A stretch of DNA of 64,000 nt from Planctomycetota bacterium (lineage in GTDB: Bacteria > Planctomycetota > UBA1135). This document shows positions 1 through 64,000 of the stretch, piece by piece. The notes beneath the pieces were generated by a model that saw only the letters and a list, made by a program, of their open reading frames with translations, did not search any database and was not told the DNA's origin. The translations under genes were made by a program, and so were the position numbers. Each line of letters starts with the position of its first letter. The stretch's first letter is position 1. The DNA lies in contig JAPKBM010000001.1 in assembly GCA_026421205.1 (NCBI GenBank), positions 65,893-129,892 on the forward strand, written 5' to 3'.

Positions 1-704
1 GTTGCTCCAATTTCCGGAAGCAAGAACATGTTGGGATACCAGGCATATTGATTCGTGGCATCGAGGTCATTTCCACCAAGCAAATGATTGGCGGGTTTTC
101 GATAAATCAAGGCAACATAATTACCGATGGCATCGGCAGCGAACATTTCAGCGGCATCCTTGTGAGGCTTAATAAAACGAGAGCCGAGGTAAATAAACTG
201 ACCTCGGTGATAGGGGCGATCTCGGTCAACATTTACCACAAGGTCTTCTGCTCGATAGAGAAAGGTCTCCTTATCACCGTCTTCTCGGAGCGTCTCCCAG
301 GTGGCATAAATGTAAAAACCGTCCCCAGATGCGGGAACCATTACAGAAAGCGGCGCACCTGCCTCGTATTCTTCTTTGGTTGGAGGCGGCTCTACAGGAA
401 TGTAACTCACGTTTTCCCCTTGTTGAGCGCCACAGAGCAACATGGCTGTATTCAAAGCCTGAGCAGAAACGTTCTCCGTCCGAAATAAGGCCTCATGCTT
501 TTTACCGTGCTCATTCACGATCAAAAACTCTAATGGATCCCTGTCTTGACAAACTTTCGCCAAAAACTCAATGCGCCGCTCTCCTGGATGAAGGGCAACG
601 CCAAGGCGCTTAAGCTCTGCCAAGACCTCGGGGGAAACCGAAGGCGCTGCAGGCTCTTGGGGAGCGGCCAAAGCAAGGAGGGCCAGTGCAAACATTGGGA
701 ACAT
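1..704 (-). CDS. Secreted YdjY-domain protein (partial, runs off the left edge)
   Basis: This gene is absent from the ORF track because it has no stop inside the window. Reading the minus strand from ATG at 704 gives an open frame to base 1 (about 234 codons). It begins with a short signal peptide (MFPMFALALLALAAPQE) and continues with a YdjY-like pattern: an acidic strand, 'PLEFLIVNEHGKKHEALF', then 'AMLLCGAQQGENVSYIP'. YdjY domains are common in planctomycetal secreted proteins and have no established function. The start is supported by a strong GGAGG upstream, and the ATG lies one base past the stop of the upstream gene, so translation is probably coupled. A second in-frame ATG three codons later is possible. 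The C-terminus is unknown. Confidence 0.8.
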   Translation of the reverse strand, partial: MFPMFALALLALAAPQEPAAPSVSPEVLAELKRLGVALHPGERRIEFLAKVCQDRDPLEFLIVNEHGKKHEALFRTENVSAQALNTAMLLCGAQQGENVSYIPVEPPPTKEEYEAGAPLSVMVPASGDGFYIYATWETLREDGDKETFLYRAEDLVVNVDRDRPYHRGQFIYLGSRFIKPHKDAAEMFAADAIGNYVALIYRKPANHLLGGNDLDATNQYAWYPNMFLLPEIGA

Positions 705-705
705 C

Positions 706-2877
706 TTACCTCCCCCTCCGCAACTCCACTGCATCGGGATACCAATCTAAGCCTTCCTGAAGAAAGTCTTTGGCCGTGGCTGACCAGCCCTTTTGCTCCG
801 CAAATAAAACCGCTTGCGCGTACAACTCCGGAGCACACCGCGTCATCGACCATGACCGAAGAAGGCCTTGAAATTCTGTTTCCCCTGAGGCCCCTTCGGC
901 TAATTTCATCGCCGACGCCAATTCATAGCGGCGCATTAATTCTTCTTTGGGCCAGACCCAACCTCGAGCAGATGCCTTGCGGAGACCATATCCCAAGCCG
1001 GAGAGATTCTGATTCAACTCCTCCTCCGATAAATCGGCCAGGGACAGTAGGTATCCCGCTGCGGACTCCGCGTCCCCTTGGGCCATAAACAGCCGGGCGG
1101 ACATCGCTCTCAACTGGACGCGAGAAGAAAGCAAAACGGGTGTCATGGAAGCATGGAGATTTCCCAATACCGCCAAGGCGGCAATCGGCGAATCTTCCTC
1201 AAAAGCATGGGCCAGAGTAAGGACACGGCATGCATGCGGGCTTCGAAACGTCTCTGCTATGGCCGGATCTCCCACCTTGATCCACGCTTGCGCCGACGCA
1301 AAAAGATTCGCATGCTCCATGACGAGGTGAGATGGGTCCGGCAAGGATCCCGGATGACAGGCCTCAGGTGAACTTAAATAGTCCTGAACCGTACTGAATA
1401 AATTGTCTACCTCCGACATCCTTGGGTTTGCCCTCTGTGCGCCCCAAGCAGCATGAAGCAAACCTCTCTGTTCTTCCGAATCTCTTTCGTGCTGTTTTTC
1501 TTGCACGCAAGAAAGTCCTATTTCTCGAAGGCCGACATCACCATGTCGGATACATGCCCACACGAGTGCCTCTTGTACCTCATAGGGAAACGAAAAGTCT
1601 GTCGCCAAAGAAAGTAAAAAAGCAGTCCCCTTTGGGTTTTTCTCTAAAGCATAAACCGCCCCCGCCCGGGAAGAACTCGCGACAGTTTTGTTTTGAATGA
1701 CTTCGAAAAAGAAGGGGGCGTCTCGAGGATCTTTTACCTTAGCCAACTGGGAAAAAGCCAAATCCAAGCCCATGGCATTCATTTCTGGCCACTCTGATCG
1801 CAAAAAATCTTGTGCCGCCAAAGAAGTTGCCGACCAAGCAAGCGCCAAGTGCGTCTTTATGGAAACCTCCGTGGGAGATTCTAAAAAGTTTCTGACTTCT
1901 ACCTCCTCAAAAGAGATTTTTTCAAGGGCCACCATCACCTGTCCCAATGCACGAGATCGCCGACCTTCTTGCTCCTCAAGCCAGGCCAGGGCACGACGCT
2001 CCCCCTCAAGGCCTCCCCCACGGACCAAAGCGGGAATCCAGTGCTCTTCCGCCAACAAGAAAAAGTTGTGTGCTTTGCGCTCCTGATAAGCCATCCACAA
2101 ATCTTTTGATTCCCCAAAAGCAGGAATCAGCTCCAAAGCAAGCCTATGGTTCTCTCTCCGGCCTGTATCAAGCAGTGCCAATACTTGTTTTGCCAAACCG
2201 GGGTCTTTCCCTTGAAGAGCAAGGGTTCGCAATGCCATGGTTTGAAAACTATATTCTGAAAGCATGGCTTGCTGAAAAATTATGGCGCGTTGAGAGGTGC
2301 GCGTCTCTACTTTTGCCCAAGTCTGGAGAGAAAATTCGCGCACAAACCCTTTTTCCACCTCAACAAGTTCTTGCAGAAGTGGAAGGTCTTCCGGAGTAAC
2401 CCATCGCCCCCAATGCTGGAAGAGCCAACGCAGCAAAGCATCCTCTCCACTCTTCCGCAAGAATGGGCGGAAATATAAAAAAGCAGAACGGCCCTCCACC
2501 GCAAGAACACGATCCAATATTTTCACCCGCATCGTAGGCCGCAAGGAACCCTCCAGAACCATCTCTTTAAGCGTCGATAGGCTCTGAGAAATTCTCATGT
2601 CCAAAAGCAAGTCCAAAGCCCATTTCTCATTCACAACCTGAGAAGAAACAAGTGCACTGTGAATCACCTTGGCATGCTTCGTCGTCAAATGAGGTAAGAG
2701 CTGTTCTCGCAACTGAACCCCCATGCGCTCCTCGACCTCCTTTTTTGTCCCCAGGTCTTCAAGAATCCACTGCAAAGAATCTCGAACCATCTCAGGAGAG
2801 AGTTGTCCCTCCTGTTGCGCAAGCCCAGGCGTCGGCATCACGAGCGTCCAGCTAAAAAGGAACCAAACGAATTTCAT
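706..2877 (-). CDS. Secreted alpha-helical repeat (HEAT-like) protein, function unknown
   Basis: A 723-residue protein with an N-terminal signal peptide (MKFVWFLFSWTLVMPTPGLA, likely cut before QQEG). The rest is a long run of Leu/Ala-rich amphipathic helices without transmembrane segments. Short helix-pair units such as 'MRVKILDRVLAVEGR' and 'LGNLHASMTPVLLSSRVQL' resemble HEAT or TPR-type solenoids, which usually act as scaffolds. No catalytic motif is visible. The start overlaps the stop of nnrD by 4 bases (ATGA) and the next gene begins 1 base after its stop, so nnrD, this gene and the YdjY gene look like one transcript. Specific function cannot be assigned. Confidence 0.72.
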   Translation of the reverse strand: MKFVWFLFSWTLVMPTPGLAQQEGQLSPEMVRDSLQWILEDLGTKKEVEERMGVQLREQLLPHLTTKHAKVIHSALVSSQVVNEKWALDLLLDMRISQSLSTLKEMVLEGSLRPTMRVKILDRVLAVEGRSAFLYFRPFLRKSGEDALLRWLFQHWGRWVTPEDLPLLQELVEVEKGFVREFSLQTWAKVETRTSQRAIIFQQAMLSEYSFQTMALRTLALQGKDPGLAKQVLALLDTGRRENHRLALELIPAFGESKDLWMAYQERKAHNFFLLAEEHWIPALVRGGGLEGERRALAWLEEQEGRRSRALGQVMVALEKISFEEVEVRNFLESPTEVSIKTHLALAWSATSLAAQDFLRSEWPEMNAMGLDLAFSQLAKVKDPRDAPFFFEVIQNKTVASSSRAGAVYALEKNPKGTAFLLSLATDFSFPYEVQEALVWACIRHGDVGLREIGLSCVQEKQHERDSEEQRGLLHAAWGAQRANPRMSEVDNLFSTVQDYLSSPEACHPGSLPDPSHLVMEHANLFASAQAWIKVGDPAIAETFRSPHACRVLTLAHAFEEDSPIAALAVLGNLHASMTPVLLSSRVQLRAMSARLFMAQGDAESAAGYLLSLADLSEEELNQNLSGLGYGLRKASARGWVWPKEELMRRYELASAMKLAEGASGETEFQGLLRSWSMTRCAPELYAQAVLFAEQKGWSATAKDFLQEGLDWYPDAVELRRGR

Positions 2878-3749
2878 CGGCCGACGACCTCCTGTATGGC
2901 ATGGGGTAAAAACTGGATAAGGTCCGTGGCATTCAAAGATTCTTCACCGACTTTTTCCGCCGCGAAATCCCCCGCCCGCCCGTGTAAATGCGCCCCCAAG
3001 CGTGCCGCCTGCACCGGCGACATCCCGCGGGCACAAAATGCGCCGATTAACCCTGCCAGGACATCGCCGCTTCCTGCCGTTGCCATGCCGGGATTCCCAG
3101 ATTCATTGACCCAGGGTTCTTCGGTGAGATCCCGACCCACCAAAGTTCCCGAACCCTTGAGTACGAGCGTCGCGCCGGTCTTCTCCACCAAAGCTCGCCA
3201 AGCCTCCACTCGGTTGGCCTGAACCTTGGCCGCTGACGACCACCCTAAGAGGCGAGCGGCTTCCCCGGAGTGAGGCGTCAAAATGGTTTGAGGGGTCATG
3301 ACCTTATGAAAGGAAACGCTGTGAGAGGCTAAATGGTTCAAGGCATCGGCGTCCAAAATCCTGGGTATTTCAGGCGGCAGAATCTCAAGCAACTGCAAAA
3401 TAGCCTTCCCAGTCTCCGGTTCGCCCCCTAGGCCTGGCCCGACCACAATGGCTTGAGCTTGTAATGATGCCTTGGCCACTGTCGAGACGTCGGCGAGGCT
3501 AAAACTTTCTTGCCCTTCTTGCGAAAAACTCAAAAGCATGGCCTCAGGGACCGATGCGATGAAATCCGGAGAAAGACAGGCTGGTGCGGCCAACACAACT
3601 GAGCCTGCCCCTCCTCGAAGCGCTGCTCGTGCACTTAATACCGCCGCCCCGGGCATGGCTCGGCTTCCGGCCACCAAAAGCACCCGACCCATTTCGCCTT
3701 TATGAGCATCGGTAGGGCGTGGCGGACAAGAAGGGTGAGAAGGAGTCAC
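2874..3749 (-). CDS. nnrD: ADP-dependent (S)-NAD(P)H-hydrate dehydratase
   Basis: A 291-residue ribokinase-fold protein of the YjeF C-terminal/CARKD family. It repairs hydrated NADH and NADPH using ADP in the cytoplasm. Visible motifs are the N-terminal 'HKGEMGRVLLVAGS', 'VVGPGLGG', 'ILTPHSGEAARLLG' and the catalytic/phosphate loop 'GSGDVLAGLIGAF' near residue 230. The length suits a stand-alone NnrD without the epimerase (NnrE) domain, and no nnrE is in this window. The listed start is GTG at 3749. No better start lies before the conserved HKG motif. It is divergent from ygfZ with almost no spacer, so the two promoters must overlap the opposite 5' ends. Confidence 0.9.
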   Translation of the reverse strand: MTPSHPSCPPRPTDAHKGEMGRVLLVAGSRAMPGAAVLSARAALRGGAGSVVLAAPACLSPDFIASVPEAMLLSFSQEGQESFSLADVSTVAKASLQAQAIVVGPGLGGEPETGKAILQLLEILPPEIPRILDADALNHLASHSVSFHKVMTPQTILTPHSGEAARLLGWSSAAKVQANRVEAWRALVEKTGATLVLKGSGTLVGRDLTEEPWVNESGNPGMATAGSGDVLAGLIGAFCARGMSPVQAARLGAHLHGRAGDFAAEKVGEESLNATDLIQFLPHAIQEVVGR

Positions 3750-3760
3750 GGCTCCCCATT

Positions 3761-4879
3761 ATGATGTTTTTCATGGTTGCTCAACCCACGGCCTTGCGCT
3801 CCCTTTTCCAGCAATGGGGAGCGGACTTTCATGTACTCCACGAAGCGGAAATACCACTGCGGGTTTCCGAGGCCGGCCAGGAATATCAGGCGGCTCGCGA
3901 AGGCGTAGTCTTGTTTGACGGCGGCGACCGTGGATGGATAGAAATTACTGGATCGGATACGGCGTCTTTTTTGCAACGTGTTTTAACAAGTGATGTGGAA
4001 GCCCTCGTTGAAAATGCAGGGCAGTGGTCGGCCATGCTGGACGGAAAAGGCCATTGGATTTCCGACCTCCTCCTTTTTCGTGCATCCATTGCTGAATCCC
4101 AAGAAATTTACAACTTGGACCTTCCTTTTTCAAAGATGGACACCCTTTGCGCAAAGCTTGATCAATATCATTTTGGTGAAGAGATTACTTGGACAGCAAA
4201 AAAATTAGCCCGGATTATTGTGGCAGGACCGAAGGCTTCCGAGATGCTTCAAGGATTAGGATTCTCCATTCCTTTTCCTGGAAAAATTAGCCCATCCTTT
4301 CCGAAAATTTCATTCGGTGTTTGCGTTCAAGATGATGTATGGATTGTAAATCGACCCGATCGTGGAATCCCTTGCTGGGAAATTCTTGCTTCTATAGATA
4401 GAATCGAACCACTAGCACAACGCCTCAAGGAAAACGGCGCGGTCCCTTCGGGATTTGTCGTTCAAGATATTCTCCGCGTGGAAGCAGGAATTCCACGCTT
4501 TGAAACAGACTTCAACACAGAAAGCACTTTACCCGAAGCGGAAGAATGGCATCGGGCATCGCTCACAAAGGGTTGTTACGCGGGTCAAGAGGTGATTGCA
4601 AAAGTCAACACCTATGGCGAAGCACCGCGGCGACTTTGCTCTTTAATCTTTGAATCCGGGACACAGCCCTTGCACGGCGCGGAAATTCAAAACGCAGAGG
4701 GGAAAAAGGTCGGCACCGTAACCTCTTGGATTTGGTCGCCAAAAAAAGATATGCCGCTTGGCCTTGGAACTCTCAAGCGAGGCGCGTTGAGAGCCGATAA
4801 GGCCTCACCACTTTGCGCAGTGAAAGGGGACCTTTCGGTTCCTCTTCAAGCCTGTGCGCCGGAGAAAGTTCTTGGCTAA
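3761..4879 (+). CDS. ygfZ: YgfZ/GcvT-like folate-binding protein
   Basis: The product belongs to the GcvT-like superfamily. YgfZ proteins bind tetrahydrofolate and help assemble or repair Fe-S clusters. The diagnostic signature 'KGCYAGQEVIAK' is present near residue 280, with an N-terminal aminomethyltransferase-like segment ('REGVVLFDGGDRGWIEITG'). The ORF track starts at 3719, but residues 1-14 of that version are unlike the family and overlap the 5' end of divergent nnrD. The start at ATG 3761 is preferred; ATG 3764 and 3773 are alternatives. Fe-S clients in this window include LipA, MutY and ActB. The 3' end overlaps the next gene, suggesting co-transcription. Confidence 0.85.
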   Translation: MMFFMVAQPTALRSLFQQWGADFHVLHEAEIPLRVSEAGQEYQAAREGVVLFDGGDRGWIEITGSDTASFLQRVLTSDVEALVENAGQWSAMLDGKGHWISDLLLFRASIAESQEIYNLDLPFSKMDTLCAKLDQYHFGEEITWTAKKLARIIVAGPKASEMLQGLGFSIPFPGKISPSFPKISFGVCVQDDVWIVNRPDRGIPCWEILASIDRIEPLAQRLKENGAVPSGFVVQDILRVEAGIPRFETDFNTESTLPEAEEWHRASLTKGCYAGQEVIAKVNTYGEAPRRLCSLIFESGTQPLHGAEIQNAEGKKVGTVTSWIWSPKKDMPLGLGTLKRGALRADKASPLCAVKGDLSVPLQACAPEKVLG

Positions 4880-5624
4880 ACCAACACAACCCAAGGGATA
4901 TCGTGGCGTCCTTCTTCTGGGCCTTGCCATAACACTGCTTCTTTGGCTTGGTTTTTCCGCCCTAGCGCCCAACCCGAATCAATCTGGCCCCATGAAGGAT
5001 CCCCTTCTTCAGATGAACCATACAGGCCAAACTCAAAACGCCCCCTCCGTCAACATTGCACCCACCCGCACAAAAATCGTACTTCCCTCAAAGGGACATT
5101 CTCTCAAAGTAGAACTCTGGGACGAATCTGCTCTTCGTCGCGTTGGTCGTGGCACGGTGCGGATTCGCAAAGGGGGTTCCATGGAAGGAGAAGTTCTTGC
5201 GGAAGTTTCGGCGTCGGTAAAAGGCATTGCTCTTTTTGAAAACCTTGAAGCCGGACAGGTACAACTGGAAGCCGACGCGCTGGGCTACTTCCTCTCTGAT
5301 CCCCTTTTTGTTGAAATTCCCATCACAAAAAAACTGATTCGGTTAGAAATGAAAGTAGCTGCGCTTTTTCTAGGAAAAGTGGTAAATCGCGAAGGAGACC
5401 CTGTTTCCAAAGGTTGGGTGCGCTTTACGAACACACTTTCCGGAGAAGTTTGGCACACGCGCCCGACTCCGCGCGGAGGCTTGTCCTCCGCCCCTCTTCC
5501 TGGCGGTGTTTACCAAATACAGTGGGTGAAGGAAGAACGATCACCGGCACCTCTTGGGTCAGGGCAAAAAATAGCGGCTGCGCCGGGAGATCGTGTCGAA
5601 ATTACCGTGCGGGCAATTCTCTAA
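4854..5624 (+). CDS. Membrane-anchored protein with carboxypeptidase-regulatory-like fold
   Basis: A 256-residue protein with a basic N-terminus and one hydrophobic segment (GVLLLGLAITLLLWLGFSAL), so it is probably tethered to the inner membrane or exported. The C-terminal part contains beta-rich units such as 'GTVRIRKGGSMEGEVLAEV' and 'FLGKVVNREGDPVSKGWVRF', which look like carboxypeptidase regulatory-like/CNA-B Ig-like domains. No catalytic residues are evident. The GTG start at 4854 overlaps ygfZ by 26 bases. A TTG at 4872, with GGAGAAAG just upstream, is a credible alternative start. The stop shares bases with the convergent gpmI stop (CTAA). Function unknown. Confidence 0.68.
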   Translation: MRRRKFLAKPTQPKGYRGVLLLGLAITLLLWLGFSALAPNPNQSGPMKDPLLQMNHTGQTQNAPSVNIAPTRTKIVLPSKGHSLKVELWDESALRRVGRGTVRIRKGGSMEGEVLAEVSASVKGIALFENLEAGQVQLEADALGYFLSDPLFVEIPITKKLIRLEMKVAALFLGKVVNREGDPVSKGWVRFTNTLSGEVWHTRPTPRGGLSSAPLPGGVYQIQWVKEERSPAPLGSGQKIAAAPGDRVEITVRAIL

Positions 5625-7156
5625 GAAAGTAACGACTTCCCATCCATCACGTCTGGCTGGGCAATCCCCATGGCCTCCATTAAAGTTGGAGCCACGTCGG
5701 CCAACACCCCATGAGCGCGCAGCCTTGTGCCTTCAAAGGCTTCGCCCAGCAAAAGAAACGGAACAGGGTTGATGGTGTGTGCGGTGTGCGTCCCCTGTGT
5801 CACTGGGTCCAGCATCTGTTCGCTGTTTCCATGGTCCGCTGTAATTGCCACGGTACCCCCTTTTGCCTGCGCAGCATCCACAATTTCCTTCAAACAGCCG
5901 TCTACAAAACGAACCGCTTCTTCTGCGGCAGACTGTAAACCCGTATGGCCGACCATGTCAGCATTCGCAAAATTTACAATGTACAAGTCATGCTCTCCGG
6001 CATGCAATCTCTTGACGACTTCTTGCGTCACCTGACCGGCGCTCATTTCCGGTTGTAGATCATAGGTTGCTACTTTCGGCGACTGCACCAACACGCGGTC
6101 CTCACCGGGGTAAACGGCTTCTCTTCCTCCATTGAAGAAAAAAGTGACGTGCGCGTATTTCTCTGTTTCCGCGCATCGAAATTGCCGCATGCCTTGCGCG
6201 GAAACTAACTCCCCAAACATGGACCGCAAGGCCTCCGAAGGAAAAGCAACCGGACATGAAAAATCCTCCCGATATTGCGTCATGGTTGCCAAATGAACTT
6301 TGGGAATCACTCCGCAGTCAAAACCGGTAAAGCTTTTTCCGAGTAAGGCTTCGGTGAATTGCCGAACACGGTCGGCGCGAAAATTAAAGCCAAATACCGC
6401 GTCATGGTCTTGAATAAGACCGCCTCCAGAAGAACGAATCAAAGTCGGTAAAATAAATTCGTCCGTTTCCCCGCGGTCGGCTGCTTCTTGAATGGCGCCT
6501 TGTGGGCTTGCCGATGTCCTCCCTTGGCCATGAACTACCGCATTCCAAAACAAAGCCGATCGATCCCAGCGTTGATCTCTGTCCATGGCGTAATAACGGC
6601 CCGAAATACTGGCGACCCGGCCACCGTACTGAGCCAGCATGGCTTCTAACTTCGCCACAAAACCGGGTGATGATTGAGGGGGCGTATCCCTGCCATCCAA
6701 AATAGCATGCACCAAGATTTGCTCCGACGACAATTCCATAGACTGTGCCAAGGACAGGATGGCTCGATAGTGGTCCTGGCTTGCGTGTACGCCTCCCGAC
6801 CCAATCAATCCGTACAAGTGCAAGCGGCTTCCCTCTTTTTTCGCATGCGAAATGGCACCACGTAAAGCGGAATTCCGCTCAAAATCCCCCACACCAATGG
6901 CGTGATTGATTCTAGAAATCGTCTGCCGCACCACACGACCGGCCCCAATATTCGTATGGCCGACTTCACTATTCCCCATCAATCCTAAAGGGAGACCAAC
7001 CTCTTTACCGGAGGCGCTCAATAATGACCGGGGGGCGGTTTCCCACCAGGACAAAAAATTCTCCGCCGGAGCACACGTAATAGCATTGAAATCAGTGGCA
7101 TCGGCGTGGCCCCATCCATCAAGGACAAGAAGGACGAACGGTTTTCGCGCAGCCAT
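5621..7156 (-). CDS. gpmI: 2,3-bisphosphoglycerate-independent phosphoglycerate mutase
   Basis: A 511-residue alkaline-phosphatase-superfamily enzyme, the normal iPGM length. It interconverts 3- and 2-phosphoglycerate in glycolysis and uses two metal ions. Metal and catalytic motifs are visible in order: 'LVLDGWGH' near the N-terminus, the phosphoserine loop 'GNSEVGHTNIGAGR' near residue 62, 'VHAILDGRDTPP', 'VNFANADMVGHTG' and 'AITADHGNSEQM'. It is a single gene pointing towards the membrane-anchored protein gene, with which it shares stop-codon bases. The 42-base spacer to the divergent M48 gene must hold both promoters. Confidence 0.95.
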   Translation of the reverse strand: MAARKPFVLLVLDGWGHADATDFNAITCAPAENFLSWWETAPRSLLSASGKEVGLPLGLMGNSEVGHTNIGAGRVVRQTISRINHAIGVGDFERNSALRGAISHAKKEGSRLHLYGLIGSGGVHASQDHYRAILSLAQSMELSSEQILVHAILDGRDTPPQSSPGFVAKLEAMLAQYGGRVASISGRYYAMDRDQRWDRSALFWNAVVHGQGRTSASPQGAIQEAADRGETDEFILPTLIRSSGGGLIQDHDAVFGFNFRADRVRQFTEALLGKSFTGFDCGVIPKVHLATMTQYREDFSCPVAFPSEALRSMFGELVSAQGMRQFRCAETEKYAHVTFFFNGGREAVYPGEDRVLVQSPKVATYDLQPEMSAGQVTQEVVKRLHAGEHDLYIVNFANADMVGHTGLQSAAEEAVRFVDGCLKEIVDAAQAKGGTVAITADHGNSEQMLDPVTQGTHTAHTINPVPFLLLGEAFEGTRLRAHGVLADVAPTLMEAMGIAQPDVMDGKSLLS

Positions 7157-7198
7157 GACGCACTACCATAGGACGTCCTGCGCCCCCTCTCCACACCC

Positions 7199-7984
7199 AT
7201 GAAAAAGACCCTCTTCATTTTCACCCTTCTGCTTGCCTCCTGCCAAACCGTCGAAGGCACCGGCCGGTCCCAGCTGAACTTCATGTCCATGAAGAGTGAA
7301 ATGCGCATGGGCCTGCAAGCCTACCGAGAAGCCTTGAAAAACGCTGAGGTGGATGCGGAAAGCGAAGATGCCAAAATGGTCCAGCGGGTTGGCGCGCGGG
7401 TCGCCGACGCAGCACGAAGGCTTTACCCTAAAATGGCGGAGAAATTTCGGTGGGAATTCACGCTCATTCAGGACGACGACATGGTGAACGCATGGGCCCT
7501 TCCTGGCGGAAAGTGCGCCGTCTACGCCGGACTTCTTCCAATCACACAAAATGAAGAAGGTTTGGCCGTGGTTTTGGGTCATGAAGTGGCCCACGCCATT
7601 GCTCGGCATGGCGGAGAGCGGATGAGTCAAAGCATTGCATTGATGGGCGCACTCATCACAACGGACGTTTTGTGGGACGCCAATGACGAAGACAAAAAGC
7701 AAAACACCATGGCCCTCTTGGGCATTGGGGGCGCCGTCGGAACGCTGGCCTTTTCTCGTTCCCACGAATCAGAGGCCGATGAACTTGGTCTCTACCTTTC
7801 CGCCACAGCAGGGTATGACCCGCGTGCCTCCATCGGACTTTGGGAGCGCATGGCAGAAAATAGCTCTGGCCGACCGCCAGAGTTCTTGTCCACGCACCCC
7901 AGTGAACGCACGCGGATCAAACGGCTCAAGAAACTGATGCCCAAAGCTTTGGCCATGTACGAGACCAATCAAGAATGGTATTAA
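7199..7984 (+). CDS. M48-family metallopeptidase, predicted lipoprotein
   Basis: A 261-residue Zn-metallopeptidase related to BepA/LoiP/YcaL-type periplasmic proteases that handle outer-membrane protein quality control. The N-terminus is a lipoprotein signal with lipobox LASC (MKKTLFIFTLLLASC). The catalytic helix is 'HEVAHAIARHGGERMS' (HExxH) and the third zinc ligand lies in 'SHESEADELGLYL'. A proline-glycine region 'STHPSERTRIKRLKKL' ends the protease domain, as in the family. There are no TPR repeats, so this is the short form. It overlaps the following M28 peptidase by 10 bases, which indicates translational coupling. Confidence 0.9.
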   Translation: MKKTLFIFTLLLASCQTVEGTGRSQLNFMSMKSEMRMGLQAYREALKNAEVDAESEDAKMVQRVGARVADAARRLYPKMAEKFRWEFTLIQDDDMVNAWALPGGKCAVYAGLLPITQNEEGLAVVLGHEVAHAIARHGGERMSQSIALMGALITTDVLWDANDEDKKQNTMALLGIGGAVGTLAFSRSHESEADELGLYLSATAGYDPRASIGLWERMAENSSGRPPEFLSTHPSERTRIKRLKKLMPKALAMYETNQEWY

Positions 7985-9639
7985 GTCTTCTTGCCCTGGC
8001 CTTTGCTACGCTTTCTTTCGCCCAAGAAGCGCCCGCCCCCTTCCAGCCCGACGCCCTTCGGTTGGACTTGGAATATCTTTCCTGCGATGCCTTCCAAGGA
8101 AGAAAAAGTGGGGAGTTCGGCGGAAAAGCAGCGGGCCGATGGCTTCAAACGCGCTTTCAAGCACTTGGTTTACAGCCTGTCGGAGATTCTTGGTTGCACC
8201 CCTTTGCCTCCTCCCCTCTTTTTATTTCCAGCCAAACGTTCTTGTCCATAGGTGAAAAAACTTTTTCCGCGGGAAAAGATTTTCTTCCTCACCCATCTTC
8301 TCCCGAAGGACTCGCCACAGGAGAACTGGTCTTTGCGGGCTACGCTCTTCAAAGCGACCACCCCGCGTGGGATGACTTCGCGGGCATTTCCCTGGAAGGA
8401 AAAATTGCCCTCATTCTCCGATGGGAACCGCAAGCGGAACAACCAGACAGCCTCTTCCTTGGAAAGGAGCTTCTCCCGGCATCTCGCTTAGCCGCCAAAG
8501 TTTGGGCCTGTGAACAACGCGGCGCCATCGGCGTCTTGGTAGCTGATGCACCTGGACCTTCAGCAGGCACTTCCGCAGCCGGCGCACCTTTTTGGCCAGC
8601 ACACTCTGAAATATTTCAGCGTGTCCTTCCGGGCTTGGGCCAAATGATGCCCCCCGAAGAACTTGCTGCTACCAATTTCAATACCACCGATGTCGCCAAT
8701 CAACTCTTCGGCATGATGCAAGGAGCGGGTCCTTTGGGTAGTTCTATTCCCGTTGCCTATCTTTCTCCGCGCATGGCTCGCGCGCTGTTCAATAAAGCGG
8801 CGAACAATCTCACAGCTTGGGTGAAACAAACCAATCAAACTCTTCAGCCCGATTCATTTCCAATTCCAGTCTCCATTCATCTGCAAGTTGACTTTGACCC
8901 TCCATCCCGGGAAGGCAGAAACTTGGTTGCCGCCCTCCCAGGGACCGCAGGAGAAACTCAAAATGAAGTCGTTTTGATCACCGCCCACTATGACCACGTC
9001 GGGATGGGCAAGTCGGGGGAAGTATGGAACGGTGCTGACGACAATGGGTCCGGCGCAACCGCACTTCTTGCTTTGGCCAAATACTTTGTCCATCACCCGC
9101 AACCGCGAACTCTTGTTTTCTGCGCTTTTGACGGGGAAGAACTTGGCCTTCTAGGCGCAAACCGATTTCTTGGACAGGGCTTAGTTTCGGCAAAAAACAT
9201 TCACGCTATGCTCAATATTGACATGATTGGTCGCGCAAAAGACCATACGGTTTCCGTTGTTGGAACGAAGTCGGCCGATGGACTTCGAGAGCTCGCTGAG
9301 CAAGCAAAGGGTGATCTTCCATTAACCTTGGATTTCAATGCGGAAGAATTTTTTGATCGCAGCGATCAAGCGCCCTTTTATTTTGAAGGCATTCCCATTC
9401 TTTTTTTAAACACCGCGGAACATGAAGACTACCACACCCCCAACGATGATGCTGACCGGGTTCTCTATGAAGACATGAGCTTGATTTGCCAGTTGGCTGC
9501 GCGCATGACCGTCGGCTTAGCGCATCAAGACGCGCTTATTTTCCAAGATGGCTACAACCGACGACGCTCTGGCTACGGCATGCCGCCCAATTCTATGGTT
9601 CCTTGGCCTATCCCTTTCCACCAACGTATGGAATACTAA
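7975..9639 (+). CDS. Secreted M28-family Zn aminopeptidase
   Basis: A 554-residue exported peptidase with a signal peptide (LLALAFATLSFAQ). An N-terminal 'LSCDAFQGRKSGEFGGKAA' region and an insert resembling a PA (protease-associated) domain precede the catalytic core. Zinc ligands are recognisable: 'TAHYDHVG', 'NGADDNGSGAT', 'AFDGEELGLLGA', 'LNIDMIGR' and 'DYHTPNDD'. M28 enzymes remove N-terminal amino acids from peptides, here probably in the periplasm or on the surface to feed peptide uptake. The ATG at 7975 overlaps the M48 gene stop. The next gene (ROK kinase) starts 5 bases after the stop, so these three genes form a likely operon. Confidence 0.9.
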   Translation: MVLSLLALAFATLSFAQEAPAPFQPDALRLDLEYLSCDAFQGRKSGEFGGKAAGRWLQTRFQALGLQPVGDSWLHPFASSPLFISSQTFLSIGEKTFSAGKDFLPHPSSPEGLATGELVFAGYALQSDHPAWDDFAGISLEGKIALILRWEPQAEQPDSLFLGKELLPASRLAAKVWACEQRGAIGVLVADAPGPSAGTSAAGAPFWPAHSEIFQRVLPGLGQMMPPEELAATNFNTTDVANQLFGMMQGAGPLGSSIPVAYLSPRMARALFNKAANNLTAWVKQTNQTLQPDSFPIPVSIHLQVDFDPPSREGRNLVAALPGTAGETQNEVVLITAHYDHVGMGKSGEVWNGADDNGSGATALLALAKYFVHHPQPRTLVFCAFDGEELGLLGANRFLGQGLVSAKNIHAMLNIDMIGRAKDHTVSVVGTKSADGLRELAEQAKGDLPLTLDFNAEEFFDRSDQAPFYFEGIPILFLNTAEHEDYHTPNDDADRVLYEDMSLICQLAARMTVGLAHQDALIFQDGYNRRRSGYGMPPNSMVPWPIPFHQRMEY

Positions 9640-9644
9640 GCACT

Positions 9645-10526
9645 ATGAAATCCATCATCGGCGTTGACATCGGAGGGACGGCCATCAAGGCAGGCCTCCT
9701 TTCTGAGCATGGTCTTCAGAAAAAACTTTCTGCGCCAAGCCCAAAATCAGCGGAAGACTTAGTGCGGGTCGTTATCCAATTAACGCAGGAACTCCTCCCC
9801 GACCGCACTCCTTCTTGTTGCGGGGTTGCTGTTGCCGGGCTTTTATCGCCCGATGAGAAAGAGGTCCTTAATTCCCCCAACCTTCGCTGGATCGAAAAAT
9901 TTCCGCTGCAAGCCGCGCTCGCCGACGCCCTTGCTTGCCCTGTTTTTCTTGTCAATGACGCCACGGCAGCCGCACAAGGGGAAATTCGTTTTGGCATCGG
10001 AACCACCCATCCCAGTTTCCTTCTTGCCACACTGGGTACGGGCGTTGGCGGTGGCGTCGTTCTTGACGGAAAACTGTGGACCGGGTCCGGAGGCTTAGCC
10101 GGAGAATTTGGACACATGAAAGTCGGCCATGAAGCCCGATGCACCTGTGGAACCATAGGTTGTCTTGAAGCTGTTGCATCGGCGTCGGCCATGCAACGCC
10201 ACGCTAAACAGGAAAATATTCCCGGTTCTCTCGCAGAGATTGCCGACACGGCGCGCCATGGAGACTCCAAAGCTAAATCTGTTTTCGAGCAAGCCGGGTC
10301 ATACTTGGGCCAGGCCTTCGGCCAAGTTGCTCTCCTGATGGATCTTCGAGTTTTAGTTTTAGGCGGTGGGGCAGGCCCCTGTGCAGACTTACTCAGAGAT
10401 GCGGCGTTGACCACCACCGCGAAGCAAGCATTTGGAAGAACCGTAGAAGACTTTTCCGTACTCGCTTCGCCCTTAGGAAATGATGCGGGGGTCCTTGGCG
10501 CAGGTATATTCGCCTCAGAAACTTAA
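9645..10526 (+). CDS. ROK-family sugar kinase (glucokinase-like)
   Basis: A 293-residue protein starting MKSIIGVDIGGTAIKAGLL. The ORF track extends it upstream into the M28 gene, but the phosphate-1 motif 'DIGGTAIKAG' lies right after ATG 9645, which fixes the start. The catalytic Asp is in 'FLVNDATAAAQGE', and the ROK zinc site is 'EFGHMKV' followed by 'CTCGTIGCLEA'. The family phosphorylates glucose, fructose, N-acetylhexosamines or similar sugars with ATP. Glucokinase is the best guess, but the substrate cannot be fixed from sequence. There is no HTH domain, so this is an enzyme and not a ROK repressor. Its stop shares TTAA with the convergent TolC-like gene. Confidence 0.88.
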   Translation: MKSIIGVDIGGTAIKAGLLSEHGLQKKLSAPSPKSAEDLVRVVIQLTQELLPDRTPSCCGVAVAGLLSPDEKEVLNSPNLRWIEKFPLQAALADALACPVFLVNDATAAAQGEIRFGIGTTHPSFLLATLGTGVGGGVVLDGKLWTGSGGLAGEFGHMKVGHEARCTCGTIGCLEAVASASAMQRHAKQENIPGSLAEIADTARHGDSKAKSVFEQAGSYLGQAFGQVALLMDLRVLVLGGGAGPCADLLRDAALTTTAKQAFGRTVEDFSVLASPLGNDAGVLGAGIFASET

Positions 10527-11803
10527 TCGTTCTCACTCAATAGAAACGGGCGAAGGTGGGCGAGAGCCAACAATACCTCCTTCCAAGCATTTAATTGTGC
10601 AATCTCCCCATTCACCCAATCCGTGCGATACCGGAGGACCTCAGTAAGGGAATACTCACCAGCCTGATACTGCAACTCCGCGATATGAGTTTTCCTGCTT
10701 AAGGCAGGGATTACTTCTTCTTGAATTTTTTTCCACTGCTCTGAAGCAAGGGTGTAGTCCGTGTATCGCCGACGAAGCGCCATCCGCGTTTCCTGCAATT
10801 GCCACTGAACCTTTTGCATGGCCGCCGATGCCTCTGCGCTTTGCGCACGACTTTGCGCGGCGGCTTGACCGTTCCAGGGAAGCTCAAAAAAAACTCCTGC
10901 GTCCAAGGCATGATGACCGGTATCCGTCTTTCGATAGAATAGTTCAAGGTGAACCGCAGGAATCATCCGCGCTTCCGCGAGGTCGGCCTGAATCTTTGCT
11001 ACTTGTGCTGAGGAAAACGCTTCGGCCAGCACGGGCACCTGTTCCAGGCCACGAAGCAGAATTTCTAATTTTGGAAAATCAACAACTTCCTCAACATCCC
11101 CTCGAAGGACGAAGGACGAAGTGGAGATATTCAAAAAAAGTGCGAGGTCACCTAGCGCAATCTGATGGCGTCGGCGAGTTTCATCAAGAATGGATGCTTG
11201 CCGGAACTGCTCCATCTTCGCATCCTCCCACGCCCCACCGATTTCCTCCCCAGATTCCACAAGAGCCTCCTGCAGCTCGCTTTGTTTTTTTGCAATTTCA
11301 ACTCGATGTTCTTGGAGCACAACTACTTCCTGAAAAACCAACGCCGACGCAAACAAACCGCGAACCCTCGAATCCAACTCTAGCGTCAAAAAGGCTTGGC
11401 GATGCTGAAGAGAGCGAAGCTTCTCCTCTTCCAGGCGCTCCGTTTTTGACAGCACTCCGCCCAGAGGTATGGCTTGACGAACACCCAAAAGAACCTCTTC
11501 CTTTCCACCACTAGTCCCCAAGGGTAGACCCTCTGCCTTCCATCCGATTTCTGGATTCTTCCATCTTCCAGCCACGGAAAGACGCTCAATCTGTGCCTGC
11601 TTCTGATAAGCCATGGCCCGCAATGCGGGAGAGTTTTCCCGCGCTTTATGCAAGGCGTCAGCCAAAGACAAGGAACTTTGAAGCATCGGCCTCTCTGTTT
11701 CTTGATTGGAACTCCCCGAAAAGGAAGGGCGAAATTCCGCCGTCTCTTTCTCGGCGGATGCGCAAGCCAGGGCAATCAAAGGGAAGAGAAAAAGAACACG
11801 CAT
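10523..11803 (-). CDS. TolC/CzcC-like outer-membrane efflux channel
   Basis: A 426-residue outer-membrane factor, the last gene of a tripartite efflux operon. It has a signal sequence (MRVLFLFPLIALACASAEK; the Cys could be a weak lipobox) and two OEP repeats. Each repeat is rich in long helices, including 'SLADALHKARENSPALRAMA' and 'RQASILDETRRRHQIALGDL'. The fold forms trimeric beta-barrels with a periplasmic alpha-tunnel. The ORF track extends to 11908, but the ATG at 11803 overlaps the pump gene stop as TAATG, has GGAGGTTAC upstream and begins a proper signal peptide, so it is the start. Confidence 0.86.
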   Translation of the reverse strand: MRVLFLFPLIALACASAEKETAEFRPSFSGSSNQETERPMLQSSLSLADALHKARENSPALRAMAYQKQAQIERLSVAGRWKNPEIGWKAEGLPLGTSGGKEEVLLGVRQAIPLGGVLSKTERLEEEKLRSLQHRQAFLTLELDSRVRGLFASALVFQEVVVLQEHRVEIAKKQSELQEALVESGEEIGGAWEDAKMEQFRQASILDETRRRHQIALGDLALFLNISTSSFVLRGDVEEVVDFPKLEILLRGLEQVPVLAEAFSSAQVAKIQADLAEARMIPAVHLELFYRKTDTGHHALDAGVFFELPWNGQAAAQSRAQSAEASAAMQKVQWQLQETRMALRRRYTDYTLASEQWKKIQEEVIPALSRKTHIAELQYQAGEYSLTEVLRYRTDWVNGEIAQLNAWKEVLLALAHLRPFLLSEND

Positions 11804-14800
11804 TAGGTAACCTCCAACTTTACGGGCCGGCCAAAACGTAAGTAAAGCGCTGGCACAACCATCATGTTGAGGAATGTCGAACTGATGAGACCAAACAAAA
11901 TAACCCAAGCCATGGGTGTTTGGATTTCACTTCCCGGCTCTCCTCCAGCCATCGCCAAAGGAACCAAAGCCAAGCCAGAGGCAAATGCGGTCATTAAAAT
12001 AGGAACGAGGCGTTCTGTGGAGCCACGGAAAACTGCTTCGTGAAGATCCCGAACCCCTTCATGGAGTTGCAGGTGGCGAATATGGGAAACCAACATAATT
12101 CCATTCCTTGTGGCAATGCCGAACACCGCAATAAACCCAATGAGAGAGCCGACAGACAGGATTCCGTCGGCTAGCCAAACCCCTGCAACACCGCCAATTA
12201 AAGCAAGCGGCAAGTTTGCCATGACAAAAAGCGCGTCACGGCCCGTCCCAAAGGCCATGCGTAATAAAAAGCCAATGCCTAAAATAATCGCCAGGCTTAA
12301 AAGAAGGATTCGTTTTTGCGCGGCCTCGGCGCTTTCAAACTGCCCACCGAACTCAACTCGATAGCCCGCTTCCCCGTCAAATTGTGGCTGAACGGCGCGA
12401 CGAATGTCTTCCACCACAGCGATCAAATCTCGTCCAGAAACATTGCAAGACACCACCATTTTCCTTTGTAAATTCTCATGAGTGATTTTGTTCGGTGTTG
12501 CGCTTCGAATGATTTTTGCCACCGCACCCAAAGGCACTACCGTGTCTCGCCCTCCAAGAACAGGGACACGGGAAATTGCAGAATGTGGCGGGCCCTCCAT
12601 TTGCATGCGCAAAGTAACGTCAAAGGGAAAACTCCCCTCTAAAAGCTCTGTGGCCTTGTACCCCTGAACGGCTGCCTCCAATGTCGCGGAAGCCTCATGA
12701 GGAGAAACCCCCATGCGGCCCATTGCGGCACGATCAAACTCTATTTGCAACGAAGGAACGGCCGACTGCTGATCCATTGCCAGGTCCACCACGCCAGGAA
12801 TAGGCTGCATCACCTCCATTGCCGCCTGAGCCCTCTCGCGCAGTTGCTGCAAATCTGATCCAAATATTTTCACGGCAATCGCGGCGCGTGTTCCAGAAAG
12901 CATGTCATCAATGCGGTGTGAAATGGGTTGGCCAATCGTAAAAACCATGCCAGGAACCATTTTCAACTTTTTCCGTAATTCTGCAAGAAAGTCTTCGCGA
13001 GAACGATCTTGCATAGAAAGCCGGACCTCCAATTCAGTCACCTCTACCCCTTGGGCATGCTCGTCCAGTTCGGCTCTTCCCGTGCGCCGGGCAACGGAAA
13101 CCACTTCGGGGAATGCAAGAAGAGTTTGGTCCACAAGGCCTCCGAGTTGATTACTTTGTTCTAATGAAGTCCCAGGAAGGGTCACCGCGGCGATGGTCAA
13201 TGCCCCCTCTTGAAATTCCGGAAGAAAAGATCGGCCCAACGGAATCAGTGCGAACACTGCAAGAGAAAAACAAGCCAAAGTAGGGCCGAAGGAAGTCCAG
13301 GGTCGCTGAAGGACAGGGAGAAGTAGTTTCTTGTAGGTGTTTTTCAGCGCAGAAATATGCCTTGCCTCCTTGGGCGCCTTAGAATGCGGAATGAGCAAAG
13401 AGCACAATACCGGGGTAACGGAAACCGCCACAAGCAAGGATGCCGACAAGGCAGAAACGTAGGCTAAACCGAGTGGCTGAAGAAGGCGGCCTTCCACGCC
13501 CGACAAGAAAAAGAGCGGAAGGAAAACCAGAATGATAATGAGCGTGGCGAAGACAATAGATGATCGGATTTCCAAACTTGCATCACAAACGACTCGCAGG
13601 GAACCTCGCTGTTGTTCCTTGGGCAAAGTAGAATTTTCGCGAAGTCGGCGAAATACATTTTCAACATCAATCACCGCGTCGTCTACCAGCGCACCAATAG
13701 CAATGGCCATTCCGCCCAGAGTCATCGTATTGATTGTTCCGCCCAGAGCATCTAACACAAGGACGGCGCCCAACAAAGAAAGAGGAATGGCCGTCAATGT
13801 GATGAACGTTGCCCTTAGGTTAAGCAAAAATAAAGCCACAATGAAGGCCACAAGCCATGCGCCATCACGCAGTACCCTGAGCATATTCTCCAGAGCGGTT
13901 TCAATGAAGTCAGCCTGACGAAACAGGTCTCGATGCAAGGTCACTTGCGGGGGTAGCTGCGTTTGGATCTCATCCAAGATCTCATCCAGCCTCCGAGTTA
14001 AATCCAAAGTATTCACGCCCGGTTGTTTTTGAATGCTAATCACCACCGCGGACTCTCCTTGCACTGCCGCCATCCCCCTTGCAGGTCGTTCGCCGACTCT
14101 TACCTGTCCAAGGTCACGAACTTGAACCGGTACCCCATCACGACTTTCCAAAGTCAGCATGGCGATGTCCTCCGTATTTCTAAACCGGCCAACTCCAGTG
14201 ACTAAATATTCACTTCCTCCTTGTGCAATAAATCCAGCCGGAATATTGGCATTGGCTACTTGAAGCGCTTCCGCAACCTGAGTAATCGTAATTCCATACG
14301 TTTCAAGACGTATAGGGTCAAGCCAAACTTGATATTGCCGTGCGCCCCCACCCATTGCGGTTACTTGGGACACACCGGGAACCGCTAGAATCCTTCGGCG
14401 CAAGACAGTGTCTGCAAACGTGCGGGTAGAAAGAAGATTTCCCGCCTCAGAGGTTAATCCGAGAAACAGAATTTCTCCCATGATGGAAGAAATTGGGGCA
14501 AGAACAGGCTCTCCGGTTTGTTCTGGAAGGGCGTTTGCAACGAGGCGCAACTTCTCTGTAACGATTTGTCGTGCACGAAAAATATCAGTGCCCCATTCAA
14601 ACTCTGCCTTCACAATAGAAATCCCCACGGCACTACTGGAGCGCACCCGGCGGATTCCAGATGCTCCATTCAGGCTAGACTCAATGGGGAAAGTCACCAA
14701 GCTCTCCACTTCTGTCGAAGCCATGCCCGGTGTCTCCGTAATCACCGTCACAGTGGGCGCAGTTAAATCAGGGAAAACATCCATGGGAGCCTGGAGTGCT

Positions 14801-14886
14801 GTTTGCCAGCCCCAAACAGAACAAGCCAAGGCGCAAACCAAAACTACCGCTCGGTTACGCAGTGACCAACGAATGAAAAAGTCCAT
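11803..14886 (-). CDS. HME-type RND efflux pump (CzcA/CusA family)
   Basis: A 1027-residue inner-membrane proton antiporter with the duplicated 6+6 transmembrane RND plan. Diagnostic stretches are 'APMDVFPDLTAPTVTVITE' at the N-terminus, 'GIRRVRSSSAVGISIVKAEF', 'GALVDDAVIDVENVFRRL' in TM4 near residue 405 (proton-relay acids) and 'FGIATRNGIMLVSHIRHL' in TM10-11. The TM4 motif has DDAVIDVEN instead of the classical CzcA/CusA DGAVVMVEN, so it belongs to a divergent branch and its substrate is open. It is sandwiched between the adaptor and the TolC-like genes, with a 9-base gap and a TAATG overlap respectively. Confidence 0.9.
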   Translation of the reverse strand: MDFFIRWSLRNRAVVLVCALACSVWGWQTALQAPMDVFPDLTAPTVTVITETPGMASTEVESLVTFPIESSLNGASGIRRVRSSSAVGISIVKAEFEWGTDIFRARQIVTEKLRLVANALPEQTGEPVLAPISSIMGEILFLGLTSEAGNLLSTRTFADTVLRRRILAVPGVSQVTAMGGGARQYQVWLDPIRLETYGITITQVAEALQVANANIPAGFIAQGGSEYLVTGVGRFRNTEDIAMLTLESRDGVPVQVRDLGQVRVGERPARGMAAVQGESAVVISIQKQPGVNTLDLTRRLDEILDEIQTQLPPQVTLHRDLFRQADFIETALENMLRVLRDGAWLVAFIVALFLLNLRATFITLTAIPLSLLGAVLVLDALGGTINTMTLGGMAIAIGALVDDAVIDVENVFRRLRENSTLPKEQQRGSLRVVCDASLEIRSSIVFATLIIILVFLPLFFLSGVEGRLLQPLGLAYVSALSASLLVAVSVTPVLCSLLIPHSKAPKEARHISALKNTYKKLLLPVLQRPWTSFGPTLACFSLAVFALIPLGRSFLPEFQEGALTIAAVTLPGTSLEQSNQLGGLVDQTLLAFPEVVSVARRTGRAELDEHAQGVEVTELEVRLSMQDRSREDFLAELRKKLKMVPGMVFTIGQPISHRIDDMLSGTRAAIAVKIFGSDLQQLRERAQAAMEVMQPIPGVVDLAMDQQSAVPSLQIEFDRAAMGRMGVSPHEASATLEAAVQGYKATELLEGSFPFDVTLRMQMEGPPHSAISRVPVLGGRDTVVPLGAVAKIIRSATPNKITHENLQRKMVVSCNVSGRDLIAVVEDIRRAVQPQFDGEAGYRVEFGGQFESAEAAQKRILLLSLAIILGIGFLLRMAFGTGRDALFVMANLPLALIGGVAGVWLADGILSVGSLIGFIAVFGIATRNGIMLVSHIRHLQLHEGVRDLHEAVFRGSTERLVPILMTAFASGLALVPLAMAGGEPGSEIQTPMAWVILFGLISSTFLNMMVVPALYLRFGRPVKLEVT

Positions 14887-14895
14887 CTTTTTTCC

Positions 14896-16452
14896 CTAGT
14901 GAGAATGTTCCGGAATCGTTCCGGATAGAGAAACCAAATACACCACATAAGCACCATCAATAACCACGTGTTCCCCGGCCGATAAGCCCTCAAGAATCTC
15001 TGTCCGGTCTCCGTCGGGCACACCCATGCGCACCGGGCGACGTTCAAAGGATTCTCCGCCGGTCTGCACAAAGATGACCGAAATGCCAGCATCCTGCACG
15101 ATTGCCGAAGAAGGAATAATTAAACCCTGGCGAGGAAAGTCAGTTGAGATTTGAGCGGGCAACGTCATGCCCGCACGCAACCACCCTGGATTTGGTATTT
15201 CAAAAAGAACTTCGGCAGAGTGGGTCACCGGATGAACTTTTGGCGCCGAGAGCAACAACTCCCCTTCGGGACCCGGAAGAAAAAGTGCGGGTTCACCTGG
15301 AATGGGGTGAGAAATCTCCGCCTGCAAGGATTGTCCAAGCTGAGGAAGATCCGCCTCGGACACGCGAATCGAAACGTGAAGTTGACTCAGGTTTTGAAGG
15401 TAAAAAAGTGGCTCCCCAGACAGTGCCCACTCACCGCTCGCCGTTGGCGCTTGAATCACCTGCCCTGTAATTGGCGCAAGTAACAAAATTTCCATGGAAG
15501 AGCCGGGGGTCGCTTGTGTCCAGGCAGAAAAAATCTCCCCCGCGGCGTCATGAGCAACTTCGGCCCGGCGCAAGGCATACTCTGCTTCTTCCAAGTCCTT
15601 TGCTGACTTCGCCTCTTGGGCGTACAAAGACTCAACACGCGCGAATGCCGCAGTCATCTGCGTTCGTTCCGCTTGGGCGCGTTTCACCTCTTGTTTCGCC
15701 GACGCCACCGAAGCCTTGTACTCAATGGCGCTCGCGCCGACCAAAGGGATTTTCAAGGTAGCCAAAATGTCTCCGGCCTTTACCTGCTGCCCAAGAACCG
15801 TTCGTGGAAGCGAGGGGGGGGGTAGCAATATCCCCGAAACAGGCGCGGGGACTTTTGCCGTGTGAGTGCGGCATGTCGTAACGCGTGCCGTTGCTGGAAT
15901 GCGCTGAGAATATTCTTGGGTTCTTGCCGTCTCTACTCTTAAACGCACTGGCCATTGCTGTTCCTTCAACATGGTGATGCCTTTCCCTCCCCCTTCCGCC
16001 TCACCTAAGGATGCCCGCAAATCAGATTCATTAAAGAAAATGGAAATGGCCTCTAAAGGAGAGGAATCGCCCTGATAGGACGCGGTCCAAGACCAAGAAC
16101 CTTCCGACGGAAATTCAACGTGCGCCAAATAGATTCCCGACCGACTGGGGGAAGGTACCTCCACATTCAATATTTGATCCGCGTTTTGGAAGCGCAATTG
16201 CAACGCCCCCTCTGTGATTGGGGAGCCGTCGGCAAGGCGAGTGACATGCAACGCAAACGAGGTGGGCCGCCCCACGACCCCACCCTCATTCTCAAAAAAG
16301 AACTCGTGGTGTTGGGTCCAGATGGTTTGCGCACGCGTGGGCCATTCTGCAGATTCTGGTTTTTCCGCAGGAGTATGACTATGGGAGTGATTGCCGCAGC
16401 CCCAAAGGAACGCGGGAACAAGAAGAAAGAGAATGAAGCGAAGAACGGACAT
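14896..16452 (-). CDS. RND periplasmic adaptor (CzcB-like) with extra N-terminal YtkA/FixH-like domain, lipoprotein
   Basis: A 518-residue membrane-fusion lipoprotein (lipobox in 'LVPAFLWGCGNHSHSHTP'). Directly after the Cys is a His-rich patch (HSHSH), a likely metal-binding tail. Residues about 45-130 form an Ig-like domain ('PTSFALHVTRLADGSPITEG') like the YtkA/FixH region found on some adaptors. The core is HlyD/CusB-like: barrel-sandwich 'KVPAPVSGILLPPPSLP', a coiled-coil hairpin around residues 250-310 ('AKSAKDLEEAEYALRRAEVA'), then a beta-barrel and membrane-proximal domain. It links the pump to the outer channel. The gene follows the small His-rich gene by 96 bases. Confidence 0.88.
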   Translation of the reverse strand: MSVLRFILFLLVPAFLWGCGNHSHSHTPAEKPESAEWPTRAQTIWTQHHEFFFENEGGVVGRPTSFALHVTRLADGSPITEGALQLRFQNADQILNVEVPSPSRSGIYLAHVEFPSEGSWSWTASYQGDSSPLEAISIFFNESDLRASLGEAEGGGKGITMLKEQQWPVRLRVETARTQEYSQRIPATARVTTCRTHTAKVPAPVSGILLPPPSLPRTVLGQQVKAGDILATLKIPLVGASAIEYKASVASAKQEVKRAQAERTQMTAAFARVESLYAQEAKSAKDLEEAEYALRRAEVAHDAAGEIFSAWTQATPGSSMEILLLAPITGQVIQAPTASGEWALSGEPLFYLQNLSQLHVSIRVSEADLPQLGQSLQAEISHPIPGEPALFLPGPEGELLLSAPKVHPVTHSAEVLFEIPNPGWLRAGMTLPAQISTDFPRQGLIIPSSAIVQDAGISVIFVQTGGESFERRPVRMGVPDGDRTEILEGLSAGEHVVIDGAYVVYLVSLSGTIPEHSH

Positions 16453-16548
16453 GGGATCTTAGGTGACTTGTTTTGACGAATCTTCGCACAAACTTTGGCT
16501 TGCGAAAGCTGCGTCGGAAACCGCGCCCGAAGGCACGGATGGGGAAAG

Positions 16549-16962
16549 TCACGAAAGCGGTGGACCGCGGTACCGTTGTAGGCCTGACAGCCTGAGCTCT
16601 TTCGGGTTAGACAAAAAGTGGTGTGCTCGACGGCACGCGCTAAACCTGTCTACAAAGACGAAAGAAGCCGAAGGCGCAATGGGTGAGATCCTCTGCGTGC
16701 TTTCTTTGGTCTGTTTCCCGGGAAGGGCAAACCATGCATGTTCCGCAACTACATGAAATAGCTCTGCGGGAGCATCCCCTGACATTGGGTCAATCTGCTG
16801 ATCGACGTGAGCCCCTTCGTGAGAATGCGCCACGCTCATGTGATGATCACTCGCAAGATGCCAAGGCAATATCAGAACAAAGGCCGACACAAATAACGTT
16901 GCCAAAAACCATATTTGGCGACGAAATTGTGGACTAGGGATTTGAACGGAGACGGTCGACAC
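16549..16962 (-). CDS. Small His-rich single-TM protein upstream of the RND operon
   Basis: The ORF track gives a 176-residue version, but the first 39 residues overlap the M42 gene and look unnatural. A GTG at 16962 gives 137 residues. After a short N-tail there is one transmembrane helix (IWFLATLFVSAFVLILPW), followed by a histidine-rich segment ('LASDHHMSVAHSHEGAHVD'). Similar small His-rich membrane proteins often precede metal-efflux RND operons and may bind or buffer the metal; that role is inference. The start lies 6 bases after the M42 stop, so it may be read through from upstream. The Shine-Dalgarno is weak, and the C-terminal half is basic with no recognisable fold. Confidence 0.5.
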   Translation of the reverse strand: MSTVSVQIPSPQFRRQIWFLATLFVSAFVLILPWHLASDHHMSVAHSHEGAHVDQQIDPMSGDAPAELFHVVAEHAWFALPGKQTKESTQRISPIAPSASFVFVDRFSACRRAHHFLSNPKELRLSGLQRYRGPPLS

Positions 16963-16967
16963 GAGAT

Positions 16968-18134
16968 TTAAGTGTACAGGGCCGAAGAACGGTTTTTCCG
17001 AATTTTTTCGAGCCGTGCCGCGACGTCGGCGCGACGCTTTTGAAACAACGAGGGGTTCAAACAAAGCGTGGCAATCCACAAGACAAGGGCTTCTTGGTCT
17101 CCTCGGTCAATCTCTTCTGCACGGGGGCCCTGACAAGTTCGGTCATCGGGAACATTGTGATAATTCCGCAAGGGCATCGCCAAACAAACTGCCCGTCGAC
17201 CGTCGGCACACAAAGCAGTTGCTTCGCAGGACCCGCCGTCCATGAGTTTTCTTTGCCACTGGAAGCCGGGAACTTTTTTCTCTAACTCTAGGGCCGCCAA
17301 ACGAAGGGACTCGCAAAGTTCTGCGTCAAACACAGAAGACCTATCCCCTACACGAAGAACGGGTCCGTCTCCGGGCAATGCAGATGGAAGTTGAGGGGAA
17401 CACTCCAAAACAATCGTCGGAGTGTCCGGCGAAAAACTTCCAAGGCGCAAACCCTCGAGGCAACCCACAAAACCATTTTCCTCACACCGCGTAAACCAAG
17501 CTTGAACAGGGCGATCCAGGCCATTCTTCTGCGCCAGCGCCATGCTAGCCAAAATGGTTGCCGCGCCAGCAAGATTGTCACAGACCACATTACGAATTGT
17601 CTTTTGAGTCAGGCCATAGGGCACGTCCCATTCTCCAAGCCATCCCCCCTGAACTTCTCCCCTGCCCATCATTTTTAATTGAAGAGGAAGTCGGCCGGTC
17701 TTTGCATCTTTTTTCCCGACGCCCACGACTTCCGCGCGCAAAGGACCATCCCCTGATTCAGGGTGAAATAAACGAACTTTCCCGCCAACCATACGACTCC
17801 CTGGGTGCCCTCCATAAAACGCGGCGTGAACCAACCCTTCTTCGGTCACGCGCTCCACCTGCATCGCTGGATGGTCCAAGTGAGCCAACAACGCTACCGA
17901 CGGCTTTCCACGCTTCTTTCCAGGAACGGTGACGATTAAATTTCCGGCAGCGTCTGCCTTCACCTTCCAATCATGCTCTTTCGCCCATTGCCAAATAAAA
18001 GCAAGGGGAAGATTCTCTACATAAGGCGCCGTTGGGCAGCGAAGGAGCGAAAGCGCGGGTTCGGCAAAAGGGCGAACCGATTTTTTCTGCCAATCCTTTG
18101 AGCGCGCACCACGGGGAAGTTGGAGGGATGCCAT
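16968..18134 (-). CDS. M42/M20-like metallo-aminopeptidase
   Basis: A 388-residue cytoplasmic co-catalytic Zn peptidase in the MH clan. Metal-site motifs can be followed: 'VALLAHLDHPAMQVE' (first His and catalytic Asp), 'CDNLAGAATILASM' (bridging Asp), 'TRCEENGFVGC' (catalytic and ligand Glu), 'PTIVLECSPQ' and 'MPLRNYHNVPD' (last His). M42 enzymes trim N-terminal residues from peptides as large tetrahedral shells. The ligand in the LEC segment is Glu where M42 commonly has Asp, so M20-like hydrolases remain possible. A 50-base gap separates it from the DUF1501 gene upstream. Confidence 0.78.
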   Translation of the reverse strand: MASLQLPRGARSKDWQKKSVRPFAEPALSLLRCPTAPYVENLPLAFIWQWAKEHDWKVKADAAGNLIVTVPGKKRGKPSVALLAHLDHPAMQVERVTEEGLVHAAFYGGHPGSRMVGGKVRLFHPESGDGPLRAEVVGVGKKDAKTGRLPLQLKMMGRGEVQGGWLGEWDVPYGLTQKTIRNVVCDNLAGAATILASMALAQKNGLDRPVQAWFTRCEENGFVGCLEGLRLGSFSPDTPTIVLECSPQLPSALPGDGPVLRVGDRSSVFDAELCESLRLAALELEKKVPGFQWQRKLMDGGSCEATALCADGRRAVCLAMPLRNYHNVPDDRTCQGPRAEEIDRGDQEALVLWIATLCLNPSLFQKRRADVAARLEKIRKNRSSALYT

Positions 18135-18184
18135 TCCCTCAAGATACTGAATCGGTCAAGCTCGTGGGCCAGGGAACACGGAAC

Positions 18185-19438
18185 CTAATATAAGTTCAAG
18201 TGCCCGGGACTATAGTTGGGAAAGAAACCCTTTGGAGGCTCAAACCCAAGACTGCCGTGGAGAACTTCGGCCAATACATCTCGGAAATCTGTGGTGACGG
18301 CCAAATCCCGGCCTTGATACAGCCCATCAGAAGTCAGACTCCTCCACTTTCCGTGAATTCGGCCGCCGCGGACACCACCACCCAACACAAACATGCCCCC
18401 ACCATGGCCATGGTCCGTGCCACTGTTTCCATTTTCCCGGAACGTGCGGCCAAATTCCGTCATCACAAGAATTGTCGTCGTATCGAGAATGGAACCGAGG
18501 TCGTCACAAAATGATTTTAGAGAATTTCCAAGATCCGCCAGGCGTGTATGGTGATTTCCCTCCACACCGCCTTGGCCTGCATGATCGTCCCAACCGCCAT
18601 AATCTAAGCCAACAATTTCCAATCCTGAGCCGGATTTCAAAACCTTTGCGATGGACTGCAGCTTCTTTCCAAAATTTCCGCTTGGGTACTTCACACTAGA
18701 CGTCCCTTTTTCCAGCAGATCCTGATACCGCCGAAGGGTTTCAATGGTCACTTTTCCAGACTTCACAACAACGTCTCCGTCTCTATCCATCATGGAATCG
18801 TCACCCTCCATCACGCCTCCGCCGACCCCATAGAATTCTTCAAATCGACTCAGCGTTTTTGCCCCCCTCTTTTTCTCCATGGAACGGGGTACAGCGAGAA
18901 CCGGGTAATTCCCTCTCAAGGAACGAGGGAGAAGTTTCTCCAAAGCCATCGCCCTAAACTCCGATGCGCCCTTCTTCTGCGTTGCCGCCAAGTATCGGTT
19001 TAGCCAGCCTGTGCGCACCGACCGATCTCCTGGCGCGGCAAATTCCATGAAGTCCTGCGCATCGAAGTGAGAACGTGTGGTGTGGGGAGATCCCACCATG
19101 ACCACCGGAGCAAGTTTTTTTGACTTCCAAAGGCTTTCCCAAGCAGAGAGCCCAGGGTGCAGTCCAAATTTTGAATCCAACTCCACCACACCATCTTCTT
19201 TGCGCAATCCAATGGTTGGCCGCGCCGAATGATAAGCATCATCTCGATAAGGAACGATCATGTTGAGAAAATCAGCACCACCACGAAGATAAATGCACAC
19301 CAGAGATCCCGGCTTTTTCTTTGTCCAAGAAAAAGACGAGCGAGAAAGAGCAAGGCTGGACGGACAAAGTGTAAATCCAGCCGTCAAACCTGCAGTTCGC
19401 AAAAAATCTCGGCGAGAGGGAGAATGATTACTTTTCAT
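18185..19438 (-). CDS. DUF1501 Tat-exported protein
   Basis: A 417-residue protein starting MKSNHSPSRRDFLRTAGLTAG, a textbook twin-arginine leader (SRRDFL). The domain follows with 'LVCIYLRGGADFLNMIVPY', 'HFDAQDFMEFAAPG', 'LDYGGWDDHAGQGGVEG' and 'FGRTFRENGNSGTDHGHGG'. It belongs to the alkaline-phosphatase/sulfatase-like superfamily, is abundant in Planctomycetota, and its activity is not established. The ORF track extends it 100 codons upstream, but ATG 19438 overlaps the DUF1800 stop as ATGA and starts the Tat signal. DUF1800-DUF1501 pairs are a conserved unit, so the two products probably act together outside the cytoplasm. Confidence 0.92.
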   Translation of the reverse strand: MKSNHSPSRRDFLRTAGLTAGFTLCPSSLALSRSSFSWTKKKPGSLVCIYLRGGADFLNMIVPYRDDAYHSARPTIGLRKEDGVVELDSKFGLHPGLSAWESLWKSKKLAPVVMVGSPHTTRSHFDAQDFMEFAAPGDRSVRTGWLNRYLAATQKKGASEFRAMALEKLLPRSLRGNYPVLAVPRSMEKKRGAKTLSRFEEFYGVGGGVMEGDDSMMDRDGDVVVKSGKVTIETLRRYQDLLEKGTSSVKYPSGNFGKKLQSIAKVLKSGSGLEIVGLDYGGWDDHAGQGGVEGNHHTRLADLGNSLKSFCDDLGSILDTTTILVMTEFGRTFRENGNSGTDHGHGGGMFVLGGGVRGGRIHGKWRSLTSDGLYQGRDLAVTTDFRDVLAEVLHGSLGFEPPKGFFPNYSPGHLNLY

Positions 19439-20991
19439 TGCTGCTGAAACTCCGGAGAACCCAAAAGAAGGCCGACAAGCTCGGGACCCAGAACCCTGGA
19501 ATCTGGAACCCGCGCCTTCGCCAAGTATTGGTTGGTGATCGTGGAGAGCGCATTGCGCGTGCGCTTTCCAGCGCCGGAAGGCACAAGATACTCCGTCAAA
19601 TAGTGTTGCCAAAGCCGGGGGACCTCTTGGGGGAGGCTGTCGTAATAGTTTGGAGGAATTTCTATCCCCTTTACTTTTCCGCCAGCAAGGCCTAGCGCAA
19701 ATTCCCAGCGAAGAGCCATCACCCCTGGATCCAGCCACGACTCGGCCGTGTCGTAGTAGCCTGTAGGATCATCGCAGTGATAGATCGGTTGCCCCATATC
19801 CATCAAGGCGCGATGCACCTTAGAGAAATCTGAGATCTCAACGTTTAAAGCACGAAAGGCACTCATAACGAACTCATAAGGCGTTTTAAATTTCGCCCGA
19901 TAATGCTCACGGCTCCAAAATTCTTCCGAAGCAACCAAAGATTGAATCATGGAAGGGACATTACCCTTAGTCTTCTTGTAAGCCTTGGTGAGGCGTTTCA
20001 CCAGAGAAGGAGGTGGGACGTCGGCGACAAAAAACCGAGCCAACTTCATGGATACAAACGCTGCAGTTCCTTTATGCCTAGCTAGCATCTGAACCATGGC
20101 CAAACCCTGCGCTTGAGGGTTCTCCTTGTCCTCCTTAAAGATTTTTCCCAATAACCTTTTGTCACCAAAAGCATGCATATCCTTCCGAAACTCAAAGGTA
20201 TGCGTACCTCGAGATCCCCCGCTAAACGTCCAACCGGTCAGGGCCCCGGCTAATGCGATGACATCTTTTTGTTTGTAATAATTGTCAACCCCTAAAGTGT
20301 GGAGTTCCATGATCTCTCTCGCATAATTTTCATTCAGGCCTTTCTGACCTGCAATCGTGGCCGCCTCTTCTCCCTGCGAACGAGAACCTGTCCGCCGGCG
20401 AACACGACGCTCCACGTCTCTCAGCTCTTGTTCCGTTGGCGGCTTACGAGAAAGATGATTGTCCAAATAATGAAGCATGGCGGGATGCTCCGCCGAAGCC
20501 ATCAACATGTCCTCAAAATTTCCAAGCGTGTGCCGACGCACCACCGTGCGCTCATAGTCGCTGATTAAAATTCTCGCTTGATTTCCTTTTGTAAAGCTTA
20601 CGTTCAAATGGTTCCGCCAAAAGTCACAAAGCACCTCCTCCAACTGCCGCTCTTTCTCTACGGCACGTCGAACCAAGGCCTGACTCAATTGCTTCCGAGG
20701 AATATTCTGGCGCTCCCTTGCCTTGCGGCGCGCCTCTTCTGATCCATCGTTTTCCTGATCCACTTCTGTGTACTCAAAACATTCATGAGGCGTTAGGTCC
20801 AGCGTTTCCAATTCTTTCAACTGAGCGGTCAATGCGCGGTTGGGCTCAGGCGCTGACGACAACTGCTCTTCCAACCAGGCTTTTTCCCCCTGCTCAAGAA
20901 GCATGTCCAAGTCCTCAGGACGAGGCCCGTAAGCAAACCGATTCAATAAATGAATTGCTCGCTCTTTTCGGCTGAGTGGCTCCATGGACAT
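19435..20991 (-). CDS. DUF1800 family protein
   Basis: The product is about 518 residues. It carries the DUF1800 hallmarks: 'RKERAIHLLNRFAYGPRPED' at the N-terminus, 'DFWRNHLNVSFTKGN', 'HYLDNHLSRKPPTEQELRDV', 'NENYAREIMELHTLGVDNYY' and a C-terminal 'ESWLDPGVMALRWEFALG'. The function of the family is not known; it is almost always paired with DUF1501, as here (4-base ATGA overlap). The ORF track begins at 21030; ATG 20991 (MSMEPLSRKER) is preferred because the family motif starts there and a G-rich Shine-Dalgarno precedes it. Unlike its partner it has no clear signal peptide. Confidence 0.88.
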   Translation of the reverse strand: MSMEPLSRKERAIHLLNRFAYGPRPEDLDMLLEQGEKAWLEEQLSSAPEPNRALTAQLKELETLDLTPHECFEYTEVDQENDGSEEARRKARERQNIPRKQLSQALVRRAVEKERQLEEVLCDFWRNHLNVSFTKGNQARILISDYERTVVRRHTLGNFEDMLMASAEHPAMLHYLDNHLSRKPPTEQELRDVERRVRRRTGSRSQGEEAATIAGQKGLNENYAREIMELHTLGVDNYYKQKDVIALAGALTGWTFSGGSRGTHTFEFRKDMHAFGDKRLLGKIFKEDKENPQAQGLAMVQMLARHKGTAAFVSMKLARFFVADVPPPSLVKRLTKAYKKTKGNVPSMIQSLVASEEFWSREHYRAKFKTPYEFVMSAFRALNVEISDFSKVHRALMDMGQPIYHCDDPTGYYDTAESWLDPGVMALRWEFALGLAGGKVKGIEIPPNYYDSLPQEVPRLWQHYLTEYLVPSGAGKRTRNALSTITNQYLAKARVPDSRVLGPELVGLLLGSPEFQQQ

Positions 20992-21069
20992 TATTCCCAT
21001 CCTAAGACAAAACCCCAAGAGCAGGCACAAGTTTCGTGGAAAGATTACCGCTTGAGGCGGAAAGCGATT

Positions 21070-23103
21070 TTATAGAAAACGAAGATCAAGGGCAAACCGT
21101 GGGTCCATGGGGAGGAGGATTTCCGCACCCCCGAGGTCACCCACTACGGTGCTTCCCTTCCACGTCCAGGCGTAATCAACGCCATTCGAACTTTTGAGCT
21201 CCAGGTCCATTTCCACGTGCACCCTCTCCCCAGGATTCCCAGAAAAATGGTGGGGAAATCCGCCCGTGTATTCCCATATCAAACAGTACGGAATTGGAGA
21301 CGGCAGCCTCTCATCTTCATCCAGCCAAGGGGATACATACCGAAGTTGAAAAATAGCGGGCGCCGTTTCCGGGTGCGCGAGACGCTCTAAAAGTGTCCGA
21401 TCCATGCTGCCCCATGGCGCCCCACCATTCGCCTTTGCTAAATCTTTCGCCAACAAAGGGAGTCGGCTTTCGCGAAAGATAAACCGAACCTTGCGCTCTT
21501 TCAGTATTTTTTCCGCCTGAGCCACTTCGGTCGCCAAATAAAATCTCGCCGCATCCCGATAACTATCTTCGCCAACGTAACTCCCAAAATTTGTTCCGAC
21601 GCTACCAACCTCGGCAACCCACTCTAAAGCATGTCCAATATCCCAAGGGCCTAGCCCGGAATGCGCCGACGTGCCCAAGGCTAAGGAAGCTGTCCCCTCC
21701 TGCCCTACCCACTCCAGCGCATCTCGTGTGGCCGCCGACCTCATGGATTGCGTCCACGGTCCTTGCCAATCCACGGAGATAAATGCTGTAAGGCCGACTA
21801 AACCCGCGAATCCCACCAAAGAGCGCCTCTTTAAAACCTGCGTCAGCCACAAAGTAACGACCACGGCAATAGGCCCCACGGCAAGATCACTAAAGCGGCG
21901 CTGAAGAAGAGCCTGCAAGATAACAACAGGAAGGATCACCAACCAAATCCGTAGCGCGGGACGATGCACTCGAAGAAACGCCGTCCAGGCAAGAGGCGTC
22001 AACAAAACGGCAAGGCCCAGCCAACGCAAAACACCACCGGTCCCCGTCTGATCCGCGCGATAGAGCGGTTCCGATTCTGCAATGCCCGCCATAAATTCAT
22101 TCCCCCGCGAAATCCATTGAAGCGCCTCTTGCATGCCCTCTCCTGGCCCCCAACGAAAGAGCCAAAGTAGAACGGCAATACTGAACGCAATCAAAGCAGA
22201 CTGACGCGGTTTTTTGCTCCAAAAAATAAACGCGCCACCAAGGAGATAGAGCAAATGAAACCACGAAAGGTTCACAAACATCCATGGAGAATCTATCTTC
22301 CAGGGACTGGCAATAACTGCGGGAAGAACAGTCAACGCGGCGACCCCATGAAACCAAAGAGCAAAAGTGCGCGATTCAGTTTTCCTCTCTGCAAACAAGG
22401 ACCAAAGAAGTGTCGCTTGCAACAAACCAATCGATAGCAAGGAAGGCACCCATGACCCCAGAAGAATTCCGGCAATGACACCGGAGAAAATCCCTGTTAA
22501 ACGCATGCGTTTCTGGCTACTCGAGTCAAGCCATGCCCAAGAAGCAATGCCCCAAAGAAGTGTTGTGAAAAATGCCACAAACGCATGATGGTCGGCAACA
22601 CCCCAGGCCGAAGTGTGCACCGATCCATAAGTCAATGCATGGAGAAGCCCAGCCGCAAGTGACGCGTCGGGTCGACGGGAAAGAAGAAAGACAATGCCTG
22701 CAATCAAACACGAAGTTAGAATTCCAAAAAGAAGGGGGATCGTTGCAACCCAATGCTCCACGTCGGCCTTTTTAGGCGAGTTGGGAAGAAAAACGCGTGC
22801 GGTTTGTAAAAGAAAAAAGTCGTAATAACTCGGCCATGGAATTTTTGCGCCGTACGGGTAATTCATCTGAGGGTCCTCCGAAGCAACCCCTCCTTCCCCT
22901 AAGCCTCGTGCAACTCGCCGCGCATGATAAAGGCCATCGGCATCTACACTGAACCAGCCGGTTTGCACTATTTGGCCGGGAAGTCGCTCCATACGCTGAT
23001 CCTGCTTGACGCGCACCCAAAGACTTGCGCACAAGACCAGCCCAATCACCCCCACGAGAGACCACGGAAATCCACACCTCGCCGGAAGAGAAATGAGTTT
23101 CAA
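21070..23103 (-). CDS. STT3-like oligosaccharyltransferase/GT-C membrane protein
   Basis: A 677-residue protein with about 11-13 predicted transmembrane helices and a C-terminal periplasmic domain. The first external loop carries an acidic motif 'VDADGLYHARRVARG', as in the DxD-type loop of STT3/PglB/AglB. Further on come 'GVADHHAFVAFFTTLLWG' and, in the soluble part, 'SGLGPWDIGHALEWVAE', a variant of the WWDYG catalytic-domain signature in which W-D-x-G is kept. Such enzymes move a lipid-linked glycan to Asn of exported proteins. The acceptor specificity and glycan are unknown. The TTG start overlaps the previous stop (TTGA). Confidence 0.75.
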   Translation of the reverse strand: MKLISLPARCGFPWSLVGVIGLVLCASLWVRVKQDQRMERLPGQIVQTGWFSVDADGLYHARRVARGLGEGGVASEDPQMNYPYGAKIPWPSYYDFFLLQTARVFLPNSPKKADVEHWVATIPLLFGILTSCLIAGIVFLLSRRPDASLAAGLLHALTYGSVHTSAWGVADHHAFVAFFTTLLWGIASWAWLDSSSQKRMRLTGIFSGVIAGILLGSWVPSLLSIGLLQATLLWSLFAERKTESRTFALWFHGVAALTVLPAVIASPWKIDSPWMFVNLSWFHLLYLLGGAFIFWSKKPRQSALIAFSIAVLLWLFRWGPGEGMQEALQWISRGNEFMAGIAESEPLYRADQTGTGGVLRWLGLAVLLTPLAWTAFLRVHRPALRIWLVILPVVILQALLQRRFSDLAVGPIAVVVTLWLTQVLKRRSLVGFAGLVGLTAFISVDWQGPWTQSMRSAATRDALEWVGQEGTASLALGTSAHSGLGPWDIGHALEWVAEVGSVGTNFGSYVGEDSYRDAARFYLATEVAQAEKILKERKVRFIFRESRLPLLAKDLAKANGGAPWGSMDRTLLERLAHPETAPAIFQLRYVSPWLDEDERLPSPIPYCLIWEYTGGFPHHFSGNPGERVHVEMDLELKSSNGVDYAWTWKGSTVVGDLGGAEILLPMDPRFALDLRFL

Positions 23104-25298
23104 AATCTTAATGAGTAAACGACTTTCAAGGCCAAATCACTAGAAGTTGGAATCCAAACACTTCCGATCTCCTCCCGCCATCCTGTATTCAGTACAAAAA
23201 ATAATTCTTGCCCATCTTGCTGCATCCAACGCATTCGACTTTGCGCACCGAGCTCGTCTGATTGATTGTCGTATTGGATAATATTTTTCCAACTCCAATC
23301 TGGAGAAAAAAACCAATCCACATCTGCGGAAACGACGCGGCTGGAAAAATCCCCTGCGGCGAGAAAGGCTTGGCTTTCTGAATAATCCAAGGCCATTCTG
23401 GAATGGGCGCTTGGTCGCCAAGAAAGTTCGAGGCCAGCCTTGGCCAACGTACCGTCATACCAAGTGCCAAATCCCCCACCAACTTCCCATGCGAAATCTT
23501 CATTCATAGGAGACTCCCATGCAACTTCGGTATTCCACCAATCATGCCAACCAAGAGAAACCGGAATGTTGCCTGGGGCAAAGGAATCTGAGGTAACCCG
23601 GTCGCCTGCAATTTTCATGTCCCAACCAAATCGTGAACCATCATGCCATTCCATTCCGAGCAAATCCAACTTCACCTGATGAGACATCACTCTTTTGTCT
23701 CCGTCCACCCAAACCGAGGGCCTGACTGAAAACGTATATCTCCGGACATCCCCCGAGCTAGGCCGGGGCTCCCAAAAGAAGCGTCCCTTCACAAGCGCTT
23801 GGCCAGGCCGACGGACATAACCCATGCCAGGATGAAATCGGCCCATAGCCGCAACCGTTTCCACGCTCATGTGTAAATCTTTCAGCCGAAGAGCTGCCTT
23901 CACCCCTGCGGCACCACCAATCTCTCCCGCCTCCTCATCATTACTTCGCACGAGCCAGGTGTTCCATGAAAAAAGGCCCGGAAACCATTCGGTATTAGAG
24001 TGCCGCCAGTCAAAGCCGGTCACCACATTCGAAGAAATGGAACCGGGATTCCCTGACGTCAACAGAGCTCCCACGGATGTTGTGGAATTCACATTCCAAT
24101 TGGGTCGAAAGACCAAGAGATCTCCATCGGTTTGCGGAGAATCGTCCGTCGGCCCCGTATGAACCGCAAGCACCCCAAGGTCAAATTCCCCCATACGCCC
24201 GGTTAAACGAGCACCAGATTCCAAGGGAACTTCATTGCCACCGGAAAGCCCAATCGCCCGACTGTAAAAAGGAATGACTGTGTCGCTACCGCGCCAACCA
24301 CCACTCGCACCAAAAGAAAAAAGTGTCGAATCCTCCAGGAAGAAATCTCTCTTCTCTGGAAAAAATAGCGAGTATTGCGTGAGGTTCACCCTTCGGTCAT
24401 CAATTTCCGTCTCTGCAAAATCCGTATTTCGAGTAAAGCTTGCCTTCAACTGCGGCGTAATCCACCAATCAAATTCACCGCCCATTCCGGAAAGCCAGTC
24501 ACTTTCTCCTCCATGCACATCGGTGCGTTTCGCCTTAATGTACGGCCGAAACTCAAGACCTAAACCTTGGTCGATTTCGGCGAAGCCTGTCATCTGGCCT
24601 GCTTGACTCACATTCATCACCCAATACTGACGCAATGGATTTGCCCAACGCCATTTTGTCCGAGAAGACCCACGGTACCTTTCAAAATTTATTCCCCACC
24701 GACCGGTTTCCCCTGCAGCAATCGTCTGGAAAGGGATTTCAATTTCTGCCGTCCAACGGTCTTCCCCCACCAGCGTCCGCCCTTGCCAAACGCCGTCCCA
24801 TTGTTTATTAAAACTTTTGCCGTTCGCGCCAATCAAGCCGTCCCCTCTAGACCCTGCTGCGGACACCTGAAAAAAGTATGCGTTTTTCCCATCTAAAAAC
24901 GTGTCCAAAACAAACTCCACACGATCGTCCTCCCTCAAAAAGGCGTCTCGTTGCATTTGCTGAATGACCATGGAATCTGGATCTGGCTCCATGCAAACAA
25001 AGCCGACGTAAAGGGCTTTTTCCGTCCGCATCAACCAAACTTCCGTTTCTGGGTCTGGGTCGGCCCCCTCCACAGGAGTGACCTCTTTAAAGCCACGCAA
25101 CTTTGTCGCCGACGCCCAAGAATCCTCGTCAAGCACTCCGTCCACCTGAGGGGGAACGTCAACATGAGGAACGTGAAATTCTTGCGCAGTGACCAAACGG
25201 GCATCGGCGAAGAAAGCTGTGACGATGAGTACGAAAGGGGTTAACAGGCGGAATATTTTCCGTGTGAGACCCGTCAAGGGAACAGATTGGGGGTTCAC
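23100..25298 (-). CDS. Secreted CBM9-like/DUF5916 outer-membrane beta-barrel protein (internal start within mutY frame)
   Basis: A GTG at 25298, preceded by AAAGGAG at ideal spacing (6 bases from GGAG), would begin a 732-residue protein. Its first 38 residues form a signal peptide: basic N-region with RK, hydrophobic LLTPFVLIVTAFF, end near TAQEF. Then comes a CBM9-like domain ('PPQVDGVLDEDSWASATKLR', 'LREDDRVEFVLDTFLDGKN') and a long aromatic, alternating beta-strand region typical of the DUF5916 barrel, ending with Phe (VVYSLRF), as outer-membrane proteins often do. The family may bind glycans or act in surface uptake; no ligand is known. It shares frame and bases with the end of mutY. Confidence 0.78.
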   Translation of the reverse strand: MNPQSVPLTGLTRKIFRLLTPFVLIVTAFFADARLVTAQEFHVPHVDVPPQVDGVLDEDSWASATKLRGFKEVTPVEGADPDPETEVWLMRTEKALYVGFVCMEPDPDSMVIQQMQRDAFLREDDRVEFVLDTFLDGKNAYFFQVSAAGSRGDGLIGANGKSFNKQWDGVWQGRTLVGEDRWTAEIEIPFQTIAAGETGRWGINFERYRGSSRTKWRWANPLRQYWVMNVSQAGQMTGFAEIDQGLGLEFRPYIKAKRTDVHGGESDWLSGMGGEFDWWITPQLKASFTRNTDFAETEIDDRRVNLTQYSLFFPEKRDFFLEDSTLFSFGASGGWRGSDTVIPFYSRAIGLSGGNEVPLESGARLTGRMGEFDLGVLAVHTGPTDDSPQTDGDLLVFRPNWNVNSTTSVGALLTSGNPGSISSNVVTGFDWRHSNTEWFPGLFSWNTWLVRSNDEEAGEIGGAAGVKAALRLKDLHMSVETVAAMGRFHPGMGYVRRPGQALVKGRFFWEPRPSSGDVRRYTFSVRPSVWVDGDKRVMSHQVKLDLLGMEWHDGSRFGWDMKIAGDRVTSDSFAPGNIPVSLGWHDWWNTEVAWESPMNEDFAWEVGGGFGTWYDGTLAKAGLELSWRPSAHSRMALDYSESQAFLAAGDFSSRVVSADVDWFFSPDWSWKNIIQYDNQSDELGAQSRMRWMQQDGQELFFVLNTGWREEIGSVWIPTSSDLALKVVYSLRF

Positions 25299-26240
25299 AA
25301 GGGTCTCCTTTGAATCAGGTGGCAAGCGATACACATCGGCGGTGATTTTATGGTGCGTAATGGTATGGCGCACCGTGCCGAGGTGTTCCTGAAGGGTGCC
25401 TAGTTTAGAATGTTGTTTCAGCCAAGAGTCCGCGGCATTCGCTGCATTCACGGCCCCTGAAGAAAGCGTGACCATGGGAGGTTCCCAGAACCCCGTATTC
25501 CAGCCCTCGGATCGCTGATAAAGAAGACACTCATTTTCATCCCCCTTCAATCCAACTGCAAAATGAAGACGTGTCCAAGATTTCTTTTTTGCAGCTACCG
25601 GATAATCTTGTGGTGATTCCGCGGTGCAGAAATCAGAAACCGGACAATTTTCACACTGCGGGGCTCGCGGTGTGCACACGGTGGCACCTAATTCCATGAT
25701 GGCTTCATTCAATTTCCCCGGTGCAGCAGGTCCGCGCGCATCCATCCAGGCCTGCGCCCAAATCTCTGACGCTTTATGCAGAGCCGTTGAGCCCGCAGGA
25801 TGCAATAAAGACTGTTGACGCGCCGCAACCCTCTTGACATTTCCGTCCACCACAGCAATCGCTTCTCCGTTCACAATGGAAGCGATGGCCGCCGACGCAT
25901 ACCCACCCACCCCAGGAAGACGCTTCCACTCCTCCGCGGTGACGGGGTATCCATCTCCCCCTTCCACCACCATTTTTGCCGCCTGATGTAGCATTCGTAC
26001 CCGTCGGTAGTAACCAAGGCCCGCCCAAATTTTTAAAATCTCTTCCTCTGAAGCCGCGGCAAAAGACTCTGGGGAAGGATACAAATCCATAAAACGGAGC
26101 CAATAAGGGATCACCGCCTCCACACGCGTTTGCTGCAGCATGATTTCAGAAACCCAAACCCCCCATGAATCTTGCGACTTCCGCCAAGGCAGGTCCCTTT
26201 TCTTTTGTGAAAACCAATGAAGAAGCTGGCTTACCGGCAT
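23100..26240 (-). CDS. mutY: mutY open frame continuing in frame into a CBM9/DUF5916 outer-membrane protein
   Basis: One uninterrupted 1046-residue frame. Residues 1 to about 335 are a complete adenine DNA glycosylase that removes A opposite 8-oxoguanine. It has 'SEIMLQQTRVEAVIPYW' with the catalytic Glu, helix-hairpin-helix 'LPGVGGYASAAIASIVNG' with 'AVVDGNVKRV', the [4Fe-4S] ligands in 'CTPRAPQCENCPVSDFC', and a NUDIX-like C-domain ending near 'SVPLTGLTRKIFRLL'. No stop follows. The frame runs through a signal-peptide core (TPFVLIVTAFF) into a secreted protein. MutY alone is normally about 350 residues. The start overlaps lipB by 10 bases. A true bifunctional protein is unlikely; see the internal start entry. 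Confidence 0.85.
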   Translation of the reverse strand: MPVSQLLHWFSQKKRDLPWRKSQDSWGVWVSEIMLQQTRVEAVIPYWLRFMDLYPSPESFAAASEEEILKIWAGLGYYRRVRMLHQAAKMVVEGGDGYPVTAEEWKRLPGVGGYASAAIASIVNGEAIAVVDGNVKRVAARQQSLLHPAGSTALHKASEIWAQAWMDARGPAAPGKLNEAIMELGATVCTPRAPQCENCPVSDFCTAESPQDYPVAAKKKSWTRLHFAVGLKGDENECLLYQRSEGWNTGFWEPPMVTLSSGAVNAANAADSWLKQHSKLGTLQEHLGTVRHTITHHKITADVYRLPPDSKETLVNPQSVPLTGLTRKIFRLLTPFVLIVTAFFADARLVTAQEFHVPHVDVPPQVDGVLDEDSWASATKLRGFKEVTPVEGADPDPETEVWLMRTEKALYVGFVCMEPDPDSMVIQQMQRDAFLREDDRVEFVLDTFLDGKNAYFFQVSAAGSRGDGLIGANGKSFNKQWDGVWQGRTLVGEDRWTAEIEIPFQTIAAGETGRWGINFERYRGSSRTKWRWANPLRQYWVMNVSQAGQMTGFAEIDQGLGLEFRPYIKAKRTDVHGGESDWLSGMGGEFDWWITPQLKASFTRNTDFAETEIDDRRVNLTQYSLFFPEKRDFFLEDSTLFSFGASGGWRGSDTVIPFYSRAIGLSGGNEVPLESGARLTGRMGEFDLGVLAVHTGPTDDSPQTDGDLLVFRPNWNVNSTTSVGALLTSGNPGSISSNVVTGFDWRHSNTEWFPGLFSWNTWLVRSNDEEAGEIGGAAGVKAALRLKDLHMSVETVAAMGRFHPGMGYVRRPGQALVKGRFFWEPRPSSGDVRRYTFSVRPSVWVDGDKRVMSHQVKLDLLGMEWHDGSRFGWDMKIAGDRVTSDSFAPGNIPVSLGWHDWWNTEVAWESPMNEDFAWEVGGGFGTWYDGTLAKAGLELSWRPSAHSRMALDYSESQAFLAAGDFSSRVVSADVDWFFSPDWSWKNIIQYDNQSDELGAQSRMRWMQQDGQELFFVLNTGWREEIGSVWIPTSSDLALKVVYSLRF
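25305..25311 (-). promoter_or_regulatory. Internal Shine-Dalgarno inside mutY that decides the DUF5916 start
   Basis: On the minus strand the sequence reads AAAGGAG-ACCCTT-GTG, a near-perfect ribosome binding site with 6 bases between GGAG and the GTG. It lies within the last ~25 codons of the MutY domain. Its presence supports independent initiation of the secreted protein downstream rather than a real MutY fusion. Confidence 0.75.
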
Positions 26241-26866
26241 GGCAAAAGAACCTCTTCAAGGTGGGCAAAAAAAACATCTTTCACTTCAGCAAGAGAGGGC
26301 GCCGACCCAAGCTGTTCCTCCAGTGATGTCATGACGTCAGGCTCAAGGCCACATGGATGAAACTGACGAAACCAAGATAGGTCAGTGGTGACGTTCAAAG
26401 AAACTCCGTGGTAAGTCACCCACTTGCGTACAGCAACACCGACGGCTCCAATCTTTTTTCCCCCCACCCAGCAACCGGTATTCCGTTCATCCCGGCCACC
26501 CTTTAAACCAAAGGTCTCCACCGTTTGAATCAGCGCAGTCTCTAAAGAATATAAATAAGCATGCAAATCTCTTGCATCGGGCGCTAAATGAATCAATGGA
26601 TAAGCGACCATTTGTCCTAAACCATGAAATGTTGCCTTTCCACCCCGAGAAACCTCTTGTACTGGAATCTTTAAATGCGCGAAATCCGCCGCCGCGCCGG
26701 CACGACCCACAGTAATGATGGGTTCCAACTCACAAAATAACACTTGATCCGTTGCCTCACCCCGAGCAATTTTCTCCACCCGGTCTATCATGATTTGTTC
26801 CGCCTCAGAGTGACTTAGCCGACCGAGGTCAACCGCATCCAAACGAGGCGACTCCCTCAAGCGCAT
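26231..26866 (-). CDS. lipB: Octanoyl-[acyl carrier protein]:protein N-octanoyltransferase
   Basis: The 211-residue LipB moves octanoate from ACP to the lipoyl domains of target proteins, here most directly the E2 encoded 3 kb upstream. Motifs are 'RGGKATFHGLGQMVAYPL' (substrate loop), 'GCWVGGKKIGAVGV' with the catalytic Lys, and 'QFHPCGLEPDVMTSL' with the catalytic Cys. ATG 26866 overlaps the lpdA stop as TAATG and is preferred over the track start at 26887. The 3' end overlaps mutY by 10 bases. Confidence 0.93.
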   Translation of the reverse strand: MRLRESPRLDAVDLGRLSHSEAEQIMIDRVEKIARGEATDQVLFCELEPIITVGRAGAAADFAHLKIPVQEVSRGGKATFHGLGQMVAYPLIHLAPDARDLHAYLYSLETALIQTVETFGLKGGRDERNTGCWVGGKKIGAVGVAVRKWVTYHGVSLNVTTDLSWFRQFHPCGLEPDVMTSLEEQLGSAPSLAEVKDVFFAHLEEVLLPCR

Positions 26867-28266
26867 TATTTCGCGGAGTGAATGCACAAGTTGTGCACAT
26901 CCTCACACGCTTCCATAAATACTTCGGACAACGTCGGGTGCGGATGAATCGTCAAGGTGATGTCTTCCGAGGTCAACCCCGCCTCAATGGCAATGGCTGC
27001 TTCAGAAATCATGTCCGTTACATTCGGGCCAACCATATGCACTCCCAACAAGGTGTCATCACTGGCGCGCGTCACCACTTTGACTAAACCATCACTGGCT
27101 TGTATGGACATCGCGCGGCCATTCGCCGCGAAGTTGAAACGGCCAATTTTGACATCAATGCCCTTCTCAATAGCCTCAGCTTCTGTCATGCCAACCATGG
27201 CCACTTCTGGGTCTGTGAAAATAACGGCTGGAACCACTTGCGCATCCCAAGCAGCGCCGCCCTGCCCCAAAATAGCGGAAGCTACAACCAAACCCTGCGC
27301 GGACCCTTTATGCGCCAACATTGGCCCCGTAGTGGCATCCCCAACGGCATAGATATGTGGAATACTCGTTTGGCATTGTGAGTCCACGCCAATAAACCCT
27401 CGGGAATCCACCTTCACGCCACAAATGTCCAAGTTCAAATGCTCCGTGCGTGGGCGCCGACCCGTAGCCAATAGAATCTTATCCGCAGAAAACTCTCGGG
27501 TTTTCCCAGAAATCTCTACCGCAACGCTCAAGCCATCACCCAAGGGCTTCCAGCTTTTTGCGGAAGCAGAAACATGAATCTTCACGCCAAGCTTCTTCGC
27601 TTTTCGCTGCACTACTTTGACCAATTCTGGGTCTACCCCAGGAAGGATTTGGTCCGCGTATTCAATGACGGTGACTTTAGTGCCAACTTGTGCATAAAAA
27701 GAGCCCATCTCCATGCCAATAACACCGCCCCCAATCACAATCATCTCTTTCGGCAAGGTCTCCGGCGAAAGAGCTTCTGCACTTGACCAAATGTGCTCGC
27801 CAAACTCAAAGCCAGGGATTCCTGCAGGGATCGAACCGCTTGCAATAACAATATCTCGGGCTTTGACCACAACAAGGCCGTCAGCAGTTTCCACCTCAAC
27901 CGTGTTTGCGTCTTTCACACGGGCTGACCCTTTGAGCCATTCGACTCCACGTTTTTCAAACAACATACCGATGCCACCCGTCAGTCGCGTGACAATGGAA
28001 TCTTTCCAAGCAATGAGCTTGCTCAGATCAAGGGTTGGTGTGTCCACGGTAAAGCCCATGGCCGAGGCGTGCTCCGCATGCTCCATGAAGTGCCCAGCGG
28101 AAATCAAAGCCTTCGAGGGAATGCAGCCAACATTTAAACAAGTTCCTCCCAAGTTCCCCTCTTCCACACAAATCACTTTCCGGCCGAGTTGCCCCAAACG
28201 AATAGCGCACACATAGCCCGCGGGGCCTGCCCCAATGACGACAACATCAGTGTTTTTCTCAGACAT
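26866..28266 (-). CDS. lpdA: Dihydrolipoyl dehydrogenase (E3)
   Basis: A 466-residue FAD flavoprotein that reoxidises dihydrolipoyl groups of E2 with NAD+. It contains the FAD fingerprint 'VVVIGAGPAGYVCAIRLG', the redox-active disulfide 'GGTCLNVGCIPSKAL', the NAD-binding 'MIVIGGGVIGMEMGSFYAQ', 'YAVGDATTGPMLAHKGSAQG' and the interface His-Glu pair in 'TIHPHPTLSEVF'. The track start at 28353 adds 29 unrelated residues; ATG 28266 (MSEKNTDVVVIG) is right. It is the last of the complex subunits and follows the second E1-alpha by 58 bases. Confidence 0.95.
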   Translation of the reverse strand: MSEKNTDVVVIGAGPAGYVCAIRLGQLGRKVICVEEGNLGGTCLNVGCIPSKALISAGHFMEHAEHASAMGFTVDTPTLDLSKLIAWKDSIVTRLTGGIGMLFEKRGVEWLKGSARVKDANTVEVETADGLVVVKARDIVIASGSIPAGIPGFEFGEHIWSSAEALSPETLPKEMIVIGGGVIGMEMGSFYAQVGTKVTVIEYADQILPGVDPELVKVVQRKAKKLGVKIHVSASAKSWKPLGDGLSVAVEISGKTREFSADKILLATGRRPRTEHLNLDICGVKVDSRGFIGVDSQCQTSIPHIYAVGDATTGPMLAHKGSAQGLVVASAILGQGGAAWDAQVVPAVIFTDPEVAMVGMTEAEAIEKGIDVKIGRFNFAANGRAMSIQASDGLVKVVTRASDDTLLGVHMVGPNVTDMISEAAIAIEAGLTSEDITLTIHPHPTLSEVFMEACEDVHNLCIHSAK

Positions 28267-28324
28267 GAACGAAGAATGATACCACGGCCGCCTCTTTTGA
28301 ATCTTCCGATACGGCCGGTAGCCC

Positions 28325-29476
28325 CTAAAGCGGGAACTTACCCTCAACGGCATCGGCGGCGCCTTTTTCTTCGACTAAGCGCAATGCGTCTACGACCTGA
28401 CCGAGCAAGTGACGCGGCGGAATCTCAAAGACGTCCTCCACCAAAGAAGCAAGAGGTGGGGGCCCAACTTGTTCGGCATGCTGAACAGCATTTTTTATAA
28501 CCTCAAGAATTTCCTGCTCCATCGAAGCGCGTGAGCGATCATCAAGCACACCAATGCTCTGCAGGAATCGCTCCATCCTAGGCAACGGATCCTTGGACTC
28601 CCAATAACGCACCTCCTCCGCGCTTCGGTATCGCTCTGGATCATCGGAACTGGAGTGACCACCCATTCGGTAGGTGCGCAAGGCAACAAGCGAAGGGCCA
28701 TCTCCAGCTCGAGCTCGGTCAACCGCTTCTTGCGTGGCTTGCAATGCGGCCAATGGATCATTCCCGTCTACATCCACACCTGGCATGCCATAGGCCTGTG
28801 CTTTTGCTCCGTAAGACTGAGATGCCGTTTGTTTTGAGCTTGGAACAGAAATAGCCCAGCCGTTATCCACCACAACAAAGACCACAGGCGCTTGACGGAC
28901 GGCAGCAAAATTCAATGCGGAGTGGAAGCCGCAAGAACTCGTAGCCCCATCTCCCGTATAAGCCCCCACAACTGATTTTTCCCCACGGGCCTTCATGGCT
29001 AACGCAACGCCAACCGCATGCGGCATCTGCGTACCAAGCACACTAGACCAAGAAGGAAAATTGACATCTTTACATTGAAAGTGGTTCGGCATTTGCCGGC
29101 CCTTTGCCGTGTCCTCTGCATTGCCAAACATATGTGCAACATATTCCTGCACGGGCATGCCCCGCTGAAGAGCCACTCCTCCTTCACGTAAAGCACTAAA
29201 AAACCAATCCTCTTTTTGAAAGGCCGCTGCGCTTCCATGAATCGCGCCCTCTTGTCCTGCGGAAGTACCCACAAAAGCGACTCGCCCCTGACGCTGTAAT
29301 TTCAACATCCTGTCATCCATAAACCGCGTCGTCAACATAGCACGAAAAATCGACAGAAGCTCCTTGTCTGAAGGGAAAATCTCGCGGGGGATACCAGGCA
29401 ATAAACCTTCGCCAGAGCCTGTCAATACCTTTCGCAATGGAAAGGTCCCTGGGTCCAACTTCCGTAACGGAGTCAT
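28325..29476 (-). CDS. 2-oxoacid dehydrogenase E1 alpha subunit, paralogue 2
   Basis: A 383-residue thiamine-diphosphate E1-alpha, closest in motif style to branched-chain/acetoin dehydrogenases. It has 'RFMDDRMLKLQRQGRVAF', the ThDP loop 'GDGATSSCGFHSALNFAAV' ending in 'VVDNGWAIS', and 'RMGGHSSSDDPERYRS'. The canonical NN of the ThDP motif is DN here; the Asn that should contact Mg2+ remains. It starts immediately after the E2 stop. The C-terminus ends GKFPL, echoing GEFPL of the first E1-alpha, which supports origin by duplication. No second E1-beta is present, so either it pairs with the same beta subunit or it has another partner. Confidence 0.88.
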   Translation of the reverse strand: MTPLRKLDPGTFPLRKVLTGSGEGLLPGIPREIFPSDKELLSIFRAMLTTRFMDDRMLKLQRQGRVAFVGTSAGQEGAIHGSAAAFQKEDWFFSALREGGVALQRGMPVQEYVAHMFGNAEDTAKGRQMPNHFQCKDVNFPSWSSVLGTQMPHAVGVALAMKARGEKSVVGAYTGDGATSSCGFHSALNFAAVRQAPVVFVVVDNGWAISVPSSKQTASQSYGAKAQAYGMPGVDVDGNDPLAALQATQEAVDRARAGDGPSLVALRTYRMGGHSSSDDPERYRSAEEVRYWESKDPLPRMERFLQSIGVLDDRSRASMEQEILEVIKNAVQHAEQVGPPPLASLVEDVFEIPPRHLLGQVVDALRLVEEKGAADAVEGKFPL

Positions 29477-30748
29477 TTATAGAAGCATCAATGCAGGATC
29501 TTCCAACAACTCTCTCATTCTTACCATAAAACGGGCGCCATCAGCACCGTCAACCAAACGGTGGTCAATGCTAATGGACAAGTTCATAATTTGGCGAGCC
29601 ACAATGTCATCCCCAATGCATCGCGGCATCTTGCGCATAGAGTGCACACCCATAATGGCCACTTCGGGGAAGTTGATAATGGGTGTTGCCAAAATCCCAC
29701 CAATGTTTCCGGCATTTGAAATGGTGAACGTGGACCCCTGAAAGTCTTCGGCCTTTGCCTTGCCCTCACGCGCACGACCGGCAACTTCGGCCAATTCCGC
29801 CGAAATCTGAAGAAGCCCTTTCAAGTGAACATCTTTGACAACCGGGACCATCAAGCCGTTCGGCGTGTCCACAGCAATGCCAAGGTTGACGTATTTTTTC
29901 ACGACGACTTCTTGTGCCTCTTCATCCAACATTGCGTTGAGCTGAGGATACTCCATCAGGGCTATTGCCGCCGCCTTCATGATGTATGGCATGTAAGTCA
30001 CTTTAATTCCATACTTTTCCGACGCCACCTTTGCACGATTTCGGATATCCACCAAGTCAGTACAGTCCACCTCTTCAATCAAAGAAAAGTGAGGCGCCGT
30101 GAACTTGGATCGAGACATGGCCTCCGCTGTTTTCCGACGGATTCCACGAAACGGCGTACGCTCTTCTTCATGCGCTCCTGAGGTTGCTGCAAACGTAGGA
30201 ACAACAGCCGCCGGAGCAGTTGGAGCCGTTGGAGTGGTCGGAACAGCGGGAGGCGCACTTTGCTGAGTGCGAACATCTTCAGGACGAATTCGCCCATTCG
30301 GGCCACTACCACGAATTGTAGTCAGGTCAACACCCAGCTCACGAGCTAAACGTCGCGTTGCCGGCGCGGCCAACACCTTCCCATCTTCACGCCGAGTGAC
30401 GGCCGGCAGATCGGCTGGCGCAGTCTTTTCCACAACGACCGGAGCGGAAACAGGCTTCTCTTCTTCCGCCACTTCGGGCGCCGAAGAAGGAGAATCCGCA
30501 ACGGCCCCATCAGAAGAAATAATGAAAATAACATCGCCCACATTGGCAACTTCACCTGCGCCGAAAAGATGCTTAGCAATCACTCCGGTTCCAGGTGATG
30601 GGATTTCTACCGTTGCCTTATCCGTCATGATTTCAACCACGGGATCATCTTCGGCAACGGCGCCGCCTTCAGGAATCAGCCATTGAACGATTTCACCTTC
30701 GTGAACGCCCTCGCCAATATCAGGTAATGGAAACTCAAGATTCGACAT
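29477..30748 (-). CDS. 2-oxoacid dehydrogenase E2 (dihydrolipoamide acyltransferase)
   Basis: A 423-residue three-part E2. The N-terminal lipoyl domain has the lipoylation Lys in 'VEIMTDKATVEIPSPGTG' near residue 43. An Ala/Pro/Val linker precedes the peripheral subunit-binding domain 'PATRRLARELGVDLTTIRGS' (about 125-160). The C-terminal catalytic domain includes 'ERTPFRGIRRKTAEAMSRS' and the active-site 'SIDHRLVDGADGARFM' with catalytic His and Asp. There is one lipoyl domain. The substrate class (pyruvate, branched-chain oxoacids or acetoin) is not settled by sequence alone. A good GGAGTTACC precedes ATG 30748, 8 bases after the E1-beta stop. Confidence 0.92.
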   Translation of the reverse strand: MSNLEFPLPDIGEGVHEGEIVQWLIPEGGAVAEDDPVVEIMTDKATVEIPSPGTGVIAKHLFGAGEVANVGDVIFIISSDGAVADSPSSAPEVAEEEKPVSAPVVVEKTAPADLPAVTRREDGKVLAAPATRRLARELGVDLTTIRGSGPNGRIRPEDVRTQQSAPPAVPTTPTAPTAPAAVVPTFAATSGAHEEERTPFRGIRRKTAEAMSRSKFTAPHFSLIEEVDCTDLVDIRNRAKVASEKYGIKVTYMPYIMKAAAIALMEYPQLNAMLDEEAQEVVVKKYVNLGIAVDTPNGLMVPVVKDVHLKGLLQISAELAEVAGRAREGKAKAEDFQGSTFTISNAGNIGGILATPIINFPEVAIMGVHSMRKMPRCIGDDIVARQIMNLSISIDHRLVDGADGARFMVRMRELLEDPALMLL

Positions 30749-30756
30749 GGTAACTC

Positions 30757-31734
30757 CTAGTAATCAAGGACTTGTTCAATGGCGTCTACAACGCGACGCG
30801 CATCGGGAATGTAGTAATTTTCTAGCGTATTGGGAAACGGGGTATCAAAACCCGTCACACGTTGAATCGGGGCCTCCAAAGAGTCCACCGCGTTTTCTGC
30901 AAGAATTGCGGAAATTTCAGATGCGTAGCCACAAAAACGTGGTGCCTCTTGGACCACGACCACACGACCACATTCTCTTGTGGCTTGAATCACCGCCTCT
31001 TCATCCAAAGGCATCAAGGTGCGCAAATCTACAACACGAATGGATTTTCCACGGGATTCACTCACGCGCTCTGCCGCCGTTTTGCAAACCGGAACCATGG
31101 CGCCCCAGCAATAAACCACACAATCTTCCCCCTCAACCACGGTTGCGGTTGTAGAAAGCGGCACCGTATAAAGTCCATCCGGAACCTCTTGACGAAAGGC
31201 CCGGTACAAAGCTTTCGGCTCCATAAACAAAACCGGGTCAGGGTCTTGAATGGCGGCAATCAAGAGACCCTTTGCATCATAAGGATTACTAGGAATCACA
31301 ACTTTTAAACCCGGCGTATGTGCAAAGTAGGCCTCGCCAGACTGTGAATGATAAAGACCGCCGCGAATACCCCCGCCGTAAGGAGTCCGAATAACCATCG
31401 GCACGGTGTACTGACCACCCGAGCGATATCGCATCTTTGCCGCCTCGCTCACAATTTGATCGAAAGCAGGGAAGATGAAATCTTGGAATTGGATTTCACA
31501 AACAGGTTTCATACCGTTCATGGCCATGCCAATGCCAACACCGACAATCCCGTCTTCGGAAAGAGGCGTATCGAAACAGCGGTCTTCACCAAACTCAGCA
31601 TGAAGGCCATCCGTTGCTAAGAAAACGCCCCCCTTTGGGCCGACATCTTGGCCCAAAACAAGAACACTTTCGTCCTCTTTCATCGCAACACGCAATCCGT
31701 CATTGACGGCCTGAACAAGTGTCAATTCACTCAC
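30757..31734 (-). CDS. 2-oxoacid dehydrogenase E1 beta subunit
   Basis: A 325-residue transketolase-like beta subunit. Recognisable segments are 'LTLVQAVNDGLRVAMKEDES', 'VLVLGQDVGPKGGVFLATDG', 'FDTPLSEDGIVGVGIGMAM', 'EIQFQDFIFPAFDQIVSEAA', 'SQSGEAYFAHTPGLKVVIPS' (active-site His) and 'VVDLRTLMPLDEEAV'. It forms the alpha2beta2 E1 with an E1-alpha. The track start at 31794 is within E1-alpha; the GTG at 31734 overlaps the E1-alpha stop as GTGA and starts the conserved domain, so it is preferred. Confidence 0.93.
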   Translation of the reverse strand: MSELTLVQAVNDGLRVAMKEDESVLVLGQDVGPKGGVFLATDGLHAEFGEDRCFDTPLSEDGIVGVGIGMAMNGMKPVCEIQFQDFIFPAFDQIVSEAAKMRYRSGGQYTVPMVIRTPYGGGIRGGLYHSQSGEAYFAHTPGLKVVIPSNPYDAKGLLIAAIQDPDPVLFMEPKALYRAFRQEVPDGLYTVPLSTTATVVEGEDCVVYCWGAMVPVCKTAAERVSESRGKSIRVVDLRTLMPLDEEAVIQATRECGRVVVVQEAPRFCGYASEISAILAENAVDSLEAPIQRVTGFDTPFPNTLENYYIPDARRVVDAIEQVLDY

Positions 31735-32846
31735 AGCGGGAACTCCCCCTTTTCGTTGACTCCCTCGCCGCGCGAGGAGTAATGGTCTACACAAAATGCA
31801 CTTTGTTTTTTCAAGTGAGCTGGAGTTTCCTCGAACACGTCTTCAAAAACACTGGTTAGCACGGGAACGGGCTTGGCCTCTGCAGCGCGAGCCGCCGTTA
31901 ACATTTCATCCTTCGCTTCCTCCCTGAGAGTAGCATCGGCGGCCTCATTCAAAATTCCTTCGGCGTGCAAAAATGCCGAGAATCTGACAATAGGATCTCT
32001 CTGCTCCCAATAAGTAACCAATTCCGGGTCCACATATTTCGTGGGATCATCCGAAGTAGAGTGCCCCCCCATGCGAAACGTCACAGCCTCAATCAGCGTT
32101 GGGCCGTCCCCCGCCCGGGCACGCTTCACTGCTTGGGAAACTGCGCGGTACATTGCAAGAACATCATTGCCATCCACACGGACACCCGGAACTCCATAGG
32201 CTTCTCCCTTGATGGCATAGGAGGAGCTCTTTGTTTGCTGCTCTGATGGGCAAGAAATTGCCCATTGGTTGTTTTGGCAAAGAAACACCGTCGGGGAATT
32301 AAAAACGCCGGCCCAATTCATCCCAGAATGAAATCCGGAAGCACTTGTGGACCCATCTCCAAAAGTCGTCAGCACAGCTCCGTCTTCTCCTCTTGTTTTC
32401 ATGGCCATTGCAATGCCAACCGCTTGCGGAACTTGTGTCCCCAAGGGAGAAGAGATTGATAAGAAGTTGAGCGGTTTACGAAATGAAAAATGCACTGGCA
32501 TTTGACGCCCAACCGCAGAATCCGCTTCATTACCGAACATCGTGTCCATCATCCGCTCTGGAGAAACCCCATGGTAAAGCATGATGCCAAAATCACGGTA
32601 GTGCGGAGCAACCCAGTCTTTCGAAATATCAAGGGCGGCGGCGGCGCCAACAGAGACGGCCTCAATACCTCGGTTCGGAACAGAGAACCCAACTTTCCCT
32701 GTACGCTGCAATTTCATGCACCGGTCATCAAATGCACGCGTGCGCACCATGGCTCGATACATATTCAAAAAAACTTCTTTTTTCACACGAGGGACCGTGC
32801 CTACTTTGTTTCCCTCTCGATCAATAATTTGCAGGAGATCACTCAT
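31731..32846 (-). CDS. 2-oxoacid dehydrogenase E1 alpha subunit, paralogue 1
   Basis: A 371-residue E1-alpha with an intact ThDP motif: 'FGDGSTSASGFHSGMNWAGV' followed by 'CQNNQWAISCPSEQQT'. It also has 'RAFDDRCMKLQRTGKVGF' and the branched-chain-type loop 'FRMGGHSTSDDPTKYV'. Its coupling to E1-beta (4-base GTGA overlap) marks it as the cognate alpha subunit. The E1 decarboxylates the 2-oxoacid and transfers the acyl group to lipoyl-E2. Motif style favours a branched-chain or acetoin-type enzyme over E. coli-type AceE, but bacterial heterodimeric pyruvate dehydrogenases look similar. The start is 3 bases after lipA. Confidence 0.92.
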   Translation of the reverse strand: MSDLLQIIDREGNKVGTVPRVKKEVFLNMYRAMVRTRAFDDRCMKLQRTGKVGFSVPNRGIEAVSVGAAAALDISKDWVAPHYRDFGIMLYHGVSPERMMDTMFGNEADSAVGRQMPVHFSFRKPLNFLSISSPLGTQVPQAVGIAMAMKTRGEDGAVLTTFGDGSTSASGFHSGMNWAGVFNSPTVFLCQNNQWAISCPSEQQTKSSSYAIKGEAYGVPGVRVDGNDVLAMYRAVSQAVKRARAGDGPTLIEAVTFRMGGHSTSDDPTKYVDPELVTYWEQRDPIVRFSAFLHAEGILNEAADATLREEAKDEMLTAARAAEAKPVPVLTSVFEDVFEETPAHLKKQSAFCVDHYSSRGEGVNEKGEFPL

Positions 32847-32849
32847 GGA

Positions 32850-33725
32850 TTAAACGACTAATCGACTCTCTAGGTAATGCTCTGCGGCACGGTAGGAAGA
32901 TCGGACGAGTGGCCCAGAAGCACAAAAAGAAAAACCAAATTCATCTTCCGCAACCAACTTCCATTCTTGAAATTCTTCCGGGGTGCAATATCGTACCACC
33001 GACAAATGCCGAGACGTGGGTTGAAGATATTGACCCAGTGTCAAAATCTCAACGTCGGCCTGGCGAAGGTCGGCCATGGCTTGACGGATTTCTGCCGACG
33101 TTTCGCCAAGGCCCAGCATTAATGAGGACTTCGTCACAAGATCCGCCTTCATCCTTTTCGCCATTTTCAAAACACGAAGGGACTGTTCATAAGTGGCGCG
33201 CACATCACGTACAGTTCGGTGCAGGCTCTCGACCGTTTCCAAATTATGCCCGAAGACATCCAGCCCTGATTCCACCAAAGTACGGACACATTCTTCTCGC
33301 CCCTGAAAATCTGGGACTAACGCCTCCACGAGCAAGTCGGGACGACGCTCCTTCAGAAGAGCAATCGTTTTAGCATAGTGGCCAGCGCCAAGATCGGGCA
33401 AGTCGTCACGATCTACACTGGTTAACACCAAGTATTTCAGTGCCTTAATTTCTGCTCCTGACGCTACTTTTTCGGGCTCTTGCAAATCCAGCCAGCCATG
33501 TGGGTCGCCGGACTTAACAGCACAAAAGCGACAGCCTCTTGTACACACATCCCCCATCAACATGATAGTGGCTGTCCCTTCATTCCAACACTCTCCCTGG
33601 TTGGGGCACCGCGCCTCTTCGCACACGGTATACAGCCCACGCTCCCGCAAAGACTTGCGCAAAGAAGAGACTGCCTCTCCGGAAGGGAGACGCATCTTTA
33701 GCCAGGGAGGTTTTGGTGAAGCCAT
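32850..33725 (-). CDS. lipA: Lipoyl synthase
   Basis: This radical-SAM enzyme inserts two sulfurs into protein-bound octanoyl groups to form lipoyl. Both [4Fe-4S] sites are visible: the auxiliary cluster cysteines in 'CEEARCPNQGECWNEG' and the radical-SAM cluster in 'MGDVCTRGCRFCAVKSG'. The C-terminal 'GPLVRSSYRAAEHYLES' holds the RSSYxA motif that binds the auxiliary cluster. The track start at 33776 adds 17 residues; ATG 33725 (MASPKPPWLKMRLP) fits the family better. It is the first gene of the lipoate/2-oxoacid dehydrogenase unit, and a promoter is expected in the short divergent spacer to its right. Confidence 0.94.
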   Translation of the reverse strand: MASPKPPWLKMRLPSGEAVSSLRKSLRERGLYTVCEEARCPNQGECWNEGTATIMLMGDVCTRGCRFCAVKSGDPHGWLDLQEPEKVASGAEIKALKYLVLTSVDRDDLPDLGAGHYAKTIALLKERRPDLLVEALVPDFQGREECVRTLVESGLDVFGHNLETVESLHRTVRDVRATYEQSLRVLKMAKRMKADLVTKSSLMLGLGETSAEIRQAMADLRQADVEILTLGQYLQPTSRHLSVVRYCTPEEFQEWKLVAEDEFGFSFCASGPLVRSSYRAAEHYLESRLVV

Positions 33726-33811
33726 GAAGGTGGGATTCACATGAATCAAGCGCGAATTATACGTACGCCAAACCACTCTCGCTGAACGCCTCCTCGTAGG
33801 ATGAACCTTCC

Positions 33812-35740
33812 ATGGACGTCATCCCTCCCGGCTCTCGCCTCAAAACCCTTCAAGTCACTTTTGGGGGGGCGGCGATTTCCGCTTTGACCCTTTCTCTTTG
33901 GCCCTGGCTTACCCTGTATGACCCCGGCACAGTCACCGACCACCTGACTCGCGCCGTGACTCTTACCATTGTCGGCGCCATCGGCTGGTTCACTTTTGGG
34001 GCAAGTCTCAAAAACTCCCGCTGGTCAAAAATCGGGGCGTGGCTTTTTGTTGCAATCGCTGCATGGGGTGTCTTGGAAGGGGTGGCGTCGGCCGGCGAAT
34101 TGGCCAATCGAAAGCTCTTTCGTGGCAGTACTTCTGCACCATTTCTCCTCACTCTCTTTCAACTCGACGAACCACTCTCCGAGAAGCATTTTGCCTGGGT
34201 TCCTTACCTCACCTTGACCATGGCGGCCGTTCCTGCACTTTGCATGGGCGCCGCCAGCCGACTCTTTCTCAGCAAGAGTGGAAGCACCAAGAAAATGCCC
34301 CATTCCCGCTGGTGGACTCCCATCGCATTCACCTTGGGTCTCTTGATCTGGCCCCTGGATACTTGGGCAACACAACGGCCCCATCCATTCCAAAACTGGC
34401 TCCCTGAAATTGCATCGGGCCATCCTTTCCATGAGTTCTTTCGCTACCAAGTAGTCGAGAACAATCGCCAAGAATTCGGACAACGCATTGTGAACGGACA
34501 AGTTCTCCGCGTTATGGAGCGAGACTCCTCCCCTGCCCTAGGGAAATGGCACTTTGCTGCTGGTCGGGAAATCCTCACCACAGACGTCAAGGACGCCGAC
34601 GGCCTCCGTGTCTCCGCGCTCTTCTCTCTTTCTCTCGCCGATGCCCCCCGGACAGCCCTCATTGCAGGATTTCCTGAACCGGCCATGGCTCAAGAGCTCC
34701 AAAGAAGTGGGGTGTCCGCGATGGACTTGGCTTCGGGTCCGCAAGAGGTTGTGGATCTTGACTGGCTCTTCAACCCGAATTGGGCAGGAATCCCCATCCG
34801 CAGTTTCTTCGACATTAAAGAACTCAACCCGAGCACCTATGACCTGGTCCTCTATGCGCCTGCAGCTCCATGGCGACTTGGAGCGAATCCTGCCCGAGCA
34901 GGAATCTTTCAAGAGCTTGCGGAAAGTCTTTGCCCACAAGGAGTTGCGGCTTTTTTCCTTCCTGCTTCATCCCTGCCCGCACAGGAAATTGAGGGACTTT
35001 GGAAGCATTTCCAAGGGGCCTTTCAGGGCAAAGGAACCTCAAGGGCATGGATCCTCCCCCGTGGCCTCCAAACTCCGCGAATTATTTTTACGTCTAGTTC
35101 AGAAGACCTTCCAGAGCAGCTCCCCAAGCTTGTTTCCATCGGCCTACAGGCCGCCGGCTTCCCCTTGTCCTACCCAAGCGATCTTTCCCTCCTCCAGATA
35201 CCAACCACAAAGGCTTTTAAGGAGCCGTCCGAATCTGCTCTCTTCCCTTGGAGCCGATTGCGTGCACGCCAAACCCATGGGGTGCAAGAGGAAATTTTGG
35301 CCGCCGAAGCCCTTGCCGTTCTCCCCCAGACCCCTATTTCTTTGGCGCTTACAGGGCATTTGGCCTCCCAACAATGGACTTTGCCAGACTCTCAGTTTAC
35401 CTCTGAATTGACCCAAATGGATCTCACCTGGGAAACCACCCAGAGCTTCCTTCAGCTCGCCCGCCAATACCCACATTCTCAACTTATCCAACGGCTTTGG
35501 ATGGATTTAGCACAAGCTCTTGTGGAAAAAAGAGAGGTGGAATGGGCCGACGCCACCCTACCTATTTTGGTGGAAGAGCTCGGCTGGAGGCACCCTATTT
35601 TTCTCTGGGCAGCGGGAAGAACAGCCCTTGAGGTTATGGAGCCCGAACAAGCACTTGAATACGCCGAAGAAATCCTCCGACAAAAGCCCGAAATGCTTAA
35701 AGCACAAGCACTTAGAGAGGAGGCCCTAAGGGCACAATAA
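33812..35740 (+). CDS. Multi-TM protein with degenerate spermidine-synthase-like domain
   Basis: A 642-residue protein, not confidently recognised. The first 210 residues contain about five hydrophobic helices (for example 'AVTLTIVGAIGWFTFG' and 'IGAWLFVAIAAWGVLEG'). Residues about 215-460 follow the order of a spermidine-synthase Rossmann fold: 'RIVNGQVLRVMERD', 'PRTALIAGFPEPAMAQELQR', 'STYDLVLYAPAAPW' and 'ESLCPQGVAAFFLPASS'. The glycine-rich SAM loop and catalytic Asp are not convincing, so it may be an inactive relative of the membrane-fused spermidine synthases. The C-terminal 150 residues look like TPR helices ('QALEYAEEILRQKPEMLKAQ'). It is divergent from lipA. Confidence 0.6.
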   Translation: MDVIPPGSRLKTLQVTFGGAAISALTLSLWPWLTLYDPGTVTDHLTRAVTLTIVGAIGWFTFGASLKNSRWSKIGAWLFVAIAAWGVLEGVASAGELANRKLFRGSTSAPFLLTLFQLDEPLSEKHFAWVPYLTLTMAAVPALCMGAASRLFLSKSGSTKKMPHSRWWTPIAFTLGLLIWPLDTWATQRPHPFQNWLPEIASGHPFHEFFRYQVVENNRQEFGQRIVNGQVLRVMERDSSPALGKWHFAAGREILTTDVKDADGLRVSALFSLSLADAPRTALIAGFPEPAMAQELQRSGVSAMDLASGPQEVVDLDWLFNPNWAGIPIRSFFDIKELNPSTYDLVLYAPAAPWRLGANPARAGIFQELAESLCPQGVAAFFLPASSLPAQEIEGLWKHFQGAFQGKGTSRAWILPRGLQTPRIIFTSSSEDLPEQLPKLVSIGLQAAGFPLSYPSDLSLLQIPTTKAFKEPSESALFPWSRLRARQTHGVQEEILAAEALAVLPQTPISLALTGHLASQQWTLPDSQFTSELTQMDLTWETTQSFLQLARQYPHSQLIQRLWMDLAQALVEKREVEWADATLPILVEELGWRHPIFLWAAGRTALEVMEPEQALEYAEEILRQKPEMLKAQALREEALRAQ

Positions 35741-35882
35741 AGGCCCTCATCTCCGCCTAATTTCCTTAAATTTTCTAGAGTTCTTCTATCTTGGATTTAA
35801 AGAACTTGTATGCTTGAAGCAGGGCAACCGGTTTGGACATCCCCATTCCCCATTCGGCCCTTTCTCATTACTCATTTCCCCC
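35741..35882 (+). promoter_or_regulatory. 142-base intergenic region upstream of the BNR-repeat gene
   Basis: One of the few non-coding gaps. It begins just after the previous stop with pyrimidine- and AT-rich sequence (ccttaaattttctag, atttaaagaac) that could hold a promoter, including TATCTT as a possible -10. No convincing -35 at 17 bases is visible, so only the location, not the promoter, is supported. Confidence 0.3.
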
Positions 35883-37550
35883 ATGAAATACTTGATCCCC
35901 GTTTTGGCAGTCCTTTTGGCTGCACCTCTCGCCGCGCAAGGCACCATGCGCGATCCTTCCCAACTAGACATGGGCCTCGGTACCGCAAAGTATCCAGCCA
36001 TTGCTTCCAGTGGAAACACCGCGACCGCCATTTGGATTGAGGACGTCACCAACAATCTTTGGTCTAACTCTTCTGCCGACGGTGGCGCAACTTGGGGACC
36101 TGCTGTGCGCATCGATGACGATGCAACGGGTGCCCTCAAGTACTGCTACGACACCAATTTGGCTTCTTCCGGCAGCTCGGTTTACTATGCATGGAGAGAT
36201 CAGCGTGGTGGTGGTGGGGTAGAAGACGTTTTCTTCACGGCTTCTCATGACGGTGGCGCCACTTGGAGTGCCAACGTGCGCATTGATGATCTCAACGCCC
36301 CAGGCACCGTAGACACCGACGCGCTCAAAATTGCTGCGTCCGGAAACAACGTTTACGTTTTGATGAGGATTAACCGCACAGGTGGCGAGGGCCTCTGGTT
36401 GGCTTCTTCTCAGGATGGAGGCGTAACCTGGAATCCAACGATCGCCGTCGATGCTGACTTAGGCGACGTGGACCTTGAAGGCATCTCTGCCGAAGGGGCT
36501 GACGTACACATCGCATGGTGTGACAACCGGAACTCCAGCGATGATGACCTCTTTTACACCATGTCTCATAACGGTGGCTTAAGCTTCATGGGCACGGAAG
36601 TCCAATTGGACGCTTCGGGTGCCTCTAACGGCGACATTGACTACAGTGAAATCTGGGTCTGCAGCGAAGGCGGTCTCGTGGCCGTTTCTTGGATGGAAGA
36701 CGAACTCCCAACCTCTATGGACGACGAAGAGCTTCACGTCGTAGTTTCTTCGGATGGCGGCCATAACTGGGGCGCAGAGACCACCCTCTTGACCGGTGCC
36801 GACGCAGACGGCCACTTCATGTCTCTTGGCAATGACGGAACGGATAGCTTGATCGCCGTCACTTGGGAAGATAACCGCACAGGTGCCGATGAGATCTATG
36901 TTGCTGTTTCTTCGGACGAAGGCGCAACTTGGACAGAAAATCAACTCTCCACCACAGGAGGTTCTTACCCAGTTGTTCGCTGTAACTCGGTGCACATCGG
37001 TGTGACTTGGGCCGGAGACGGTTACCCAGAAAACCCTTACCTGGCAACTTCTCTTGATGGTGGGCTAACCTTCACCGCAGGCGACATGGCCAAAGGAACG
37101 CAAATCGGTGACGCAGACTATGTTGAGCTTGCCATGAATCCCGACGGTAACTTCCACGGCATTTGGTTGTCGGACGATTCCGGCAGTAACGTTTGCTGGG
37201 CAGGCGGCATGGAATTGGCCGGCCCCGGTCACCCGACTTACACGATTACTGGTTTGGTCGCAGGTGGAAACGCCACTCTCATGGTTACCGGCTGTGCCAA
37301 CACGAGCAATGTCTTGTTCGCCTACTCCCTGAATGGCGCAGGTCCAACGGCAACTCCTTACGGTTCCGTGGACATGAGCATGCCTATCACCCGGATGCCC
37401 GTGGCAGCTTGTGATGCAACTGGAACGGCCTCCCTATTGGTCGCCATTCCTAGTGGAGCCGCAGGCGTTTCAGTCTGGCTTCAGGCCGCTGAAATGCAGG
37501 TAAGTGGCGCTGTCGTTCTCACGAACGCCTTGGCCGAAACCATCCTGTAA
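35883..37550 (+). CDS. Secreted BNR-repeat (sialidase-fold) protein with C-terminal surface module
   Basis: A 555-residue exported protein (signal peptide MKYLIPVLAVLLAAPLAAQG). The track start at 35814 lies upstream of this signal and is rejected. At least seven Asp-box repeats of the S-x-D-G-G-x-T-W type are seen ('SADGGATWGP', 'SHDGGATWSA', 'SQDGGVTWNP', 'SSDGGHNWGA', 'SSDEGATWTE', 'SLDGGLTFTA'), forming a six-bladed propeller. The arginine triad and FRIP motif of true sialidases are not evident, so hydrolase activity is not claimed. The last ~105 residues ('YTITGLVAGGNATLMVTG' to 'LTNALAETIL') form a beta-sandwich module like those ending other planctomycetal surface proteins. Confidence 0.85.
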   Translation: MKYLIPVLAVLLAAPLAAQGTMRDPSQLDMGLGTAKYPAIASSGNTATAIWIEDVTNNLWSNSSADGGATWGPAVRIDDDATGALKYCYDTNLASSGSSVYYAWRDQRGGGGVEDVFFTASHDGGATWSANVRIDDLNAPGTVDTDALKIAASGNNVYVLMRINRTGGEGLWLASSQDGGVTWNPTIAVDADLGDVDLEGISAEGADVHIAWCDNRNSSDDDLFYTMSHNGGLSFMGTEVQLDASGASNGDIDYSEIWVCSEGGLVAVSWMEDELPTSMDDEELHVVVSSDGGHNWGAETTLLTGADADGHFMSLGNDGTDSLIAVTWEDNRTGADEIYVAVSSDEGATWTENQLSTTGGSYPVVRCNSVHIGVTWAGDGYPENPYLATSLDGGLTFTAGDMAKGTQIGDADYVELAMNPDGNFHGIWLSDDSGSNVCWAGGMELAGPGHPTYTITGLVAGGNATLMVTGCANTSNVLFAYSLNGAGPTATPYGSVDMSMPITRMPVAACDATGTASLLVAIPSGAAGVSVWLQAAEMQVSGAVVLTNALAETIL

Positions 37551-37563
37551 TCGGCCCTGAAAC

Positions 37564-37603
37564 ATAATAAGGGCCAGAGGTTTCCCCCTCTGGCCCTTAT
37601 TAT
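37564..37603 (+). terminator. Hairpin terminator after the BNR-repeat gene
   Basis: A perfect inverted repeat: 17-base arms (ataataagggccagagg and its complement) around a 6-base loop, 13 bases after the stop codon. There is no proper T-run, only ttattat inside the stem, but position and stability fit a transcription terminator or an mRNA 3' end protector. It could work in both directions. Confidence 0.7.
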
Positions 37604-37704
37604 CGCCTCACTACCCTCCATTTACCCCGTCTTCTTGCTTGAAAAGCCAGTCATTGCCGTTGGAATTCCGGCTATACTTCATTCAGGACTCTCAATCTCA
37701 TTCC

Positions 37705-39405
37705 ATGAAAAATCTCATCCCCCTCGCCCTTCTTTTCGCTCCGACAAGTCTTGTTGCCCAAGATACTGAATACATGATGTATGGTGGCACGCCGGGCACC
37801 GCAGAATGGGAAGTACGCCGCACCGTAGACACTAATTTTGACGGGCAATACACCGGCGCCGATGAAGGATGGCAATTTGCCTATGACGGCGCCACTCAAA
37901 TCACCTACGTCGAATCCATGATGTATCGTGAAATTAATGGCGTCCCCGCACTCTACGCCATCGCCGACGGCGACGTCATCATCAAAATGGTTGACCTAGA
38001 CGGAGATGGTCTTGCCACAGGACCTGGAGAGGTGGTCACTTTTATTGACACACGTGCCGCACATGGTGTGACCAACACAAGCCCTGACGATCTGGACTTC
38101 AGTGATGTCACCGGTGAATTGTTCGTCACCAATGACCTTTGGGCAAATGGACCGCAAGCAGGCTCGGGTATCTCTGGATACCTTGACCTCAACGGAGACG
38201 GAGACGCCATGGACGCCGGAGAGATGGTTCAACTCGTCGACGCTTTGGGAACCATTACTCTTCAAGAGCCTGCTGGCCCCGTTGACATAGACATCGGTGA
38301 CTTTGAGTCCATCATGGTGGACAGTGCCGGCGTCGTAATCTCCTTTGCCCAGCAAGACCTTGCACTCTACGCCTTCCAAGACCAAAACGGAGACGGAGAC
38401 GCCATGGACGCTGGGGAAGCTTGGAACTTTTGCAATCTTGTAGGCGACAAAGTAAATCTAGAGCTCAACGCCGACGTCGCTGCAGGCGTGCTCTACTCCC
38501 CAAGCTGTCCTTCAAACCAAAGCAGTGGTTTGTATGCAACCCTTGAAATCTTGGACGTAGATCACAACGCCGACGCCTCTGGCAAAGATATTTACTGGAT
38601 CGTGAGCACGGCATCGGCCAATTCTTGTGCTGGCGCAAACGGCTTGATTTACCGTGGTGTTGATGTCAATGGTGATCAAGACCTCAATGATGCCGGGGAA
38701 GTGGTCCTCTGGTTCAACGGCCCCAATAATGGCATCATGGATTACCCTCCAAGCACATTTTACGGGGCGTCAGCTCATGATGGAGGCATTGCATTTTGGT
38801 CGAACGCTGGACCCATGGGGTCGGGCGGAACTTACGTTCAAAATTCTATCGCCTACCTTGAAGACCTCAACGGTGACGGAGATGCCATGGACAACCTAGA
38901 GCAAACAGACCGCTTCTACTGGGCGCCGGATGGTTGTTACGCAAAAACCATGACCTCCGTTCCAAGTGGTGCGTTCCACTCACCCGATGGCCCACAGTTC
39001 ACCATCTTTGGTAATGCCGGAACAACTTCCGGGGGAACTCAGCCACAAATTGGCAACAATACCCTGCCCTACGTGGGGCAGACTTTTGAAATCACCTTGA
39101 CGGATGCTCTACCCAACAACTTCGTCATGCTGTTTGCAGGATGGTCCAACGTCAACAGCACGTACGGACCCCTTCCGCTTGACTTGACGTCTCTTGGAGC
39201 CCCTGGAAACACCCTCTACGCCTCCGTGGATTTCAAAGCTCAGTTCATCACGGATGCTAATGGCGCAGCCATGTTGCCCATCGGCCTTCCACCCAACCCA
39301 ACTCTGGACGGCAGACACCTCTACTTCCAGTGGTACGTGGATGATCCCACCGCAAATCTTCGTGGGCTCACCTTGTCCAATGCGGGCGACGCGTTGATGC
39401 GCTAA
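37705..39405 (+). CDS. Secreted protein with DxDGDG calcium-type repeats and C-terminal surface module
   Basis: A 566-residue exported protein (MKNLIPLALLFAPTSLVAQ). Five EF-hand/dockerin-like Asp-rich loops recur: 'DLDGDGLATGPGE', 'DLNGDGDAMDAGE', 'DQNGDGDAMDAGE', 'DVNGDQDLNDAGE' and 'DLNGDGDAMDNLE'. Each is followed by a hydrophobic strand, as in beta-propeller or repeat proteins that bind Ca2+ outside the cell. The C-terminal ~115 residues ('PYVGQTFEITLTDALPNNFV' to 'LTLSNAGDALMR') match the planctomycetal beta-sandwich module. The start at 37705 is chosen for its signal peptide. No enzyme motif is present; adhesion or matrix function is a guess. Confidence 0.82.
   Translation: MKNLIPLALLFAPTSLVAQDTEYMMYGGTPGTAEWEVRRTVDTNFDGQYTGADEGWQFAYDGATQITYVESMMYREINGVPALYAIADGDVIIKMVDLDGDGLATGPGEVVTFIDTRAAHGVTNTSPDDLDFSDVTGELFVTNDLWANGPQAGSGISGYLDLNGDGDAMDAGEMVQLVDALGTITLQEPAGPVDIDIGDFESIMVDSAGVVISFAQQDLALYAFQDQNGDGDAMDAGEAWNFCNLVGDKVNLELNADVAAGVLYSPSCPSNQSSGLYATLEILDVDHNADASGKDIYWIVSTASANSCAGANGLIYRGVDVNGDQDLNDAGEVVLWFNGPNNGIMDYPPSTFYGASAHDGGIAFWSNAGPMGSGGTYVQNSIAYLEDLNGDGDAMDNLEQTDRFYWAPDGCYAKTMTSVPSGAFHSPDGPQFTIFGNAGTTSGGTQPQIGNNTLPYVGQTFEITLTDALPNNFVMLFAGWSNVNSTYGPLPLDLTSLGAPGNTLYASVDFKAQFITDANGAAMLPIGLPPNPTLDGRHLYFQWYVDDPTANLRGLTLSNAGDALMR
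38185..38894 (+). repeat. Coding repeats for D-x-N-G-D-G-D-A-M-D loops
   Basis: Three nearly identical DNA copies of about 34 bases (core aacggagacggagacgccat) lie at 38185-38220, 38380-38415 and 38863-38894. Two more diverged copies occur near 37994 and 38662. They encode the Ca2+-loop-like repeats of the secreted protein. High DNA identity of the central copies suggests recent duplication or gene conversion. Confidence 0.75.
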
Positions 39406-39426
39406 GCAACGGGTATCCTTGCAGTG

Positions 39427-40932
39427 ATGCTTGGCCTTGCCCTTCTTGCTGCTTTTCCGGTGGTCTTCCAAGATGCGGAGGACCATCGGAAACTTTTGGA
39501 GCGCGCAACCAACGGCTATGAGGTCACGGACACCTCAAAGGCCTTCGCCGAAGTTGCCGGCGTCAATGCCATGGAGGCGCGTGTTGAAATATTTGACGCC
39601 AAATTGACTATTCGTGGGTGCACACAACTCAGAGACTGGCTTGTCAGTGGAATGAATCAAGCGCGGACCCTGGAGGAAACCGACGTTCTTGCCCTTGCCG
39701 CAAACAATAAAAAGAGAAGTGAACTCTTGCGCCTTGTTTGTCTTCGTGCTTTGCAAATCACCAAGGCGCCGGTTTCAGCAAAACATCTCCTCCAAAAGAA
39801 ATTCCTAAAAGATCCCCAAGACATTCAAAGAGAATGGCAAAGAACCGTGGGAATAGTTCACGCACAAGGTCGGCTGGACGCGGGGAATATCAAAGATCTC
39901 AACAAAGAAGTGCGCGCGCTCCTTTCCAAAGCCGGAACGCCTTGGAGCATTCTTTGCTCCACGCCCTCCCTCTCTCAAGAAGATGCTTCACGGGTTGCCG
40001 AAGCCATGACCAAGTCAAAGCTCCCCGGGGATCAAGCGGAAGCCACCCGCAATCTTGCGGCCTTCACCGACCATCACCCTCTTTGGATTTCTGCGGCGAA
40101 AAAACTTCTGCTCAACACAGCATGTGGTCCCCGCGTTGCTGTTTTGGAAATGGCAAAAGCGCATTCCATTCACCACCTTGCGCCACACCTCATCCACGCC
40201 TTAGAGCAAGAAGTGCAACGCGGTGGACGCTTTGTGAATGACTTCGCCGCCACCCTTCGCGCCATCACGGGACGGCAGTTTGGCACCAACCCAGAAAGCT
40301 GGGGCCGATGGTGGCAAAGAGAAGGGGGCCAGTTCCTGAAAAACCCAGCTCCGCGAGTAAAGCAAGTGGATGCAACGGAAAAGGAAGAGCGCACGGTGGC
40401 AAGCTTATTCGGCATTCCGGTCGACAGCCTTCGGGTGGCCATTGTGGTTGATGGCTCTGGAAGCATGAATGACCTTTTGGATGACCGTCCCTGTTTCCAG
40501 GCAGCTGCCGAAGAAATGGAATCTTTCCTGGAGAGACTTTCCGAAAAGGCCTACTTCCAGGTCGTTGTCATTGGACGAGATCAGAGAGCCTGCTTCAAAA
40601 AATCTGTGCTCAACTCGGCAAAAAATCGAAAGGCCGCAGTCAAGTACATCCGTGACTTTGATTACAGCACGGCTTCGGCAATGCATGACGTCCTTGTAGA
40701 AGCACAACGAAATGACATGGTCGACACGATGCTCTTCATCTCTGACGGAGGGGGAAGTTGGGGATCCTACGCCTTTGCAGGCCACATGGAACCCGTCTTA
40801 AAACAAGAATATGAGCGGACTGGTGTTCGTATTCATAGTATTTTTGTTGGGAGTTCCAATACAAAACGACGGTTTATGCAGAACCTAGCAGACCTTACGT
40901 CTGGTATTCTTGTTGCACCTTCTAATTCTTAA
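39427..40932 (+). CDS. Exported von Willebrand factor A domain protein with helical repeats
   Basis: A 501-residue protein with a short signal peptide (MLGLALLAAFPVVFQD), a helical HEAT-like middle and a C-terminal VWA domain. The MIDAS metal site is complete: 'IVVDGSGSMNDLLDD' (DxSxS form as DGSGS), the Thr in 'RDFDYSTASAMHDVL', and 'MLFISDGGGSWGSY'. The middle segment 'ITGRQFGTNPESWGRWW' is a helical unit often seen in planctomycetal VWA proteins. It likely binds protein ligands through Mg2+ outside the cytoplasm. GTG at 39424 immediately precedes ATG 39427, and either could be used. It overlaps the MBL gene as TAATG, suggesting a joint function. Confidence 0.82.
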   Translation: MLGLALLAAFPVVFQDAEDHRKLLERATNGYEVTDTSKAFAEVAGVNAMEARVEIFDAKLTIRGCTQLRDWLVSGMNQARTLEETDVLALAANNKKRSELLRLVCLRALQITKAPVSAKHLLQKKFLKDPQDIQREWQRTVGIVHAQGRLDAGNIKDLNKEVRALLSKAGTPWSILCSTPSLSQEDASRVAEAMTKSKLPGDQAEATRNLAAFTDHHPLWISAAKKLLLNTACGPRVAVLEMAKAHSIHHLAPHLIHALEQEVQRGGRFVNDFAATLRAITGRQFGTNPESWGRWWQREGGQFLKNPAPRVKQVDATEKEERTVASLFGIPVDSLRVAIVVDGSGSMNDLLDDRPCFQAAAEEMESFLERLSEKAYFQVVVIGRDQRACFKKSVLNSAKNRKAAVKYIRDFDYSTASAMHDVLVEAQRNDMVDTMLFISDGGGSWGSYAFAGHMEPVLKQEYERTGVRIHSIFVGSSNTKRRFMQNLADLTSGILVAPSNS

Positions 40933-42761
40933 TGCTCCCCCTCTCCTCCACCCTTCGCCTTAGTGTAATCCTTCTTTGCGCAGCGCCTTTTTTGCCTGCG
41001 CAAGAAATGGAGGTACATTTCCTCAATGTTGGGCAAAGTGATGCCACCCTTGTCATTGGCCCAACGGGGAAAACTTTTTTGTTTGATGCCGGAAGCAATG
41101 GAGATGGCTCAACTACCGTGGTCCCCTATTTGCAATCTCTCGGAATTTCTCAGTTAGACATTGTAGGCGCCAGCCATTACCACTCCGATCACGTCGGCGG
41201 GCTTGATGAAGTTTGGAACGCGGGCATTCGTGCCGCCGTAGCTTATGACCGTGGAGACTCCAACCACACAGGTACACAAAGTTTCTATGACTATCGCTCT
41301 GCCTATTCTTCCGTCCGAAGCACGGTGCAGCCGGGGCAAGTGGTTGACTTGGGTGGCGGCGCCCTTATGACCTGTGTGGTTGTCGAGGGAAACCTCATGA
41401 ATGGGCAAAACGTCAGCCTTTCGGGGTCTTCCCAGTGGGAAAACTCTGCAAGCATCGCATGGAAAGTGGAATATGGTGATTTCGATATGTGGCTCGGTGG
41501 GGACCTCACGGGAGGCGGCAATGGAACAGTGGATGTAGAAACGAAAGCGGGCATTGCCTGCGGAGATGTTGATGTCTATCAACTCAATCACCATAGTTCT
41601 CAAACATCAAGCAATGCATCTTTTCTCAATTCCATCAAACCGGAATTTGGCGTCATTCCTTGTGGTCACGCAAACAGTTACGGCTATCCAAGACAGGATG
41701 TGGTGGATCGCATTACCAAGCCATCGCGCACTATTCCCGTTTGGTCCTTAACGGATGGCATCGGCACACAAGGTTATCTTGATGCAGGTGGCCATGTGGT
41801 TTTAAAAACGGACGGCAACACCTATTCTGCATCTTGTCCTGCGGGTGCCGCATTCACGGCCTGGTGTGATGAGCAAGCCCCTGCTGGACCGCAAGTGGGT
41901 GATGTTGTTCTTGGGGAACTCATGCGCAACCCTTTCCAAGTAGCGGATAGCTATGGGGAATGGCTTGAAGTCACTTGCACGGATGAGTCCTCTCCTGTTA
42001 GCCTGAAAAACTTAAAGGTTCAGGACAACTACGGCAATACCTTCACCTTGGCTACGCCTATTTTAATGGAAGCTGGGGACCCGTGCCTTATGGCCGCCGA
42101 TGGCCTCCCTTCCCGCAACGGGGGCATTGCACCGGTTGTTGTCTGGCCAAATAATACGCTAAGTTTTTCTGACTCTACCGGAAGTGTAACACTAAAAAGT
42201 GGGTCACTGACCTTAGAGGAAGTGAACTGGACATCCACCTTCCCCGGGGGGTCTGGTGTTTCCGCAGAGCGCGTGGATCTCTTCGGGGACACAAGTCCGA
42301 GCAATTTTTTCGCAGCGACCGGAGCCTATGGCCTCGGTGATAAAGGCTCTCCGGCAGAGACCAATGACGCCGACGGCACAATTTGGCCAGGGGTAGATCC
42401 TTGGATTGATATTATTCGATACCCCACCCTCGGTGGGCAACTAGAAATGAACTGGTATGCCTCGGGAGAAGCCGGCTACCTCTTTCAAGGCTGGCTTACA
42501 CTCAGTACTTTTCCTGGAATCAATGTTGGTGGAACATATTTGCCAGCCAACCTTGACCAGGCCTACAGCATGACGCAGGGAATTCCCGGCTGGTCCGGCA
42601 TTGTTCCTTCGTCTGAGACCATGCCAGTATCCGTGGCTATTCCGAATAATGCGGCTTACCGAGGCCTCGGCATCTATGCCTTTTTCGCAACTTATACAAA
42701 CTACCTTGGGCAAATTGGCATTCGAGATTATGCCGTACCCCTATTAATGTTCCTGTGGTAG
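40932..42761 (+). CDS. Secreted ComEC/Rec2-like metallo-beta-lactamase protein with lamin-tail domain
   Basis: A 609-residue exported protein (signal ILLCAAPFLPAQ). Residues about 25-300 are an MBL fold of the ComEC C-terminal type: 'EVHFLNVGQSDATLVIG', 'FLFDAGSNGDGS', 'SHYHSDHVGGLDEV' (HxHxDH), 'WLGGDLT' and 'LNHHSSQTSSNASFL'. Related domains act as extracellular nucleases or phosphodiesterases. Next comes a lamin-tail-like domain ('VVLGELMRNPFQVADSYGEW'), which in bacteria often accompanies secreted nucleases, then a C-terminal beta-sandwich. There are no membrane channel helices, so it is not a DNA-uptake channel. Extracellular nucleic-acid degradation is a reasonable inference. Confidence 0.83.
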   Translation: MLPLSSTLRLSVILLCAAPFLPAQEMEVHFLNVGQSDATLVIGPTGKTFLFDAGSNGDGSTTVVPYLQSLGISQLDIVGASHYHSDHVGGLDEVWNAGIRAAVAYDRGDSNHTGTQSFYDYRSAYSSVRSTVQPGQVVDLGGGALMTCVVVEGNLMNGQNVSLSGSSQWENSASIAWKVEYGDFDMWLGGDLTGGGNGTVDVETKAGIACGDVDVYQLNHHSSQTSSNASFLNSIKPEFGVIPCGHANSYGYPRQDVVDRITKPSRTIPVWSLTDGIGTQGYLDAGGHVVLKTDGNTYSASCPAGAAFTAWCDEQAPAGPQVGDVVLGELMRNPFQVADSYGEWLEVTCTDESSPVSLKNLKVQDNYGNTFTLATPILMEAGDPCLMAADGLPSRNGGIAPVVVWPNNTLSFSDSTGSVTLKSGSLTLEEVNWTSTFPGGSGVSAERVDLFGDTSPSNFFAATGAYGLGDKGSPAETNDADGTIWPGVDPWIDIIRYPTLGGQLEMNWYASGEAGYLFQGWLTLSTFPGINVGGTYLPANLDQAYSMTQGIPGWSGIVPSSETMPVSVAIPNNAAYRGLGIYAFFATYTNYLGQIGIRDYAVPLLMFLW

Positions 42762-43297
42762 TGACTACTCGGGCCATCGGCGCCCTCCTCTTTCTTTTGG
42801 CCTGCAGTATTTCGCCTGCCGAGGGGATTTTCCCAAGAAGAAGTGCTGTGTACACCACCCTGTCCCTCGAGTTCTTCGATGCAAAGCAAGGCTGGACCCC
42901 ATTGATTCAAACCCAAGGCGCAGGCCGCCAAGGCCTCTGGCAAGAATTCGGCATACTGGCCCCGCAAAATGGACCCCGCATGTCAGGCAAGGTTCGCTTA
43001 CTCCCCCGTCGTGGGGGAGATTTTCGCTGGACTGCACAAATTGAAGTTCGACTCTTACCGCACACTTCATCCGGCAATCTACTCCTTCCAGAAACTTCGT
43101 GGAAAAAAGCGTCTTCCAAAACAGCCCACCTTTTGCCGCGCGCCGACGGAACCTGGGATTTTCAAATGGCCTTGCCCATGCCCTATCCTTCTCAGATACG
43201 CGGCCATCTGCAGTTAGAGCCCGACCCAATTTGGGAACTAGAGCGTCAGTGGCCCGAAGCGCGCCTCTCTTTCTCTGCTGCTAACCACAAAAACTGA
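42761..43297 (+). CDS. Small exported protein, unrecognised
   Basis: A 178-residue protein with an N-terminal signal (TRAIGALLFLLACSISPAEG); the Cys could be a lipobox with a non-ideal Leu at -2. The rest is predicted beta-rich ('YTTLSLEFFDAKQGWTPLIQ', 'RWTAQIEVRLLPHTSSGN'), with no motif I recognise. A GTG at 42761 overlaps the upstream stop as TAGTG; GTG 42755 is the track start. It is in the run of exported-protein genes and may be co-transcribed with the MBL gene. Its 3' end overlaps the convergent methyltransferase by 52 bases, so the true C-terminus of one of the two may differ. Confidence 0.6.
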   Translation: MTTRAIGALLFLLACSISPAEGIFPRRSAVYTTLSLEFFDAKQGWTPLIQTQGAGRQGLWQEFGILAPQNGPRMSGKVRLLPRRGGDFRWTAQIEVRLLPHTSSGNLLLPETSWKKASSKTAHLLPRADGTWDFQMALPMPYPSQIRGHLQLEPDPIWELERQWPEARLSFSAANHKN

Positions 43298-43854
43298 TTT
43301 CCCCAACTCTGAGTGCCCAAGACCCGAAATCCCGCGCGCTCCGTGACTGCAATAAAGTCCTCTTTCAGAAATCGGCTTTCCCGGGGGTGCGCCATGCACC
43401 GACTCCAGACAGGGTGGTCGATGAATCCCTTCAGTGTCTCTTGAGCATAAAAAATTCCACCCGGCTTTAATATGCGGCTCGCCTCCTGGATGGCTTCACC
43501 CCAGCCCTCCACGTGATGAAGCACATTAAATTCAAAAATAGAGTCAAAGGCGGCGTCCTTTGCTGGGATTTGGCGAATATCGGCTTGAGCTAAAGTGACC
43601 CGCTGAAGAGACGCACTTTTCTCCCTCGCAAGAGAAAGAAATTTTGCATCGATTTCAAAGGCCCCCAGATCCGTTATGCCTGATAATTGAGAAAGAGGTT
43701 TTAATGCATGCCCAGCCCCACAGCCCAATTCTGCCGTTCGGCCCAGAGGTCGGTGGCGCGCAAGTCGGCGAAGCAAGGGGATGTCCCACCATCTCTGAAC
43801 CCACGACCGCATGGAATGGGTGACCAAGTAGCGCTCAAAATCGTTAAGTAGCAC
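43246..43854 (-). CDS. Class I SAM-dependent methyltransferase
   Basis: The 202-residue protein has SAM-binding motif I 'TAELGCGAGHALKPLSQ', the acidic end of strand 2 ('LGAFEIDAKFL'), motif II/III 'ADIRQIPAKDAAFDSIFEF' and post-motif 'SRILKPGGIFYAQE'. It resembles UbiE/Methyltransf_11 enzymes; the substrate cannot be told. It begins 2 bases after the end of the respiratory operon, so it may be read from that transcript. A role in quinone or heme-cofactor maturation is possible but not shown. Confidence 0.85.
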   Translation of the reverse strand: MLLNDFERYLVTHSMRSWVQRWWDIPLLRRLARHRPLGRTAELGCGAGHALKPLSQLSGITDLGAFEIDAKFLSLAREKSASLQRVTLAQADIRQIPAKDAAFDSIFEFNVLHHVEGWGEAIQEASRILKPGGIFYAQETLKGFIDHPVWSRCMAHPRESRFLKEDFIAVTERAGFRVLGTQSWGNQFLWLAAEKERRASGH

Positions 43855-43856
43855 CT

Positions 43857-44720
43857 TTAAACGAGTAACTCGCCTAAATTAACACCGGTCGCCAAGGCAA
43901 CCGACAAAGAAAAAAGAAAAAGGGCAAATAGGATCCCCCAAAGAATCGGCACAGCACTGAGTTGAATACGCTTGCCCTCAATGCAGACAAATACGTATGC
44001 CATCGGCGGAAAAATGGAAACCAAGGCAGGCCACCAGAGTTTAAACCGTACAAGCTGTATCAAGGTTTTAATCCAGAGGCAGGCGCAGAGGAATCCGAAT
44101 AGCCCGGCAAGCCCTAAGAAGCCAAGGTAAATTCTCCAGGGCGTCACAAAAGACGCATTGGCCAGAAGAATACTTGAGACAATCACAAGCCAAACGGCAC
44201 TCAGGAAATGCCAATAAAGAGCAACCTGAAAATACTGCTCTTCGAAGGCCAGGCCCTTCTTGGACTTTGCATACACAAAGCCTGTGTAAATCAAGCCCCC
44301 CAAAACATGAATGACATGGAGTCCCGTAAAAAAGAAAAAATTAAACGCGTAGAGTGAGCCCGACTGAACCGAAAGGCCCTGATGAGACAAATCTAGCCAA
44401 GCAATGAACTGGAAGACGGTAAAGACGAGTCCGCAAATAAGAACATGGCGAAGGTGCGAGTGAGCCCGTTTCAGATCATTTCCCTTCCTGGCCGATCTTG
44501 CTTTCTCTACAAAAAACCCAAGAAGCACAAGGGCCGCCGTACTTGCCCACAAAGCGCTCGGGAGACCGGGAAGATTGTCAGACCAGACGATGGCGCGGGC
44601 ACGAATAATCCAAAATCCAGCAAGGCCGCTCAAAAACAAAATGCTAAGAGATGCAAGTAAGGCCGCAAGGCCCATGACGCCTGTGCCTGACGGCAGAGCG
44701 CTCTCTTGCTCAACATTCAT
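43857..44720 (-). CDS. Second cytochrome c oxidase subunit III-like protein
   Basis: A 287-residue polytopic membrane protein. The first ~200 residues are a subunit III-like bundle: 'FNFFFFTGLHVIHVLGGLIY' and 'QVALYWHFLSAVWLVIVSSI', both hallmark segments of COX3. About three additional transmembrane helices follow at the C-terminus. It is distinct from the canonical subunit III two genes upstream. It overlaps the subunit IV gene by 4 bases and is the last member of the act-cox operon. It may replace or supplement subunit III in the supercomplex. Confidence 0.82.
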   Translation of the reverse strand: MNVEQESALPSGTGVMGLAALLASLSILFLSGLAGFWIIRARAIVWSDNLPGLPSALWASTAALVLLGFFVEKARSARKGNDLKRAHSHLRHVLICGLVFTVFQFIAWLDLSHQGLSVQSGSLYAFNFFFFTGLHVIHVLGGLIYTGFVYAKSKKGLAFEEQYFQVALYWHFLSAVWLVIVSSILLANASFVTPWRIYLGFLGLAGLFGFLCACLWIKTLIQLVRFKLWWPALVSIFPPMAYVFVCIEGKRIQLSAVPILWGILFALFLFSLSVALATGVNLGELLV

Positions 44721-45061
44721 CTTTTACTTTCTATAAGAGCTTCCACATTGACTTCATTTTCATACGTATCCAAAACGGTAAAGGCTAAAAAAACCGCAAC
44801 AAATACAATCGAAATCAAGAAGAAAATCGCATTCAGTGGCCTGTCCCATTTTAAATGCATAAATATGGCGCAGACAAGTGTTGCCTTGATGCCTGCAATG
44901 ACCATAGCAATTTTAAGATCCCATCCATGGAAATTCATCTGCCCTGTCCACACCGTTAGACCGGTCAAAAGGAGCAAGGCTACTAAAACGCCAACGAGCA
45001 TCTTGAGGGGAAGAACGTGCCCAAGCGCAGGGCCTTCGGAATGGGGGTCGGAATGGCTCAT
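44717..45061 (-). CDS. Cytochrome c oxidase subunit IV (prokaryotic type)
   Basis: A 114-residue protein with three transmembrane helices ('MLVGVLVALLLLTGLTVWTG', 'LKIAMVIAGIKATLVCAIFM', 'AIFFLISIVFVAVFLAFTVL') and the conserved 'GIKATLVCAIFMHLKWD' segment of the COX4_pro family. It has a His-containing soluble N-tail (MSHSDPHSEG). The track version uses a TTG three codons upstream; ATG 45061, just after the subunit III stop, is favoured. It stabilises the oxidase; it has no catalytic role. Confidence 0.85.
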   Translation of the reverse strand: MSHSDPHSEGPALGHVLPLKMLVGVLVALLLLTGLTVWTGQMNFHGWDLKIAMVIAGIKATLVCAIFMHLKWDRPLNAIFFLISIVFVAVFLAFTVLDTYENEVNVEALIESKR

Positions 45062-45062
45062 G

Positions 45063-45800
45063 TCAAGCAATGAGGTAAAGGAGTGGGAAAAGGAAGATCC
45101 AAATGAGGTCCACTAGGTGCCAATACAAGGCCCCAAAGTCCACAGCATTGAAATTATTCGGCCCAAAATCTCCGCGAGCATTTCGCATGAGAAGCCAGGC
45201 AATCAAAATCATGCCGAGAAGTACGTGAATGCCATGGAGGCCAGTAAGGCAAAAGTAGATGGCAAAAAACTGGCCGATTTCATGGCGAAACTCCGGTGTC
45301 AGTTTCTGCGCATCACCCCATACAGAACTATGTGCACGAATCTCCGGATGGACATCGTCAAGGTTCGCCTTAAAAACAGAGTGCTCCGACCCCGACCACA
45401 AGAGTCCCTCATGATACTTGTGAGAATACTCCTGGTACTTGATACCCATAAACCCTGCAGCGCACAAAAAAGTGATGACAAGATTAATGCCGAGGGCCTT
45501 TGTCTGCCCCAACATGGCATTGCGCACCCCCAAGGCGAAGGTAAATGAGCTCAGTAGCAGCACACAGGTATTTAGAAAACCAAGTTTGGTGTCCAAAAAT
45601 TGAGCCGCATAAGCAAAAACTTCCGGGTTGTTATTCCTTAGCGTTGAATAGACTACGAATAATCCGGAAAAGAAAAGAACCTCGGTAAGCAGAAAGGTCC
45701 AAATGCCAAGTTTTCCCGTCTCAAACTGCTGTGCGGCATCATCGAAATGGTGAGCAACATGTTCGTCATGAACATGTGATGTAGCGGAAGATTCAGTCAT
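45063..45800 (-). CDS. ctaE: Cytochrome c oxidase subunit III
   Basis: A 245-residue membrane protein with five or so helices and a His-rich soluble N-terminus (TSHVHDEHVAHHFDD). Typical subunit III segments are 'GIWTFLLTEVLFFSGLFVVY', 'LNTCVLLLSSFTFALGV', 'CLTGLHGIHVLLGMILIAWL' and the end 'YWHLVDLIWIFLFPLLYL'. The Glu in 'LLTEVLFF' corresponds to a conserved family position. It lies between subunit I and subunit IV as in other caa3-type operons. Confidence 0.92.
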   Translation of the reverse strand: MTESSATSHVHDEHVAHHFDDAAQQFETGKLGIWTFLLTEVLFFSGLFVVYSTLRNNNPEVFAYAAQFLDTKLGFLNTCVLLLSSFTFALGVRNAMLGQTKALGINLVITFLCAAGFMGIKYQEYSHKYHEGLLWSGSEHSVFKANLDDVHPEIRAHSSVWGDAQKLTPEFRHEIGQFFAIYFCLTGLHGIHVLLGMILIAWLLMRNARGDFGPNNFNAVDFGALYWHLVDLIWIFLFPLLYLIA

Positions 45801-45815
45801 CAGTATGGCCCCAAA

Positions 45816-47510
45816 TTAGTGTTGTGATTCCGTAGAATCCGCATTAGGAAGTGCAATGTAGGGAAGCCCTGGAACGGGACGAGTAGGAACGTATCCCCCT
45901 TCGGCCTCATCCCATTTAAAGATAGAAAGGTCATAAGGATCCCCTACGACGGGAGCATCATCAAAGTTATGTGGGTCTGGAATTGGCGCTGTGTTCCACT
46001 CCAAGGTGACGGCACCCCATGGATTCGCTGGGGCTGGCTTGCCCGATCGTATGGAGCGAAGAAAGTTGGCCACAATGAGCAACATGGAAAATCCCATCAG
46101 GAAAGCTCCCACGGTTGAGATTTGATTGTAACCCTCAAAGCGCTCTGCGTAATCAAAATAACGACGAGGCATGCCCTGGGTACCCGCGATAAATTGCGGA
46201 AGAAAAGTAAGATTGAACCCCAAGAAGAGGAGGCTGGCCCCCCACAGAGAAACTTTCTCATTCAGCATCGTGCCGTAAAACTTTGGCCACCAATGATGGA
46301 TGCCGCCAAGGAAGGCCATAATTGCGCTGCCAACCATGACAAAGTGAAAGTGAGAGACAACAAAATAGGTGTCATGCAGGTGAATGTCGGTTTCTAATGC
46401 AGCAAGCCAAAGACCGGTTAACCCGCCAATGCCGAAAAGCCAGATGATCGCCAGCCCATAAATCATGCTGGATGTAAGTCGAATTGACCCTTTATATAAA
46501 GTGGCAATCCAATTGAACACCTTAACTGCAGAAGGAACAGCCACAAAAAATGTGATGGCGCTAAAGAGAACGGAAACCAAGACAGACTGGCCAGACACAT
46601 ACATATGGTGGCCCCAAACCACAAAGCTCACAACCGCAATAGCCACCGAAGACAGCGCAATGTAGCGATATCCAAAAATTGACTTCCGTGAATAGGTAGA
46701 AATCAACTCAGACATGACACCCATGGCGGGCAAAAGCATAATGTAGACAGCCGGATGACTGTAAAACCAAAACATATGCTGAAAGAGAACCGGGTCACCA
46801 CCAAGCGCGGGGTTAAAAATGCCAATTTCTAACATTCGTTCAACCGCCACGAGAAGTAGGGTAATTCCAATAACCGGAGTTGCTAAAATTTGAATAATAG
46901 AAGTTGCGTAAATGGCCCACAAAAAGAGAGGCATCTTAAACCAAGTCATTCCGGGTGGCCGCATTTTGTGAATGGTGACCAAAAAGTTCAATCCAGTGAA
47001 AATTGAACTAAAGCCAAGGACAAAAGCACCGAAAACGGCGAAAAGAATTGCCCTGTGTGCGGGACTCTCGCTTGTCGAATAGGGCGCATAAAACGTCCAT
47101 CCGGTATCCAATCCAGTCGCCAACATGGATGCCACAAAGAAAATGGCGCCCATGACATACAAATGATAGCTCATGCGATTGAGCTTTGGAAAGGCCACAT
47201 CTTTTGCTCCAAGCATCAGGGGCAGTACAAAGTTTCCAAGGGCCGCCGGGATACTTGGAATAATGACAAGGAACACCATGATGGAGCCATGCAAAGTGAA
47301 CAGCTGATTAAATGTATCAGCACTCACAAAATCCTCTCCTGGGGAAAATAGCTCGGCCCGAATAAGCATGACAAACGCACCGCCAAGAAACATCATCGCA
47401 ATAATGGACCAAAGGTACATCAAGCCAAGTCGCTTGTGATCCAAGGTCATAAACCAGGATCTGAAGCCCTTGTCACAATTTAAGTAATTTACGTTCGAGT
47501 CGTGGTTCAT
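45816..47510 (-). CDS. ctaD: Cytochrome c oxidase subunit I (A2-type heme-copper oxidase)
   Basis: A 564-residue catalytic subunit with 12 transmembrane helices that reduces O2 to water and pumps protons. Ligand motifs: heme a His in '[12 protein letters not shown]', CuB His and crosslinked Tyr in '[13 protein letters not shown]', the CuB pair in 'WGHHMYVSG', and heme His residues in '[15 protein letters not shown]'. The helix VI motif reads YSHPAV where A1 enzymes have GHPEV with the D-channel Glu, so this is an A2-type oxidase that uses the neighbouring YS pair. The C-tail carries an extended cytoplasmic segment. It is encoded between subunits II and III. Confidence 0.96.
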
Positions 47511-47519
47511 CCGTTTTCT

Positions 47520-48497
47520 CTATTGAAGGGATTTGAGGTACTCGACAAGGACCCGCATTTTGTCATCGTCAAGCTGCCCTTGAAAAGTGGGCATGATCGG
47601 TTGAAAGCCATCGGCAATCTTCGCCGTTGGATCAAGAAGGGATTCTCTGACGTAATTGGCATCGAAGGTGACCGAACTACCGTCCGAAAGCTTGCGCTCT
47701 TGGCCAAACCGGCCGTTCAGGGCTGGCCCAATGCCGGCAACGCCAGCAACACTATGACATGCTGCGCAACCCTTACTGGCAAAGACGCGTTCGCCGGCCT
47801 CGATCGGCGACAACTTAGTCATAAAGTCGCCCGCTTCGGACAACCATGCGTCAAAATCCTCTTGACTATGAACAACTGCTGTAGTGATCATTGCCGAATG
47901 ATTTGTTCCACAATATTCCGCACAGTACACATCAAACTCGCCCAGCATGGTTGGGGTAAACCAAAGCTGTTCGTAACGACCTGGCACGACATCCATCTTT
48001 ACCCGAAATGCCGGGACAAAAAGGCTATGGAGTACATCTGATGAGGCCAGGTTAACCCGGACGGCTTTCCCCAAGGGAAGATGCAGTACGGAAGATTCTG
48101 TGCCATCCGGGTAAGTAAAGTTCCAACTCCATTTCCTACCCTGCGCATGGATTTCATAAGCATCGGGCGGAGGAGTTTTTCTGGCCAGACAGCCCTCAAA
48201 GCCCTCCATGAAAATCCAGGCAAGCAGTATGGTCGGCACAACCGTCCAGATGATTTCGATGGTATTGTTATGAACCGGAGAGGGCTGAGGCTCTGGGCAT
48301 TTTGTGTGATGATATTTCCAAACGAAATAAAGCGTCGTAAAGACAATAATGGCAAAGAAAAGCCCCGATAAATATAAAATCGTAAAGAACAGGCTGTCGC
48401 TAGCTATGGCAAGATCAGAGGCAACAGGCGGAAAGAAAAATCCACCCTCGCCATCTTGCTGCTGCAAGATTAGAGGAAGTAGGGTAGGAAGAATCAT
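47520..48497 (-). CDS. ctaC: Cytochrome c oxidase subunit II with fused cytochrome c (caa3 type)
   Basis: A 325-residue subunit with two N-terminal helices ('SDSLFFTILYLSGLFFAIIV', 'IEIIWTVVPTILLAWIFM'). A periplasmic cupredoxin domain carries the CuA site ('SSDVLHSLFVPAFRVKMD' and 'CAEYCGTNHSAM'). A C-terminal mono-heme cytochrome c domain follows ('GCAACHSVAGVAGIGPALNG', distal Met probably in 'FQPIMPTFQGQL'). The fused heme lets it take electrons directly from ActA/ActE. It overlaps sco by 4 bases (ATGA). Confidence 0.95.
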   Translation of the reverse strand: MILPTLLPLILQQQDGEGGFFFPPVASDLAIASDSLFFTILYLSGLFFAIIVFTTLYFVWKYHHTKCPEPQPSPVHNNTIEIIWTVVPTILLAWIFMEGFEGCLARKTPPPDAYEIHAQGRKWSWNFTYPDGTESSVLHLPLGKAVRVNLASSDVLHSLFVPAFRVKMDVVPGRYEQLWFTPTMLGEFDVYCAEYCGTNHSAMITTAVVHSQEDFDAWLSEAGDFMTKLSPIEAGERVFASKGCAACHSVAGVAGIGPALNGRFGQERKLSDGSSVTFDANYVRESLLDPTAKIADGFQPIMPTFQGQLDDDKMRVLVEYLKSLQ

Positions 48498-49309
48498 GCT
48501 AAGTTAAAACGGTTTCGTCGTTGGGTGCGGAAAAAAAGCCCAACACCAAAAAAGACAAGGACGGCACCGGCGATCCGAGTCAAGGTCATGACTGCGGGCG
48601 CATAAGTCCCCGCAGAGGAGTCGTAATAAAAACAGGTCAAAAAAGCCGCGTCCAAATAACTCCCGATGGCGCCTCCTGCACTTTCTACAAGAGAAAGCCG
48701 AAGAGTATTGGAATCATAAAGCACACCATCAAGGTATCGAGAAACCTGACCCGTTGGAGTCAAAAGGATAAGCGCTGCGGCATGCGCATAGTCACCGGTC
48801 AACTCTACTCTTTTATACCCAAAGCCGACGGATTTCGCCAAAGACTGGATGGAGGCCTCGGAGCCCGTCAAAAACTCCCAGCCACCGTCGAAGGCGCTCG
48901 TGCGACTATATCGGCCAAGCAGTTTATCTCGTAATACATTAAATCTCTGAGGTGTGTCCGTGGGATCAATGCTTACTGTAATCAGCTGAAATTCGCGGCC
49001 AGCCGACCATTCCATGCCATCCAATCCCGCAACGAGGCCATCCAGCTGCAAATTGCACAGCTGAGGACAATTCGCATAATTCAAGGTCAAGGCAACAGGC
49101 CGACCCGTTTGAAAGAATTGCCCCAGGGAAACCGATTCCCCGGCAGAGTTACGAAACTGGAGGTCCAATGGAACCTGTGCACCCAGATTTTGTGTAACGC
49201 CAACTCCCTGTAGCTGCGGAAGGTCCTCCACAATTTGAGCACCCATTGCAAGCCCGCCCGCCATGAATATAGCAAGGGGAGGGACAAGAAGAGGGGCGAA
49301 TTTGTTCAC
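48494..49309 (-). CDS. SCO1/SenC-type copper chaperone
   Basis: A 271-residue thioredoxin-fold protein with a hydrophobic N-terminus and a C-terminal transmembrane helix ('TRIAGAVLVFFGVGLFFRTQ'). The copper-binding CxxxC is 'YANCPQLCNLQ' and the distal ligand His is in 'TGDYAHAAALIL'. Sco proteins deliver copper to CuA in subunit II, the next gene. The start is GTG 49309. The C-terminal membrane anchor is less common than the N-terminal type and may keep the chaperone close to the oxidase. Confidence 0.9.
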   Translation of the reverse strand: MNKFAPLLVPPLAIFMAGGLAMGAQIVEDLPQLQGVGVTQNLGAQVPLDLQFRNSAGESVSLGQFFQTGRPVALTLNYANCPQLCNLQLDGLVAGLDGMEWSAGREFQLITVSIDPTDTPQRFNVLRDKLLGRYSRTSAFDGGWEFLTGSEASIQSLAKSVGFGYKRVELTGDYAHAAALILLTPTGQVSRYLDGVLYDSNTLRLSLVESAGGAIGSYLDAAFLTCFYYDSSAGTYAPAVMTLTRIAGAVLVFFGVGLFFRTQRRNRFNLA

Positions 49310-49313
49310 GAAA

Positions 49314-49505
49314 TTATGCGGGTTTGGCCGTCACCACGAACTCAATGGGAGTCACCCCTGCATTGCGAAAATCTCTCTCCATGCTCCTCTCCTTTGCGTG
49401 CGTCAATGCGGCAACGGCGTAACAGAAAGCGAGGGTAAAGAGTAAGCCAATCACAGTTGCAAAGAGCACGTGAGGAACACTAGTGTCGTCTGGATGGTGA
49501 GCCAT
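49314..49505 (-). CDS. 63-residue single-TM protein in the act-cox operon
   Basis: Short ORF with one hydrophobic helix (VLFATVIGLLFTLAFCYAVA) and a basic/acidic C-tail ending TAKPA. It sits 4 bases from sco and 9 bases from actF, so it is clearly part of the operon. Small membrane subunits are known at this place in ACIII or oxidase operons, but this one is not recognisable by sequence. A structural subunit of either complex or an assembly factor are both possible. Confidence 0.68.
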   Translation of the reverse strand: MAHHPDDTSVPHVLFATVIGLLFTLAFCYAVAALTHAKERSMERDFRNAGVTPIEFVVTAKPA

Positions 49506-49514
49506 ATAGTTGTC

Positions 49515-50747
49515 CTAGTAATTTTGAAAGGCGAGGCAATCAGAAATCAAAGGATCCCTGTGTGCAAGTAAGGAATGTTGTTTGGCCTGCTGTCCGTATT
49601 TCCACAAGAAAAGGCCGACAACGCCAATCAATGCAAAAACCTCAACGCCGTTAAACGGCACCGTGTCGGGATACAGGTTTGGTGCAACCAACCAATAAAG
49701 GTCAATGTAATGAACCACAAGAATGTAGAAGGCCCAGAAGCCTAACAATGGCGGCTTTCGCTTAATGTGGCGGGAAAGAATTCCAAGGAAAGGGATAAAG
49801 AAATGGCCAATTGGCTCAATCCAAGACCAGTTCGTCCATGGTGAGGTAATTCTTATGAGATACCATGCGGTCTCTTCTGGAATATTTCCGTACCAATACA
49901 ACATGTATTGAGAAAAAGCAATGTAAGCCCAAAAGATTGTGAAGGCCAGCATTAATTTTCCAAGGTCATGGTAATGCTCAATCGTAACCATCTTTTTCAA
50001 ATGACCCTGCCGCTGATAATAGAGCGTACTCAGCACAAGGAAGCAATGAATCGCCAAAAAGCTTGCGCCAAAAAGATAAACTCCAAAAATAGTACTAAAC
50101 CAAGCCGGGTCCGTTGACATCAAAAGGTCAAATGCGGCAAAGCTATAGGTCAACGCCAAGACAATCAGGCAAAGAGCGCTGCGTGTCCGCATTCGCACGG
50201 TCAGCTCATGCTCTCCTGTTTTGTCTTGCTCTATGGACGCGTTTTTAAAGTACCGAGCCATCAATGACCAAATCAGAAAATAACCCACAAAGCGCCCAAC
50301 GAAAAAGTTGACATTTAAAAAGGGAACCTTGGAAGTAATCAGCGCAGCATGATCTCCATGCGGGTGCACCCACGACCAAAGAAGGCCGCCGAACTCCTCA
50401 ACTCCCTCATGAGAAAAGAGAGGGACAAGCAACGGTAAGGCTAAAAAAGCAAGGAATGGAATGGTGCCAATCGCAAACTCTGCCTGACGACGGACCGTAA
50501 CACTCCACTTCGCACCCGTAATGTGCTGAATCAGCACGAAAAAGAGGCCGCCAACGCCCAGGGTCAAGACAAATGCAAATGCAATGAGATAGGACAACCA
50601 GAAGTGGCGCATATGGTCCCCTTCGGCTAGGCCAAGACCAATGGCTACGGCAAGGCCGACGACTCCACATAAGAAGCCGGCTCTCGAAAGGCGGGAAGCC
50701 GCCGCAGTGGCGAAATCAGCCGAGTAGGTGGGTGCAGTGTGATTCAA
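49515..50747 (-). CDS. actF: Alternative complex III subunit ActF (NrfD/PsrC-like, 10 TM)
   Basis: A 410-residue integral membrane protein with about ten helices, the second quinone-site-like subunit of ACIII (paralogue of ActC). Characteristic stretches: 'HFWLSYLIAFAFVLTLGVGG', 'FAIGTIPFLAFLALPLLVPL', 'SFAAFDLLMSTDPAWFSTIF' and 'YIAFSQYMLYWYGNIPEETA'. These occur in the quinol:cytochrome c oxidoreductase 'quinone-binding subunit 2' family. The listed start is TTG at 50747 with a weak Shine-Dalgarno; translation is probably coupled to actDE, whose stop is 12 bases upstream. Confidence 0.9.
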   Translation of the reverse strand: MNHTAPTYSADFATAAASRLSRAGFLCGVVGLAVAIGLGLAEGDHMRHFWLSYLIAFAFVLTLGVGGLFFVLIQHITGAKWSVTVRRQAEFAIGTIPFLAFLALPLLVPLFSHEGVEEFGGLLWSWVHPHGDHAALITSKVPFLNVNFFVGRFVGYFLIWSLMARYFKNASIEQDKTGEHELTVRMRTRSALCLIVLALTYSFAAFDLLMSTDPAWFSTIFGVYLFGASFLAIHCFLVLSTLYYQRQGHLKKMVTIEHYHDLGKLMLAFTIFWAYIAFSQYMLYWYGNIPEETAWYLIRITSPWTNWSWIEPIGHFFIPFLGILSRHIKRKPPLLGFWAFYILVVHYIDLYWLVAPNLYPDTVPFNGVEVFALIGVVGLFLWKYGQQAKQHSLLAHRDPLISDCLAFQNY

Positions 50748-50759
50748 CAGAGGTAGTTC

Positions 50760-51905
50760 CTACAGACTCTCCTTAAGGTACTGAACAATGGCCCAGCGGT
50801 CCGCCGCAGGGATTTGACTGGAGTAGCTTGGCATATTTCGAATGCCATTCGAGATGGACTCAAACAATTGCCCTGGAGCCTGCTGCTTGATTGCATCCGT
50901 ACGGAGATCCGTCGGCCCAACCCAGGTTTTTGACAAAAGTTCTTGTGCCCGAAGATGGACCGTGCCTTGCCCGGAGCCATTCACGGCATGGCACGCGGAA
51001 CAGTAGATTCCAAAGCGAGCCCTACCCCGGTCTTCAAATTCTGGCGTGACGTCCATGGGAATTGAGGAGAGGTAAGCGCCATTTTCTTTGCCCGTCCAAA
51101 AACCAACTTGCTCACCGATTAACCGGTCATCCTCTTGGGCATAAGTTCCGGAAATCGGGAGCCGCATTGCTTGACCATCGGCAAAAAAGTCACTGGCTTC
51201 TTGCCCGCGGTGGGTCACCTGTGTATCCATGTTTGGAACAATGTGAACGCGCGGCTGCGTGGATTTTGTAAACCGAGCATTGGCAATCATTGCCGGGGGC
51301 AGCAGCAATAGAGTGAGCGCAATGCCAAGCATGCCCTTCAACCTCAACGGAATTTTTCCGTCTTCGATAGGCGCCTCAATCATTTCGATCGTGTTTGGCG
51401 AAAGGCTCTCTAGCAATTTCCGAGTCTCCTCTCCAAACAAGTCATCCCTTGCGTCAATCGCCAAAACAAAGCGATCATCCGTAGCTCTCGTAAAGCACTT
51501 TGCCCGAAAGAGCGGGCTATACCAGCGTGGAAATCCATTAAGAATCCACATGGAAAAGAAAGCCGTGAGCGCCGCGAACAAAATAGTCATCTCGAATGCC
51601 ACCGGAATGTTTGCGGGAAGACTCCAGTCAGGCTTTCCGGAAATACGGAAAACATAGTCATGAGCATTCGTCCACCACTGCAACAAGATTCCCCCAGAAC
51701 ACCCCGCAAAACCCATCACTAAAACGAGCCATGGCAAACGTGTTTGACGAATTCCCATCGCACCATCCAATCCGTGAACTGGAAATGGCGTGTGGCAGTC
51801 CCATTTCCGATACCCTTCCTGCTTAACCTTTTCCGCTGCATGAAGGATGCCGTCGACGGAATCAAACTCTGCCAGGATGCCGTGAATGGATGTTTGATTA
51901 GTCAT
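50760..51905 (-). CDS. Fused ActD-ActE: DUF3341 membrane domain plus mono-heme cytochrome c
   Basis: A 381-residue protein joining two ACIII subunits. Residues 1 to about 180 are ActD (DUF3341): '[19 protein letters not shown]', '[18 protein letters not shown]' and two helices around '[14 protein letters not shown]' and '[18 protein letters not shown]'. A third helix ('[17 protein letters not shown]') leads to the periplasmic ActE-type cytochrome c with heme motif '[13 protein letters not shown]' near residue 300 and distal Met in '[13 protein letters not shown]'. ATG 51905 overlaps the actC stop by 8 bases; the track start at 51929 is rejected. ActE exposes its heme to the periplasm for electron transfer. 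Confidence 0.9.
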
Positions 51906-53319
51906 GGTTAACCTCCCCGTGATTGCCATGGGGATGAGCCGAAGGCATGACGTTCTTCACTTCCGAGATCGCCACTTGCGGCAACCAACGGCAGAAGAGC
52001 AAGAACAAGGTAAAGAAAAGACCGAAGCTTCCTGCAAGTGTCAATATATCCACAATAGTTGGACTAAAATAATTCCAGCTTGAGGGGAGGAAGTCTCGAT
52101 TCAAAGACGTCACTGTAATGACAAAGCGCTCAAACCACATGCCAATATTGACAAAGATAGAAATCACAAAAATGAGGGGGATGCATCGCCGTGCTCGCTT
52201 AAACCAAAAAATTTGTGGGGAAATCACATTGCAACTTACCATTGTCCAATAAGCCCAAGCATAGGGGCCAAAAGCACGGTTAACAAAAGTAAAGCCTTCG
52301 TACCGATTTCCCGAATACCAGGCCATAAAGAATTCCATCGCATACGCATATCCAACCAACATGCCGGTACACATAATCACCTTACACATCAACTCAATGT
52401 GCCGCATCGTGATAATATGCTTAAAGCCAAAGAGGGCGCGAGCAGGGATAGACAAAGTTAAAACCATTGCAAACCCAGAAAAAATGGCTCCGGCTACAAA
52501 ATATGGCGGGAAAATCGTCGTGTGCCAACCAGGAATTTGTGCCACCGCGAAGTCAAAGGACACAACCGAGTGAACCGACAGCACCAGCGGAGTAGCCAGC
52601 GCAGCAAGAAGCAAATAGGCGCGTTCATAGCGATGCCAGTGACGATTCGAGCCATTCCACCCTAAGGCGAAAATACCATAAAGGAATTGGCGCAGTTTAG
52701 TTTTTGCGCGATCACGCTGTGTCGCCAAGTCAGGCACCATGCCCATGTACCAGAACAATAAAGACACCGTAAAATAAGTGCCGACTGCGAAAACGTCCCA
52801 AAGCAAAGGTGAGCGGAAGTTCGGCCACATGTCCATTTGGTTTGGAATTGGGAACACCCAATAAATTACCCAAACGCGTCCCACGTGGATCGCCGGGAAA
52901 AGACCCGCGCAACACACTGCGAAAATAGTCATTGCTTCGGAAAATCGGTTAATTCCTGTTCTCCATCCTTGGCGGAACAAATACAAAACAGCCGAAATCA
53001 ACGTACCCGCGTGACCAATGCCAACCCAAAATACAAAGTTAACAATAGGAAAACCCCAAGCAACCGGCTGGTTATTCCCCCATACCCCAACACCGGTGGT
53101 GAAGAGGTGAAAAATCATGGCGCCGAGCACGCCAAGAAAACAGAGGGCAAGAGTAAAAAGCACGTACCAAGACCGAGGCATCCTGTCGGCCTCTGCAATG
53201 CTACAAACCGACTCCGTGATGTCATGAAACGTCTCTGCGTTTTGAACCAGCGCAGGAGGCTCAAGCAAGTTGTCTAGTTGGCTATCAGACAACTCATTGA
53301 CATTGGCATATTTAGCCAT
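51898..53319 (-). CDS. actC: Alternative complex III subunit ActC (NrfD-like)
   Basis: A 473-residue NrfD/PsrC-type membrane protein with about ten helices, the principal quinol-binding subunit of ACIII, sitting under the Fe-S subunit ActB. Recognisable segments are '[20 protein letters not shown]', '[20 protein letters not shown]', '[20 protein letters not shown]' and '[19 protein letters not shown]'-like sequence. The track start at 53358 lies inside actB; ATG 53319 with GGGGAGG upstream overlaps the actB stop by 8 bases. The Asp/His in the helix 3 and 6 regions are the likely proton/quinone residues. Confidence 0.93.
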
Positions 53320-56300
53320 GGCGTACCTCCCCCGCACCCTGGGAATCATGCGCCGCAAGAGAGGGGTGAGGATTACGGATCCGTGCCAAGAAAGCAGTCC
53401 TCGGTTTATTATTTAATTCACCAAGCATGGCGTAGGCCCGATCATTGTCGTGGGCTATCCGCACCTTGCTGGTCTTGTCATTCAAATCACCGAACTGAAT
53501 AGCATTGGATGGGCAAACCTGAGCACAGGCTGGGGTAATGTCACCGTCTTGAATCTTTTGTTCATGAGTATGAGCCTCAATGCGGGCACTTTGAATACGT
53601 TGGACACAGTAAGTGCATTTTTCCATGACACCGCGCGAGCGCACTGTCACGTCAGGGTTTTTCACCAACTTCAATACTTCGGAACCGGTCTCTTCAAGGT
53701 CAAGGTTACAGTTGAAGTAATTAAATCGACGCACTTTGTAAGGGCAATTATTAGAACAATAGCGCGTGCCGATACAGCGGTTGTACACCATGTCATTCAA
53801 GCCTTCGCTCGTGTGTGTGGTTGCTGCAACAGGACAAACCTGCTCACAAGGAGCCATTTCGCACTGCTGACAAGACACTGGCTGGTGCACCGCTTCGGCT
53901 TCATCCGGGTCAGACCCCGTGAAATAGCGGTCCATTCGAATCCAAGCCATTTCGCGGCCGCGAAATACCTCATCCTTACCGACCACCGGGATATTGTTTT
54001 CGGACTGGCAAGCAATTGTGCAGGCAGAGCAACCGGTACAAGTAGACAGGTCAATTGACATACCCCAGCGGTAGCCTTCGTATTTATGCTCCTCCCACAA
54101 TGATTTCAGCGGAGGGTGGTGAACAACGTGTTGAGCAAAATCAGGTTGCTGCTCCCACTCATCTAAATCTCCGCCTCGGACCAAGTCGCCCAATCGATCT
54201 GCACGACCCTCCATGCCAATCTCATCAATAATGTGGTGGTCTTGCGTGGAAACCAGAGTGTAAGTCTCACCCGTACCTTGAACCGACGCAAGGGAAAACC
54301 CTAATGCCTCAGAGCCACGCAAGAGGAAAACATTAAAACCCGTTGGCGTTACGCGATCCGCAACTAAGCCAGCGACATGGCCGGCATCCGTACGGCCATA
54401 GCCCATAGGTAGAGTGGCGCATCCTTGTGCATGACCAGGCATCACATAAACCGCCATTTCAATACTACGGTCATCAATGGCGAACTTTGCCATGGAGCCG
54501 GTTGTCAAACCAAGCGCGCTTGCCGTGGACGGCGCCATCAATGCTGCGTTGTCCCAGGTCAACTTCGTCATTGGGTCCGGCAACTCTTGAAGCCAGCCAC
54601 TATTTGCAAAGCGGCCGTCAAAAACGCTTGGGTCGCTGGCAAAAGTGACCTCGATAGAATCCGATGCCTGCCAGATATTGAGCTCCATTTTCGGCAGAGG
54701 CAGCGGTGCGGAAGTGCCCCGCAAAGTTTCTAGGCTAGATCCGGCAACAAAACCCGCCTGTACCGTCTTGCGCCATTCCGTTTCTCCACCTAAGCCGGCG
54801 TCGGACCAGGCTTGGTGCACCCAAGCTTCTCCAGACGTTTCACCGCCCATAACAAGGCCGAGTAATTCTGTCGCGGAGCGCCCGCTCCAAAGCGGCTCCA
54901 TGGTTGGCTGGGCCAAAGTCCATGTGCCGTTCCAAGAAAGACTGTCATTCCAACACTCCAAGAAATGAGCTTGGGGTAAATGCCAGGTGGACACAACACC
55001 AGTTTCATCTAAATAATGACCGAGGTGAATGCGATTTTTCACTTTTCCGTAAGCGGCCGCGAAATTCAAATCTGCCGGCATGTCATAAACAGGATTTCCG
55101 CCAAGGGTGATCAAGGTCTGAACACTCCCTTGCCTCATGCGAGCGACTAACTCCGTGGAAGCGGAAAGGTTGGCTGTTGGAATCCGAGAGACATCGGCAT
55201 ACGTCACGGTCTTCCCCACAGAACCCAATAGAACGTTCAGGCGATGGGCCCTAGCAATCACTTCGGCAGGTTGATGCGCACCGACCGCTACTAAAGATTT
55301 GCCCTTTGCCTGGAGTAAATCCTGCGCCAACGCCTTAAGCAGTGCTTTTACCTTGTCCTTAGCAAGGAAACCGCCCTGCGGCGGATTCTTCATCAATTGA
55401 CGCGCCTCGGGAATTTTTATGCCCCCCTTCTTGAGTAGCTCTGCTTCTAGGGCAACTAAGAAGGCGCCAATCTGACCTGAGCGCAATGCAAAACGATGAT
55501 CAGCGAGCGCACCCGTAAGAGAGTGATTCGCCTCAACCACCCAAAGTCGGTTCATCGGCCCGTCTTCAGGCTTTCGCCGTGTCGCGAAATCCCGAGAGTG
55601 GCGAACGGCATTGGGGTGCGTCCCCATGAGGTCATCCTCAAGGGAAAGGATGACGTCGGCTTTATCTAAGTCATAAATTCCACGGGCAGCCTTGCCAAAG
55701 ACCCTTTCTGTGCCCATGGCTTCCGCTTGATATGAACAGGCTTCCCAGTCCACCCAAAGCGCTTTAGGGAAAGTCTTTTGGAACTGCCGACGCGCACGCA
55801 GAAAAGACGGAGATGATGTGATTGGGGCCACAATGGCCAGGCCTTCGCCTTGCGTGGCGGAAAGGCGCGCAAATTCAATCTTGGAAAATGCGGAAAAACT
55901 CTTCCAGCTCGAAGGGGTTTCCTTGTCTCCCTCTAATGCGAGGACACCACGTGACCGATCTGGATCATACAAGCCAAGAGTGCCTGCTTGCGCCCAAGAA
56001 TTCGTCGCCCCCAAACTAGAGGGGTGGGCCTGGTTGCCCTCAATTTTGGTGGGACGGCCGTCATAACTGGTAACCGTCAAGGCCTGACCAACCCCGGTGA
56101 CTTCCATTGACGTGGAATAGTGCCGAGGCTTACCCGGAACCCAGCCTTCCGGCCGATCCGCAAAAGGCATTAAGGTTTCCTTCTGCCAACGGCAACTTGA
56201 AGCCGTACCCAGGGCAACAGAAGCGCCCATTAATTGCAAAAAACGACGACGACTCGTGTCGGACCACTCGCCATCAGGGCCAGCGGGAAATTCTTTGGCA

Positions 56301-56389
56301 ACCATTTCCTGGAATTCCGGCGTTTCCTCAAGATGATCAAGGCTTCGCCAATAGTGTTTGGTCGATTCGGAGCGATTTAACGATGACAT
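53312..56389 (-). CDS. actB: Alternative complex III subunit ActB (molybdopterin-like plus Fe-S domains, Tat substrate)
   Basis: A 1025-residue periplasmic subunit. A Tat signal begins about 50 residues in ('[18 protein letters not shown]'), a late position known for this family. The first 750 residues form the molybdopterin-oxidoreductase-like domain, which in ACIII has no Mo cofactor. The C-terminal ferredoxin-like domain binds Fe-S clusters: '[18 protein letters not shown]', '[17 protein letters not shown]', '[18 protein letters not shown]', and 'CTYCVQRIQ' with 'CAQVCPSNA'. It carries electrons from quinol at ActC to the hemes. ATG 56389 is preferred to the TTG at 56398; it overlaps actA by 13 bases. 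Confidence 0.95.
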
Positions 56390-57027
56390 GTGGAACAATC
56401 CTGTCGCGGGTGAATGTTGTTAACTTCTCGAAGTTTTGCGCCCAACTCTTCTCGGTCTATCTCGGAAGTCCAAGACATATTTGTGACTTCATCAACTGGG
56501 CGAAGGTGTGACTCAGGGCTTCTATGGCAATCAAGGCACCAACCCATGGAAAGGGGAGCGACTTGCTCAACGACATCCATTTGGTCCACTCGGCCATGGC
56601 ACTCCACGCAACTCACTCCCTTGGTCACATGCGCGCTATGGTCAAAATAGGCATAATCCGGTAAATCATGAACCCGAACCCATGGAATGGACTGCCCTGT
56701 TTTTGCACTTTCTCTCACCTTTTCTAATCTGGGGCTCTCCGTATGAATACGATCATGGCAATTCATACAAGTCTTCGTAGGGGGAATGGACGCCTGGGCC
56801 GACTCCTCCACCGTCGTATGACAATAACGGCAATCCATTTTTAGATCGCCCGCATGCAGTTTGTGGCTAAACGGTACGGGCTGCTCTGGTGCATAGCCAA
56901 CATTAAGGGTTTCCGGCGAGGCGCCATACAAAACAATCCCCGTGAGATATACCGGGCCAGCAAGGGCAACAACCGCAAGCAATGGACGAATCTTATTCGA
57001 CCAACGAGGAAAATGGTACTGGCTCAT
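56377..57027 (-). CDS. actA: Alternative complex III subunit ActA, pentaheme cytochrome c
   Basis: A 216-residue protein with one N-terminal membrane anchor ('LLAVVALAGPVYLTGIVLYG') and five CxxCH heme sites in the periplasmic part: CRYCH, CMNCH, CVECH, CLDCH and CSTCH. Extra His residues provide bis-His axial ligands. It passes electrons from ActB to ActE or to cytochrome oxidase. It is the first gene of the act-cox operon. AAGGAG lies upstream; it is 13 bases from ATG 57027 and 4 from a TTG at 57036, so either start may be used. Confidence 0.94.
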   Translation of the reverse strand: MSQYHFPRWSNKIRPLLAVVALAGPVYLTGIVLYGASPETLNVGYAPEQPVPFSHKLHAGDLKMDCRYCHTTVEESAQASIPPTKTCMNCHDRIHTESPRLEKVRESAKTGQSIPWVRVHDLPDYAYFDHSAHVTKGVSCVECHGRVDQMDVVEQVAPLSMGWCLDCHRSPESHLRPVDEVTNMSWTSEIDREELGAKLREVNNIHPRQDCSTCHR

Positions 57028-57036
57028 TGAAGTCAA

Positions 57037-57196
57037 CCATCTCCTTACTGAGCAAATGCCAGTACGAAAATGGTTTTTTTGGGAGGGGGGACCTGAGGCC
57101 AGTTTGGTGAAGTAAAAGCACTCCTTAACTGACAGCCGAGTAGTTTAGCGAAGCCCGAGAATCAGTGCCCATTCTGAGAAGAACGGCGGCGTCTCA
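57037..57196 (-). promoter_or_regulatory. Leader/promoter region of the act-cox operon
   Basis: A 160-base gap before a 13-kb operon, and the largest non-coding space in the window. It contains a poly-T/G tract (ttttttgggagggggg on the plus strand). Since actA is preceded by it and the upstream gene ends at 57197, the operon promoter most likely lies here. I cannot identify the -35/-10 boxes with confidence. Confidence 0.4.
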
Positions 57197-57445
57197 TCAA
57201 GAAATATATTGCTCAAGAAAACCTGCTGCGCCGCATGATCGAAGCCGAGAAAGGGCCTTGGACTGAATCTGCCTGACTCGCTCCAGACTCACACCCAAAA
57301 TAGTTCCAACTTCCGCTAGTGTCTTGCCTCTCTCGCCCTTGAGACCAAATCGGAGGAGGAGGACCTCTTTCTCCCTATCACTCAGGCCTTCCAAGGCAGC
57401 CCCCAGGAGAGCCACAAATCCTTCGGCCTCCTCTTCAAGGTGCAC
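57197..57445 (-). CDS. Orphan sigma-70 region 4 protein
   Basis: An 82-residue protein consisting almost only of a sigma region 4 helix-turn-helix: 'LSDREKEVLLLRFGLKGERG' followed by 'LGVSLERVRQIQSKALSRLR'. These are typical of primary-type sigma factors (RpoD/RpoS), not ECF factors. Regions 1-3 are absent, and an in-frame TGA lies 11 codons before the GTG, so it is not the tail of a longer open gene. It could be a truncated remnant or a small regulator that binds -35 elements. It lies between mutS and the act-cox operon, same strand. The Shine-Dalgarno is weak. Confidence 0.6.
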   Translation of the reverse strand: MHLEEEAEGFVALLGAALEGLSDREKEVLLLRFGLKGERGKTLAEVGTILGVSLERVRQIQSKALSRLRSCGAAGFLEQYIS

Positions 57446-57493
57446 GGTTGGAATACCTGGGTCAAATCAAGGAAGTGCCCCACAGTCAATCAT

Positions 57494-57532
57494 AGCGCTT
57501 AATGAGCACTAATTTAGTGCTCATTAAGCGCT
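57494..57532 (-). terminator. Perfect 18-bp hairpin over the mutS stop codon
   Basis: Arms of 18 bases (agcgcttaatgagcacta and its exact complement) flank a 3-base loop. The MutS stop codon sits at the loop, and the last MutS codons form one arm. On the minus strand no T-run follows; on the plus strand it is followed by tttt. It is probably a terminator or mRNA-end structure for mutS, though a protein-binding palindrome is possible. Confidence 0.6.
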
Positions 57533-60240
57533 TTTCGAATGCGGGCGAGCCATTTCCAGGCTGAAATCGGCGTAACTTCATTGATATCAAGAGTTTGCAA
57601 CTCATTCGCAAGCTCGGAGTCTGCCGAATCTAGCCGGTCAAAAAGCCCTAATTGCAGGTCGTTGAGCTTTTCCTGCACATGGGGCTGAACTTCATGGGCG
57701 GCCAAAATACGCTCACTCATGCCCTCCTCATCCTTCTCCAGCCTTTGAAGGACCGCCCGGGAACGGTCCAAAACCTGTGGAGGAAGCCCCGCAAGCCTTG
57801 CCACATGAATCCCGTAGCTCCGATCTGTTCCGCCCTCTTCAATCCGGTGAAGAAAAACAATTTCTTCTCCCCACTCCCGCACGGCCACGTTGAGATTTTT
57901 AGCATGAACCAAGCCCGCGGCAAGATCGGTCAAAGGATGGTAATGCGTTGCAAATAAACACCGCGATTCCAACTGATCATGCACGTACTCACAAACAGCC
58001 CATGCAATAGCAAGTCCATCAAAAGTGGAAGTGCCACGGCCGACTTCGTCCAACAAGAGCAAGGAGCGCGAAGAAGCATTGCGCAAAATATTTGCGGTCT
58101 CCACCATTTCCACCATGAAGGTCGATGCTCCACGAGAAATATCGTCCCCACCACCAAGGCGCGTAAAAATGCGGTCAGCCAAACTCATCTCTACTTTTTC
58201 CGCCGGCACAAAAGAACCCATTTGCGCCATCAATACAATGAGGGCTGTTTGGCGCAGATAGGTTGATTTTCCACTCATATTTGGACCCGTCAAGACAGCA
58301 AGATAGGAATCCTCCTGAAAGGACGTGTTGTTTGGGACAAAAGGATCATCCTGCAATGCGGACTCCACAACCGGATGGCGCCCCCCTTGAATCTGCAGCT
58401 CTTGGTCTCCGCCAACAAACCTTGGCCTCACATAGTTTCTTGAAACGGCAACGGAAGCGAGAGAGGTGAACACATCGAGGCGCGCAACCGCTTGCGCCGT
58501 CTTCAATGCGCGATGCGCCTGCGCCGCGGCCTCAGTCCGCAACTCCACAACAATTTGATACTCCAAATCTTTTTGTTTTTCTTCTGCCCCTAAAACTTTT
58601 CCCTCATACTCTTTCAGCTCTTCCGTGATGTAACGCTCTGCGTTTTTCAAGGTCTGCTTCCGAATGTAATGACTGGGAACTAAGGCCTTATGTGTATTGG
58701 TCACCTCAAGGTAATAACCAAAAACGCGGTTAAACCCAATTTTTAAACTCGAGATTCCCGTGCGCTCTGTTTCTATGCGCTGCAAACGCACCAGGTAATC
58801 CTTTCCGCCCTTTGCCAGGGCTCGGTATTCGTCAAGCTCATCTGAAAAACCAGACTGCACAAGGTCCCCATCGGTCAATGACAAGGGCGGATTCTCTACC
58901 AACGTGCTCTGAACACGCCGCACAAAGCCCTCCACTCCATCTAAGTGGCTGGCTAAATCCATAAGAGCCTGTGCGCCCGTTCCCTGAAGAGCCTCTTGAA
59001 GAATCGGAACTTTTTGTAGCGCATTCGCCAAAGCCACCATGTCTCGCGCATTCGCCCGATGGTTCGCCGCACGTGCACCCAAGCGCTCAAGATCCCCAAG
59101 GCCGTCTAAAGAATCAACCAGTGACCGACGGATTTCCACGTGACTGACCAACTCCGATACTGCTTCATGGCGAACCTCAATCGCTGCCTGGTCCACCAGG
59201 GGCTCCAGTAACCAGTCCCGCAACATACGCCCGCCCATAGGCGTCCCCGTTTGATCCAAAACAGAAAGCAAAGTCCCGTCGCTGGACCCATCGGCCTGGG
59301 AACGCGTAATCTCCAAAGTCCGACGAGTTGCTTGATCCAATACAAGATGCTGGCTCCTGCGATGCAACTGCAAATCTCTAATTTGCGCGAGCGTGCTTTT
59401 TTGAGTGTCCTTCAAAAAAGTAAGTAAGCCACCACACGCAGCCAAAACCTCGGGAAGTTCCTCCACGCCAAATGCATCCAACGTTTTTGTGCCCAGCTGT
59501 TCACATAAATCTCGCCGCCCACGGGGCGCGTCAAAAGACCATGGCGCGCGAAGGGCAACCGGAATATTTTCACGGTGTGCTTGCTTCTGCAATTCACGAA
59601 GCATCGGCATGAGCGCGTCCGACTCCGCCAAATCTGGAAGCAAAATTTCTGCCGCACCAATTCGCGCAAGCTCTTCTCCGAAGCGAGAAACTGTGGTGGA
59701 AGCGCAACGAAAGACGCCCGTGGTAAGGTCGGCCCATGCCAAGCCAAGGGGATGGGAATCCAGCGCGGCTTGTTTTTTCTTCGGTTTTTCCAAATGCACC
59801 GCAAGAACAAAAAGCGGCTCATTGTTCGCCAGGCTTTCATCCTCGATCAGAGTTCCTGGAGAAACCACACGAACAACATCTCTCTCTACAATTCCCTTCA
59901 CCTCTTTTGGGTCTTGCATCTGTTCACAAATCGCCACGGTATGCCCCGCCTTAACGAGCTTGATTAAATAGCCCTCCATAGATCGAACCGGAACCCCCGC
60001 CATCGGCAAATCTTTTTCCTTAGAGCGTGACGTCAGCGTCAGCCCCAAGGCTTTAGCCCCAACTTTGGCATCCTCCTCAAACATCTCATAAAAGTCCCCC
60101 ATCCGGAAAAACAGGATTGCTTCGGGATGCTTGGCTTTAGCCGCGTGAAATTGACGCATCATGGGCGTCTCTTGCACCGGTTTTTTTGCAGGGGATGGCT
60201 TCGGATTCAAAACAAGATAGAGCAGGGTAATTCTATCCAA
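57514..60240 (-). CDS. mutS: DNA mismatch repair protein MutS
   Basis: The product is up to 908 residues. The mismatch-wedge motif F-x-E lies in 'ILFFRMGDFYEMFEEDAKVG'. The Walker A loop is 'TGPNMSGKSTYLRQTALIV' near residue 655, with Walker B and signature 'LLLLDEVGRGTSTFDGLAIA', then the dimerisation part 'ESRCLFATHYHPLTDLA'. It binds mismatches and recruits repair; a MutL is not in the window. The track start is a TTG at 60240; a TTG 11 codons later or ATG MMRQF nearby would also keep the domain. The end contains the hairpin noted separately. Confidence 0.95.
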   Translation of the reverse strand: MDRITLLYLVLNPKPSPAKKPVQETPMMRQFHAAKAKHPEAILFFRMGDFYEMFEEDAKVGAKALGLTLTSRSKEKDLPMAGVPVRSMEGYLIKLVKAGHTVAICEQMQDPKEVKGIVERDVVRVVSPGTLIEDESLANNEPLFVLAVHLEKPKKKQAALDSHPLGLAWADLTTGVFRCASTTVSRFGEELARIGAAEILLPDLAESDALMPMLRELQKQAHRENIPVALRAPWSFDAPRGRRDLCEQLGTKTLDAFGVEELPEVLAACGGLLTFLKDTQKSTLAQIRDLQLHRRSQHLVLDQATRRTLEITRSQADGSSDGTLLSVLDQTGTPMGGRMLRDWLLEPLVDQAAIEVRHEAVSELVSHVEIRRSLVDSLDGLGDLERLGARAANHRANARDMVALANALQKVPILQEALQGTGAQALMDLASHLDGVEGFVRRVQSTLVENPPLSLTDGDLVQSGFSDELDEYRALAKGGKDYLVRLQRIETERTGISSLKIGFNRVFGYYLEVTNTHKALVPSHYIRKQTLKNAERYITEELKEYEGKVLGAEEKQKDLEYQIVVELRTEAAAQAHRALKTAQAVARLDVFTSLASVAVSRNYVRPRFVGGDQELQIQGGRHPVVESALQDDPFVPNNTSFQEDSYLAVLTGPNMSGKSTYLRQTALIVLMAQMGSFVPAEKVEMSLADRIFTRLGGGDDISRGASTFMVEMVETANILRNASSRSLLLLDEVGRGTSTFDGLAIAWAVCEYVHDQLESRCLFATHYHPLTDLAAGLVHAKNLNVAVREWGEEIVFLHRIEEGGTDRSYGIHVARLAGLPPQVLDRSRAVLQRLEKDEEGMSERILAAHEVQPHVQEKLNDLQLGLFDRLDSADSELANELQTLDINEVTPISAWKWLARIRKALNEH

Positions 60241-60282
60241 GCCTTTCCGTAACGCGCGGCTGGCGACGCAATAATCTAAGCG

Positions 60283-61602
60283 TTGCTTTCCCTCTTTCGC
60301 CTTACCCTACTGAGCCTCTGTGCGGCCTGTTCCAGTGCCAGCACCTTTACTGATTATCCAAGTAATATGATTTTCGGCCTGGACGCCTTTGAAATGGGCG
60401 CCTTCGCCGATGCCGCTGATGAATTTCAACTGCTTGCCAGAGAATATGAAAAGGATGCTTTCTTGGGCCACGCCGAAGCGGGAATGGCTTGGCATGTTCA
60501 AGGTGACCTGAAGAAGTCCACCGTTGCCTGGCTTCGCGCCTCAAATGTCCTGGAAACATACAAAGATCGGCCCACAATCAGCGGGAGGACTGCCACGGAA
60601 GGCGTGATGTCAAGCATACTGAATGACAAAAGCCTTTTTTATGACGGAGAAGATTATGAAGTTTCCCTCTTGCATGCATTTTTAGCCTGGGACTTTCTCC
60701 GCCTTGGGAAGCAAGATGATGCGCTGGTTGAAATCCGCCAGGGTTACCAAATACAAGATGATGCAGAAACTCGCTATGAGGCAACTTATGGCATGAATCG
60801 ATTTGCACATTTTCTTGCTGCGGTAATCCAGGAAACCCTTGGGAATTTAGATGACGCCCGCATTGACCTGGAGCGTCTATCAAAAAAAATCCCCGAGCAT
60901 CCCTTTGTGAAAAAAGCTCAGGCCCGCAATGCCGCCCTTCTCCAAGGGAATACGGAAGAAGCCGGAAAGTCTGAAATTTTCCTCGTCTTTGAACGTGGAC
61001 GTGTTGCAGAAAAAATGGCTCAAGATTTTTTCTACGAAACAAAACAAAGCGTCGGCCGACTGTCTCTGCCAGTCTTTGGGTCTCCTCCATCCGCTGCGCA
61101 TGCCCTTGAGCTCCGCATTGATGGGGAGCCCGTCGGAAAAACGATTCCGCTGGAGCGCGTCTTCAAAGTAGCCAAGGCTAACCTCAAAGACCGCATAGGA
61201 TGGATTACTGCAAAGACCATCGGCCGTTCCGCCGCAAAAACACTCTTTGTGGATAAAGCGGCAAAGCATATCGAAAAAAAGGAAAATGGCGAAGGACTAA
61301 GTAATCTCATACGAATCCTAGGAAGCATCGTCGTCCTTGCAACAGAGCGCGCCGATCTCCGCTCTTGGATGACCCTCCCTCTCTCCATAGACATTCTTCG
61401 CCTGCATCTTCCACCAGGGGAATACTCCGCCACCCTTCATCTCGTAGGGGCACCTTCCGGCCGTGAAAATAATTCGTCCGTAGATTTAGGAATCATCCAA
61501 TGCAAGGCCGGTGCGCCCGTATGGATGAGTGCCCGCTCCTTAGGTCCTCGTCTTTTTGCCACCGTACACACCCACAACCCTTTATCCTCTCTTCAGCCAT
61601 GA
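60283..61602 (+). CDS. COG3014-like TPR lipoprotein
   Basis: A 439-residue predicted lipoprotein (signal 'FRLTLLSLCAACSSAS', lipobox with ACS). TPR-like helices include 'GAFADAADEFQLLAREYEKD', and the family-like stretch 'LLHAFLAWDFLRLGKQDDAL' is followed by 'EIRQGYQIQDDAETRYE'. The C-terminal region turns beta-rich. COG3014 proteins typically sit beside LpoB (COG3417) and YcfL, as here, which implies a role in cell-envelope or peptidoglycan-synthase control. The start is a TTG at 60283; no better one precedes the signal. It overlaps the next gene by 4 bases. Confidence 0.75.
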   Translation: MLSLFRLTLLSLCAACSSASTFTDYPSNMIFGLDAFEMGAFADAADEFQLLAREYEKDAFLGHAEAGMAWHVQGDLKKSTVAWLRASNVLETYKDRPTISGRTATEGVMSSILNDKSLFYDGEDYEVSLLHAFLAWDFLRLGKQDDALVEIRQGYQIQDDAETRYEATYGMNRFAHFLAAVIQETLGNLDDARIDLERLSKKIPEHPFVKKAQARNAALLQGNTEEAGKSEIFLVFERGRVAEKMAQDFFYETKQSVGRLSLPVFGSPPSAAHALELRIDGEPVGKTIPLERVFKVAKANLKDRIGWITAKTIGRSAAKTLFVDKAAKHIEKKENGEGLSNLIRILGSIVVLATERADLRSWMTLPLSIDILRLHLPPGEYSATLHLVGAPSGRENNSSVDLGIIQCKAGAPVWMSARSLGPRLFATVHTHNPLSSLQP

Positions 61603-61982
61603 AGCCGCTCCTCACCTTACTCTGTCTTTTTTCCTCCTGCTCTTCTGTCGGAATTGAAGACGGCCCTCTTTCTGGGCTGACGCACTCCACAGGTGACGCA
61701 GAGCACGTTATAGAGCTCGGCCAAGAACGCGTCCGGTTTAATGACCTCGGCCTTGCCGCTTATCAGGTCATTCTAAAAAACACTACGGCAAAGAGACTTG
61801 TATTGGAATACCGGGCACGCTGGTTTGACCAAGATGGCATAGAGCTCACCGACGTCACGCGTTCTTGGAAGCCACTCATCCTTGATGGGCATGCCTCACG
61901 TCCGGTCCACTCGCTGTCGCCCAACGCCAAAGGCGTCCACTGCGAACTTAAGGTTCGCCTTCACCAGCCCATGAGCGGATGA
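61599..61982 (+). CDS. YcfL-like (DUF1425) lipoprotein, copy 1
   Basis: A 127-residue lipoprotein ('KPLLTLLCLFSSCSSVG', lipobox SSC). The YcfL pattern is visible: 'LAAYQVILKNTTAKRLVLEY' followed by 'RWFDQDGIEL' and a Ser/Thr turn. YcfL is the usual neighbour of LpoB in E. coli (ycfL-lpoB) and may help LpoB-type activation of a penicillin-binding protein. The track starts at 61500, but ATG 61599 overlaps the previous stop (ATGA) and opens a true signal. It overlaps copy 2 by 4 bases. Confidence 0.75.
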   Translation: MKPLLTLLCLFSSCSSVGIEDGPLSGLTHSTGDAEHVIELGQERVRFNDLGLAAYQVILKNTTAKRLVLEYRARWFDQDGIELTDVTRSWKPLILDGHASRPVHSLSPNAKGVHCELKVRLHQPMSG

Positions 61983-62377
61983 AATACGCGCTCCTTCTTC
62001 TTAGCATCTTCCCTGCGTGCTCCAGTACATCAGCGAAAGATGAAATGGTTCTCGCCGGGGAATCTGTGGACATTCGCGCGGAAATTCAAGTGGACGGAAA
62101 GGGTATTGAGGCCACAGAAACCATGGTTCGCGGAAAAGACGGACGAGTTACTGCGCAATTCCATTTGCGAAACCTGCGCAGTCAATCCGTTCGAGTTCGA
62201 GTTTCTTGGGCCTGGAAAGATGCCGACGGCATGGCCCTTCGTGCCGCAACCGGCGGCAAAGGATTTCGGACTCTTCTGCTCCGCCCGGATCAACCAGAAA
62301 CCATTACATTACTGTCACCCACGCAAACTGCGGTGGAAGCCCTTATTCACGTTCAAGCCCTGGACACCTCATCATGA
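61979..62377 (+). CDS. YcfL-like lipoprotein, copy 2
   Basis: A 132-residue lipoprotein (MKYALLLLSIFPACSSTS). Its layout copies that of the previous gene: 'VTAQFHLRNLRSQSVRVRVS' then 'WAWKDADGMALR' in the YcfL position and a short C-terminal strand. The two are diverged in sequence. It overlaps both neighbours by 4 bases, so four lipoproteins are translated as a coupled series. Confidence 0.65.
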   Translation: MKYALLLLSIFPACSSTSAKDEMVLAGESVDIRAEIQVDGKGIEATETMVRGKDGRVTAQFHLRNLRSQSVRVRVSWAWKDADGMALRAATGGKGFRTLLLRPDQPETITLLSPTQTAVEALIHVQALDTSS

Positions 62378-62958
62378 AACACGCTCGCACTCTTTTCTGT
62401 TTTGTCGCCTTATCTTTGGCTGTCCCCGCATGCTCCGACGTGGTCACCTATGAAGACCCAGAGCAGGTCGAAACGATGACTGCAAAATTTGGCTTCACGG
62501 ACCTCAAGCTCATTGCGCAATCGATGACGCAATCCTTCTTGGGGTCGGACTCTTGGGGCGGCGATCGACCTCGCATTGTTTTTGGCGGATTCCGCAATAG
62601 AACGAGTGAACATATTGATATCAGCAATGTCACAGACACCATTCGCACCTCATTAGTTCAATCACAACAATTTCATATTCTTGCCGGCGACGTCGGGATT
62701 TTGGAAATTCAAAAAGAACTGGACTATCAACAATCAGGAACGGTAGACCAAGCTCTTGCAGTAGAGCTGGGTAAACAAATGGGAGCTGAATTTGTCTTTT
62801 ACGGGGCTCTTACGGACATTAACAAAGAAAAAGGTTCCACGGAAGCGGTTTGGTTTAAATTCAACATGAGCGCCGTAAACGTCCAAACCAGAGAAATTAT
62901 CTGGCAGGCGGAAGAAACCATTGCGAAGAAAAAGGAAAAGTCCTTTTTCGGCTGGTAA
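62374..62958 (+). CDS. LpoB-like (COG3417) penicillin-binding protein activator
   Basis: A 194-residue lipoprotein (lipobox in 'LSLAVPACSDVV'). The LpoB core is recognised: 'RIVFGGFRNRTSEHIDISNV' followed by 'DTIRTSLVQSQQFHILAG', then 'AVELGKQMGAEFVFYGALTD' and 'NMSAVNVQTREIIWQAEETI'. In E. coli, LpoB reaches from the outer membrane to activate PBP1b. The track starts this frame at 62206; the ATG at 62374 overlaps the YcfL copy 2 stop as ATGA. The protein has no long disordered linker, so it may stay near the outer membrane. Confidence 0.8.
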   Translation: MKHARTLFCFVALSLAVPACSDVVTYEDPEQVETMTAKFGFTDLKLIAQSMTQSFLGSDSWGGDRPRIVFGGFRNRTSEHIDISNVTDTIRTSLVQSQQFHILAGDVGILEIQKELDYQQSGTVDQALAVELGKQMGAEFVFYGALTDINKEKGSTEAVWFKFNMSAVNVQTREIIWQAEETIAKKKEKSFFGW

Positions 62959-63001
62959 GCGTAGAATGTAGGGCCAACGCGGCCCTTCATCCCACGGAAA
63001 C

Positions 63002-64000
63002 ATGGAACTTCAAAATATTATTTTCACCGACGCACACAAAGAAGTGCGCGAAAAAGCTCGCACCATTGCCATTGAACTTTTGCTGCCTCACGCGGCAAAA
63101 CATGACAAAGAGGAAAGCTACAACGAGGCCGCGATGGCGGAAGCCGCCAAGCAAGGGCTCTTGGGCACTTGGATTCCGAAAGAGTACGGCGGCTCTGGCG
63201 TTGGAATTTTAGGCCTCGCCCTTGTAGTTGAAGAACTCTCAAAGTGCGACCCGGCCTTCGGCGTGGCCTTTGCCGTAAATGCCCTAGGCTCTATTCCTCT
63301 CATCATAGGCGGCACTGAGGATCAAAAAAATACGTATCTCCCTAAGGTCGCCTCTGGCGAATACGCTTGCGCCTTTGCCCTTTCAGAAAAGTTCGCGGGC
63401 TCCGACGCCGGCGGCTTATCGGTACGTGCAGAGCAAGAGGAAGGAGGGTGGCGTATTTTCGGGGAAAAAAAATGGACGACAAATGGCTCCCGCGCGGATC
63501 TTATTACTTGTTTTGCCGTTACAGATCCGAAGTCCCGGTCTCGTCGTATTTCAGCTTTCATCGTGAAAAACACAGACGAGGGTTTTTCCATTCGCCTTGA
63601 CGAAGACAAGATGGGCATCCGGTCGGTACCCGTCAGTGAAACCGTATTCAATGGTGTCTTTGTCCCCGACGATCGCCTCTTAGGAGAGCGAGCGGGCCTT
63701 GGATTCAAGCACAGCATGATGACTTTGGATTGGGCAAGGCCTGGCGTTGCGGCACAAGCCGTAGGCACCGCTGCTGGTGCTTTAGACTTAGCCGTCACTT
63801 ATGCCACACAACGCAAACAATTCAGCAAGCCCATTGTCAGTTTTCAAATGGTTCAAGCCATGCTTGCGGACATGGCTACGGAGACCGAGGCAGCGCGCTG
63901 GTTGAACTATCAAACCGCGGCCCTTGCCGACGCCGGCAAATCGGTTTCCAAAATTGCTGCCATGAGCAAATGCTTTGCCACAGATACTGCCGTAAAGGTG
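63002..64000 (+). CDS. Acyl-CoA dehydrogenase (partial, runs off the right edge)
   Basis: This gene is missing from the ORF track because the stop is outside the window. ATG 63002 begins MELQNIIFTDAHKEVREKAR, and 333 codons are open to the last base. FAD/acyl-CoA dehydrogenase motifs: 'QGLLGTWIPKEYGGSGVGIL', 'CAFALSEKFAGSDAGGLS', 'EKKWTTNGSRADLITCFAV' and 'YATQRKQFSKPIVSFQMVQ'. The enzyme oxidises acyl-CoA in beta-oxidation or branched-chain catabolism. The latter would match the 2-oxoacid dehydrogenase genes, but this is inference. The catalytic Glu region lies beyond the window. Confidence 0.92.
   Translation, partial: MELQNIIFTDAHKEVREKARTIAIELLLPHAAKHDKEESYNEAAMAEAAKQGLLGTWIPKEYGGSGVGILGLALVVEELSKCDPAFGVAFAVNALGSIPLIIGGTEDQKNTYLPKVASGEYACAFALSEKFAGSDAGGLSVRAEQEEGGWRIFGEKKWTTNGSRADLITCFAVTDPKSRSRRISAFIVKNTDEGFSIRLDEDKMGIRSVPVSETVFNGVFVPDDRLLGERAGLGFKHSMMTLDWARPGVAAQAVGTAAGALDLAVTYATQRKQFSKPIVSFQMVQAMLADMATETEAARWLNYQTAALADAGKSVSKIAAMSKCFATDTAVKV

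Follow-up and report, generated by a model that had tools for sequence, protein, structure and literature searches.

We begin by considering a single reading frame on the reverse strand of the window (the whole analysed stretch of 64,000 nucleotides), in which the DNA-repair enzyme MutY runs without a stop codon into an outer-membrane protein of the DUF5916 type. The frame is continuous, it recurs in a second genus of the same family, and both the MutY motifs and the signal-like segment between the two proteins are retained. The junction is a real and unusual gene arrangement, a variant of the polyproteins that signal peptidase separates or of in-phase overlapping genes. The reading that we favor, with a probability of about 0.5, is that one MutY-signal-barrel precursor would be made and cut by signal peptidase, with an internal GTG possibly adding barrel protein in the genome of the window (G000).

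The fused reading frame

The frame (23100-26240, reverse strand) has 1046 codons and no internal stop. It consists of MutY (residues 1-333), a hydrophobic signal-like segment (334-352) and the DUF5916 outer-membrane protein (from 353). The features of the region are the following.

26231..26887 (-), lipB, upstream in the same gene run and overlapping the mutY start by 10 nt (PF21948)
25242..26240 (-), MutY domain, residues 1-333 (glycosylase domain, 4Fe-4S motif, NUDIX-like C-terminal domain)
25305..25311 (-), Shine-Dalgarno-like AAAGGAG, 6 nt before the GTG (the 16S tail of the genome ends CACCTCCTTT)
25296..25298 (-), candidate internal GTG start of the barrel protein (motif and energy statistics; no equivalent start with a Shine-Dalgarno there in the fused relatives)
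25242..25283 (-), shared codons, VPLTGLTRKIFRLL, both the conserved last stretch of MutY and the basic n-region of the putative signal peptide (MutY ends aligned across relatives)
25185..25241 (-), hydrophobic and cleavage region of the putative signal peptide, TPFVLIVTAFFADARLVTA (hydropathy; predicted cleavage between VTA and Q)
23103..25184 (-), mature DUF5916 outer-membrane protein, ending in Phe (PF19313; Pfam stretch at 24309-24557)
23100..23102 (-), sole stop codon of the fused frame
21070..23103 (-), STT3-like membrane protein (TIGR04154, E 3e-26, below the cut-off; 4-nt overlap between its called start and the stop of the barrel)

Models from Pfam and NCBIfam (HhH-GPD, 4Fe-4S) place MutY at residues 1-307. 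The HhH-GPD fold is recognized by PF00730 at 74.7 bits with the catalytic Glu and Asp kept (SEIMLQQT and VDGNVKRV), and the 4Fe-4S motif Cx6Cx2Cx5C is present as CTPRAPQCENCPVSDFC, with PF10576 over its cut-off. The match to TIGR01084 (247.2 bits, E 2e-73) lies below the cut-off of 286.5 and is still the best of the NCBIfam models by far, and MutY chains in the PDB match this part at E 1e-57. The NUDIX-like C-terminal domain is matched weakly by PF14815 (NUDIX_4; 27.6 bits, cut-off 35), and the MutY proteins of relatives align over this region to its end. By its motifs and its best match, and not by the TIGR01084 cut-off, the stretch of residues 1-333 is assigned to MutY. It is the sole MutY in the genome; the other match, on contig C79, is weak and Nth-like. 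Among relatives the tail of MutY is conserved as VPL(T/S)xLx(R/K)K, or more narrowly VPL(T/S)(G/S)Lx(R/K)K. The unfused relatives have a stop within about 10 codons after this tail (the G014 end aligns poorly). In the window the tail PLTGLTRKIFRLL continues directly into TPFVLIVTAFFADARLVTAQ with no stop in between. The gene lipB was not found beside mutY in the tested stretches of relatives.

The signal peptide is assigned from hydropathy and residues: the 19-residue linker has a hydrophobicity like that of the signal peptides of separately encoded relatives. The DUF5916 protein is recognized by PF19313 at 25.4 bits (cut-off 22.6) over residues 562-644, a partial match to positions 5-86 of the 572 in the profile, and its terminal Phe would fit a beta-barrel. 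An AlphaFold prediction of the barrel from a two-row alignment has a pLDDT of 28 and is unusable.

The initial annotation had described mutY as running without a stop into an outer-membrane protein gene, with the end of MutY and the signal peptide sharing codons. The stop is truly absent from the open 1046-codon frame, and the junction is seen as described. Of the full MutY and CBM9/DUF5916 barrel that it had named, MutY and DUF5916 are recovered by Pfam and NCBIfam, and CBM9 has no Pfam match in the fused protein.

The junction across the family

The fused protein was searched against 26 genomes of the same family, and mutY and the barrel gene are adjacent in 14 of them. A spacer separates the two genes in G001, G002, G003, G007, G014, G016 and G023; they overlap by ATGA in G004, G006 and G015, and by ATGCTAA in G011. 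The two genes share one frame with a stop between them in G002, G014, G016 and G023, and both stop and spacer are gone in G000, G010 and G019. The family thus contains the intermediate steps (spacers, short overlaps, one frame with a stop, no stop), which speaks for the polyprotein. G010 and G019 are two species of the genus g11, in separate assemblies, and their junctions read VPLSSLGKKVLSLAGVLGCLILASPKATSQ and VPLSSLGRKVLSIAGVLGGLLLLSPDSFGQ respectively. They are strongly diverged: over the last 60 MutY codons the two have 63% nucleotide identity, the junction is gapless, and the differences (18, 8 and 40 at codon positions 1, 2 and 3) are concentrated at the third position. All three fused genomes keep a hydrophobic stretch as strong as that of the unfused relatives. 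The comparison with relatives that had been proposed at the outset therefore bears out the run-on: these two genomes carry the same stop-free frame and the other adjacent pairs keep the mutY stop. Relatives in which mutY ends before the GTG would have spoken against it, and the stops that we find come after the homologous position.

Long MutY frames also occur in other families of the order (G066, G069, G061, G091, G070 and G028). They are mostly open extensions upstream, where MutY has its own end and is not fused downstream, and were set aside.

On the barrel, four-protein and rpoB trees, G000 groups with G002, G008 and G011, and the genus g11 lies outside. The fused state then needs two changes on the trees, either two gains or one gain and one loss (a re-separation). 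Two independent origins are likely on these trees, yet not firm, because a barrel tree in which G000, G010 and G019 are forced into one group is rejected by only a narrow margin (p-AU 0.0499). At 1.8-2.15 Mb, the three fused genomes rank among the family's smallest, which fits gene compaction, but the small genomes of genus g10 are unfused.

The internal GTG

The AAAGGAG-N6-GTG that the initial annotation placed in frame inside the end of MutY is found in G000 at 25311-25296 (-), with a spacer of 6 nt. "How unusual is such a start?" Within the 64-kb window, which is the sole basis of these statistics, we require a Shine-Dalgarno match of at least 6 nt at 3-10 nt from the start. It is present at 8 of 1372 internal in-frame start codons (0.6%), the GTG at 25298 among them, and at the candidate starts of only 5 of the 46 genes. 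The anti-Shine-Dalgarno of the 16S rRNA (L083) is intact in the genome, despite this sparse use. Given about five in-frame starts that keep the signal, the chance of such a match here is about 3%. Judged by hybridisation energy, starts of at least this strength make up 3.2% of the internal ones, and 13% of genes reach it at their best candidate start. Before any priors are weighed, the evidence speaks for a real start by at most nineteen to one on the motif and by about four to one on the energy. The motif is suggestive and not decisive for use of the GTG. The sparse use of Shine-Dalgarno sequences in the window weakens it as proof of a start.

The fused relatives, both of genus g11, have no counterpart of this start at the same place; G000 is the only genome of genus g1 in the comparison. 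In G010 the stretch that begins 46 codons ahead of the MutY end and reaches past the hydrophobic core has no in-frame ATG, GTG or TTG, and in G019 there are only an in-frame GTG 27 codons before the MutY end, with no Shine-Dalgarno, and a TTG past the core. An ATG at -46 codons is common to both, with AGGAG 5 nt ahead of it in G019 only. The start with a Shine-Dalgarno is therefore not a general part of the arrangement, and the continuous frame does not depend on it, because G010 and G019 show the same run-on. The earlier claim that the barrel has its own start at the GTG is thus not established. A separate start there is one of two live possibilities, a less firm one that the fused relatives leave unsupported.

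A proposed cleaved precursor and its alternatives

We infer the expression, insertion, export, cleavage and GTG use of the following scheme from the sequence. The mutY gene and a downstream outer-membrane-protein gene would have merged into one frame, and ribosomes starting at the mutY ATG would make MutY, signal peptide and barrel in one chain. The internal signal would insert into the inner membrane, leaving MutY in the cytoplasm while the barrel part is exported through Sec. Signal peptidase I would cut after VTA, the mature barrel would begin QEFHVPHVDVPP (QEF), and the products would be a free outer-membrane barrel and a MutY that carries a short membrane tail at its C-terminus. In G000 the GTG at 25298, with its Shine-Dalgarno, may yield additional barrel that has no MutY attached, so that more barrel would be made than the small amount needed of a repair enzyme. 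With no nearby in-frame start in G010, the barrel seems to be made within the MutY polypeptide at least in that genome, and this pattern points to a cleavable polyprotein rather than to a hazard that something must stop. Against the precursor, a soluble domain of 333 residues ahead of the signal peptide is unusual for a putative substrate of Sec and signal peptidase; the start in G000 would suit separate initiation (such a match is present at 0.6% of internal starts and at candidate starts of 5 of 46 genes); and the barrel could start at the GTG at -27 in G019, or at the ATG at -46 in G010 and G019 with a very long n-region. A wider claim, that MutY is regularly synthesized in one polyprotein together with an outer-membrane protein, that signal peptidase frees a membrane-tethered base-excision-repair enzyme and that two small-genome lineages reached this independently, is in our judgment doubtful.

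Alternatively, the two genes may overlap in phase, with the barrel made essentially only from the GTG and ribosomes from the mutY start giving a fused by-product whose MutY part may work. We regard this as a plausible contender at less than even odds. The AAAGGAG can pair with the intact 16S tail, merely 8 of the 1372 internal starts are as good, and internal in-frame starts are known, e.g., that of Cas11b within cas8b (PMC11899642). The second product of Cas11b type likewise comes from an internal start, here a candidate one. There, however, it is the C-terminal part of the same protein, while in our frame it belongs to a different gene, and the signal peptide of that gene overlaps the end of MutY. 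What counts against the in-phase overlap is that G010 has no equivalent start and G019 only a GTG with no Shine-Dalgarno, that Shine-Dalgarno use at gene starts of the window is sparse, and that the GTG is paired in the predicted local fold (a single prediction with no shuffled comparison). Moreover, mutY has no stop at all, and free MutY could therefore arise only by cleavage. The continuous frame would equally suit a multidomain protein that is never cut, with MutY anchored via the signal segment of the barrel, which we find very improbable: the signal-like segments still end in small residues followed by a polar start, like those of separately encoded relatives, and a linker of about 20 residues cannot hold an outer-membrane barrel to a protein in the cytoplasm.

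An assembly or sequencing error that removed the mutY stop is the least credible account, even in a fragmented genome (96 contigs, 88% completeness), and we reject it. Two relatives, G010 and G019, are fused in the same way. In G000 neither of the two shifted frames has a start codon ahead of the hydrophobic segment, and an in-frame stop after MutY would leave all in-frame starts of the barrel upstream of that stop; therefore no single error restores two normal genes. The frameshift or missing base that had been named as a possible refutation would thus leave the barrel with no start codon.

Relation to known systems

The FbcH precursor of Bradyrhizobium, a cytochrome b/c1 fusion, reportedly has an internal signal peptide after its first protein, and signal peptidase is said to separate the two proteins. 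Our frame follows the same plan: it is unbroken, and a signal-like segment inside it lies between two complete proteins of different fates, with the cleavage here predicted. In FbcH, however, both proteins are parts of a single complex and the first is a membrane protein too, while MutY is a soluble DNA glycosylase that is not known to be connected with the barrel, and our frame also has an internal GTG with a Shine-Dalgarno. The FbcH gene is named in the literature as a b/c1 subunit (PMC12456017). Overlapping gene pairs can also be coupled by termination and reinitiation (PMC10666635), and a short overlap of the sort used in this coupling is present in G004, G006, G015 and G011. With no stop codon at the junction of G000, G010 and G019, this mechanism is impossible there. 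Our literature search found no paper on a fusion of MutY with an outer-membrane protein and none mentioning DUF5916.

If the cleaved precursor is true, this is a natural example, of a rare kind, of a soluble enzyme of the cytoplasm that has its frame and even some codons in common with an exported protein and is parted from it by signal peptidase. All stages are present in the family, from genes with a spacer through short overlaps to complete fusion, and they offer a testable series for compaction that ends in protein fusion. The arrangement is also a warning for gene calling: under a single call the outer-membrane protein goes unseen behind the name of a DNA-repair enzyme, or the enzyme behind that of the barrel.

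Neighboring genes and further copies

DUF5916 barrel relatives are present in all 26 family genomes searched. In at least 20 of the 26, including genomes that have mutY at another place, an STT3-like gene adjoins the barrel, and the two proteins are possibly a functional pair. A second and more distant copy of the DUF5916 barrel is present in G007, G012 and G020 (L073, L074 and L075). The barrel of G011 (L036) has an in-frame TAA in the middle of the gene, at about residue 371 of the matched stretch 1501-3567, from either a decayed gene or an assembly error. Elsewhere in the window, the DUF1501 and DUF1800 genes at 18185-21030 overlap by about 300 nt when called by the first start, and the true start of the downstream gene is probably further in.
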